The translations under genes were made by a program, and so were the position numbers. A stretch of DNA of 36,792 nucleotides, taken from Comamonadaceae bacterium CG_4_9_14_3_um_filter_60_33. Lineage in GTDB: Bacteria; Pseudomonadota; Gammaproteobacteria; Burkholderiales; Burkholderiaceae_C. Below are positions 1 to 36,792 of the stretch, piece by piece. Numbering within the stretch: position 1 is the first letter of the stretch; every line of letters starts with the position of its first letter. Under the pieces are notes generated by a model. The model searched no databases. It was not told the origin of the DNA and saw only the letters and a program-made list of their open reading frames with translations. The DNA lies in assembly GCA_002789915.1 (NCBI GenBank), contig PFUD01000111.1, forward strand, positions 1-36,792. Direction: 5' to 3'.

Positions 1-797
1 TGCCAATTGCCGGCGCGCTGCCGCACGTGTTTTCGGCCTTTGCCCGCAAGCCGATTTATGGCTACAAGGCCCAGGTGTATTCCTTCTGGGCCATCGCCGG
101 CTTGGGCTTGGTGGTGTGGGCACACCACATGTTCACCAGTGGTATGTCGCTGGGCGGGCAAATCTACTTCATGTACATCACCATGGCGATTTCATTCCCG
201 CTGGCGGTGCTGTTCTTCTGCTGGATTGCCACCGTGTGGCAGGGTTCCATCTCATTTGAGACGCCGATGCTGTTCGCCCTGGGGTTCCTGGTGCTGTTCG
301 GCTGGGGTGGCTTGACCGGCCTGGCGCTGTCTGATGCGGCCGCTGACCCGCAGTACCACAACGCTTACTTTTTGGTGGCGCACTTCCACTACGCGTTCTA
401 TCCTTCGGCCGTGATGGGCGCCATGGCGGCCATCTACTATTGGCTACCCAAGTGGACTGGTCACATGCTCAACGAGACCATGGGCAAATGGCATTTCTGG
501 GTGACGGTGGTGGGTTTCAACCTGACCTTCATTCCGCAATTCTTTGTCGGCCTGGCGGGTATGCCGCGTCGCATTCCGGATTACCCGGTGATGTTTGCCG
601 AGTGGAACATGCTCTCAAGCATTGGGGCTTTCATTCTGGGCGCATCGCACCTGATTTTTGTCTATAACGTTTACAAAACCATCCAAGGTGGCGAAAAAGC
701 GGGCGACAAAGCGTGGGATGGTGCCGAAGGCCTGGAGTGGACGGTGCCATCGCCCGCGCCGTATCACACCTTTGAGACACCGCCGGTCATCAACTAA
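1..797 (+). CDS. ctaD: Cytochrome c oxidase subunit I, 3' part (partial)
   Basis: This is the C-terminal half of the catalytic subunit of the aa3-type oxidase, which reduces O2 at the heme a3-CuB centre in the inner membrane. The reading frame is open from the left edge (frame beginning at base 3), so the start lies outside the window. The visible part is strongly hydrophobic, with several membrane helices. The AHFHY motif is present: the His codons at 381-383 and 387-389 correspond to the family's ligands of heme a3 and heme a. The tail ends in a Pro-rich PSPAPYHTFETPPVIN, usual for beta-proteobacterial CtaD. The stop codon overlaps the ATG of the next gene by one base, indicating an operon with the assembly genes that follow. 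The family assignment is very secure; only the 5' truncation by the window edge limits it. Confidence 0.97.
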   Translation, partial: PIAGALPHVFSAFARKPIYGYKAQVYSFWAIAGLGLVVWAHHMFTSGMSLGGQIYFMYITMAISFPLAVLFFCWIATVWQGSISFETPMLFALGFLVLFGWGGLTGLALSDAAADPQYHNAYFLVAHFHYAFYPSAVMGAMAAIYYWLPKWTGHMLNETMGKWHFWVTVVGFNLTFIPQFFVGLAGMPRRIPDYPVMFAEWNMLSSIGAFILGASHLIFVYNVYKTIQGGEKAGDKAWDGAEGLEWTVPSPAPYHTFETPPVIN

Positions 798-964
798 TGC
801 CAACCAGCGAGTCTGTGATGAACGAGCCAAAGACGCAAAAACAAAGCTTTGATGCCGCCGAATGGGACAAGCGCAAACGCAATAACAAGCGCTTGGGTTA
901 CTTGTTTGGTGTTCTCGTGCTGCTGATCTTTTTGGGTTCCATATGGAAATATCGCCCGTTTTAA
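797..964 (+). CDS. Cytochrome oxidase small assembly protein, 55 aa
   Basis: This short gene has an ATG overlapping the ctaD stop (TAATG) and ends inside the start of ctaG. It encodes 55 residues: a polar, charged N-terminus (residues 1-33, rich in Lys, Arg, Asn and Glu), a single membrane helix at about residues 34-50 (YLFGVLVLLIFLGSIW) and a short KYRPF tail. Known context: Burkholderiales usually carry a small single-helix protein between ctaD and ctaG, annotated as a cytochrome oxidase small assembly protein. Size, topology and position match, but no catalytic or metal-binding residue is visible. Its 3' end overlaps ctaG by 22 bases in another frame, so translation of the two is probably coupled. 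The exact role in oxidase assembly is inferred from position only. Confidence 0.8.
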   Translation: MPTSESVMNEPKTQKQSFDAAEWDKRKRNNKRLGYLFGVLVLLIFLGSIWKYRPF

Positions 965-1518
965 CCGCCGCTCGAAATTCGGCAGAGCGCAAGCGCAACA
1001 ATTTGCGTTTGGCAGTCAAGCTCAGCTTTGTGGCCTTGTTTTTTGTCGGCTTTGGCTTTGCCATGGTGCCAATTTACGATGTGTTTTGCGCCGTTACGGG
1101 GCTCAATGGCCGAACCAATAAAACGGCTATCCTGCCCCCCAAAAACACGCAAGTTGACATGTCGCGCTCGGTCAAAGTCGAGTTTTTGAGCCATTCCATG
1201 CCCGGTGTCGCGCTGACATTCAAGCCTGAGCTGTTCTCCATCCGGATCCATCCGGGTGAAATATCGCAAATGAACTACACCATCACCAACACCACTGACA
1301 AAGTGTTTGTGGGTCAGGCCATTCCCAGTGTCACCCCGGCGGTGGCAGCCCAATACTTTGAAAAACTCGAATGCTTCTGCTTCAGCCAACAAACCTTTCA
1401 ACCCGGCGAGACCCGCACCATGCCAGTGGTCTTTGTGGTTAATCCGGAATTGGGCCGGGACTATGGCACTGTGACGCTCTCGTACACATTTTTTGAAGCC
1501 ATCCCCTCAAAAAGCTGA
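943..1518 (+). CDS. ctaG: Cytochrome c oxidase assembly protein CtaG/Cox11
   Basis: This is a membrane-anchored periplasmic copper chaperone that delivers Cu to the CuB site of CtaD. The 191-residue protein has a cytoplasmic N-terminus, one membrane helix (about residues 26-46, followed by MVPIYDVFC) and a beta-rich periplasmic domain. The CFCF motif, whose two Cys bind Cu(I) in the Cox11 family, is seen in the segment EKLECFCFSQQ, and the Cys in VFCAVTG near the helix is also conserved. Length is normal for bacterial Cox11. The chosen ATG overlaps the upstream 55-aa gene by 22 bases; it is the only reasonable start that keeps the full N-terminal tail. The gene sits between ctaD and ctaE in the same direction. 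Many relatives carry a DUF2970 gene between ctaG and ctaE (recalled, not checked); here only 15 bases separate them. Confidence 0.96.
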   Translation: MEISPVLTAARNSAERKRNNLRLAVKLSFVALFFVGFGFAMVPIYDVFCAVTGLNGRTNKTAILPPKNTQVDMSRSVKVEFLSHSMPGVALTFKPELFSIRIHPGEISQMNYTITNTTDKVFVGQAIPSVTPAVAAQYFEKLECFCFSQQTFQPGETRTMPVVFVVNPELGRDYGTVTLSYTFFEAIPSKS

Positions 1519-1533
1519 CCCTCAAGGAAAAAA

Positions 1534-2397
1534 ATGACACATGCAACCACACCCGCTGTGCGCGGCCACTATTTTGTTCCTGCTGCCAGCCATTACGCCA
1601 CCTTTTTGTCGGTTGGCATCTTCATGTTGGCACTGGGTTTTATCTTCAGAATCAACGGCATACCGCCGGGCATCTGGAGCATGCTGATCGGCGCTGCGCT
1701 GATCATCTATGTGATCGTGGGCTGGTTTGGCGAATTGATCAGTGAAAACCTGCGCGGTGCTTACACCCTGTGGGAAGACCGCTCCTACCGTATCGGCATG
1801 GTGTGGTTCATCTTCTCTGAAGTGATGTTTTTTGCGTGCTTCTTTGGCGCGCTGTATTACATTCGTCAGATTTCCCTGCCGGAATTGGGCGGCTATGAGG
1901 CAATGTTCACCCCCTATGAGGAGTTCACCAGCGTCTGGCCCAGCGCAGGCCCTCTGGGTGACGCCTTCACGCCAATGCACGCCTGGGGCATTCCTGCCAT
2001 CAACACCATGTTGCTGCTGACATCGGGTGCCACGCTCACCTGGGCGCACTGGGGCTTGATTAAAGGCAAGCAAAGTCAGCTCACGATGGGTTTGGTCATG
2101 ACCGTGGCGTTAGGCATGACCTTCATGAGCTTGCAGGTTTATGAATACGCCCACGCCTACGCCGAATTGGGCCTGACACTAGGTGCGGGCGTGTACGGCG
2201 CCACCTTCTATATCCTGACTGGTTTCCACGGCATGCACGTCACTTTGGGTACCATCATGCTCATCGTGATGTTGGGGCGCGGCATGAAAGGCCACTTCAC
2301 GGAGCACAACCACTTTGCCTTTGAAGCTGTGGCCTGGTACTGGCACTTTGTCGATGTGGTCTGGCTGATTCTGTTTGTCTTTGTTTACATTTTGTAG
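1534..2397 (+). CDS. ctaE: Cytochrome c oxidase subunit III
   Basis: This is subunit III of the aa3 oxidase, an integral membrane protein that stabilises turnover and proton uptake. Its 287 residues show seven hydrophobic segments. Family motifs are visible: LWEDRSYRIGMVWFIFSE in the middle, the GFHGMHVTLGT block with its conserved His residues, and the C-terminal AWYWHFVDVVWLILFVFVYIL. The HYFVPAASHY start is typical of the family in beta-proteobacteria. A purine-rich AAGGAAAAAA lies just before the ATG and serves as ribosome binding site. It is the last gene of the ctaD operon on this strand: a perfect hairpin follows within 10 bases of the stop and the next gene is convergent. Confidence 0.97.
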   Translation: MTHATTPAVRGHYFVPAASHYATFLSVGIFMLALGFIFRINGIPPGIWSMLIGAALIIYVIVGWFGELISENLRGAYTLWEDRSYRIGMVWFIFSEVMFFACFFGALYYIRQISLPELGGYEAMFTPYEEFTSVWPSAGPLGDAFTPMHAWGIPAINTMLLLTSGATLTWAHWGLIKGKQSQLTMGLVMTVALGMTFMSLQVYEYAHAYAELGLTLGAGVYGATFYILTGFHGMHVTLGTIMLIVMLGRGMKGHFTEHNHFAFEAVAWYWHFVDVVWLILFVFVYIL

Positions 2398-2404
2398 GGC
2401 CTAC

Positions 2405-2424
2405 AAGCCCGCTGACGCGGGCTT
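2405..2424. terminator. Hairpin between convergent ctaE and small membrane gene
   Basis: Perfect 8-bp inverted repeat AAGCCCGC / GCGGGCTT with a 4-base TGAC loop, placed between the ctaE stop and the end of the convergent gene on the other strand. The AA and TT ends make it suitable in both directions, although no long T-tract follows. It probably works as a bidirectional terminator. Confidence 0.75.
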
Positions 2425-2430
2425 CCGGCA

Positions 2431-2637
2431 TCAACCCCGGCCTGGAATCAAGCCAAAATAAAAGCTGGCCACCAGCGCGATAAACAGGCCGATCGACAAG
2501 CTGATGCGCACGGTCAGGGCTTGCACCACCCTTGCTTTTTTACTCGGATCGTCGGTTTTAAACAGCAGGGCAAGCGCACTGAATAGGCTCACCAGAATCA
2601 GTGCCAAGGTCGCCAGAATTAAAATTTTCGCCAGCAT
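2431..2637 (-). CDS. Twin-helix small membrane protein, 68 aa (DUF2909-like)
   Basis: This is a 68-residue protein made of two membrane helices (about residues 3-27 and 46-64) joined by a charged loop, KTDDPSKKARVV. The family (twin transmembrane protein, DUF2909) is found next to SURF1 in oxidase loci of Burkholderiales and other proteobacteria; its biochemical role is unknown to me. The gene runs opposite to its neighbours, convergent with ctaE and divergent from SURF1. A much longer open frame continues upstream of this ATG, but that extension lies antisense inside SURF1 and has no membrane or domain features, so I place the start at the Met before LAKILILATL. Position and topology suggest an accessory role in oxidase biogenesis, which is inference. 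Confidence 0.8.
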   Translation of the reverse strand: MLAKILILATLALILVSLFSALALLFKTDDPSKKARVVQALTVRISLSIGLFIALVASFYFGLIPGRG

Positions 2638-2688
2638 CGCAGTCTCACTTGATAGTTTGACTGCATTATGCTGTTTTACCATCGACCC

Positions 2689-3408
2689 ATGCCACAGAAA
2701 CGTTTTCAAATTCGCTTGATCCCCACCTTGGCCATGCTGCTCTGCCTGGCGATGTTCACTTACCTTGGACTTTGGCAAAGCGGCAAGGGCGATCGTTTGG
2801 CCCAAGAGCTCGCCCAGCGCGCCGAGCGCAGCCAGTTGGGGCCGACCGTCGTGACCGGGCAATTGCTCGACGCCCAAACTGCGCAGGATGCGCCTTTCAC
2901 GGTGGTAGGTACCTATGACGTCGAGCATCAGATTTTTTTGGACAACCGCCAGGAAAATGACCAGCCTGGCGTTCACGTCATCACCCCGCTGAAGATTGAA
3001 GGCAGCGAGACGCGGATTCTGATCAATCGCGGCTGGGTCGGCTGGACCTTGGGCCGCACGGTGTTGCCAGTGGTGGCCACGCCCGAGGGGCGGGTGACGA
3101 TTACTGGCATCGCCAACGTGCCCTCCACCAAAAGGTTTTTCCTGATGCCCGATCACCCTGAGGCACAGGCCAAGCTCTGGTCCCGCATTGATGTGGCGCG
3201 TTTTGCGCAGCAGATCGGCCATCCTTTACAGCCGGTGGTGTTGCAGCAGACCGGTGGCGATGCGCCTGATACCCTGGTGCGCCATTGGGCGCCGCCCGAA
3301 GACCGCGTGGGCATGCACCGCGGCTACGCTTTCCAATGGTTTGGCATGGCCGCTGCCTTGCTGCTGTTTTACGGCTTTGCCATGTTTCGAAAAGGGGGCG
3401 CTGCATGA
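2689..3408 (+). CDS. SURF1 family cytochrome oxidase biogenesis protein
   Basis: SURF1 proteins help insert heme a into subunit I. The protein has an N-terminal membrane helix (RLIPTLAMLLCLAMFTYLGLWQ), the periplasmic SURF1 domain and a second helix near the C-terminus (GYAFQWFGMAAALLLFYGF). Family hallmarks seen are LGLWQ at the first helix end, FLDNRQENDQPGVHVITPL and LINRGWVGW in the middle, and GYAFQWFGMA before the last helix. A start 7 codons upstream (2668) is possible; neither site has a clear Shine-Dalgarno. I prefer 2689, which gives MPQKRFQIRLIPTLA, the usual pattern of short basic tail then helix. Its stop overlaps the next start (ATGA), so it is translationally coupled to the Sco-like gene and to ctaA and ctaB beyond. 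Confidence 0.93.
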   Translation: MPQKRFQIRLIPTLAMLLCLAMFTYLGLWQSGKGDRLAQELAQRAERSQLGPTVVTGQLLDAQTAQDAPFTVVGTYDVEHQIFLDNRQENDQPGVHVITPLKIEGSETRILINRGWVGWTLGRTVLPVVATPEGRVTITGIANVPSTKRFFLMPDHPEAQAKLWSRIDVARFAQQIGHPLQPVVLQQTGGDAPDTLVRHWAPPEDRVGMHRGYAFQWFGMAAALLLFYGFAMFRKGGAA

Positions 3409-4082
3409 GCAGACCGCAGTCCGATGAAGCGCTGGGGCTGGTTGTGCATACCCTGCCCACGCCCGGCGCTTCGGCCCGGTCGGCGGTGAGCGGACGCCTG
3501 AAGCTGCTGGCGGTTTTGCTGGCATGTTCGCTGCCGGTGCTGGTGGCTTATTTTGTGTTTTACGTGGTGCGCCCACACGGCGAGGCCAGTTTTGGCGAGT
3601 TGGTCACACCGGTGCGACCGGTGCCCGAGGCGCCAGGCTACGACCTTGATGGGACAAAAGTGGCTTTATCTTCGCTCAAGGCGCAATGGCTGCTTGTCAA
3701 GGTGGACGGTGGTGCCTGCGTCAAGGACTGCCAGAAGCAGCTCACGGTCTTGCGCCAGTTCCGTCTGATGCTGGGCAAGGACATGGGCCGCATAGACTGG
3801 CTTTGGCTGATCAATGACCGGGCGCCGGTGTCACCCACGCTGGCAGCCGGCTTGAAGCACGACGATGCCACCGTATTGCGCGTCGACGCCGACACGCTGG
3901 TCGCGTGGTTGCCCGCGCCCGCCGGCAAAGCGCAGCAAGACTTTATTTATGTGGTGGACCCGATGGGCAACACCATGATGCGCTTCCCCGCCAGGCTCGA
4001 CAGCGCAGCCGCTGCCAAGGCCAAGCGCGACCTGGAGCATTTGCTGCGCGCTTCGCTCACATGGGACTCCCCTGGGCGCTAA
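3405..4082 (+). CDS. Membrane-anchored Sco-like thioredoxin-fold protein of unknown role
   Basis: This 225-residue protein overlaps SURF1 by an ATGA junction and precedes heme A synthase. It has a short cytoplasmic tail, one helix at about residues 33-55 and a periplasmic domain. In that domain the order of features resembles Sco/thioredoxin proteins: a strand WLLVKVDGGAC, a C-x3-C pair (Cys105, Cys109, in GGACVKDCQKQL), a helix, a strand IDWLWLINDRAP and a late IYVVDPMGN segment like the Sco DPxG motif. The CxxxC spacing equals the Sco copper motif, but the Pro after it is absent and the conserved His before the DPxG strand is replaced by a Gln-Asp sequence. A role in CuA/CuB metallation or thiol control of the oxidase is plausible from motif and position but unproven. 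The family is often annotated only as hypothetical. Confidence 0.85.
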   Translation: MSRPQSDEALGLVVHTLPTPGASARSAVSGRLKLLAVLLACSLPVLVAYFVFYVVRPHGEASFGELVTPVRPVPEAPGYDLDGTKVALSSLKAQWLLVKVDGGACVKDCQKQLTVLRQFRLMLGKDMGRIDWLWLINDRAPVSPTLAAGLKHDDATVLRVDADTLVAWLPAPAGKAQQDFIYVVDPMGNTMMRFPARLDSAAAAKAKRDLEHLLRASLTWDSPGR

Positions 4083-4105
4083 AGCACGGCATCAAGCAGC
4101 ACTTC

Positions 4106-5302
4106 ATGAATGCACAACCCCTCTACGACCTGACGCCGCTGGCCAGCCTGCTGGGCCTGGGTGCGCTGCTGGCGCTTGGGCCGTTGGCGTGGGTTTATTG
4201 GCGCCAGCGCCGCAACGCACCGCTACAGCGGCTGCAGGCCTTGCGTTTATTCACCCTGTTCCTTACCTTTGACCTGATCTTGTTTGGCGCCTTTACCCGG
4301 CTCACCGACTCAGGCTTGGGCTGCCCGGACTGGCCAGGTTGCTACGGTAACACCTCGCCGCTGGGAGCACATCACGCCATCAGCGCGGCGCAGGACGCCA
4401 TGCCCACCGGCCCGGTGACGCAGGCCAAAGCCTGGATCGAGATGATCCACCGTTACCTGGCCACGGCGGTCGGCGCCTTGATCATAGTGATGGCAGCGGC
4501 GAGCTGGCTGCGCTGGCGCGCCCGTTCGCGTGCCTGGCAAGTGCAGAAGCCGGCCGAAATGTCGCCCTGGCTGGCCACGTTTACCTTGTTCTGGGTTGGC
4601 TTGCAGGGCGCGTTCGGTGCCTGGACTGTCACCCTCAAGCTGTTTCCGGCCATCGTCACGCTGCATCTGGCGGGTGCGCTGGTGCTGCTCGCACTGCTCG
4701 GCGTGCAGGTAGTGCGAGGCAGTACATCTACGGTGCCACTGCCTATGTCATTGGCCATGCGGCGCTGGCTGACACTGGTCTTTGTCTTGCTGGCATTGCA
4801 AATTTTGCTGGGTGGCTGGGTCAGTACCAATTACGCGGTGCTGGCATGCAGCGATTTTCCGCAGTGCCAGAACCTCTGGTGGCCCGAAATGAATTTCCAG
4901 CAGGGTTTTGAAATTTGGCGCCACTTGGGCGTGACGGGCACCGGTGAGCCCATCAGCTTTGCCGCGCTGACGGCCATTCACTACGTGCACCGGCTGATGG
5001 CCTATCTGGTTTTGACGCTGTTGGCAGTGTTGGCCTGGCAGTTGAACCGCCTCGCCGCGTGGCGCGCCCACAGCCGCGTGCTGGCGGCGCTGGTGGGCCT
5101 GCAACTGGCCACCGGCTTGAGCAACGTGGTGCTTGACTGGCCGCTGCTGGCGGCGCTGCTGCACACCGGGGGTTCAGCTGCGTTGGTGTTGACGCTGACC
5201 TGGATCGCGGCCAGCGTGGCGCCCATCACCAAGGCAACTGTGCCTGCCGCGCTGCGCGCCTTGGCCATGCCAGCGCAGACTAACGCTGGAGGTCTGGTGT
5301 GA
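4106..5302 (+). CDS. ctaA: Heme A synthase CtaA/Cox15
   Basis: This enzyme oxidises the C8 methyl of heme O to a formyl group, producing heme A for the aa3 oxidase. The 398-residue protein has eight predicted membrane helices in two similar four-helix halves. Motifs seen: [23 protein letters not shown] near the start, in two adjoining parts, with the conserved Cys pair; EMIHRYLA with a heme-ligand His; [24 protein letters not shown] in the second half; and [12 protein letters not shown] with further His. The open frame extends upstream but covers the previous gene's 3' end, so the start is put at the ATG before [12 protein letters not shown]. The stop overlaps the GTG start of ctaB (GTGA). 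It works directly after CtaB in the pathway. Confidence 0.95.
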
Positions 5303-6192
5303 GCACCCTGGCCCGAACCTCGGTCATGTCGGTGTTTGCGCAGTATTACGCGCTGACCAAGCCGCGCGTGATTCAATTGATTGTCTTTTGCGCCCTGATC
5401 GGCATGGTGCTGGCGGTGCCCGGCGTGCCGTCGTGGCGCGAGGTGGGCGTTGCCGCCATCGCCTGCCTGGGCATCTGGCTGGTGGCGGGGGCTGCGGCAG
5501 CCTTCAACTGCATCATCGAAAAAACCATCGATGCCAAGATGAAGCGTACCGCCTGGCGCCCCACCGCCCGGGGCGAGTTGGGCGACCGGCAAACGCTGTT
5601 GTTTTCAGCCACGCTGTGTGCTACAGGCTCGGGCCTGCTGTACTTCGCGGTGAACCCGCTCACCATGTGGCTCACTTTTGCCACCTTCATTGGCTATGCG
5701 GTTATTTACACCGTGATTTTGAAGCCGCTGACGCCGCAAAACATCGTGATCGGCGGGGCCTCTGGCGCCATGCCGCCAGTGCTGGGCTGGGCCGCCATGG
5801 CCGGCAACGTTGGGCCGGAGGCGCTGATTCTTTTTTTGATCATATTCCTGTGGACGCCGCCGCATTTTTGGGCGCTGGCGCTGTACCGGGTAGAAGACTA
5901 CCGCAAGTCCGGCCTGCCCATGCTGCCGGTCACGCATGGCAACGAATTCACCCAGTTGATGGTCTTGCTCTACACCTTTATTCTGCTGGCCGCCTGTTTG
6001 CTGCCGTTCATCTACGGCATGAGTTCCTGGCTGTACCTGGCGGCTGCGGTGCTGCTCAACGCCGGATTTATCCTGCATGCCTACTGGCTGTGGCGTGACT
6101 ACTCTGACCTGCTGGCACGCAAAACCTTCCGCTTTTCGCTCATCCATTTGAGCCTATTGTTTGCTGCGCTGCTGATCGACCACTACCTGTGA
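5299..6192 (+). CDS. ctaB: Heme O synthase (protoheme IX farnesyltransferase) CtaB/Cox10
   Basis: This enzyme transfers a farnesyl group to heme B to make heme O, the substrate of CtaA. The 297-residue protein is a UbiA-type membrane prenyltransferase with about eight or nine helices. The first Asp-rich-type motif is seen as [20 protein letters not shown] with the conserved Asn and Asp, and the second as [18 protein letters not shown], followed by the [10 protein letters not shown] signature. The start is a GTG overlapping the ctaA stop, with a GGAGG Shine-Dalgarno at 5288-5292, six bases before it. The protein opens with a short tail then [12 protein letters not shown], normal for the family. 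No break or missing motif. Confidence 0.96.
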
Positions 6193-6268
6193 CGGTCATG
6201 GGTTAGCTGAACCATTCGCTCATGCGCGTGCTCATCAGTGTGCTGTGGCCCGGTTTATCATCGACCGT

Positions 6269-6880
6269 ATGAACAAACGAACCGCACTCAAATCACTGGC
6301 AGCTTGCGTTATGCTGGCAGGCGTGCCGAGCCTTTTTATGGCTTGCTCGCCAAACGCCCCCCAATTCACCGCCATCGACATCACCGGCGCCGACTACGCC
6401 AAGGGCTTTGCCCTCATTGACCACAACGGGCAGGCGCGCACGCTCAAGGACTTCCAGGGCAAAATTGTCATGATGTTCTTTGGCTACACCCAGTGCCCAG
6501 ACGTCTGCCCGACCTCAATGGCCGAGATGGCCGAAATCAAGCGACTGCTGGGCAAGGATGGCGATCGTGTCCAGTGCATTTTCGTCACCGTCGACCCCGA
6601 GCGTGACAAGCCCGAGATGCTCAAGGAATACATGGCCGCTTTCGACCCCACGTTTCTAGCGATGGTGCCCACGCCGGAGCAACTCGCCCCGCTGGCCAAG
6701 GACTACAAGGTCTATTACAAAAAAGTGGATGGCCCCACACCCACCAGCTACACCATGGACCACACGGCAGGCAGCTATGTCTATGACACCAGCGGCAAGC
6801 TGCGCCTGTTCACGCGCTACGGCACCAAGCCCGAGTTGACGGCAGCGGACCTCAAGCAATTGTTTGCTCAAGCGTCCTAG
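6269..6880 (+). CDS. Sco-family copper chaperone (Sco1/SenC/PrrC)
   Basis: This membrane-anchored periplasmic protein is needed for CuA-site assembly in cytochrome oxidase. The 203-residue protein has a hydrophobic N-terminus ending in LFMAC (Cys26), a possible but imperfect lipobox, so either a lipoprotein or a signal anchor. The thioredoxin-fold domain carries the CxxxCP copper motif (Cys76, Cys80, in QCPDVCPTSMAEM) and the conserved His165 in MDHTAGSYVYD, so all three copper ligands are present. A GTG start 8 codons upstream is possible, but the Met before NKRTALKSL gives a proper signal sequence. The gene ends the oxidase assembly block; 76 bases separate it from ctaB, so it may have its own promoter. 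It contrasts with the Sco-like protein at 3405, which lacks the His. Confidence 0.93.
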   Translation: MNKRTALKSLAACVMLAGVPSLFMACSPNAPQFTAIDITGADYAKGFALIDHNGQARTLKDFQGKIVMMFFGYTQCPDVCPTSMAEMAEIKRLLGKDGDRVQCIFVTVDPERDKPEMLKEYMAAFDPTFLAMVPTPEQLAPLAKDYKVYYKKVDGPTPTSYTMDHTAGSYVYDTSGKLRLFTRYGTKPELTAADLKQLFAQAS

Positions 6881-6912
6881 CCGCGCCTGAGTCGCCCGGC
6901 TAATATGCGGGC

Positions 6913-8361
6913 ATGACAACGACTTCGCTGGCGCTCCTGCTGCAGTTGGCACAGGTGATTGCGCCGATTCTCTACCTGGCCTGCGCCTTGGCGGTGACGG
7001 TGCATGCGCTGCTCAACAAACGAGAAGTGCACACGGCCATTGGCTGGATCGCGCTGGCTTGGCTGACGCCGCTGCTGGGTGCTTTGCTGTACCTGATGTT
7101 TGGTGTGAACCGAATCAAGCGCGCCGGGGTGGCGCTGGGGCTCAAAGACCGCTGGCATGGCGCGGGCCACCACGCGCAGGCTGCCCTGCAAGCCGATGCC
7201 CCCTGGATGCCTGAGCGCGCAGGCGTCAACCAGCTCACAGGCGGCATCTCCGACCGCAACTTGCTGGCCGGCAACGCGGTGACGCCGCTGGTTCAAGGCG
7301 ACGAAGCCTTCCCGGCCATGCTCGCCGCGATTGACGGCGCGCGCTACTCAGTGACGCTGTTGAGCTACATTTTTAATAATGATGCGGCCGGGCGCCCTTT
7401 TTTGGCGGCATTACAGCGGGCCATGCAGCGCGGCGTGCAGGTGCGGGTGCTCATCGACGCCGTCGGCGCGCGCTACAGTCGCGTCAGTATGGTGAAAAAA
7501 CTGCGCCGAGCTGGGGTGCCGGTGGCGGCCTTTTTGCCGCCGCGCCTGACCCGCTTGCTGGCGCAGGCCAACTTACGCAACCACCGCAAGATCATGGTGG
7601 TTGACGGCGCTCTCGGCTTCACCGGCGGCATGAACATCAGTGCCAGCCATTGGTTGTCAAAGCAGCCGCCGAAAGCTTTTCAGTGCCTACATTTTGCGGT
7701 GCGAGGCCCGGTGGTGACCGACCTGCAACGTACCTTTGCCATCGACTGGGGCTTTACCACCGGCGAGAGCCTGCAAGGCAGCCCGTGGTTTACCGACAAC
7801 GCGCCGTGCGGGCCGGTGCTGGCACGCGGCGTCTCTGACGGCCCGGATGCCGACATCGACCGCATGCGCCTGGTGATGTTGGGTGCGCTGGCCACGGCGC
7901 GCCAGCGGGTGCGCATCATCACGCCGTATTTTTTGCCCGACAACGTGCTGCTCACCACACTGCAGGTGACGGCCTTGCGCGGTGTCGTGGTGGACATCGT
8001 GCTGCCCGGGCGCAGCAACCTGCCCTTGTTTGACTGGGCCATGCGGCCGCAGTTCGCCGACCTGGTCGCCAGTGGCTGCCGGGTGCACCTGACCGGTCCG
8101 GCGTTCGACCACACCAAACTGTTTCTGGTGGACGACGACTGGTCGCTGATTGGCTCCACCAACTGGGATGCGCGCAGTCTGCGCCTGAATTTTGAATACA
8201 ACCTTGAATGCCATGATGCACAACTGGTGCGGCAACTTGACGCGCTGGTTGATGTGCGCATCGAGCGCGCGCACCGGCTTACTGCGGCCGAACTTGCCAA
8301 ACAGTCTTTGCCTGGGCGGCTGCGTGACCGGTTGGTCTGGCTGTTGTCGCCCTATTTGTAG
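6913..8361 (+). CDS. Cardiolipin synthase-type phospholipase D family enzyme
   Basis: The protein (482 aa) has two N-terminal membrane helices followed by two phospholipase D domains, the layout of bacterial cardiolipin synthases, which condense two phosphatidylglycerols into cardiolipin and glycerol. The first HKD motif is NHRKIMVVDG followed by FTGGMNIS; the second is FDHTKLFLVDD followed by GSTNWDARS. Both have the His, Lys and Asp in place, so the enzyme should be active. Length is normal for ClsA (about 480). The start 32 bases after the Sco gene gives MTTTSLALLLQLAQVIAPILYL. The neighbours do not suggest a special substrate. I am sure of the PLD superfamily and fairly sure of cardiolipin synthase rather than another PLD enzyme. 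Confidence 0.92.
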   Translation: MTTTSLALLLQLAQVIAPILYLACALAVTVHALLNKREVHTAIGWIALAWLTPLLGALLYLMFGVNRIKRAGVALGLKDRWHGAGHHAQAALQADAPWMPERAGVNQLTGGISDRNLLAGNAVTPLVQGDEAFPAMLAAIDGARYSVTLLSYIFNNDAAGRPFLAALQRAMQRGVQVRVLIDAVGARYSRVSMVKKLRRAGVPVAAFLPPRLTRLLAQANLRNHRKIMVVDGALGFTGGMNISASHWLSKQPPKAFQCLHFAVRGPVVTDLQRTFAIDWGFTTGESLQGSPWFTDNAPCGPVLARGVSDGPDADIDRMRLVMLGALATARQRVRIITPYFLPDNVLLTTLQVTALRGVVVDIVLPGRSNLPLFDWAMRPQFADLVASGCRVHLTGPAFDHTKLFLVDDDWSLIGSTNWDARSLRLNFEYNLECHDAQLVRQLDALVDVRIERAHRLTAAELAKQSLPGRLRDRLVWLLSPYL

Positions 8362-8467
8362 TGCACCTGCGCATCAAGCGTGCTGTATGTGCGCTTCACC
8401 ACAGAAGGTCCGGTTCCCGAGGGATAGGCTTGAACTGTCACCTCGATAACAAAGAAAGGACTCTCCC

Positions 8468-9133
8468 ATGGCTTACAACCGTTCACAAGCGCAGAAGCTG
8501 TGCAGCGCCACCGAATTGGAACTTTTCATGGCCTCACTGGCCGAGGAGATCATTCAACTGACGCCAGCGCAGTTGCGCAGCAAGGTCACGCGGACCCGAA
8601 CCCTGCGTGATAAAAATGCCGATCTGTTTCGTCGCCAGGTGACAAGCACCCGTGTCGACACGGGCGCCAAGCGTGGCGACACCGGTGCCGCCCAGCGGAC
8701 TGATCAAAAAACCTGCTTGTTTGATGAAACGCTCAAACGCTTTGAGACCCGTCTTGCCAAGCTTGATGCCCAGGTCGCCGCGACGACTGCCAAAACTGCC
8801 AAAGCTACAGGATCAAAAAAGTCATCCACCCAGGCGGCTGTTGCCAGGGCCCCGGCACAACCGGCCCCACCCAAGAAGTCGGCGATGAAAAGGGCCGTGG
8901 CCAATGCGACTGCCGAGGACGCACTGCCTGAGAAATCAGTGACTTACGCCACAGGAAAGCCGATCTTGCCGGAGCGTTCAGCCAAAGCACCAGCTTTTGG
9001 CCCGACCAGCAATGCGCCAGCGGCCAAGCGTGCTACGGAAGTTTCCAAGCTGGTTCAAGTGCGCGGCAAGAACATGGTTGCGCACGCCCGCTCTAGTAAC
9101 GCCAACGCTCAAGCCAAGCGCGACAGCCGCTGA
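8468..9133 (+). CDS. Uncharacterised basic protein with Lys/Ala-rich tail
   Basis: I do not recognise a named family. The 221-residue protein has an ordered, helix-prone N-terminus (residues 1-57, SATELELFMASLAEEIIQL then a basic LRSKVTRTRTLRDKNADLFRRQ). A middle segment looks helical (DETLKRFETRLAKLDAQVAAT). A long low-complexity stretch follows, rich in Ala, Lys and Pro (AKTAKATGSKKSS, APAQPAPPKKSAMKRA), resembling histone H1-like tails of bacteria. The end is basic again (ARSSNANAQAKRDSR). There is no signal peptide or membrane segment, so it is probably cytoplasmic and may bind nucleic acid; that is inference from charge only. A good Shine-Dalgarno (AAAGAAAGGA) precedes the ATG. Neighbours are a cardiolipin synthase and an HPF-like factor in the same direction, separated by gaps of about 100 bases on each side. 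Confidence 0.75.
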   Translation: MAYNRSQAQKLCSATELELFMASLAEEIIQLTPAQLRSKVTRTRTLRDKNADLFRRQVTSTRVDTGAKRGDTGAAQRTDQKTCLFDETLKRFETRLAKLDAQVAATTAKTAKATGSKKSSTQAAVARAPAQPAPPKKSAMKRAVANATAEDALPEKSVTYATGKPILPERSAKAPAFGPTSNAPAAKRATEVSKLVQVRGKNMVAHARSSNANAQAKRDSR

Positions 9134-9164
9134 TTCCTTGTACGGTGTGACGATATGCCTCACA

Positions 9165-9173
9165 TGCTATAAA
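9165..9173 (+). promoter_or_regulatory. Possible extended -10 promoter of the HPF-like gene
   Basis: TGCTATAAA is an extended -10 (TGn plus TATAAA) about 60 bases before the ATG at 9235, in the only AT-rich part of this gap. No good -35 is seen at 16-18 bases upstream (GTGTGA at best), as tolerated by extended -10 promoters. This is a pattern match only. Confidence 0.35.
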
Positions 9174-9234
9174 TAATTCAAGTTTGAGACAGCCAGTTTG
9201 GGGCAAAATGTCCATTCAACCAAGGAAATAAAAG

Positions 9235-9588
9235 ATGCAAATTCAAGTCAATACCGACGACCACGTTCAAGGTGGCGAGTCCCTGGCTCAATGGGTGCGC
9301 GACGAAGCCGGCAACCGCCTGAACCGCTTGAAAGAACACGTCACGCGTCTGGAAGTCTTTCTGACCGATGTGGACGGAGCCAAATCGGGAGTCAACGACA
9401 AGCGCTGTCGTCTGGAAGCTCGCGTGGCCAATCGACAGCCCGTCACGGTCACAGCCGAGGGCGACAAGATGGGGGCAGTTTTGATTGATGCCATGGAAAA
9501 ATTGATCCGCGCGATGGACACCAACCTGGGGCGCGCCAAAGACCGCAACGGGCGCGACACGATTCGTGCCCCACAAGACCAGGATTGA
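9235..9588 (+). CDS. HPF/RaiA family ribosome-associated protein
   Basis: The 117-residue protein looks like the sigma-54 modulation / ribosome-associated family (HPF, RaiA, YfiA), which binds the 30S decoding region and silences ribosomes under stress. It begins with a beta strand (MQIQVNTDDHV) and continues in the beta-alpha-beta-beta-beta-alpha order of the fold: helix AGNRLNRLKEHVTRLEVFLTD, strand KRCRLEARVAN, strand QPVTVTAEGDKM, and a helix GAVLIDAMEKLIRAMDTNLGR. The tail is short and polar with no C-terminal dimerisation domain, so it is of the short type. AAGGA stands 9 bases before the ATG. It differs in context from the canonical hpf that follows rpoN, so it is probably a second paralogue; that is inference since the rest of the genome is not visible. 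Confidence 0.82.
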   Translation: MQIQVNTDDHVQGGESLAQWVRDEAGNRLNRLKEHVTRLEVFLTDVDGAKSGVNDKRCRLEARVANRQPVTVTAEGDKMGAVLIDAMEKLIRAMDTNLGRAKDRNGRDTIRAPQDQD

Positions 9589-9606
9589 CAGCGCGCTGCG
9601 GCTGGT

Positions 9607-10866
9607 TCAAGCCTCTTGTTGCGGTTTTGCTAGTGGGGCAGCGTCAATTACAGCCGCTTGCGCCTGAGCTACATCTGCCCGCAGGCTGTCGCCTGACCAG
9701 CGCAACGCCTTGGCGCTGATCGGCGGCCCCACTGTTTCAAGCACGGCTACTGCCGCCAGAATGACCGAACTCACCACCGCACCATGCTGCTGGAACAACG
9801 TGAGGGTGGTGTTGGCCAGACCAATGGCCAGTCCTGCCATAGGAACCAGCAACAGACCGGTGGTCGCCGCCTGCCGGTTGCTGGCACCCAGCAAGCGCGC
9901 CGTTGCACCCACGCCCAGCCATTTGGCGAGTGATCGGCCAAGCACCAGAACCAAGGCGGCAGGGGCGTATTGAACCATTTCGGCCAGATGCAGGTTGGCT
10001 CCAGCATAGACGAACAGAGCAATAAAAAACAACTCGAACGCCGGGCCGAATTCAAGGTTGGCGATCAGCTCGGTGCGCTCAATGCTGCGCACCACGATGC
10101 CCAGCACCAGCGGTGCAAACAGGGTCGAGAGTTTGAGCGTGATGGCCGCGCCTAGTGTGAACGCCACCGCGCCCACTACCAAAGCCAGATGGTACTGGTG
10201 TGCCTCTTTGGTTTTGCGCGCGGCGATGTGCAGCGCCATGCCCATGGCGCCGCCCAATACGGCTGAGCCCAATAATTGGTAAGTGGGTCCGCCCACGATG
10301 GTGATCAGCGGGGCTTCGGCGTTGCTGTAAAGCAGCGGCAGGAGTGCGCTGAAAATCAGGAAAGCCAGCACGTTGTTGAGCGCCACCAGGCTTTTGGCAC
10401 GCTCTGTGACCGGGCCGCTGGCGCCTAGCTCGTTGGCCACATGGATCAGCACCGCTGGCGAAGACGAAACGGCAATGGCGGCAATCACGGCAGCCACCAG
10501 GTCGTTCACGCCCATGAAGCCTATGCTAAAAAACACCACAACAAAGGTCAGTGTGCTTTCCACCAGCGAGATGACGATCAGATCGCGGTCATGCACCAGC
10601 TTTTTGATGTCCAGTGAGAGGCCAAGACGGTACAAAATCAACCCCAGCGCCACGTCGATGATGATGCGGGATTCGGCCAGCGCCGCGTAGTCCACCAAGC
10701 CCAAAACGTTTGGCCCGGCAATCAGGCCCACCAGCATAAAGCCGGTGATGCTGGGCAGCCACGGCCAAAGGTGCGTCACGTAGCCGCCAAGCGCGCCGCA
10801 AAACAGCAAAAAACCGAAGTAAAACAGCGTGTTTAACGCCAGGGGCCATTCAGGCAGAAAATTCAT
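9607..10866 (-). CDS. Kef-type (CPA2) cation/proton antiporter
   Basis: This is an integral membrane antiporter of the CPA2 / Kef family, which exchanges K+ or Na+ for protons. The 419-residue protein is almost entirely membrane helices (about 12). Family features seen are GFMLVGLIAGPNVLGLVD near the start, ALGLILYRLGLSLD after the third helix, and the AAVIAAIAVSSSPAVLIHV region corresponding to the ion site. There is no C-terminal TrkA-N/RCK domain, so nucleotide or glutathione gating like KefB/C is not expected; the tail after the last helix is a short soluble stretch ending KPQQEA. The open frame continues 80 codons upstream, but those residues have no hydrophobic pattern; the Met before NFLPEWPLALNTLFYF starts the first helix properly. 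It is divergent from marC. Confidence 0.9.
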   Translation of the reverse strand: MNFLPEWPLALNTLFYFGFLLFCGALGGYVTHLWPWLPSITGFMLVGLIAGPNVLGLVDYAALAESRIIIDVALGLILYRLGLSLDIKKLVHDRDLIVISLVESTLTFVVVFFSIGFMGVNDLVAAVIAAIAVSSSPAVLIHVANELGASGPVTERAKSLVALNNVLAFLIFSALLPLLYSNAEAPLITIVGGPTYQLLGSAVLGGAMGMALHIAARKTKEAHQYHLALVVGAVAFTLGAAITLKLSTLFAPLVLGIVVRSIERTELIANLEFGPAFELFFIALFVYAGANLHLAEMVQYAPAALVLVLGRSLAKWLGVGATARLLGASNRQAATTGLLLVPMAGLAIGLANTTLTLFQQHGAVVSSVILAAVAVLETVGPPISAKALRWSGDSLRADVAQAQAAVIDAAPLAKPQQEA

Positions 10867-11117
10867 GGGCAGACCAAAAAAATAGAGAAAAAACTGCTTA
10901 TTCAGCCGTGCGGCGTGCAGTATCGCATCTTGGTGAGGCAGAAAAATGACGCAACACGCGAAGCCAGGCAGGCCTTTGAACAAGCTTATTTTTTGGCCAT
11001 TTCCCCCGTCGGGCACTGTCAGCGCAGAAAATGCCGACTTATTCAAAAAAGGCCAGGCATGCATCGCGTTGTTTTTCCCGTCACTAAATTCCAGGCAAAT
11101 GTGCAAAGGGCGCTGTC

Positions 11118-11810
11118 ATGACCCTGGTCTTGCTGGCTGCACTGGGCAAGAGTTTTCTTTTCGTGCTGGCCGCCATCCTGCCCATTCTCAATCCGGCTGC
11201 CACGGCGCCCATTTTTCTGGGTCTGACCGAAAGTGCTTCCGAGCAGACACGCATTCAGTTGGCTTGGCGTATTGCGCGCAACATGGTTGTGCTCATGGTG
11301 GCCTCGATGCTGGTGGGCTCTTATGTACTTGATTTTTTTGGTATTTCGCTGCCCATCGTTCGGGTGGGCGGTGGCCTGATCGTGGCAGCCACTGCATGGC
11401 AATTGCTCACTGCCACGCAAGAAACCGTCGAGCGCCGAACCGCGTTGGCCGATTCTTTTACTCCAGAGCAGGCGCGCAAGCAGGCCTTTTATCCGCTAAC
11501 TTTCCCCATCAGTTGCGGGCCGGGCTCGATCGCTGCGGCCATCACCGTGGGTGTGGCGCTGAGTGCCGACAAGCTGGCACTCTCGCTGGCGCGGATGGCG
11601 GGTGGTGTGTTGGCCATTATCACGATCGGCGTGATCTTGTATTTTGTATTTCGCTACGCGCAGCGCCTGCTCAAGCCCTTGGGCGAGGCGGGTACGATCA
11701 TCTTTTTGCGTCTCTCGGCGTTTATTTTGCTATGCCTTGGTGTGCAAATCATCTGGGATGGCCTGAGCGAACTGCTCCGGAGCCTGCTGCTATCTGCCGG
11801 CATCAGCTGA
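11118..11810 (+). CDS. MarC-family membrane protein
   Basis: The protein has 230 residues and six predicted membrane helices, matching the MarC/UPF0056 family, whose function remains unsettled despite the old multiple-antibiotic-resistance name. Family signatures seen are ILPILNPAATAPIFLGLT in the first helix region, ISLPIVRVGGGLIVAATAWQLL in two adjoining parts, and the second-half repeat FPISCGPGSIAAAITVG. The two halves each have an N/G-P motif (LNP and GPGS), as usual for the family. AAAGGG lies about 7 bases before the ATG. The stop is 13 bases before mgtE, so the two are likely cotranscribed. The 251-base gap to the divergent antiporter should hold both promoters, though none stands out. 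Confidence 0.9.
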   Translation: MTLVLLAALGKSFLFVLAAILPILNPAATAPIFLGLTESASEQTRIQLAWRIARNMVVLMVASMLVGSYVLDFFGISLPIVRVGGGLIVAATAWQLLTATQETVERRTALADSFTPEQARKQAFYPLTFPISCGPGSIAAAITVGVALSADKLALSLARMAGGVLAIITIGVILYFVFRYAQRLLKPLGEAGTIIFLRLSAFILLCLGVQIIWDGLSELLRSLLLSAGIS

Positions 11811-11823
11811 GCTTGCACCTGCC

Positions 11824-13500
11824 ATGAGCCCGCTCGCCCCTGAATCGTCCCCAGTCAGCGATCAGCACGTCCACAGCGAGAGTGAACTGGTCATTGATGC
11901 GCTGGCTTTGGGTAAAAATAAACGGGTGCGCAAGCTGCTCGGGCGCATGCATCCCGCCAAGATTGCCGCCCTGCTGGAAATGTTGGCGCCAGAGCAGCGC
12001 CTGGCCCTGTGGCAGCAGGTGGATGCTGCCCTTGAGGTTCGCATCAAGTCGCACCTGAACCTTGATTTAAGCGCTCAGCTTGACGCTGGGGCAGCGGGTG
12101 ACGATGTAGGTGACGAGGCCGGTGCAGATTCAGATGGTTTGCTTGCGGGCGCAGGCGCTGACCCGCACAAGATCGATCACCTGACCCTGGTTCGCCAGGC
12201 GCTGGCACAGAGCAAGCTCAAGCGGCTGGCCAAAATTCTGCAACGCATGCACCCGGCAAAGGTGGCCGGCATGCTCGAAGGCTTGCCGCCGCCAGAGCGC
12301 ACCCGGGTCTGGAGCATGGTGGAGGCCGAGCGCGCTGGCAAAGTGCTCACCTTTCTGCACGACGAAATCCGCACGGCGCTGGCTGGCGAACTCGATCCTG
12401 ACGATTTGCTGGCGTCGGTGCAGACGCTGGAGCTCGATGACCTGGTGGACCTGATTCAGACCCTGCCGCCCGCCCTGGGCAGCCAGCTGATACAGGCTGC
12501 CAGCGGCGGGCGGCGCCAGCAGTTGGAGTCCATGTTGTCGTACCCGCAAGACAGCGCTGGTGGCCTGATGAACATGGACACCATCGAGGTCCGTGCCGAC
12601 GTCAAGGTCAGCACCGTGCTGCGCTACCTGCGTTTGCGCGAGATGCTGCCGTCGCACACCGACATGCTGATGGTGGTTGACCGCAAAGGCCACTACCAGG
12701 GCGTGCTGCGCCTGAGCGCACTGGTGACCTCGGAGCTGACTGCGCGAGTGGCTGATGTGATGCAGGCCGATGTCGAAGGCATTGCGGTGGACACCGAAGA
12801 CACTGCAGTCGCCCGCTTGTTTCAGGACCTGGACTTGCTGTCGGCGCCAGTGGTTGATGCGCAGGGCCTGCTGCTCGGCCGCATCACGGTCGATGACGTG
12901 GTTGACCTGATCCGTGACGAATCCGACCGCACCATGATGCAAATGGCGGGTCTTGACGACGAGGCCGACATGTTTGCCCCTGTGCTGGTGAGTTCGCGCC
13001 GGCGCGCAGTTTGGCTGGGAATCAACCTGGTGACGGCTTTCCTGGCGGCCTGGGTGATCAGCAAATTTCAGGCCACGCTCACGCAACTGGTGGCGCTGGC
13101 CGTGCTGATGCCGATCGTGGCGAGCATGGGTGGCATTGCCGGCAGCCAGACGCTGACCCTGGTGATTCGCGGGTTGGCGCTGGGGCAGATACAACAGGGC
13201 AACCTGCGCGTGCTGCTGAACCGCGAGGTGGGCATTTCCGTTTTGAACGGCGTGCTCTGGGCGGTGGTGATTGCGTTGCTGGCAGTGGGCTGGTTCGGCG
13301 ACTGGGGCATCGCCGGCGTGCTGGGCCTGGCCATTTTGATCAACCTGCTGTGCGCGGCGCTGGCCGGTTTGGCCATTCCGTTGGTACTGCGCCGCATGGG
13401 CATTGACCCCGCGCTGGCCGGCGGCGTGATTTTGACCACGGTCACCGATGTGATCGGATTTTTTGCTTTTCTCGGGCTGGCGACCGTGTGGCTGTTGTAG
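11824..13500 (+). CDS. mgtE: MgtE-family magnesium transporter with duplicated N-domain segment
   Basis: MgtE is a Mg2+-gated channel for Mg2+ uptake. This one has 558 residues against about 450 in typical MgtE. The extra length comes from a duplication: residues about 21-87 and about 119-190 are similar (RMHPAKIAALLEMLAPEQR versus RMHPAKVAGMLEGLPPPER), separated by an acidic, Gly-rich linker (about 88-115). Then come the rest of the N domain (ELDDLVDLIQTLPP and SYPQDSAGGLMNMDT), two CBS motifs (about 265-370) and five membrane helices (from about 395). The pore signature LMPIVASMGGIAGSQTL is intact, as are the conserved acidic segments. An extended cytosolic sensor may change Mg2+ gating, which is inference. 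It is likely cotranscribed with marC and convergent with rpoH. Confidence 0.93.
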   Translation: MSPLAPESSPVSDQHVHSESELVIDALALGKNKRVRKLLGRMHPAKIAALLEMLAPEQRLALWQQVDAALEVRIKSHLNLDLSAQLDAGAAGDDVGDEAGADSDGLLAGAGADPHKIDHLTLVRQALAQSKLKRLAKILQRMHPAKVAGMLEGLPPPERTRVWSMVEAERAGKVLTFLHDEIRTALAGELDPDDLLASVQTLELDDLVDLIQTLPPALGSQLIQAASGGRRQQLESMLSYPQDSAGGLMNMDTIEVRADVKVSTVLRYLRLREMLPSHTDMLMVVDRKGHYQGVLRLSALVTSELTARVADVMQADVEGIAVDTEDTAVARLFQDLDLLSAPVVDAQGLLLGRITVDDVVDLIRDESDRTMMQMAGLDDEADMFAPVLVSSRRRAVWLGINLVTAFLAAWVISKFQATLTQLVALAVLMPIVASMGGIAGSQTLTLVIRGLALGQIQQGNLRVLLNREVGISVLNGVLWAVVIALLAVGWFGDWGIAGVLGLAILINLLCAALAGLAIPLVLRRMGIDPALAGGVILTTVTDVIGFFAFLGLATVWLL

Positions 13501-13521
13501 ACCCCGTGTCTGGCCAGCCGT

Positions 13522-14463
13522 TCAGGCAAATTCAACCAGCGCTTTTTTCATCTTTTTCATGGCCGCCACTTCAATCTGGCGAATGCGCTCGGCGCTGACG
13601 CCATACACCGCGGCTAGGTCGTGCAGCGTCATGCCGCCCGAGTTGTCGTCGTTCACTTTGAGCCAGCGCTCTTCCACAATGTGGCGGCTGCGCTCGTCGA
13701 GCGTGTCAAGCGCCTGGGCAATGCCGTCGCTGGCCAACACGTCGCGGTGCTGCGCCTCCAGCATGGCGGTGGGTTCGTGCGCGGCATCGGTCAGGTAGGC
13801 AATCGGGCCGAAAGCGTCTTCGCCATCGTTGGAAGGACTGGGGTCGAGCAGCACGTCACCACCGGCCAGGCGCGCTTCCATTTCGATCACTTCTTCGCGC
13901 TTGACGTGCAGTTCGGCCGCCATGGCGTCGATCTGTCCCGGGTTTAGCGTGGTGCGGTGCGTGTCGAGGTCGGCGGCAGCATCGTCACTGTGGTACCGCT
14001 GTTTGATGGAGCGCAGGTTGAAAAACAGCTTGCGCTGCGCTTTGGTGGTGGCGACCTTGACCATGCGCCAGTTTTTCAGGATGTATTCGTGAATTTCTGC
14101 CTTGATCCAATGCATCGCGTAGCTCACCAGGCGTACGCCCTGGTCCGGATCAAAGCGCTTGACGGCTTTCATCAGGCCCACATTGCCCTCCTGAATCAGG
14201 TCGCCATGCGGCAGGCCATAGCCCAGGTATTGGCGCGCAATCGACACCACCAAGCGCAGGTGCGACAGCACCAGCCGTCCGGCGGCTTCCACGTCGTTGT
14301 CCCGACGCAGTTTGCGTGCGTAAGATTGCTCTTCTTCCAGGGTCAGCATGGGCATGCGGTTGACCGCCGAGATATAGGCGTCCAAATGGCCCAATGCGGG
14401 CACCACCGACCAGGGGTTGGTCAAGGCCAGGGGGTTGCCAGAAACGCCAGTGTATGTAGACAT
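13522..14463 (-). CDS. rpoH: RNA polymerase sigma-32 factor
   Basis: This is the heat-shock sigma factor that directs RNA polymerase to chaperone and protease promoters. The protein has 313 residues. Region 2 is seen as LRLVVSIARQYLGYGLPHGD, LIQEGNVGLMKAVKRFDP and FVSYAMHWI-like VSYAMHWIKAEIHEYIL. The RpoH box (QRKLFFNLR, preceded by TTKA) is intact, which separates it from RpoD and RpoS. Region 4 ends with LHDLAAVYGVSAERIRQIE, the helix-turn-helix for the -35 element. AAGGAG is 8 bases before the ATG. The promoter region carries a CIRCE operator (separate entry), so transcription should be repressed by HrcA. The gene is convergent with mgtE with a 21-base gap. Confidence 0.97.
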   Translation of the reverse strand: MSTYTGVSGNPLALTNPWSVVPALGHLDAYISAVNRMPMLTLEEEQSYARKLRRDNDVEAAGRLVLSHLRLVVSIARQYLGYGLPHGDLIQEGNVGLMKAVKRFDPDQGVRLVSYAMHWIKAEIHEYILKNWRMVKVATTKAQRKLFFNLRSIKQRYHSDDAAADLDTHRTTLNPGQIDAMAAELHVKREEVIEMEARLAGGDVLLDPSPSNDGEDAFGPIAYLTDAAHEPTAMLEAQHRDVLASDGIAQALDTLDERSRHIVEERWLKVNDDNSGGMTLHDLAAVYGVSAERIRQIEVAAMKKMKKALVEFA

Positions 14464-14492
14464 GCCAGAACTCCTTGTTGCTCAATATCGTT

Positions 14493-14522
14493 ATGTTAGC
14501 ACTCTAAGGGATTGAGTGCCAA
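14493..14522 (-). promoter_or_regulatory. rpoH: Predicted vegetative promoter of rpoH overlapped by CIRCE
   Basis: On the minus strand a -35 TTGGCA (14522-14517) and a -10 TAACAT (14498-14493) are 18 bases apart. Both lie on or touching the CIRCE arms, so HrcA binding would block RNA polymerase. The hexamers match 4 to 5 of 6 consensus bases. Start site not proven. Confidence 0.55.
14496..14522. promoter_or_regulatory. CIRCE element (HrcA operator) upstream of rpoH
   Basis: On the + strand TTAGCACTC (14496-14504), a 9-base spacer TAAGGGATT and GAGTGCCAA (14514-14522). The consensus CIRCE is TTAGCACTC-N9-GAGTGCTAA; only one base of the 18 arm bases differs. HrcA, the heat-sensitive repressor, binds this inverted repeat in front of groESL and related genes. 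Its place 33 bases before the rpoH ATG, on top of the predicted promoter, predicts HrcA repression of rpoH. Confidence 0.92.
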
Positions 14523-14725
14523 TCAAAAAGTTCCCTCGCGCATTGACGCTGAAGCAGCGCCCGCTGTGCGTCCGCCATAATCCAAGCTTGTGATTTTCCA
14601 CTGAATGTGCAGCGTTGATCGCCACGGTTCGCCATGTGTTATCAAGTGTCGGTGCCTACGGCCGAAAATAGCACCTTGGGCATGCCGCTGGGCTTGCCTT
14701 TCAACTTGCAACAGGTTCGGATTTA

Positions 14726-15538
14726 ATGTGCCAACTTCTGGGAATGAACAGCCACTTGCCGGCCAGCCTGACGCTGAGTTTTACCGGATTTTCGCAGCGC
14801 GGCGGCTGCACCGATCACCATGGTGACGGCTGGGGCATCGCTTTTTTCGAGAGCGACTGCGCCACCACCGGCAAGGGTATCCGCCACTTTGTCGATAAAT
14901 CAAGTGCGGCCACCTCGGCCATTGCGCACATGCTCAAAAGCTACCCCATCAAGAGCCACAACGTGATCGCGCATGTGCGCAAGGCAACCGTGGGCGGGGT
15001 GGCGCTCGAAAACTGCCACCCGTTCGTGCGTGAACTGTGGGGCCGCAACTGGGTTTTTGCACACAATGGCGACCTGAAAAATTACGCCCCTAAACTGCAC
15101 GGCAGCTTTCACCCGGTGGGTGACACCGACAGTGAGCGGGCCTTTTGCTGGCTCATGCAGGAACTCGCCAAATCTCACGCCGATGTGCCATCGGTGGCTG
15201 AATTGAGTTGTACCCTGCGCGAGCTGGTGCCGCAAATTGCCCGGCATGGCACGTTCAACTTTTTGCTCAGCAACGGTCAGGCGCTGTGGGCGCACGCCAC
15301 CACGCGGCTGCATTACGTGCTGCGCGAGCATCCGTTTCACCAAGTGCATCTGAAGGACCAGGATGTCAGCGTCAACCTGGCTGAACTCAACAGCCCGCAA
15401 GACCGCCAGGTGATCGTGGTGACCGAGCCGCTGACCACTGACGAAAGCTGGGTCGCCATGCCGGCCGGTGAGCTCCATGTGTTTGTCGATGGCATACCAG
15501 CCGACTGCAGTGCAACGGGCTTGGCGCTGGCAGCGTGA
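14726..15538 (+). CDS. Class II glutamine amidotransferase (YafJ-like)
   Basis: The 270-residue protein is a stand-alone class II (Ntn-type) glutamine amidotransferase domain, GATase_4 / YafJ-like. Cys2 right after the initiator Met (MCQLLGMNSHLPASL) is the catalytic nucleophile exposed when Met is removed. Other family motifs are SQRGGCTDHHGDGWGIAFF, HVRKATVGGVALENCHPF, and FAHNGDLKNY with the substrate-binding Asn-Gly-Asp. Amidotransferase domains like this normally release ammonia from glutamine, but no synthase domain is fused here, and the physiological acceptor is unknown to me. The start is fixed by the Cys2 requirement. The stop overlaps the GTG start of the next gene (GTGA), so the two are translationally coupled. 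Confidence 0.9.
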   Translation: MCQLLGMNSHLPASLTLSFTGFSQRGGCTDHHGDGWGIAFFESDCATTGKGIRHFVDKSSAATSAIAHMLKSYPIKSHNVIAHVRKATVGGVALENCHPFVRELWGRNWVFAHNGDLKNYAPKLHGSFHPVGDTDSERAFCWLMQELAKSHADVPSVAELSCTLRELVPQIARHGTFNFLLSNGQALWAHATTRLHYVLREHPFHQVHLKDQDVSVNLAELNSPQDRQVIVVTEPLTTDESWVAMPAGELHVFVDGIPADCSATGLALAA

Positions 15539-16509
15539 CTGGCGTGCTACAAATCTTTGTCATTACCTTTCCCTTTTTCGCGCTGGTGCTGTGTGGCTAT
15601 CTGGCTGCGCGCCGGCGCATGCTGCCGCTTGAGGCAATACCAGGGTTGAACGGCTTCGTGCTGTTCTTCGCTTTGCCGTGCATGCTATACCGCTTTGGCG
15701 CCAGCACGCCGATTGAGCAATTGCTTGACGTCGGCGTGTTGACTACCTGGCTGCTGTGCGCGCTGATCACGGTCGGCTTCACCATTACGGTCAGCATGAA
15801 TGCACGCATCGGCTGGAACGACGCCGCGTTTGGCGCGCTGGTGGCGGCGTTTCCCAATTCAGGCTTCATGGGGGTGCCGCTGCTGGTGGCCATCATGGGC
15901 GCAGCATCAGCCGGGCCGGTGATTTTGACCATGGTGATTGACATGATTGTCACCACGTCACTGTGCATTGCGCTGTCGCGCCTGGACGGCGCCGACGAGC
16001 ACGGTGCCGCCAAGGCCTTCAAAAAAGCCCTCAAGGGCGTGCTGGCCAACCCGATGCCGTGGGCCATTTTGTTGGGTGCGCTGGTGTCAGTACTCGGCTG
16101 GCAGCCCCCCAAACCGGTGGCGCAGACCATTGGCCTGCTGGCCGACGCGGCCTCGCCGGTGGCGCTGTTTACCATTGGCGCGGTGCTGGCGCGCGCCCAA
16201 ATGATGTCCAAAGCGGGCCATGCTGCGGTGCCCGTGCTGGGTGACTATTTGCCGGTAGCGCTGTTCAAGCTGTTTTTGCATCCGCTGTTGGTGTTGCTGG
16301 TGGGCGCCGGGCTGATCAGCCTGGGGCTGCCGTTGTCAAGCTTTGTTTTGACGGTGATGGTGCTCACGGCAGCGTTGCCGAGCGCCAGCAATGTGTCGCT
16401 GCTGGCCGAGCGCTTTGGCGCCGACAACGGGCGCATTGCGCGCATCATTCTGGTATCGACGGCTGCTGCTTTTGTGACCTTTTCGCTGGCCGTTGCCCTG
16501 ATGGTCTAG
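15535..16509 (+). CDS. AEC-family (auxin efflux carrier-like) permease
   Basis: The 324-residue protein has about ten membrane helices with the two inverted five-helix halves of the AEC family, which includes malonate (MdcF) and malate carriers. Seen are LVLCGYLAARRRMLP in the first helix end, GLNGFVLFFALPCMLYRFG in the second, AAFPNSGFMGVPLLVAIMG with the crossover NxGFMGxP motif, and a second-half counterpart LTAALPSASNVSLLAERFG. The substrate cannot be read from sequence; a small carboxylate is the usual family guess. The GTG start overlaps the amidotransferase stop. The two genes are probably one transcript, but I see no functional link beyond that. Confidence 0.9.
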   Translation: MTGVLQIFVITFPFFALVLCGYLAARRRMLPLEAIPGLNGFVLFFALPCMLYRFGASTPIEQLLDVGVLTTWLLCALITVGFTITVSMNARIGWNDAAFGALVAAFPNSGFMGVPLLVAIMGAASAGPVILTMVIDMIVTTSLCIALSRLDGADEHGAAKAFKKALKGVLANPMPWAILLGALVSVLGWQPPKPVAQTIGLLADAASPVALFTIGAVLARAQMMSKAGHAAVPVLGDYLPVALFKLFLHPLLVLLVGAGLISLGLPLSSFVLTVMVLTAALPSASNVSLLAERFGADNGRIARIILVSTAAAFVTFSLAVALMV

Positions 16510-16548
16510 TGGTGTTGCGATGACGCCAGTCCCTGCTTTCTTCGCCTT

Positions 16549-16562
16549 TTGATCTAAATCAA
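16549..16562. promoter_or_regulatory. FNR-type box upstream of the RquA-like gene
   Basis: TTGATCTAAATCAA is a perfect match to the FNR/Anr consensus TTGAT-N4-ATCAA. Its centre is at 16555.5, 94 bases before the ATG at 16650. With the -10 hexamer TGTAAT at 16585-16590 a start near 16597 would put the box at -41.5, the class II activator position. This predicts anaerobic activation. Confidence 0.85.
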
Positions 16563-16584
16563 CACAGGGTTTTCCCCATGGGCG

Positions 16585-16590
16585 TGTAAT
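16585..16590 (+). promoter_or_regulatory. -10 hexamer of the FNR-dependent promoter
   Basis: TGTAAT matches five of six bases of TATAAT. It lies 22 bases after the FNR box end, the distance seen in class II FNR promoters, where the activator replaces the -35 element. No good -35 hexamer is present otherwise, in line with activator dependence. Confidence 0.6.
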
Positions 16591-16649
16591 CGGCCCTGGA
16601 ATTCTTCTCTCCTTCTGATTGTTTCTCCCCCGTTATTTGAAAGAACGCA

Positions 16650-17447
16650 ATGCCTGCCTGGTTTTCTTATACCGTTTTCACAATGGTGGTGGTGCTGGCC
16701 AGCACAGCACTGTTTTTCTTCATACTCACCCGCGGCGCGCTGCTGATGCGCGGTGTCATGGGGCGGCTCTCGCATGATGCCGCCCATGTTTACCCGATTT
16801 ATTCCAACATGCGCCTGATCCGTCTGATCGACTGGCAACCGATCATTTCAGCGATATTGTTGTTCCAGTACAGCACACTGGTGTCCATCATCGTGCAAGG
16901 ACTGCGCCGTGATCAATTGCAGGGCAAACAGGTGTTGATCACGTCATGTGCCTTTGGCAACGTCATGCCGCGTGTGGCACAGGCGGCCATTGACTCGGGT
17001 GCCAGCAAGGTGCTGGTGGCAGACATCATCCAAAACGAGTTGGACCATGCTGAAAGCAAGCTAGCCGCGCATGCCGACAAAACTGTATACACACAGGACA
17101 ACGCGATAGCCATGAAGCAGGCTGACAGTTCTGTCAGCGCCAATGTCATGTTTTTCCTGTTGCATGAGTTGCCTCACCACCTCAAGGTGGAAGCGCTCAG
17201 TGAAGCCATGCGGGTGCTCGAGCCGGGCGGCAAGCTCTATCTGGGCGAGTTCCACAAACCCCGTCTCTGGGTCCTGCGCGCGCTGAGCTGGACCTATTTC
17301 AAAGTGTTTGAGCCCTTTGGTCTGGCACTGTGGAACACGCATGACCCGGTGCTGCAATTGCAAGCCATGCCCGGCGTGACCTGCGAGCGCCACACCGTTT
17401 TCTTTGGCAACTTCCAGGTGATCGTGGCAACCAAAGCCACCGCCTGA
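16650..17447 (+). CDS. rquA: RquA-like rhodoquinone biosynthesis protein
   Basis: RquA makes rhodoquinone, the low-potential quinone used with fumarate reductase, from ubiquinone using S-adenosylmethionine as amino donor. This 265-residue protein has a methyltransferase-like fold with an atypical motif I (VLITSCAFGNVMPRV, lacking the usual GxGxG), as in RquA. The C-terminal half matches what I recall of RquA: MFFLLHELPHHLKVEAL, AMRVLEPGGKLYLGEFHKP, then FEPFGLALW. In front is an N-terminal membrane helix (about 5-28) and the RquA-like segment YPIYSNMRLIRLIDWQP leading to a second hydrophobic stretch. It could instead be a close UbiE-type paralogue, so the call is good but not certain. It stands alone, with an FNR-type promoter, and converges with priA. 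Confidence 0.65.
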   Translation: MPAWFSYTVFTMVVVLASTALFFFILTRGALLMRGVMGRLSHDAAHVYPIYSNMRLIRLIDWQPIISAILLFQYSTLVSIIVQGLRRDQLQGKQVLITSCAFGNVMPRVAQAAIDSGASKVLVADIIQNELDHAESKLAAHADKTVYTQDNAIAMKQADSSVSANVMFFLLHELPHHLKVEALSEAMRVLEPGGKLYLGEFHKPRLWVLRALSWTYFKVFEPFGLALWNTHDPVLQLQAMPGVTCERHTVFFGNFQVIVATKATA

Positions 17448-17475
17448 ACGGCGCTGTAGGCGCCAGACCGCTCAG

Positions 17476-19644
17476 TCAAATATTGAGCGGATCCACATCA
17501 ATCGCCCAGCGCATCACGCCTTTGCATTCGGGCAAGGTCCTGGTGCTGTGCAGCACGCCTTGCCAGGCCGTCAAAAACCGCTGTAGCGCGGTGCGTGACG
17601 GGCTTTCCACCAACATTTGCGCGCGTTCCACATCGGCAATGCGAGCAATGCTCATGGGCACAGCGGGGTAAAGCGTGAGGTGTGCCAGCAACGCTGCGGT
17701 ATCGGCTTGCCCGCTGGCAGCTTGGCTGGCCAGGTTCAGAAAAGCTTGCGCTGTTTCCTGGCTTTTGGCTTCAGCGCGCACCAGCGCCTGAAAGCTGAAC
17801 GGCGGCATGGCGGCTTGCTGGCGCTCTTTGAGTTGCGAGGCGGCAAAGGCGGGATAGTCGTGCTGTTTAAGCGCCTCATACAGCGGGTGCGTGGGGTGAA
17901 AGGTTTGTAGCCACATTTCACTCTGGGTGGCCACCGTTTCGTCGCGCCCGGCCCGGCCGGCGGCCTGCATTAGCAGGCTGAACAAGCGCTCGGGGGCGCG
18001 AAAGTCGCTGGAAAACAGCGCGTTGTCGGGGTTCACGGCCGCCACCAGCGTGATACGGCGAAAGTCGTGCCCCTTGGCGATCATCTGAGTGCCCACCAGC
18101 ACGTCGACGTCACCGCTGTGCACCTGCGCCAGCTGCGCTTCGAGTGCGCCCTTGTGGCGCGTGGTGTCGGCGTCGATGCGCACGATGCGCACCGGCTGGC
18201 CGTCCGGGCGGCGGATCTCCGCCAGCAGCATGGCAAGCTGCTCCTCGAGCCGTTCGGTGCCGCGCCCCATGGGCGCAATGTCGGGGTTGCCGCAGGCGGG
18301 GCAGGCGCGCGGCACGCGCTCGCTCAGGCCGCAGTGGTGGCAGCGCAGGGTGCGGTCAATCTTGTGGAACACGCGGTAGGCGCTACAGTGCGGGCATTCG
18401 CTTTTCCAGTCGCAGTCGGTGCATTGCAGCACCGGGGCGTAGCCGCGCCGGTTCAGGAACACCATGCTCTGCTCGCCGCGGGCGATGCGCTGCGTAATGG
18501 CAGCGAGCAGCGGCGGCGAGATCACGCAGGCCTTGGGCTGGTGGTTCATGTCCACCCGGCGTACCAGTGGCAACTGGCCACTGCCAATGCGGCTCGGCAT
18601 GGCCAGCCGCAGGTAGCGCCCGCCCTCTGCCGCCGGGCGGCTGTGGTGCCAGCTCTCCAGCGACGGTGTGGCCGAGCCCAGCAGCACTTTGGCGTCTTCC
18701 AGGCGGCCGCGGTAAATGGCCAGGTCGCGTGCCGAATAGCGCGCGCCTTCGCCGCTTTTATAGCTTGGGTCGTGCTCTTCATCGACGATGATCAGCTTCA
18801 GGTGGGGCATGGAGGCAAACACCGCCATGCGCGTGCCCAGCACAATGCGGGCCGCGCCGCTGTGCGCTGCCAGCCAGCTGTTGAGGCGCTGCGCCGGCGT
18901 CATGCCACTGTGCATCGAGACCACCGCATCGGCACCGTAGCAGGCGCCAAAGCGGGCCTTGAAGCGATCCTCAAGCTGTGGCGTCAGGTTGATCTCGGGC
19001 ACCATCACCAGCGCCTGCGCATCGGGTGAACTGGCCAGCAACTCGGCGGTGCATTGCATGAACACTTCGGTTTTGCCGCTGCCAGTGGCGCCAAACAGCA
19101 AAAACGGCCCGGGGTTTTGCTGAAATTGGCCGATCACCTGGCGCTGCTCGGCGCTGAGCATAACCGGTTGGCTGGCGCTGTCGTCAATTGCACCTGAAGT
19201 CGGTAAAAAATCTTTGGACGCAACCGCCGCCACTGCGGCCACCTTGGCGAGTTTTTTCAGTTTGCGCGCCAGTTGCTCGCTGCTCAGGTCGCGCAGTTGG
19301 GGCGGCAGGGCGGCCAGCGCCACTTCTCCTGCGGCGCGCTGGTAATAACTGGCGGCAAAGCGGATCAGCGCGCGCCAACTGGCGTTCAGGGGTGGTAGAG
19401 CATCGAGTGCAGCAGCAATTGGGCGCAATTTGGCAGGGTCGAGCGCGGCACCATTGGCTTGCTGCGGGCCAGGTTCCCACACCACACCGAGCAGTTCGCG
19501 CTGACCCAAAGGCACACGCACCAGGGTCCCGGGTGACAGCGTGGCGTCGCTCAAATAACTCAGTGCGCCCGCCATTTGACTGTAGGCCGGGGTGTGTACC
19601 AGCACTTGGGTCAAGGTGGTCATCGGCACGGGTGGTTGCGGCAT
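17476..19644 (-). CDS. priA: Primosomal protein N' (PriA helicase)
   Basis: PriA restarts stalled replication forks by unwinding DNA and loading DnaB through the primosome. The 722-residue protein has an N-terminal DNA-binding domain, then the helicase core: Walker A LFGATGSGKTEVF, Walker B VDEEHDPSYK, GSATPSLES, and later VGTQMIAKGHDF and QAAGRAGRDE. Between the helicase lobes lies the zinc region with eight Cys (CTDCDWKSECPHC and CHHCGLSERVPRACPACG), all present. Length matches E. coli PriA (about 730). The open frame begins with a TTG at 19653; I use the ATG at 19644, and a further ATG at 19623 (MTTLTQVLV) is also possible. No clear Shine-Dalgarno. DnaA-box-like sites lie just upstream. 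Confidence 0.96.
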   Translation of the reverse strand: MPQPPVPMTTLTQVLVHTPAYSQMAGALSYLSDATLSPGTLVRVPLGQRELLGVVWEPGPQQANGAALDPAKLRPIAAALDALPPLNASWRALIRFAASYYQRAAGEVALAALPPQLRDLSSEQLARKLKKLAKVAAVAAVASKDFLPTSGAIDDSASQPVMLSAEQRQVIGQFQQNPGPFLLFGATGSGKTEVFMQCTAELLASSPDAQALVMVPEINLTPQLEDRFKARFGACYGADAVVSMHSGMTPAQRLNSWLAAHSGAARIVLGTRMAVFASMPHLKLIIVDEEHDPSYKSGEGARYSARDLAIYRGRLEDAKVLLGSATPSLESWHHSRPAAEGGRYLRLAMPSRIGSGQLPLVRRVDMNHQPKACVISPPLLAAITQRIARGEQSMVFLNRRGYAPVLQCTDCDWKSECPHCSAYRVFHKIDRTLRCHHCGLSERVPRACPACGNPDIAPMGRGTERLEEQLAMLLAEIRRPDGQPVRIVRIDADTTRHKGALEAQLAQVHSGDVDVLVGTQMIAKGHDFRRITLVAAVNPDNALFSSDFRAPERLFSLLMQAAGRAGRDETVATQSEMWLQTFHPTHPLYEALKQHDYPAFAASQLKERQQAAMPPFSFQALVRAEAKSQETAQAFLNLASQAASGQADTAALLAHLTLYPAVPMSIARIADVERAQMLVESPSRTALQRFLTAWQGVLHSTRTLPECKGVMRWAIDVDPLNI

Positions 19645-19718
19645 TGTGTTCAAGTGAACTTGCGGAAATGGCTTTAAGTGCTTGATTTTGAGAGCATTTG
19701 TCAGTCATCCAAGTTATC

Positions 19719-19739
19719 TGTGGATAACTTTGTTGATAA
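19719..19739. promoter_or_regulatory. Tandem DnaA-box-like sites upstream of priA
   Basis: TGTGGATAA (19719-19727) is the exact reverse complement of the DnaA box TTATCCACA. TGTTGATAA (19731-19739) is the same box with one mismatch, in the same orientation and 12 bases further on. Two boxes before a replication-restart gene could mean DnaA regulation or titration. This is only a motif match. Confidence 0.45.
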
Positions 19740-19978
19740 CAGCTCGTGAATGCCTGCGAGCCCTTGAAAATCAAGGCCCCGCTTAAGCTGCACAGAAAAA
19801 AGGCAATTTAAAAAGAGCTTATGAATCAACGACTTGCAATCGCTATGGCTTTTGTAGCGAGAGGCTCAGCCCATCCATGCTTTGCTGCAATGCATCAACA
19901 AATTTGTGCATAAGTGACAAAATATTTTGTGGCTGGGGCTTCTAAAAGGCCAAAAAGAGTGCTAACAACTGGCCGGAA

Positions 19979-20005
19979 CACGCCGTCCGTTCGGACGGGG
20001 TCGTG
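19979..20005 (-). terminator. Hairpin directly after hemE
   Basis: CCGTCCG and CGGACGG (19983-19998) form a perfect stem around a TT dinucleotide, flanked by CACG and CGTG that can extend it through an internal loop. It begins one base after the hemE stop on the minus strand. No T-tract follows directly, so termination strength is uncertain. Confidence 0.5.
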
Positions 20006-20006
20006 C

Positions 20007-21119
20007 TTAGCAGGCACCACGCATCTGGCGCGAGTGGCTGTGCACGGCATCCACCAGCGCCGCCACATGCTCGACCGGGGTGTGCTGGCTGATACCATGC
20101 CCCAGATTGAAGATATGTGTGGGGCCGGTCCCAGCGCCGCTGTGTGGCGTGCCAAAGGCGTTGAGCACCTTGACCACCTCGGCCTCGATTTGCGCCGGCT
20201 GGGCAAACAGCGCATTGGGGTCCAGGTTGCCTTGCAGCGCTTTGCTGCCGCCCACGATGGCGCGTGCCTTGGTCAGGTTCACCGTCCAGTCCACGCCGAG
20301 CACGTTGCAGTCGAGCTGCTCCATCTCGTCAAGCCACAGGCCGCCGCCCTTGGTGAAGACGATGCTCGGAATGCGCGCGCCGTTGTATTCCTTGTGCAAT
20401 TGCGCCAGCACCCGGCGCGTGTAGGCCAGGCTGAATTCCTGAAACGCGCCGTCGGCCAGCACGCCGCCCCAGCTGTCAAAAATCATCACCGCCTGGGCGC
20501 CGGCTTCAATTTGGGCGTTGAGGTACTGCGCCACCGAATCAGCGTTGATCTGCAAGATACGGTGCATTAAGTCCGGGCGGCTGTACAACATGGTTTTGAC
20601 CAGTTGGTAGTCGTCAGAGCCAGCGCCTTCGACCATGTAGCAGGCCAGCGTCCAGGGGCTGCCGCTAAAACCGATCAGGGGGATGCGCCCGTTCAGCGCC
20701 TTGCGGATTGAGGTAACAGCATCGAAGACATAGCGCAACTTGTTCATGTCGGGTACTTCGAGCTTGGTGACTGCCGCTTCGTCACGCACGGGTGATGCAA
20801 ACTTGGGCCCCTCGCCCAGTGCAAATGACAGCCCCAGGCCCATGGCGTCGGGCACGGTAAGGATGTCACTGAACAAAATGGCGGCGTCGATCGGGAACCG
20901 TTCGGTGGGCTGCAACGTGACTTCAGTGGCGTAGTCGGTGTTCATGGCCAGGCCCATAAAACTGCCGGCTTTGGCGCGGGTGGCACGGTATTCGGGCAAA
21001 AAGCGCCCGGCCTGGCGCATCATCCAGACTGGGGTGTAGTCGGTGGCCTGGCGCAGGCAAGCGCGCAGGAAAGTGTCGTTCTTCAGGGGGGCGTAGGAGG
21101 GGATGGTGGTTGAGTTCAT
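20007..21119 (-). CDS. hemE: Uroporphyrinogen decarboxylase
   Basis: HemE decarboxylates the four acetate side chains of uroporphyrinogen III to give coproporphyrinogen III in heme and siroheme-branch metabolism. The 370-residue protein shows the family signatures [16 protein letters not shown] near the N-terminus (substrate-binding Arg), [14 protein letters not shown] with the catalytic-region Asp, [29 protein letters not shown], and [10 protein letters not shown] near the end. The open frame extends 18 codons upstream, but the Met before [19 protein letters not shown] is the family-like start. It lies 69 bases downstream of the cytochrome b-diheme gene in the same direction, so it may be read from the FNR-controlled cytochrome operon as well as its own promoter. 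Confidence 0.97.
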
Positions 21120-21188
21120 GGCGTAATTGTCGCACCACGCAAGGCTCAGAAAACGCCCAAAGAGCGCGACCATTTCAAGCGTGGTGTC

Positions 21189-22376
21189 TCAGGGCGTGGT
21201 TGCTGCGGCACTCGCTGCGGCGGCGGGGGCTTTGGGAATGTGCATGGCACCGTCTTCAAAGGTGCCGTCGTCGGCATCGGCGTGGCAGGCCGCGCAGTTG
21301 GTTTTACTCATCACCAGCGGGTTGGCCCAGTCGGTGGCGGCAATTTCACGGTGCTTCTCCATCCAATAGGGCGTTTCGGTGATGCGCAGCGGTGTCGCTG
21401 TGGCTGGGATCGACTGCTCAATCTTGTAGGCCGCTTCCACTGCATGCTTTTCAGCTGCGTTATCGACCATGAACTTGAGCACCTCAGCCGTTGTTGCGGC
21501 ATCGAGCCCGAGGTCGGTGCCGAAGTGCTGGCCTTGTTCGGCCATGATTCTTTGCCACGACCTGCTGGGAAGCAGCGCCGGGTAAAACACGGCGTGACAA
21601 CTGCCGCATTCGTCGCGCCATGTGTGGTTGTCTGGCAGGCTTTTGCCGACAAATTTGACATGGGGCGACTCGCCTGCACCGTCTTCCAGATTGATGTGCC
21701 AGGCTTGGTTATCCACTTGCCGGTCGATCGCATAGGCAAACCACCAGCCGCCAAAGCCCAGCATGGCCAGCGCCATGAGCGCAGCGACCCATACGCGCGG
21801 CTTTGCCCGTGGTGTGCCAGCTTCGGCCATCTTGAAGCCGGTGACCATGGAACGCGCCAGGTTTTCCTTATGCATCACGCTCTCCACCACGACGCCGGTG
21901 ATGTGGCCAAAGACCACCACCAACATCAGATTGGCGCCGATTTCGTGCAGCTCTTTCAGCCACTTGATTTGTGCAAAGCTGAACCAGCCAGCGGCAACAC
22001 CTTGTTGTTCGTCGCCGCCGAGGGTCAGGATACCGGTCAGGCCCACACCCACCGCCATGGCCAGCAGAATGTAAATGGCCAAGCTGCCGGTCGGGTTGTG
22101 CCCCACATGGCGTGGCGCCTTGCGGGCTGCGACTTGCTTCAGATAAGCAAGCGCCTCACTGGGGCCGAACCAGAAACTGGCAAAACGCGAAAAGTGCGAA
22201 CCGGCAAAGCCCCAGACCAGCCGAAAGACCACCAGCCCCAGGATCAGGTAACCCAGGAACACGTGAATCGAACGCCAGCGGTCACCGTCGCTGGTCAGCC
22301 AGGCGAGCGCAAAACTGCTGGCCAGCGTCCAGTGAAACAGGCGGGTGGGAAGGTCCCAGATCAGGGTGCGTTGCAT
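21189..22376 (-). CDS. Cytochrome b561-type domain fused to a diheme cytochrome c domain
   Basis: The 395-residue protein joins a four-helix cytochrome b domain and a periplasmic diheme c domain. The b part (1-180) begins WDLPTRLFHWTLAS and carries the likely heme b ligands His15, His38, His144 and His158. A fifth helix (about 195-212) leads into the c part with CGSCH (257-261) and CAACH (361-365), and SRSWQRIMAEQGQHFGTDLG between, as in the two separate diheme proteins of this operon. The predicted role is to pass electrons between the quinone pool and periplasmic cytochromes. In Rhodobacter the SHP cluster has a cytochrome b and a diheme protein (DHC) as separate genes; here the two are fused, with two further DHC-like proteins encoded alongside. 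The C-terminus is an Ala/Pro tail. Confidence 0.9.
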   Translation of the reverse strand: MQRTLIWDLPTRLFHWTLASSFALAWLTSDGDRWRSIHVFLGYLILGLVVFRLVWGFAGSHFSRFASFWFGPSEALAYLKQVAARKAPRHVGHNPTGSLAIYILLAMAVGVGLTGILTLGGDEQQGVAAGWFSFAQIKWLKELHEIGANLMLVVVFGHITGVVVESVMHKENLARSMVTGFKMAEAGTPRAKPRVWVAALMALAMLGFGGWWFAYAIDRQVDNQAWHINLEDGAGESPHVKFVGKSLPDNHTWRDECGSCHAVFYPALLPSRSWQRIMAEQGQHFGTDLGLDAATTAEVLKFMVDNAAEKHAVEAAYKIEQSIPATATPLRITETPYWMEKHREIAATDWANPLVMSKTNCAACHADADDGTFEDGAMHIPKAPAAAASAAATTP

Positions 22377-22425
22377 GGCATCAGGCTTTCAGCGAAACGA
22401 GGCTCGGGCGAACTAACTTCAATAC

Positions 22426-22911
22426 CTACTGAGGAATCTTGATGGAGTTTTCATCAAAGTTGCCCTTGTCGGCACCACTGTGACACGCCATGCAATTGCC
22501 CGGGCTCTTGACCGATTCGCGTTTCCAGACAGCAGGCGCAATTTCGTTTTTGTCGTAGTGCTTGGCTTTGAACCATTGCCCATCGGTAATGCGCAGCGGC
22601 GCAGCGCTTGCGGTCCAGCGGTTGGAGGCGTACTTCACCAGGTAATCGGTAATTTCCTTGGTGTCGGCGGCCGACAGCGATGCGTCGGTGCCGAAGTGCT
22701 TGTCGAGTGAACTCATGACTTTTTCCCACGAGGCTGCAGGCAGCAAACCGGGCGGATAGGCCATGTGGCAACCGGCGCATTCTGCCGCCCATTTGGCGTT
22801 GCTTTGCGCGGGCATGACCGGCTTGCCGCGGTCCTCGCCGTTGTATTTGGCACAAGCCGACAGTGAGGCGGTGGCCAGCGCGGCCAGCAGCAAAGGAGTG
22901 ATGAGTCTCAT
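22426..22911 (-). CDS. Diheme cytochrome c lipoprotein (DHC family)
   Basis: The 161-residue protein starts with a lipoprotein signal (LLLAALATASLSAC, lipobox LSAC, Cys20), so it should be anchored to a membrane on the periplasmic side. Two heme c sites are present: CAGCH (45-49) and CMACH (140-144). Between them SWEKVMSSLDKHFGTDASLS and the helix AADTKEITDYLVKY are shared with the other diheme domains here, as is the ending NFDENSIKIPQ. The family (DHC, diheme cytochrome c) acts as electron donor to SHP in Rhodobacter and Shewanella. It sits 10 bases downstream of the SHP gene, with a cytochrome b fusion next. Both hemes have the standard motif and nothing is truncated. Confidence 0.92.
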   Translation of the reverse strand: MRLITPLLLAALATASLSACAKYNGEDRGKPVMPAQSNAKWAAECAGCHMAYPPGLLPAASWEKVMSSLDKHFGTDASLSAADTKEITDYLVKYASNRWTASAAPLRITDGQWFKAKHYDKNEIAPAVWKRESVKSPGNCMACHSGADKGNFDENSIKIPQ

Positions 22912-22921
22912 GGGGTGTTCC

Positions 22922-23311
22922 TTATTTGACCGACAGCATGTAGCTCACAAAGTCACCTTTTTCCTGGGTGGTGCAGACCCGGCCCAGTGCGTCGTTGCAG
23001 TTGCGCTTGAACCATTTTTCGACTTGCGCGGAATCGCTGAAGCGCTTCGGGTTGACACTGGGCGCCATTGGGTCGATCGCCTTGTTGGTTTTGGCGTGCT
23101 TACCCACGTTCTTGGGTGAACTGGTGTGGCATGACGAGCACGACAACTGTTTCGGACCGACTGTGTTGTACAGTTTTTCACCCGCAGCGGCGCTGAAAGT
23201 GCCTTTGGTCTCGGCTTGGTAGCCGTCCAGGATGGCGTTGGCGCTGGCTGCCAGGGGCAGGGCGATGGCCAGGCAAGCCAGCAGGTGGGGAGCACGGAAT
23301 TGAATGTTCAT
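22922..23311 (-). CDS. SHP-type monoheme cytochrome c (DUF1924)
   Basis: SHP (sphaeroides heme protein) is a high-spin cytochrome c that binds O2 and NO when its Asn ligand swings away. The 129-residue precursor has a signal peptide (about 1-26, ending ASANA), one heme site CSSCH (58-62) and the family's C-terminal half: APSVNPKRFSD, VEKWFKRNCNDALGRVC and KGDFVSYMLS. Asn104 followed by Cys105, with Cys113 after it, corresponds to the Asn ligand and the unusual disulfide described for the Rhodobacter protein; the residue match is by my alignment from memory. TAAGGA precedes the ATG. It sits between two diheme DHC genes, the expected electron-donor partners. Its physiological substrate is unresolved in the literature I know. 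Confidence 0.88.
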   Translation of the reverse strand: MNIQFRAPHLLACLAIALPLAASANAILDGYQAETKGTFSAAAGEKLYNTVGPKQLSCSSCHTSSPKNVGKHAKTNKAIDPMAPSVNPKRFSDSAQVEKWFKRNCNDALGRVCTTQEKGDFVSYMLSVK

Positions 23312-23361
23312 GAGATGTCCTTAAAGTGAAATGAAAAGAAAGGCGCTGGGTTGGCGCTGGA

Positions 23362-23823
23362 TTAGCGCGGAATGCGAATCTTGTGCTCGTTGAAATCGCC
23401 CTTGGCGGCGTCGGCGTGGCAGGCCTGGCAGTTGGACTTGCTCTTGACGGAGGCGCGCTGCCAAACGTCGGCTTTGACGTGGTTGGTGCCGTGCTTGCGG
23501 GTGAACCAGAACGACTTGGTGATGCGGTTCTCGGGGGGCGCTTCACCCTGTTCCTTTGAATTGGCAATGATCCAGTCGGATATTTCTTTTTGATCGGCTG
23601 GCGCCAGGGAGGCATCGGCACCGTAATGCTTGTCGAGCGAGCCCATCACCTGCTTCCACGACGAAGTGGGTAAAAAGTTGGGCCGGTAGGCGATGTGGCA
23701 GGCGGAGCATTCCTGCTCCATTTTGGGATGCAGCGTGATCTGGCTACCACCGTCATCAGCCAGGGCCAGCCCGCCAGTGCCCAGCAAGGCCAAGCCTAAA
23801 GTGATGAATTTGAAATATGCCAT
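23362..23823 (-). CDS. Periplasmic diheme cytochrome c (DHC family)
   Basis: First gene of the cytochrome operon. The 153-residue precursor has a cleavable signal peptide (ALA before DDGGSQ, about residue 22), so unlike its paralogue two genes downstream it should be soluble in the periplasm. Heme sites are CSACH (39-43) and CQACH (132-136). The middle part SSWKQVMGSLDKHYGADASL and the helix ADQKEISDWIIANS match the other two diheme domains of the operon, and the ending is DFNEHKIRIPR. A strong AAGGAG precedes the ATG at 23823; an upstream extension of ten residues is possible but would spoil the signal peptide and the ribosome site. The FNR box at 23902 is 78 bases upstream. Confidence 0.92.
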   Translation of the reverse strand: MAYFKFITLGLALLGTGGLALADDGGSQITLHPKMEQECSACHIAYRPNFLPTSSWKQVMGSLDKHYGADASLAPADQKEISDWIIANSKEQGEAPPENRITKSFWFTRKHGTNHVKADVWQRASVKSKSNCQACHADAAKGDFNEHKIRIPR

Positions 23824-23901
23824 GCTTGAACTCCTTTGAAACATAGGAGTCAAGCTTAATCGCCCAGCCTTAAGAATTTCTTAGCTTGACGGGTGCTTTG
23901 G

Positions 23902-23915
23902 TTGATCAGGATCAA
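23902..23915. promoter_or_regulatory. FNR-type box upstream of the SHP/DHC cytochrome operon
   Basis: TTGATCAGGATCAA matches TTGAT-N4-ATCAA perfectly. It is 79 bases before the ATG of the first cytochrome gene (minus strand). A class II arrangement would place the start near 23867, but I see no clean -10 hexamer there, so the promoter architecture is not fixed. It predicts induction of the cytochrome genes when oxygen is low. Confidence 0.8.
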
Positions 23916-23953
23916 CCTACCATAGATTTCGCTGGCTTCAACACGAAAGAGAA

Positions 23954-24087
23954 CCGTCATTGCGAACGAAGTGAAGCAATCCATAAATTCCGGGGGCATA
24001 GACTGCCGCGCTTCGCTCGCAGTGACGAAGTTGCAGTTCAAGGTCGGTGTGCGGTATTGGTACCCGATTCGGACGGCTCGCGATGAC
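23954..24087. repeat. Dispersed palindromic repeat, copy 1
   Basis: The left arm (CCGTCATTGCGAACGAAGTG and on to CAATCCA) and the right arm (GACTGCCGCGCTTCGCTCGC then AGTGACG) are imperfect inverted copies. The similarity to copy 2 (29011-29142) continues past the palindrome through GTGTGCGGTAT, CGATTCGGA and GGCTCGC. It fills most of the roughly 300-base gap between the cytochrome operon and the dsbD-like gene; the remainder holds the FNR box. A 61-codon frame on the minus strand is produced by the repeat itself (DCFTSFAMT) and is not a gene. Confidence 0.8.
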
Positions 24088-24129
24088 GGTGCCCTTTTAT
24101 ATTTCGGGGTGACTTCAAAGCCATGATTG

Positions 24130-26289
24130 TTAGAGCGTCGCCAGCGCGTCGTGCACCTCGCCCGCTGACAAAATTTCGGACAGCACCACGGGCGTGTGGC
24201 CCGCTTGGTAAAGCACGTACACCGGCACGCCGTTGCGACCCAACTGCGCCAGCGCGGCTGTGATGTTGGGGTCGCGGCGCGTCCAGTCGGCGCGCAGCAG
24301 CATAACTTTTCTGGCGGCGAAGTCGGCCAGTACCTCAGCGTTGGCCAGCGTGGTTTTCTTGTTGTATTGGCAGGTTACGCACCAGGCTGCGGTGAAATCC
24401 ACAAACACCGGCGCGCCCGTGGCCAGCAGCTGCTCCACTTTGCCCGGCGCCCAGGGCTGCCACAGTGCCGTGCTGGGCGTGGTGCCGAAGTTGTCCAAAG
24501 GTTTGGTGACATTGTGACCAATGGAGCCCAGCAAAAATGCCAGCGCCACCCCCGACAGCGTCGTCATCACCACGCGGCTGCGGCCCTGCAAGCCCAGCGC
24601 CCAGATCAGCAACGCCAGACTCAGCAGCAGCGCCAGCAGGGCGGCAGCACCGTCGATGCCGCTTTGCTGGCCCAACACCCAGACCAGCCAGATCACAGTG
24701 GCAAACATGGGGAACGCCATGGCATGGCGGAAGGTGTTCATCCATAAGCCCGGGCGCGGCAACAGTCGCGCCAGTGCTGGCGACCAGCTGGCCGCCAGAT
24801 ACGGCAGCGCCATGCCGATACCCAGCGTGGCAAAAATTGCCAGCGCCTGCTCGGCGGGCAGCGCCAGCGCCAAGCCCAGCGAGGCACCCATAAAGGGCGC
24901 GGTGCAGGGCGAGGCGATCACCACCGCCAGAATGCCCGACAAAAACGCATCCACCGACGGGTTTTTGGCTTCAAGCGTCGCCACGCTGTTGGGCACGAAC
25001 TGACCAAATTCGAACAAGCCCGCCAAATTGAGCCCGATCACGGTGAACAGCACCGCCAGCGCCGCCACCACAGCAGGCGACTGCAGTTGAAAGCCCCAGC
25101 CCAGTTGCGCGCCCGCGCTGCGCAGCGCCAGCATCAGCGCGCCCAGGGCAACAAACGACAGCACCACGCCCGCGCTGTAGGCCAGCCCGCCGATGCGCTG
25201 GCGGCGCTGGTTGGCGCCCTGACGGGCAAAGCCCACCACCTTGATGGCCAACACCGGAAACACGCAGGGCATCAGGTTCAGGATCATGCCGCCCAGCAAT
25301 GCGCCCAGCAGTGCGACCCAAAGGGACGCAGGCAGGTTGCGCTGGGTACTCGTTAACGGGTTGACTCCTGACAGGATCGGTGCCGTGTTGGTTGCACTTA
25401 CCACCGCAGTCGCATCAGCCGGCCATTCGCCGCTCACCTTGGCTTGGGTGACAAAGCCCAGCCGCTCCTGGCCGACTTGCCCGGCCAGCACCAGCGGCAT
25501 CACCTCCGGGCTGCTGGCGCGGTGCGGCGCGATGGGCACGGCAGCGGTCCACACGGCGCCCTGCCAGCTTTGCGTCCACTTGGCTGCTGTTTCGATGACT
25601 TCTGGGGTTTCCGGGAACAAGTCAAGGGTTTTGCCTTGCAAGTTGGCGGGCAGGCCGGCCACGGACATGTTCAGGGTGTGACCCTGAATGGTGATGCTGG
25701 CGGCTTGCGCAAGTGCCACCGGCTGGGCCTTGAAGGCGGCATCGAAGGCCGCGCCGTTGCTGGCGGTAGAACCCTTGACTGGCAGGCGCAGCACAAAAGT
25801 GCCGTCTTGCGGCACGCATTCGAGCTTGCACACCAGCCAACTGGCATGCAGTTTGACTTCAAGTTCAGGGTTCAAAACAGAGGGTTTGAAATCTGGCGTG
25901 ATGGTCAGCGGCACCGGCAACAGCACGCTGCCGTCATAGCCGTAGTTGGCCAGGGTGCCGATTGGAATCTTGACCGGCAGCGGCCACGCGATGTCGCCGG
26001 CCAGCACGCCCGTAGGCAGCGTCCAGCTTAGTTCGGTGGCCAGGCCGGAGTCACCCGAGTTCTTCCAGTAGGTGTGCCATTCGGGCTGGTGTGTGAGGTG
26101 CAGGCCGACCCAGACCGTCTTACCGGGCTCGATGCCATCGGGCGCGTGGGCCATCAACTCGGCTTGCACCTGCTCGGTGGTGTATGTATTTTTGGCGGTC
26201 TCTTGGGCTTGGGTGCCCGTGGCCAGCGCGAAAAAAGCGACGAAGAACAAGGCCGCGAAAGACGGCAACAAGCGTTTCAGGTAAGTCAT
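24130..26289 (-). CDS. DsbD/ScsB-type protein-disulfide reductase
   Basis: DsbD-type proteins carry electrons from cytoplasmic thioredoxin across the membrane to periplasmic thiols, including the cytochrome c maturation path. The 719-residue protein has a signal peptide (about 1-28), a periplasmic N-terminal domain of the ScsB/DsbC-reductase kind with a Cys pair (LVCKLECVPQDG), a membrane domain of about eight helices with the two transfer Cys (LNLMPCVFPVLA and IASPCTAPFMG), and a C-terminal thioredoxin domain with CVTC (637-640, in TAAWCVTCQYNKK). It is longer than E. coli DsbD (about 565) owing to the larger N-terminal domain. A sensible job beside a c-type cytochrome operon is apocytochrome reduction. 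It is the last gene of a leftward cluster. Confidence 0.92.
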   Translation of the reverse strand: MTYLKRLLPSFAALFFVAFFALATGTQAQETAKNTYTTEQVQAELMAHAPDGIEPGKTVWVGLHLTHQPEWHTYWKNSGDSGLATELSWTLPTGVLAGDIAWPLPVKIPIGTLANYGYDGSVLLPVPLTITPDFKPSVLNPELEVKLHASWLVCKLECVPQDGTFVLRLPVKGSTASNGAAFDAAFKAQPVALAQAASITIQGHTLNMSVAGLPANLQGKTLDLFPETPEVIETAAKWTQSWQGAVWTAAVPIAPHRASSPEVMPLVLAGQVGQERLGFVTQAKVSGEWPADATAVVSATNTAPILSGVNPLTSTQRNLPASLWVALLGALLGGMILNLMPCVFPVLAIKVVGFARQGANQRRQRIGGLAYSAGVVLSFVALGALMLALRSAGAQLGWGFQLQSPAVVAALAVLFTVIGLNLAGLFEFGQFVPNSVATLEAKNPSVDAFLSGILAVVIASPCTAPFMGASLGLALALPAEQALAIFATLGIGMALPYLAASWSPALARLLPRPGLWMNTFRHAMAFPMFATVIWLVWVLGQQSGIDGAAALLALLLSLALLIWALGLQGRSRVVMTTLSGVALAFLLGSIGHNVTKPLDNFGTTPSTALWQPWAPGKVEQLLATGAPVFVDFTAAWCVTCQYNKKTTLANAEVLADFAARKVMLLRADWTRRDPNITAALAQLGRNGVPVYVLYQAGHTPVVLSEILSAGEVHDALATL

Positions 26290-26345
26290 GACGTGGTGAG
26301 AGGCGGTGGCCGGTTGTGAAGTTCCGCGGGGGTTGCTGCGCTGGC

Positions 26346-26705
26346 TCAGTCCTGTGCGTCGGCGACCGGAAACAGGGAAGATTGTTCGGCTTGTTTCGCA
26401 AAAACCGGCGGCAGCTTGGTGGGGGCCTTGATGCGCACCTGTTTGTTGACATTCATGCGCCCAAACACCACCTCGATGTCAGCCGCTGTGACGCCAAAAA
26501 GCGGTGCCAGAAAGCGCACCATGTGGTCGGTGGCGCGCCCCGCTACCGGCGCGGCGGCGACGCTGACCTTGAGCTGTTTGCCGTAAGGCTTGCCAATAGC
26601 GTCCTTGCTGGCGCTGGGCTTGCCCAGAATATTGACCACCAGAACATCGCCATCCCAGGCGAAGAAGGAGTCACCGGTGAAGTTGCGGGCGCTTTTTTTA
26701 GGCAT
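26346..26705 (-). CDS. DUF167 / UPF0235 family protein
   Basis: The 119-residue protein matches the small YggU-type DUF167 family, whose role is unknown. Visible family features are the early LVVNILGKPSASKDAIG strand, then LKVSVAAAPVAGRATDHMVRF with the conserved A-P-x-x-G-x-A-(T/N) pattern, and the helix FLAPLFGVTAADIEVVFG leading to the NVNKQVRI strand. The C-terminus (about 95-119) is a polar extension beyond the usual domain. It is cytoplasmic by appearance. It lies between the MepK-like gene and the DsbD-like gene, all in one direction with gaps of about 50 bases. Confidence 0.85.
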   Translation of the reverse strand: MPKKSARNFTGDSFFAWDGDVLVVNILGKPSASKDAIGKPYGKQLKVSVAAAPVAGRATDHMVRFLAPLFGVTAADIEVVFGRMNVNKQVRIKAPTKLPPVFAKQAEQSSLFPVADAQD

Positions 26706-26756
26706 GGGGGCAATGATACTTGCCTACAACAGGCAACTGAAAAGCGCTTTCATGTG

Positions 26757-27335
26757 CTACCAGCTGCGCACGCGCCCGGTGTCGATGTGGACAAACTGGT
26801 CGCGCGGGTAATAGCCCACGCCGCCTGCTTTCAGCGACAAAGCTGCATCGCGCAGCTCGGCCAGCGGCACGCCGGGCAGGCGGACGTCGATGGCCTTGCC
26901 CTCCATGTGCAGGCTGTGCTTGGCCACGCCGCCGCCGCGCGTGCTGCGCAGCCGGGCATTGGTGAGCGGGCCGCGGTAGCCCGAGATGATTTGATACGAC
27001 AGAGGCACGCCGCTGCCCAGCGCCTGGTGCACGTTGTGCAGCAGGTCGAACAATTGCGGGTCAATCTGGCCGACCTCGCCTGAGTAATGGTCGCGCAAAA
27101 AACGGTTCAGCGTGCCCAGCGCCTGCGGCACATAGTGATCACCGCTGGCGTACACCAGATTGATGCGTTCGTGCGTGTGGGTGTGGTCGAGCATCAGGCT
27201 GCGCACGCTGGGGGCAGAAGCCCGCGCCGACTTGCCAGCCAGCCCAAGCGCGCCGCCGAGCAACATTGCCTGGGCCGAGCGGTGCAAAAAGAAACGTCGG
27301 GAGGGTTGTAATGAAATCGGTTTTGAACGTGTCAT
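26757..27335 (-). CDS. MepK-like (YcbK, DUF882) murein endopeptidase, Tat-exported
   Basis: The 192-residue protein has a twin-arginine signal (PSRRFFLHRSAQAM, then a hydrophobic stretch, cut near ARASA) and a DUF882/peptidase M15-type domain. The zinc ligands are visible as His143 and Asp150 (KHSLHMEGKAIDVRL) and His183 (FVHIDTGRVRSW). E. coli MepK of this family cleaves meso-DAP-meso-DAP crosslinks made by L,D-transpeptidases and is encoded next to ldtD. The same pairing is seen here: the L,D-transpeptidase gene ends 38 bases upstream. This supports a role in remodelling 3-3 crosslinks in the periplasm. Length fits the family (about 180-190). Confidence 0.9.
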   Translation of the reverse strand: MTRSKPISLQPSRRFFLHRSAQAMLLGGALGLAGKSARASAPSVRSLMLDHTHTHERINLVYASGDHYVPQALGTLNRFLRDHYSGEVGQIDPQLFDLLHNVHQALGSGVPLSYQIISGYRGPLTNARLRSTRGGGVAKHSLHMEGKAIDVRLPGVPLAELRDAALSLKAGGVGYYPRDQFVHIDTGRVRSW

Positions 27336-27373
27336 GGGCAGCTATTTTAAGGAATTCAGCCAATTGGCAGGGG

Positions 27374-28957
27374 TTATGGGGACAAGGCGGCTGCATGTTG
27401 GCGCAGCGCCTGGGCCAGCAGGCGGTCATGGCCGTACAGGTCGGGGTAGAAAAACACCCGGCCCGCCTTGGCCACCACGGTGCTGTAGGCAATCAGCACG
27501 GTCAATGGCTGCTTCAGGCGCAGCGTGCTGGATTTTCCTGCTGTCATGGCAGCTACGATGCGCGCATCGGTCCAGACGGGGTCGTCCTGCAGCACAAAAT
27601 TGGCCAGCGCCACCGGTTCCTCGACGCGAATACAGCCGTGGCTGAAGTCGCGCCGGTCGCGCTCGAACAGGCCTGGCGACGGCGTGTGGTGCAGATAGAT
27701 GTTGTCGTTGTTAGGAAAGATGAACTTGATGTCGCCCAGCGCATTTTTAGGCCCCGGGCGCTGGCGAATGCGCCACTTGCCAGCCAGCACCGCATCCAGA
27801 TATTCCGGCGCCATGCTGGTGATCACCTGGCCGCCGGGTGCGACAAACTCCATCTCTTGCTGCGCCAGATAGCCTGGGTCGGCACGCAGCTTGGGCACGG
27901 TTTCACTACGCGCGATGGAGGGCGGCACGTTCCAGTAGGGGCTGAACTCGATGAAGCGCATCTCTTCGTCGAACAGGGGCGTGCGCGTGTCGAGTGCTTT
28001 GCCGACGATCACCTTCATGGTCAGCTTGACGTCGATTTTTCCGTCTTGCACCTCATAGGCGCGCAGCACAAACTCAGGTACGTTCACCACCACCATACGC
28101 GCGGATTGGCGCAGGGGCGTCCAGCGCAGTCGCTCCAGAGTGAGCGCAATTTGTTCGGCACGCTGCCCGGGTGCGACGTTCAGCTGTTGCAGGGTTTTGC
28201 GCCCGAGCACGCCGTCTATGATGAGCCCGTGGCGCTCCTGGAAACGCTCCAGCGCGGCACGCAATTCCCCTTCAAGCCTTTCCGGAGTGGGCGCCTCGGT
28301 GGCCAGATCGCCCAGCACTTGCAGGCGCTGCGCCAGCAGCGGCAGCCCCGTCCAGGCTTGCCCGGCCTGCAGTTTTCCTCTGGGCAGGGCGGGCAGAGAC
28401 GTTTGCCAGGCCGGATGATTCATGAGTGCGCGGTAGCGTGTCAGCGCCAAGCGCAGCGGCACGGCCATTGGCGCCTGGGTGGCCAGTTGCGCCACCTTTT
28501 GGCGCAGCCGCTGCTCGCGCAAGGCCTCGCGCAGCCATTCTGCGATGTCGGTGGTTGGGCTGACGGTCGCTGCAAAGTTGGCGCTGACCTGTTGCGGGTT
28601 CACCCGCCCAACAGTCAGGTCGCTCAGGTAGTGCGCCATCGCCCGGGTCAAAGTGGCGTCCAGCCGGGCTTGCTCGGTTGTCGTTAGCGCCGAGCCCGTG
28701 CTGGCCTGCGTCACGGCCAGACTGAGTTCGCTGGCCTGGTAGTGGTTCGGCTCCAGACCCTCGTCGGCAGCAGTGAGCAAAATCTGTGTCGCTTGCTGTG
28801 CCTGCGCGGTTGGCCTGTCGGCGTCAAACCAGAGCGGCGGCTCTGCGGCGGACAGGTCGGCGGCAGCGGCTGATGCGCCCAGGCTTACAAGGAGCCAGGC
28901 GCAGACCAGCCAACTGGCAAGCAGGCTGCGCATGCACGCCACAAACCAGGTATCCAT
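27374..28957 (-). CDS. L,D-transpeptidase (LdtD/YcbB-like, YkuD domain)
   Basis: This is a periplasmic enzyme making 3-3 crosslinks in peptidoglycan. The protein (527 residues from this start) has a signal peptide (RSLLASWLVCAWLLVSLGAS), a scaffold domain, a peptidoglycan-binding motif region (RHGLIIDGVLGRKTLQQLN) and the YkuD catalytic domain. The active site is HHTPSPGLFERDRRDFSHGC with Cys442 as nucleophile, then IRVEEP. Length is somewhat below E. coli LdtD (615). The open frame continues upstream to 29098, but that part is the inside of a dispersed repeat (DCFTSFAMT), so I reject it. A second start at 28933 (MRSLLASW) is also possible. Downstream is the MepK-like gene, its usual partner. 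Confidence 0.92.
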   Translation of the reverse strand: MDTWFVACMRSLLASWLVCAWLLVSLGASAAAADLSAAEPPLWFDADRPTAQAQQATQILLTAADEGLEPNHYQASELSLAVTQASTGSALTTTEQARLDATLTRAMAHYLSDLTVGRVNPQQVSANFAATVSPTTDIAEWLREALREQRLRQKVAQLATQAPMAVPLRLALTRYRALMNHPAWQTSLPALPRGKLQAGQAWTGLPLLAQRLQVLGDLATEAPTPERLEGELRAALERFQERHGLIIDGVLGRKTLQQLNVAPGQRAEQIALTLERLRWTPLRQSARMVVVNVPEFVLRAYEVQDGKIDVKLTMKVIVGKALDTRTPLFDEEMRFIEFSPYWNVPPSIARSETVPKLRADPGYLAQQEMEFVAPGGQVITSMAPEYLDAVLAGKWRIRQRPGPKNALGDIKFIFPNNDNIYLHHTPSPGLFERDRRDFSHGCIRVEEPVALANFVLQDDPVWTDARIVAAMTAGKSSTLRLKQPLTVLIAYSTVVAKAGRVFFYPDLYGHDRLLAQALRQHAAALSP

Positions 28958-29010
28958 AACACCTCGACCGCCTGAGCAGCGAGGAGCGCTACGCTTTCCA
29001 TGAACACCCC

Positions 29011-29142
29011 CCGTCATTGCGAACGAAGTGAAGCAATCCATGACTCCAAACTGCATGGACTGCCGCGCTGCGCTCGCATTGACGAAGTCTCTGTTCATTG
29101 AGCGTGTGCGGTATCAGGCCGATTCGGAAGGCTCGCAAGGAC
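29011..29142. repeat. Dispersed palindromic repeat, copy 2
   Basis: Same element as at 23954-24087, in the same orientation. It starts CCGTCATTGCGAACGAAGTG, has the inverted right arm (GACTGCCGCGCTGCGCTCGC) and the shared tail GTGTGCGGTAT, CGATTCGGA, GGCTCGC. The two copies lie about 5 kb apart and are roughly 80 percent alike by eye, with the arms most alike. It separates the L,D-transpeptidase gene from the lipoprotein gene upstream of it. Confidence 0.8.
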
Positions 29143-29170
29143 AAGCAAGTTCAAACAAAGCCTGGGCGCG

Positions 29171-29698
29171 TTAAAACTGACCCTCTGTCAGCGTATCGAG
29201 CTGAAACAGGCCGCTTTTGTGCCACAGCCAGGTGTCGGTGTAGGTCACCCGGCCCATGCGCACGGGGGCGGGGTAGGGCTCGGCCAGTCGCACGGTGCGC
29301 TCGATCTCGGCGACAACCTCTGGCGCATGATTGGGGGCGCGCATCCAACTGGTGCTGGTGACATGGCCTTTGCCGTCCACTTCGACCTGTAGCACACCCA
29401 CGGCGTACAGCAGCGGTGGCATCTTGCCGTGGAAAATGCGCTTCAGATTGCGTTCGTAAAGATGGCTGGCAGCATCACGCCGGTAAGCACGCGGCGTCAC
29501 GGCTTCCGATATGTAAGTGGGGAGCGCCTCGGGTGGGGCTTCGGCAATGGGCGCCGGGGGAGCCGGGGCCGGAACTGGCTTGGGGGCTGGCGGCGGCAAG
29601 GGGGCGGTCGTGCAGCCTGCCAAAAAAAGCGCCGTGCCGACAGCCAGACACAGGCCGCGTGACTGCAACTTGAAGCGTGATGGGGCAAAAATGGTCAT
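29171..29698 (-). CDS. Proline-rich lipoprotein with possible TonB-C-like domain
   Basis: The 175-residue protein begins with a lipoprotein signal (lipobox LAGC, Cys29), followed by a Pro/Ala-rich spacer (about 33-58, APKPVPAPAPPAPIAEAPPE) and a folded domain of about 110 residues. That domain has the strand-strand-helix pattern of TonB C-terminal domains: VGVLQVEVDGKGHVTSTSWM, then a helix PEVVAEIERTVRLAEPYPAP, then VTYTDTWLWHK. I take it as a TonB-C-like fold, without evidence for a TonB role: there is no N-terminal energising helix. Pro-rich spacers suit a protein that spans the periplasm from its lipid anchor. Neighbouring genes on the same strand are cell-wall enzymes, but a repeat separates them. 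Confidence 0.75.
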   Translation of the reverse strand: MTIFAPSRFKLQSRGLCLAVGTALFLAGCTTAPLPPPAPKPVPAPAPPAPIAEAPPEALPTYISEAVTPRAYRRDAASHLYERNLKRIFHGKMPPLLYAVGVLQVEVDGKGHVTSTSWMRAPNHAPEVVAEIERTVRLAEPYPAPVRMGRVTYTDTWLWHKSGLFQLDTLTEGQF

Positions 29699-29872
29699 GC
29701 TGGGTCTCGGAATAAATTAGGGCTCGCGCAGTCGGTTTTGGGTAGCCGCCGCCGCTGCCAGACCCGTAATGTGCCTCAAAAAGGTCAGCCTGTCATCGGG
29801 GCATGGCTCAATAGGGTAATTGAATGACGCAAACAAGGTAGCTAAAGCAGACCCAATAGCGCGCAGCGAAGA

Positions 29873-31228
29873 CTAGGCAAGCGCTGGTGGGGCGTAAAAC
29901 TGCACCCGGTTGCGGCCCGCGTCCTTGGCCTGGTACATGGCGGAATCAACCGATTTGATGATGTCGTCAAGGCTGGCTTCTTGGCCGATGAAGATCGCCA
30001 CGCCGATACTGGCGGTGCAATGGTGTTCAATCACGGCATCGGCCTGAGACTGGTCGTTGGTGGTCAGCAAGTAAGGTTCCGCCAGGCTGCTGCGGATTTT
30101 TTCGGCGATACGGGCCGCCTGTGCCGTCGCTTCTGTTTTGTCGCCGTTCAGGTTGTCCAGCAGGACGACAAACTCGTCACCGCCGAAACGTGACACGGTG
30201 TCAACCTCACGCACGCAGCGTTTGAGCCGCTGGGCGACTTCAATCAGGAGCAAGTCGCCAGCGCTGTGGCCGTATGTGTCATTGAGTGGTTTGAAGTTGT
30301 CCAGATCGAGGAACATCAGTGCCTGGTAACAGCCACTGCGTTTGCTGGTTGCCATGCTCTGATGCAAGCGGTCGGACAGTACGATGCGATTCGGCAGTGC
30401 GGTAAGCGTGTCATAAAACGCCATATGGTGCACCTGGTCTTGCATCTGCTTGCGTTCGGTGATGTCGGTGATGAAACCGTGCCAAAGCGTCGAGCCGTCG
30501 GCTTCGCGCTCGGGCAGCGAATCACCAAACAGCCAGCGGACTGTGCCATTGGCAAATTTGACACGGTATTCCTGGCGCCATGCCGTCAGGTCGCGCGCTG
30601 AAGCCTGGATAGAGGCGACGACGCTGTTGACGTCGTCGGGGTGCAAAATGGCAAGCACCGGGCTGGCATCGTCACGCACTTGCTCCGGACTGACGCCGTA
30701 AATGGAGCGCATCGCGTCACTGGCATAAGGGAAAGACGAGCTGCCATCCGGGCGCAAGCGGTATTGGTAAACCACACCCGGCACCTGGCTGGCAAGCTTT
30801 TCCCATCGCGCCAACGTCTCGCGCAACGCCTCCTGCGCCGAGCGCAGGCGCAGCATGGCATCTACGCGCGCCAGCAACTCGGTCTTGCTGATGGGCCGCG
30901 CGATGTAGCCGTCGGCCAGACCGCTCGTCAGGCCCGCTGCCTGGTCTTCACCGGTGGTTTTGAGGCCTGACAACAAAATCACAAAAACCCCAACCAAGGT
31001 GGGTTCGCTCTTGATCTGGCGCGCCACGTCCACGCCATTGCCGTCGGGCAACATCACGTCAAGCAATAGCAGCGCGGGTTGGTGCTGCCGCGTAAGTGCC
31101 AGCGCTTCGGCTGCACTGGCGCCGGTAACGACTTGGTAGCCCGCCTGTGTCAGGATGCGCGCTGTGGCCCGCAAAATATCGGGATCGTCGTCAATCACCA
31201 CCAGGGTGGTGCTGGCTGGCTCAGCCAT
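29873..31228 (-). CDS. Response regulator with PAS and GGDEF domains (diguanylate cyclase)
   Basis: The protein has 451 residues in the order REC (about 7-127), PAS (about 145-258) and GGDEF (about 268-447), and should make c-di-GMP upon phosphorylation. In REC the phosphoacceptor is Asp57 (LLLLDVMLPDG) with the acidic pocket DDDPD; the usual KP is replaced by Arg111-Pro112 (YIARPISKTELL). The active-site motif RFGGDEF (347-353) is intact, and an inhibitory I-site RxxD (Arg340-Asp343) stands five residues before it, so product inhibition is expected. There is no EAL domain. The start ATG overlaps the histidine kinase stop by 8 bases, so kinase and regulator are translationally coupled. The longer open frame upstream lies inside the kinase gene and is rejected. 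Confidence 0.94.
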   Translation of the reverse strand: MAEPASTTLVVIDDDPDILRATARILTQAGYQVVTGASAAEALALTRQHQPALLLLDVMLPDGNGVDVARQIKSEPTLVGVFVILLSGLKTTGEDQAAGLTSGLADGYIARPISKTELLARVDAMLRLRSAQEALRETLARWEKLASQVPGVVYQYRLRPDGSSSFPYASDAMRSIYGVSPEQVRDDASPVLAILHPDDVNSVVASIQASARDLTAWRQEYRVKFANGTVRWLFGDSLPEREADGSTLWHGFITDITERKQMQDQVHHMAFYDTLTALPNRIVLSDRLHQSMATSKRSGCYQALMFLDLDNFKPLNDTYGHSAGDLLLIEVAQRLKRCVREVDTVSRFGGDEFVVLLDNLNGDKTEATAQAARIAEKIRSSLAEPYLLTTNDQSQADAVIEHHCTASIGVAIFIGQEASLDDIIKSVDSAMYQAKDAGRNRVQFYAPPALA

Positions 31229-32435
31229 GCTGATGCTCCTTAATTGGGTTGGTGCTGCTGGGGGTGTGAGTCGGCCGCAGCCGATCTGGCGGCAGTGTGA
31301 AGCCAAACACCGAGCCCTGGCCGAACGCGCTTTGCACAAACATGCGCCCGCCATGCGCTTCAATGATCTTACGCGCAATCGCCAGCCCCAGGCCAATGCT
31401 GCGCTCGCCGGTTGACTTGTAGTTGGCTTGTCCGCTGGCAAACGATTGGAATAGTTTTTCTTGCTGCGCTGGCGCAATGCCCGGGCCGCCATCAGCCACC
31501 TGCACGCGCAGCTCAGTCGGCAGCCGTTCACTGCTGAGCGTGACTTTGCCGCCAACGGGCGAGTGCTCAATCGCATTGCTCAGCAGGTTGGTCAGTACCT
31601 GCTCGATCTTGGCGCAGTCCACAAACACACGTTGGCTCGCTGCATCAATCTTGGTGCTGATGGTGACCCCGCGCTTGCTGGCCACCAGGTTGACCAACCG
31701 CAAAGCCGACTGTGCCATTTGCGCCAGATCGGCCGTTTCTTCCTCCAGGCTCAAGCGGCCCGCCTCGATGATGCTCACGTCCAGAAAATCATCCACCACG
31801 CGGTGCATGCGCTCAGCGGCGCTGTGGATGGTCTGCAAAAAATCGAGTTGCTCTGCCGTCAAGCTGCCTGAGGCTTCGTCCAGCAGAAATTCGGCGTAGC
31901 TCAGGATCAGGCCGGTGGGCTTGCGCAGATCATGTGCGGCCATGCCCAAGAACTGGTTCTTCAGTGCGTTGAGCTTGGCCAACTCGTCGTTTTTGAGCGC
32001 CAGTTCGCGGGTCATGTTGTTGAGCTCGTGGTTGAGCTCAAGCACCTCGCGGCCAAGAAGGGCCTGCTCGGCCGCGTTGACCTCGCCAAACAGCAAATAG
32101 TCGGTGCCCAAAGGCTCTACCGTGACCTCAAGCGTTTGTGGCAAGCCCGTTGTGGTGTGAACATTGAGCAGACGCGGCCGAGCGCTATCGGCGAGCCATT
32201 CGGCAAAGGGGATCACACCGGCAAAATTGAGCAGTATGCTGTGCCAGGGCTGGCCCAGCAGTGGCTCGCCGATCAGCGTGCGGGCATGCCGGTTGGCTGA
32301 AAGAATGAGGCCTGATGCGCTCAGGCGCAGCACCACCACGCTGCTGCTCGCGGCCAGGTATTGCCAAGCCGGGCCAACGCAAGCGCCCGGCCAGTTGCTG
32401 TCGCCGTTGTCGCCACTGTTGTTGTCACTGCGCAT
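31221..32435 (-). CDS. Soluble PAS-type sensor histidine kinase
   Basis: The 404-residue protein has no membrane helix, so it should be cytoplasmic. An N-terminal PAS-like domain (about 29-118, VVVLRLSASGLILSANRHAR) is followed by a coiled coil (about 120-165, LNHELNNMTRELALKNDELA), then the HisKA domain with phosphoacceptor His168 (GMAAHDLRKPTGLILSYAEF) and the ATP-binding domain: N box NLLSNAIEHS, G1 DGGPGIAP, G2 SIGLGLAIA. All needed residues are present. The start at 32435 overlaps the B12-binding gene stop by 11 bases; the longer open frame lies within that gene. Overlaps on both sides tie it to the cobalamin-sensor protein and the REC-PAS-GGDEF regulator as one signalling unit. Confidence 0.93.
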   Translation of the reverse strand: MRSDNNSGDNGDSNWPGACVGPAWQYLAASSSVVVLRLSASGLILSANRHARTLIGEPLLGQPWHSILLNFAGVIPFAEWLADSARPRLLNVHTTTGLPQTLEVTVEPLGTDYLLFGEVNAAEQALLGREVLELNHELNNMTRELALKNDELAKLNALKNQFLGMAAHDLRKPTGLILSYAEFLLDEASGSLTAEQLDFLQTIHSAAERMHRVVDDFLDVSIIEAGRLSLEEETADLAQMAQSALRLVNLVASKRGVTISTKIDAASQRVFVDCAKIEQVLTNLLSNAIEHSPVGGKVTLSSERLPTELRVQVADGGPGIAPAQQEKLFQSFASGQANYKSTGERSIGLGLAIARKIIEAHGGRMFVQSAFGQGSVFGFTLPPDRLRPTHTPSSTNPIKEHQHG

Positions 32436-33075
32436 ACGTTGCGAGCTGAAGCTCGAGTTCATCCAGCGAGCTGATGCAAGTGGCATTGGGGTAAGCCTGC
32501 ACCGCCTCCATGCCGCCCCAGCGCAGCGCCTGGCCACCTACCAGAATCGGTTGCGCGGGGAACTTGTCGGTGATGGCATCAAGCGCCTTGATCAATTGCG
32601 GGAGGTTGATCGACAAACTCAACGACAAACCCACCAGGGTCGGGCGGCGTTCTTCAATGGTGAGCAGCAGCTTGGGCAGCGGCGTGTCAACGCCCAGAAA
32701 GTACCCGCGCCATCCGTGCAATTCGCAAAAATCTGCAATCATGCGCCCGCCTAACTGGTGGTACTCGTCGGCGACGCACGCGACCACAATGCTGCGTTCC
32801 CGCTGCTGACCGGCAAAAGCATGTGGCTGTACCAGGCTCAGCATGCGTTCGGTGATTGCTGTGGCCAGATGTTCGGTTGCCACCGAAATGCGTTGGTTCT
32901 CCCACAGGTCACCGACTTGGTACATGGCGCGCTGAAAGAGCATGATGTACAGGGTTTTGAGGTCCGTGCCGGCGGCCACCAAGCTTTGCACGATGCTGGC
33001 GCATTGCGCGCGCTCACCTGCCAGGAGGGCGCTCAGATACTGCTGGTAAGTACTTTCGTTCAAAGTGCTACTCAT
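32425..33075 (-). CDS. Cobalamin-binding sensor domain protein, CarH-like without DNA-binding domain
   Basis: The 216-residue protein consists of a helical cap and a Rossmann-type B12-binding domain, with no MerR DNA-binding part. In the helical domain VGDLWENQRISVATEHLA gives the W-x9-EH motif (Trp58, Glu68, His69) that caps adenosylcobalamin in the CarH photoreceptors. The Rossmann part has DEYHQLGGRM (ExHxxG, Glu104, His106, Gly109; His106 the likely lower ligand), SLSLS (151-155) and VGGQAL (180-181 GG), the three standard B12 motifs. It resembles CarH-type and related stand-alone modules. Its stop overlaps the kinase start, implying that it feeds B12 or light state to the kinase. No Shine-Dalgarno is seen; a TATAAC hexamer at 33090-33085 lies only 9 bases before the ATG, so a leaderless transcript is possible. 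Confidence 0.9.
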   Translation of the reverse strand: MSSTLNESTYQQYLSALLAGERAQCASIVQSLVAAGTDLKTLYIMLFQRAMYQVGDLWENQRISVATEHLATAITERMLSLVQPHAFAGQQRERSIVVACVADEYHQLGGRMIADFCELHGWRGYFLGVDTPLPKLLLTIEERRPTLVGLSLSLSINLPQLIKALDAITDKFPAQPILVGGQALRWGGMEAVQAYPNATCISSLDELELQLATYAQ

Positions 33076-33121
33076 GATGAATCCGTTATACCGCAGATTG
33101 CGCGGGCGTCGCCATACTTAG

Positions 33122-33247
33122 TTACTTGCGGCGCGCTTGGGTCAGGGTGGCTTCAAGCGTCTGCCATCGTTGATGGACTGCAAAGGTTTGTGCCTTGAGT
33201 TCCATCAAGCTGAGTTGTTGTCTGGATGGTCCTGTTTTTATGCCCAT
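33122..33247 (-). CDS. Possible 41-aa small protein upstream of the B12-sensor gene
   Basis: An ATG-to-TAA frame of 41 codons ends 46 bases before the B12-binding gene on the same strand. The product would be basic, and its second half helix-prone (SLMELKAQTFAVHQRWQTLE). There is no Shine-Dalgarno and I know no homologue. It may be a real small gene of the signalling operon or the decayed end of a longer gene, given the remnants just upstream. Weak call. Confidence 0.25.
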   Translation of the reverse strand: MGIKTGPSRQQLSLMELKAQTFAVHQRWQTLEATLTQARRK

Positions 33248-33282
33248 TTTTTTGGCGACTGTTTGATGTTTTTTCTGCAAGC

Positions 33283-33402
33283 CATTTTTACCAGCAGGTG
33301 GTGGTCAGCAAAATCATGCCCATGACCAACACCACCGGCATCTCGGAAGCCGAGCGCATGGTCGTCGAGCAGTGGTTTGAGAGTGGGGCCAGGACTGATT
33401 AA
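33283..33402 (+). pseudogene. Remnant of a PuuD-like (urate hydroxylase) C-terminus
   Basis: A frame of 39 codons ending in TAA reads HFYQQVVVSKIMPMTNTTG and goes on ISEAERMVVEQWFESGA. This resembles the last part of the PuuD family (membrane urate hydroxylase with a C-terminal cytochrome c domain), where the usual text is QQVVVTKxMPLGNxTGMT followed by a helix with E-R and W-x3-GA. No upstream part, heme motif or membrane helices exist in this window, so it is a 3' leftover from a deletion. The recognition is from memory of the family pattern. Confidence 0.6.
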
Positions 33403-33412
33403 CCGGGGCGTC

Positions 33413-33723
33413 TCAAGCCACGGCAGGCCGGTACACCCGGATAAGGGGCGCGATTTTGGCCAGCGTTTGCTGCGTCACGGTGCGCATGTCGTATTCGGTT
33501 TGCAAATTCAGCCAGTAGCGCGGCGCCATACTGAAAAACAGACCCAGCCGCAAAGCCGTGTCCGTCGTGATCGGGAGCGTGCCGTTTACGATGTCGCTGA
33601 TGCGACTGGGCGGGGCACGTCCATGTCGGCGGAGAGTCGGCGCGCTGTGATGCCCATGGGCTTCATAAACTCTTCAAGCAATATTTCGCCGGGATGAATT
33701 TCGTCAAGCAACGTATTCGTCAT
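33413..33723 (-). pseudogene. higA: Frameshifted HigA-type antitoxin
   Basis: The frame from the ATG at 33723 reads like HigA (IHPGEILLEEFMKPMGIT, then ARRLSADMDVP) and then goes out of frame near 33610, in a C/G-rich run (GTGCCCCGCCCAGTCGC), reaching a stop soon after. Skipping two bases restores the rest of the helix-turn-helix and tail: PSRISDIVNGTLPITTDTAL, RLGLFFSMAPRYWLNLQTEY, ending in VYRPAVA and a TGA at 33413. The total length of 311 bases (3n+2) fits a net two-base insertion. A sequencing error in the C-run cannot be excluded, but the truncated toxin next to it argues for real decay. Confidence 0.8.
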
Positions 33724-33744
33724 GGTCACTCCAAATGGACTCAA

Positions 33745-33867
33745 TCAGTGGTAATCCACAATTTCCACACGGTACGCACCATCGTCATGCCAGGCAAAGC
33801 AGATGCGCCACTGGTCGTTGATGCGGATGCTGTGTTGGCCTTTTCGATCACCTTTTAACGCTTCCAG
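33745..33867 (-). pseudogene. higB: 5'-truncated HigB-type toxin
   Basis: The 40 codons before a TGA read LEALKGDRKGQHSIRINDQW and go on RICFAWHDDGAYRVEIVDYH, which is the C-terminal half of HigB/RelE-type mRNA interferases. The N-terminal half is missing: upstream of 33867 the frame runs into sequence leading to the OmpA-gene terminator. It precedes the antitoxin by about 20 bases, the normal higB-higA order. With half the fold gone the toxin should be inactive. Confidence 0.8.
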
Positions 33868-33892
33868 CAAAACTCAGATTGTCAGTCTAATG

Positions 33893-33923
33893 AAAAACGG
33901 CGGACCGCTGTTGCGATCCGCCG
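33893..33923 (-). terminator. Rho-independent terminator of the OmpA-family gene
   Basis: On the minus strand CGGCGGA (33923-33917) and TCCGCCG (33904-33898) form a 7-bp stem with a 12-base loop, followed directly by TTTTT. It begins 25 bases after the gene's stop. This is a standard intrinsic terminator, and it also marks the edge of the decayed higBA region. Confidence 0.85.
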
Positions 33924-33948
33924 AAGTTGTGTTCACGCCGATTGAGGT

Positions 33949-34596
33949 TTAACGTGCGCGCTCAGCCAAATACATCTCGATGCGGCGGTTCCTGGCGCGA
34001 CCATCCATGGTGGCATTGTCGGCAATGGGCTCGTAGGAGCCACGGCCGTCGATCTGGATGCGCTGGGAATTGACCCCGCGGGCCACCAGGTAGTTGCGTG
34101 CGCTGGCTGCCCGGTTGATCGACAGCGGGTTGTTGATGGCGTCTGAGCCTGTGCTGTCGGTATGACCGATGATGCGGATCTCGGTGTTGGGCTGGTTGCT
34201 CAGGCCCTGTGCAAACTGGTCGAGGATGGGGCGCAGATTAGGCTTGATGACCGCGCTGTTGATGTCAAACGAAATGTCGCTCGGGATGTTCAGCTTGAGC
34301 TGGTTGTCAGCGGTTTGCATCACGTCCACGCCCGTGCCGGCGGTGGCCTGCTCCATGGCTGCTTTTTTCTGTGCCATTTGGTTAGACCAGATGTAGCCAC
34401 CCAGTGCGCCCACGCCAGCACCGATGGCGGCCGATTTGCCGCTGTCGCCAATGGCAACGCCAGCCAGCGCGCCGACCCCAGCGCCAATGGCGGTATTGCG
34501 TTGTGCTTCGGTCATGTTTTCACAACCGGTGAGCAGCACCAAGGCGGCGGTCAGGCCGACAAGCACGGGACGACTGTGAGTAAACAAGGTTTTCAT
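33949..34596 (-). CDS. OmpA-family lipoprotein with glycine-zipper segment
   Basis: The 215-residue protein has a lipoprotein signal (lipobox LTGC, Cys25), a glycine-zipper part (about 35-70, AIGAGVGALAGVAIGDSGKS and AAIGAGVGALGGYIWS) and an OmpA/MotB domain (about 100-215). The peptidoglycan-binding residues are present in IIGHTDSTGSDAINNPLSIN, RAASARNYLVARGV and the C-terminal ARNRRIEMYL. It resembles YiaD-type outer-membrane proteins, which tie the outer membrane to the cell wall. AAGGA precedes the ATG, and an intrinsic terminator follows, so it is a single-gene unit. Confidence 0.93.
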   Translation of the reverse strand: MKTLFTHSRPVLVGLTAALVLLTGCENMTEAQRNTAIGAGVGALAGVAIGDSGKSAAIGAGVGALGGYIWSNQMAQKKAAMEQATAGTGVDVMQTADNQLKLNIPSDISFDINSAVIKPNLRPILDQFAQGLSNQPNTEIRIIGHTDSTGSDAINNPLSINRAASARNYLVARGVNSQRIQIDGRGSYEPIADNATMDGRARNRRIEMYLAERAR

Positions 34597-34714
34597 GATG
34601 GTTCCTTAGGAGTTGTTCTTAAAACCAATTTATACCAGCCAAGCCACAGTTCCGTATGTGCGTTGGCGAACACTCGCAAAAAAATGTAATGAAAAATTGA
34701 GAATCCGCATGGAG

Positions 34715-35764
34715 TCAGGGTGTCGCCTTGTCGGCCTCGGAGGTAAACGCGTCGGCATAAAACTCGTCTTCGGGCAAACCCGCTATCACGTAGTCAGTGC
34801 GCGCCGAGTCCACCACCACTGGCGCGCCGCAGGCATACACCTGGTGGCCGCTCAAGTCCGGCAGGTCTTGCAGCACCGCGCGGTGCACGAAGCCGGTGCG
34901 CCCTTGCCAGTTGTCCTCAATCAGCGCATTGGAAACCACCGGCACATAGCGCAGGTTTGGCATCTCGGCCAACTTGGCTTTTACCCAATCGTCCATATAA
35001 AGGTCAGCCGGACGGCGGCCGCCCCAGTACAACGTGGCCGCGCGCGTGCTGCCTTTGAGCTGCATCTGTTCGATGATCGCCTTGATCGGCGCAAAACCGG
35101 TGCCAGAGGCCAGCAGCACAATGGGTTTTGCGCTGTCTTCGCGCAGGTAAAAGCTGCCAAAAGGGCCTTCAACGCGCAAAATGTCACGCTCCTTCATGGC
35201 GCCGAAGACATGGTCGGTGAATGTGCCGCCGGGCATGTGGCGAATGTGCAACTCCAGCCCCTGGCCGATCAGGTGCGGCGCGTTCGCCATGGAGTAACTT
35301 CGGCGCACGCCGCCCTGCAGCAAAAATTCGATGTACTGGCCGGCGTGGTAGACAAAGACGTCGTTGGCCGGCATTTGCAGCAGCAAGCGCATCACGTCGG
35401 GCGATTTTTTCTCCATCAGCTTGATACGCGTCGGCATTTTCTTGATGGGCAAAGCGCCTTCCTGGGTGACCTGGCGCGACTCCAGCACGACGTCGCTCAT
35501 GGGGCTGGCGCAGCAGGTCAGCACAAAGCCCTGCGCTTCTTCGGTGTCGCTGAGCGCCTTGCTTTGGTGCGCGCCGTGGTGCACCATGCCGCTGATTTTT
35601 TTGCATTTGCACGAGCCGCAAGCGCCGTCTTTGCAGCCGTAGGGCAGGTTGACACCCTGCGCGATGCCGGCTGCCAGTACGGTTTCTTCGGCTGCTACGG
35701 AAAATTCCCGGCCGCTGGGCTCGATGGTGACGTGAAAAGCCGTTGGGTTGGCGCTGCCGGTCAT
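34715..35764 (-). CDS. Ferredoxin-type NAD(P)H-flavin reductase (AscD-like)
   Basis: The 349-residue protein has three parts: a plant-type 2Fe-2S domain (1-90) with Cys44, Cys49, Cys52 and Cys84 (YGCKDGACGSCKCKK and VLTCCASP), a FAD domain (about 100-200, with RRSYSMANAP) and an NAD(P)-binding domain (LLASGTGFAPIKAIIEQM, then YACGAPVVVDSA). This is the architecture of oxygenase reductases and of CDP-6-deoxy-delta-3,4-glucoseen reductase, the name often given to this group in Burkholderiales. No oxygenase or sugar-deoxygenation gene is nearby, so the electron acceptor is unknown; it may be a housekeeping reductase. It is divergent from the epimerase-like gene, with a 44-base gap. Confidence 0.9.
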   Translation of the reverse strand: MTGSANPTAFHVTIEPSGREFSVAAEETVLAAGIAQGVNLPYGCKDGACGSCKCKKISGMVHHGAHQSKALSDTEEAQGFVLTCCASPMSDVVLESRQVTQEGALPIKKMPTRIKLMEKKSPDVMRLLLQMPANDVFVYHAGQYIEFLLQGGVRRSYSMANAPHLIGQGLELHIRHMPGGTFTDHVFGAMKERDILRVEGPFGSFYLREDSAKPIVLLASGTGFAPIKAIIEQMQLKGSTRAATLYWGGRRPADLYMDDWVKAKLAEMPNLRYVPVVSNALIEDNWQGRTGFVHRAVLQDLPDLSGHQVYACGAPVVVDSARTDYVIAGLPEDEFYADAFTSEADKATP

Positions 35765-35808
35765 ATTCTGGTTATCCTCTGAGCTTCATATTTTCAAAGG
35801 AGCTGATT

Positions 35809-36756
35809 TTGCCTGCATTGCGAAGCCCCCATGCGTTGCTCTATGCCACCCGTCCTGGTGCCTTGCCGGCGCGTTTTCGGCGCGAACGCGTCTTGCTGAT
35901 CGGCTGTGGTGATGTCGGCCTGCGCGTGGCGCGTGAACTGGGCCCGCGCGTGCGGCTGCTGGCGCTCACCTCGCAGACCGCGCGCATGGCGGAGTTGCGC
36001 GCTTTGGGCATCACGCCGCTGGTGGGTAATCTGGACAAACCTGCCAGCCTCAAGCGCTTGAGCGGCCTGGCCACGCGGGTGGTGCACATGGCGCCGCCGC
36101 CCGACAGCGGCAACCAGGACCCGCGCACCCGGGCGCTGTTGCAGGTGCTGCGTCAGCGCTCCCCGGTGCAAAGCCTGGTCTATGGCTCTACCAGCGGGGT
36201 TTACGGCGACTGTCAGGGCGAGGTGGTCACGGAGCAGCGCGCGCTCAACGCGGCCACCGCTCGCGCGCAGCGGCGCATCGACGCCGAGCGGCGCATTCGG
36301 CACTTTGGCCGCGCTGCGGCGGTATCGGTCAATATTTTGCGGATTCCCGGCATCTACGCGCCCAACCGCGTGGGCGGCACGCCGCGCGAGCGGCTGCAAA
36401 AGGGCACGCCGGTGCTGCAGGCCAGTGATGACGTGTTCACCAACCACATCCACGCCGACGACCTGGCGCGCGCCAGCATTGCAGCCCTGTGGCGCGGCCG
36501 ACCTGGGCGGGTGTACAACGTCAACGATGACAGTTGCCTGAAAATGGGCGACTACTTTGACCTGGCCGCTGATTTGTACGGCCTGCCACGGCCGCAGCGC
36601 GTGCCGCGCGCCACCGCCAATGCGCAATTGCCGTTGATGCTGCTGAGCTTCATGGGCGAGTCGCGCCGCATGGACAACACCCGGCTCAAAACCGAGCTGC
36701 GCGTGGCGCTGCGGTACGCCTCGGTCGAGCAGGGGTTGAAGGGCGTAAAAGGCTAG
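35809..36756 (+). CDS. NAD(P)-binding epimerase/dehydratase-like protein (YeeZ-type SDR)
   Basis: The 315-residue protein is an extended short-chain dehydrogenase-like Rossmann protein. The nucleotide-binding motif is VLLIGCGDVGLRVARELG, a shortened GxGxxG form as in YeeZ. The strand VYGSTSGVYGDCQG corresponds to the S-x-x-x-Y region (the Tyr is followed by Gly, and the usual Lys is not evident), and NILRIPGIYAPNR to the family's R-x-x-x-x-Y/G loop; NHIHADDLARASIAAL follows as in epimerases. The start is a TTG with a strong AAAGGAG 6 bases before it; the open frame upstream of that reads into the divergent gene. Substrate unknown. Confidence 0.85.
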   Translation: MPALRSPHALLYATRPGALPARFRRERVLLIGCGDVGLRVARELGPRVRLLALTSQTARMAELRALGITPLVGNLDKPASLKRLSGLATRVVHMAPPPDSGNQDPRTRALLQVLRQRSPVQSLVYGSTSGVYGDCQGEVVTEQRALNAATARAQRRIDAERRIRHFGRAAAVSVNILRIPGIYAPNRVGGTPRERLQKGTPVLQASDDVFTNHIHADDLARASIAALWRGRPGRVYNVNDDSCLKMGDYFDLAADLYGLPRPQRVPRATANAQLPLMLLSFMGESRRMDNTRLKTELRVALRYASVEQGLKGVKG

Positions 36757-36792
36757 CGGCTTTATTGCGAACCCGTGCTCATGGTGAAGCTG

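Follow-up and report, generated by a model that had tools for sequence, protein, structure and literature searches.

A candidate B12-gated signalling operon built on a stand-alone, photocobilin-type cobalamin-binding protein

The DNA analyzed here (hereafter the window; 36,792 nucleotides from Comamonadaceae bacterium CG_4_9_14_3_um_filter_60_33) contains an operon of three overlapping genes on the minus strand, which encode a B12 protein, a PAS-histidine kinase, and a REC-PAS-GGDEF protein (Table 1). The overlap is 11 nt between the stop of the B12 gene and the kinase start, and 8 nt between the kinase stop and the cyclase start. An earlier note on this DNA had claimed three such ORFs, and their coordinates, strand, and stop overlaps are borne out by the ORF positions. 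The B12 protein matches PF02607 (E = 8e-15) and PF02310 (E = 3e-13), and these B12 domains are the only ones that Pfam finds in it, in agreement with the stand-alone character described in that note. Among the motifs listed there, W58-x9-E68-H69, E104-x-H106-x-x-G109, and G180-G181 are present, while a literal SxL motif was not found in the protein, the site being S151-L-S153. Across the 51 loci of the family, H69, E104, H106, G109, and S151 are invariant, W58 is conserved in 50 (one gap), and E68 is likewise conserved in 50 (one Gln). The genome of the bacterium encodes a PduO-type adenosyltransferase (E = 3e-54), and a BtuR/CobA-type enzyme was not found in it. No cobalamin riboswitch or other Rfam RNA was detected in the window at gathering scores.

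Table 1. Features of the operon and of the adjoining stub.
Feature	Position (nt)	Strand	Remarks
41-codon ORF, stub of heme oxygenase-globin gene	33122..33247	-	just upstream of B12 gene
Stand-alone cobalamin-binding protein, photocobilin-type, 216 aa	32425..33075	-	PF02607 four-helix cap + PF02310 Rossmann
Soluble histidine kinase, 404 aa	31221..32435 (ATG 32435, stop 31221)	-	HisKA, HATPase_c
Kinase N-terminal PAS-type partner domain	about 32061-32360, borders approximate	-	followed by helical linker
Kinase HisKA	31758-31961	-	Pfam
Kinase HATPase_c	31284-31613	-	Pfam
REC-PAS-GGDEF diguanylate cyclase, 451 aa	29873..31228 (ATG 31228, stop 29873)	-	Pfam
Cyclase domains	REC 30863-31201; PAS 30488-30727; GGDEF 29906-30421	-	

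The kinase and the cyclase have the features of a two-component pair, i.e., the H-, N-, G1-, and G2-boxes of the kinase, the phosphoacceptor Asp of the REC domain, and GGDEF. Pfam reveals HisKA and HATPase_c and no membrane domain in the kinase, as expected for the soluble enzyme proposed previously, and the I-site and GGDEF of the cyclase, which had been called intact, both lie undamaged within REVDTVSRFGGDEF. The PAS identity of the N-terminal partner domain of the kinase is based on weak matches (PAS_8, E = 0.035; PDB, 0.083). The switch-lysine position of the REC domain is occupied by Arg (IARPI), where Lys is usual.

The B12 protein had been described as CarH-type, an assignment that we reject. 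A PDB profile search favored photocobilin (1e-28) over CarH (7e-6), with the photocobilin structures 8j2x, 8j2w, and 8j2y as the best matches, and the NCBIfam CarH model scored 55.6 bits, far below its cut-off of 400. The protein shares with CarH/LitR the B12-binding fold, the Wx9EH adenosyl pocket (W58, E68, and H69), and the lower-ligand His (H106), but it lacks the N-terminal MerR-type DNA-binding domain and the upper His after the Trp. In CarH, the upper histidine sits directly after this Trp; the same position is Glu59 in the B12 protein, so a CarH-type bis-His light state would not be available to it. The photocobilin SasPcob is likewise without such a state (PMC10979010). The module resembles those of the photocobilins SasPcob and AbDPcob (8J2W/8J2X/8J2Y; E = 1e-28 and 4e-17), the latter having a c-di-GMP output (PMC10979010). 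Yet photocobilins carry a bilin-binding globin fused to the B12 domain, whereas Pfam finds none in the chain of the window, which is separate, pairs with its own PAS-kinase, and has no globin that we could find. From its sequence, the protein is photocobilin-type and belongs to a little-described family of probable light or B12 sensors. Three of the four elements of the SignatureFinder light-responsive cobalamin signature (GxxW, EH, GxxH, and GxxxP) are present; GxxH is missing, its site reading DEYH (Asp for Gly), and Gly occurs there in only 5 of the 51 loci. This one-position departure from the published signature, common to most of the family, may explain why the family has apparently been overlooked by mining.

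The 51 loci of this clade fall under 15 phylum labels and nest among fused photocobilin-like proteins (SH-aLRT 99, quick tree); every one of the 54 named loci comes from a MAG, some on contigs of 3–7 kb, and the labels may be mis-binned. In 45 of the 49 scorable loci, the gene after the B12 gene starts with a PAS-type domain, four of these matches (the window, L046, L047, and L050) arising by construction since their sequences built the model. The 45 partners are 39 kinases, three GGDEF or GGDEF-EAL proteins, and three PAS-type domains alone. Throughout 89 genomes of the genus, all seven PAS-type matches at E ≤ 1e-6, four of which were in the query alignment, adjoin a B12-sensor gene, five within the B12 family and two after a fused photocobilin-like gene. 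Loci with fused photocobilin-like genes were expected to lack the PAS-type domain and so to serve as a negative control, which failed: 14 of 22 such loci (10/10 in the genus plus L096 and L131–L133) are followed by a weak PAS-type match with a kinase or GGDEF. At L134 the match lies upstream, and none was found in the next gene at L097, L098, L099, and L135–L138. Apart from the window, the exact trio with the cyclase was seen in a single sister species (L046), whose version has four genes, and GGDEF outputs were found solely at Pseudomonadota loci of the family. The conserved unit is the B12 protein with the PAS-kinase, not the trio with the cyclase. Among cultured bacteria, Ilyobacter polytropus has a 373-aa B12 protein whose gene overlaps a GGDEF gene, and Azospirillum thermophilum has a 353-aa B12 protein with a kinase gene located two genes further on. 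The PAS-type pairing also lends strong circumstantial support to the action of the B12 protein on the kinase in trans that the earlier note had proposed. Among the 51 hosts, several bear the names of methanogens or of groups known as anaerobes; light sensing is less obvious there.

The bilin-type globin of the relatives is either a separate gene or part of a fused gene. Ten of the 51 loci carry a heme oxygenase-globin, three a globin match alone, and 21 a small globin-like gene, the counts for L095 and L068 resting on partial matches; no globin gene lies beside the B12 gene in the remaining 17, some of which are cut by contig ends. The small globin-like protein was related to photoglobins with a probability of 88.7% (repeat, 87.9%; controls, <1%) using a model without the fused protein. 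A direct comparison with the heme-oxygenase-fused globin gave no relation (1.6%), and the two are linked solely via the fused photocobilin globins. Foldseek returned no match for the small protein at E ≤ 0.001, with phycobiliproteins and smURFP leading at E = 0.014–0.027. With the model of the heme oxygenase-globin (pTM 0.54) as query, the 50 matches listed were all heme oxygenases or fusions thereof, and none speaks to the fold of the globin half. In two Rhodoferax MAGs, the heme oxygenase-globin is fused also to a B12 domain.

In the window, this gene is represented by a stub (Table 1), which the earlier note had overlooked. Positions 33161-33241 match the N-terminus of the heme oxygenase-globin of relatives, positions 33125-33157 weakly match its C-terminus in the same frame (E = 0.23–6.2 with five of nine relatives), and about 390 codons are absent. 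The window falls in a clade of eight (SH-aLRT 98, quick tree), and since the other seven all carry heme oxygenase-globin, its lack in the window points to loss. The bacterium seems, to judge from these sequences, to have lost a light-pigment gene that relatives keep beside the B12 gene. Searches of its genome revealed no heme oxygenase or photoglobin, including no fused-type photoglobin at E ≤ 1. The fused-type photoglobin profile matches 13 of the 89 genus genomes at 1e-5; it does not detect the globins fused to heme oxygenase in G171, G201, G203, and G224, which other searches cover. Broken pieces at 33413-33723 were considered as a toxin-antitoxin locus on the basis of a split antitoxin seen by eye; Pfam gave nothing for one piece and one weak unrelated match for the other, and the assignment is unproven.

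We propose, with a probability of roughly 0.55, that the locus is a B12-gated signalling operon in which an adenosylcobalamin sensor, probably of green light, gates a kinase in trans and thereby c-di-GMP, as the B12-only descendant of a B12-plus-bilin system. The 216-aa protein would bind adenosylcobalamin, and its shape or dimerization would respond to light (most likely green) or to shifts in corrinoid state, as in photocobilins and CarH. It would then touch the kinase at its N-terminal PAS-type domain and alter autophosphorylation, and the kinase, judging from the domain order, would phosphorylate the REC domain of the cyclase and set c-di-GMP synthesis. The wider system would be a photocobilin whose modules are distributed over several chains and which has a dedicated kinase; in relatives it would be completed by the bilin-type globin, which in this lineage is fused to a heme oxygenase that would supply its biliverdin. 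Since that gene is a stub in the window, this species would sense via B12 alone. In favor of this proposal are the nearness of the B12 profile to photocobilins, the conserved adenosyl-pocket residues, the PAS-type pairing, the globin genes of the relatives, the PduO-type adenosyltransferase of the genome, and the adenosyltransferase genes that follow the PAS-type gene in three Omnitrophota loci. Weighing against it are the anaerobe hosts, the lack of a CarH-type bis-His state, the rarity of Gly at the GxxH site, the restriction of GGDEF outputs to Pseudomonadota loci, and the 17 loci without a globin gene. Loss of the globin gene could also have changed or ended the signal. More tentatively, and at slightly less than even odds, the split photocobilin (B12 protein, bilin-type globin, and dedicated PAS-kinase) may be a widespread photosensory kinase under the 15 phylum labels, including methanogens, with heme oxygenase fused to the globin in betaproteobacteria and also to the B12 domain in the two Rhodoferax MAGs; the window would then be a natural B12-only derivative that lost its bilin arm.

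Light might instead be irrelevant in the cell, the protein sensing corrinoid supply or redox state through apo, adenosyl-, and hydroxo-cobalamin forms that act differently on the kinase. The hosts, whose record titles name methanogens, Desulfobulbaceae, Geobacter, and Cloacimonadota among others, are consistent with this, as are the 17 loci without an adjoining globin (some cut by contig ends) and three Omnitrophota operons in which the B12 gene is followed by a PAS-type gene and then by one for an ATP:corrinoid adenosyltransferase (E = 6e-61 to 8e-63), the last being the enzyme that makes adenosylcobalamin. We nevertheless consider this less likely, given that the closest solved relatives are light-activated photocobilins, that the adenosyl-pocket Trp and Glu-His are conserved as in these, and that genes for a bilin-type globin or a globin-like protein are present at 34 of the 51 loci, in 10 cases with heme oxygenase.

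It is improbable that the operon is a relic, drifting after the loss of heme oxygenase-globin without proper signalling. The 41-codon stub, the broken-looking ORF pieces upstream of the operon, and the heme oxygenase and photoglobin not found elsewhere in the genome would suit a relic, but all three ORFs are open with conserved catalytic motifs, and dN/dS against the sister species is 0.11–0.23 across the three genes, a signal mostly older than the loss. Moreover, the end branch of the window (0.11) is not longer than that of the sister (0.16), and 16 other family loci likewise have no adjoining globin gene. Mere co-transcription, in which the B12 protein would serve to carry corrinoids or in methyl transfer while the kinase PAS would sense something else, is very improbable. 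The family search does score corrinoid carriers (pyl_corrinoid, E = 6e-7), but the trio has no methyltransferase gene, and the PAS-type domain both recurs after the B12 gene and, at the threshold used in the genus, occurs only beside B12-sensor genes.

Most known B12 photoreceptors are either repressors or carry their output in the same chain. Schneider et al. 2022 reportedly tied photoglobin and B12 domains to signalling genes already, which leaves priority for the link to kinases uncertain. AerR/PpaA (PDB 7TE2) is also a stand-alone B12 photoreceptor with ExHxxG and works by contacting a partner protein, but its partner is the transcription factor CrtJ (PMC6199135), and its sequence similarity to the B12 protein is weak (E = 0.009). 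PMC10979010 further describes the in vitro activation of a diguanylate cyclase, in trans, by a stand-alone photocobilin. The claim of the earlier note that no system of this form has been characterized was thus too strong as to principle. In the BBAG-2 clusters, a bilin-binding globin, which binds biliverdin, a B12 protein, and a heme oxygenase are likewise associated, but the accessible portion of that report describes no kinase partner or heme oxygenase-globin fusion (PMC10151467). HbpS-SenS-SenR is, like the proposed system, a three-component system; its accessory protein is an aquo-cobalamin binder that regulates a sensor kinase, although HbpS is secreted, redox-driven, and described as GAF-like in structure (PMC4991794).

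If the proposed mechanism holds, the conserved partner domain would be the place where a stand-alone B12 sensor plugs into ordinary kinases and cyclases, and whether two-component signalling is under the control of light or corrinoids could be tested directly using only two or three soluble proteins. A bilin arm lost in one species and kept in its sisters would provide a natural experiment on the role of each chromophore. The Rhodoferax heme oxygenase-globin-B12 fusion would, if the reading is true, be a photoreceptor that makes its own second chromophore.

The three overlapping genes claimed by the earlier note were found on the minus strand at 33075–29873, with overlaps of 11 nt (B12/kinase) and 8 nt (kinase/REC-PAS-GGDEF). 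The anatomy of this trio, and the conservation described below, were observed directly. The kinase boxes and REC aspartates were present by sequence inspection, as were the I-site and GGDEF motif claimed to be intact in the REC-PAS-GGDEF protein. Its REC switch position, usually a lysine, is an arginine (IARPI, residues 109–113). In the B12 protein, the claimed Wx9EH, ExHxxG, and GG motifs are present but SxL is not, its place reading SLS. The dN/dS values against the sister locus L046 (Rhodoferax sp. S03.Bin061), which has a four-gene version including a heme oxygenase-globin gene, are 0.11–0.23 across the three genes, mostly reflecting the time before this gene was lost in the window.

Coordinates of the trio and of the upstream gene remnant
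Feature	Position	Strand	Size	Basis
ORF, stub of heme oxygenase-globin gene	33247-33122	minus	41 codons	tblastn
B12-binding protein	33075-32425	minus	216 aa	
Soluble histidine kinase	32435-31221	minus	404 aa	
REC-PAS-GGDEF protein	31228-29873	minus	451 aa	

A profile of seven genus members of the B12 protein was searched against solved structures. Photocobilins headed the matches (8j2x and 8j2w, 1.4e-28 each; 8j2y, 4e-17), followed by a putative cobalamin-binding protein (8jbs, 1e-14) and methionine synthases, with CarH as low as 7e-6 and AerR at 0.009. The equivalog model for CarH, whose cut-off is 400 bits, gave 55.6, and the CarH-type label of the earlier note was abandoned. Since photocobilins lead the search and the CarH model is far under its cut-off, the protein is a photocobilin's B12 half, with the globin half missing. 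PMC10979010 reports that, in the photocobilin SasPcob, Trp61 and Glu71-His72 touch the adenosyl side and the cobalt has His108 as its lower ligand. Among the 51 loci of the B12 family, the equivalent residues W58, E68, H69, and H106 are kept in 50, 50, 51, and 51, respectively. The window protein matches three of the four points of the mining signature given in PMC11796333 (GxxW, EH, GxxH, GxxxP), the Gly of GxxH being Asp; this Gly occurs in 5/51 family loci versus 19/23 fused loci.

Close relatives (47–82% identity) occur in the window and six more of the 89 genus genomes, and nine further genus genomes have a more distant, fused protein only. Among 150 evenly drawn family genomes, the matches were the window itself and two weak ones; among 369 class genomes, 12 others matched at ≤38% identity. 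Scanning the GTDB contig set turned up 54 loci, the same six genus loci among them. In a quick tree, 50 of these group with the window in a single clade (SH-aLRT 99) that lies among fused photocobilin-like proteins (B12 and globin in one chain); the other four loci are of this fused type. All 51 loci are from MAGs and span 15 phylum labels by record titles, including two archaeal lineages.

PMC10151467 describes an association of globin, B12 protein, and heme oxygenase in Myxococcales, with globins that bind biliverdin. In betaproteobacterial relatives of the window, a 429–462 aa protein is encoded upstream of the B12 protein or in one chain with it. PF01126 identifies its first half as a heme oxygenase (E 3e-19); the AlphaFold model (mean pLDDT 84, pTM 0.54) matched heme oxygenase-1 in Foldseek with a TM of 0.8 over the target, and His24, which we take to be the heme ligand, is invariant. 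The second half, matching the globin of fused photocobilin-like proteins in hhalign (96.1%, E 2.9e-9; controls <1%), is homologous to it. Searched against the PDB, the fused-globin profile matched allophycocyanin and the globin regions of 8j2y and 8j2w. In two Rhodoferax MAGs, heme oxygenase, bilin-type globin, and B12 sensor are joined in one protein (L055:4275-6530 in G201 and L056:7663-9639 in G203). A separate small protein (~140–160 aa) in 21 loci (L068 partial) has no family in Pfam (three members scanned) or NCBIfam (one member). It matched the fused globins (hhalign 88.7%, E 2.6e-6), whereas direct comparison with the heme-oxygenase-fused globin showed no relation (1.6%). For its model (pLDDT 96), the leading folds were phycobiliproteins and the biliverdin-binding smURFP, with E no better than 0.014 and 0.027. 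A globin or globin-like gene is present in 34/51 loci; the other 17, including the window, have none in view, some being cut by contig ends. In the stretches examined, L112 and L115 (genus members) have adjacent heme oxygenase and globin genes and no B12 gene, and L111:3749-4006 (G223) is another short N-terminal heme oxygenase stub, also with no B12 gene.

In the window, a remnant of this gene precedes the trio. Codons 3–29 of the stub match the heme oxygenase-globin start of seven of nine relatives by tblastn at E 1.8e-6 to 5e-4, values that come from a small search space; the eighth gave E 0.037 and the ninth no match. The stub matches L046 at 73% over 74 nt and is also picked up by the heme oxygenase model; for its last 11 codons there is a weak match, in the same frame, to the heme oxygenase-globin end (E 0.23–6.2, five of nine relatives). 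In the window's genome (92% complete), neither a heme oxygenase (family model) nor a heme oxygenase-globin or fused-type photoglobin (profiles, E ≤ 1) was found. A further heme oxygenase-globin search gave full-length matches in five genus genomes and none in the window's; the fused-type photoglobin profile matches 13/89 genus genomes and does not detect the globins fused to heme oxygenase in G171, G201, G203, and G224. Because all seven other members of the window's clade of eight (SH-aLRT 98) carry heme oxygenase-globin, the gene has been lost in the window's line, unless the assembly is in error. Broken ORF pieces at 33413–33880 (minus), between an OmpA-like gene and the trio, resemble toxin-antitoxin remnants by eye, Pfam giving no confirmation for the two tested.

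Domain models built from genus loci were run over the family, 49 of the 51 loci being scorable (L055 and L064 stop at the B12 gene). In 45/49, the next gene starts with one PAS-type domain, the window, L046, L047, and L050 matching by construction as sources of the model. The domain is carried by histidine kinases (39), GGDEF (1) or GGDEF-EAL (2) proteins, or stands alone (3). The exceptions are L056, with a PAS-GGDEF gene lacking this domain; L070 and L090, where heme oxygenase-globin follows; and L082, with a broken B12 frame. The paired genes overlap or lie ≤9 nt apart in 40 of the 42 loci with a gap value, from 44 named loci with the domain and with gene starts set mechanically. At E ≤ 1e-6, the domain matches in 7 of 89 genus genomes (four of them in the query alignment); neither G203 nor G201 has a match at its B12 locus. 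Five matches belong to the B12 family and two directly follow a fused photocobilin-like gene; since all seven adjoin B12-sensor genes, the domain looks like a dedicated partner of such sensors. All ten genus fused photocobilin-like genes (L121–L130) precede a gene whose N-terminus weakly matches the PAS-type domain and which carries a kinase domain in eight cases and GGDEF in two.

As to whether the trio is conserved, a neighbourhood scan bore out the pair of B12 protein and PAS-type domain but not the exact trio, whose gene order was found only in the window and L046 among the family loci scanned. Other proteobacterial outputs are a PAS-GGDEF fusion (L047), the PAS-GGDEF gene of L056, GGDEF-EAL (L081, L085), and a kinase without a cyclase directly after (L048, L049, L050). 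Many other loci have the small globin-like gene and a REC protein after the kinase. Pfam scans covered four of the REC proteins: those of L053, L078, and L080 are a sigma-54 activator, a hybrid kinase, and an HD-domain protein, and that of L058 has REC and nothing else significant. With downstream genes differing between loci, the output is exchangeable, unlike the input pair.

In three Omnitrophota loci (L083, L086, L087), the B12 gene is followed by a PAS-type protein without kinase and then by an ATP:corrinoid adenosyltransferase (PF02572, E 6e-61 to 8e-63), which points to adenosylcobalamin as the likely ligand. The window's own genome has a PduO-type adenosyltransferase, and no CobA-type enzyme was found in it. 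According to PMC10979010, a cyclase is activated in trans by a stand-alone photocobilin, and there are signs that the two touch, whereas the window's B12 protein stands beside its own PAS-kinase, whose PAS-type domain it probably contacts. The term "histidine kinase" is absent from the main text of PMC10979010 and PMC11796333, and no pairing of a stand-alone B12 protein with a PAS-kinase appeared in titles and abstract openings, although the 2022 photoglobin paper may cover such neighbourhoods. Light would be the physiological signal of the putative sensor with a probability of about 0.6. The main rival, that the protein senses corrinoids or redox state, is favored by the anaerobes among the hosts. 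Ilyobacter polytropus (L140) and Azospirillum thermophilum (L141) encode longer B12 proteins near a GGDEF or kinase gene and, as cultured bacteria, are useful test beds.
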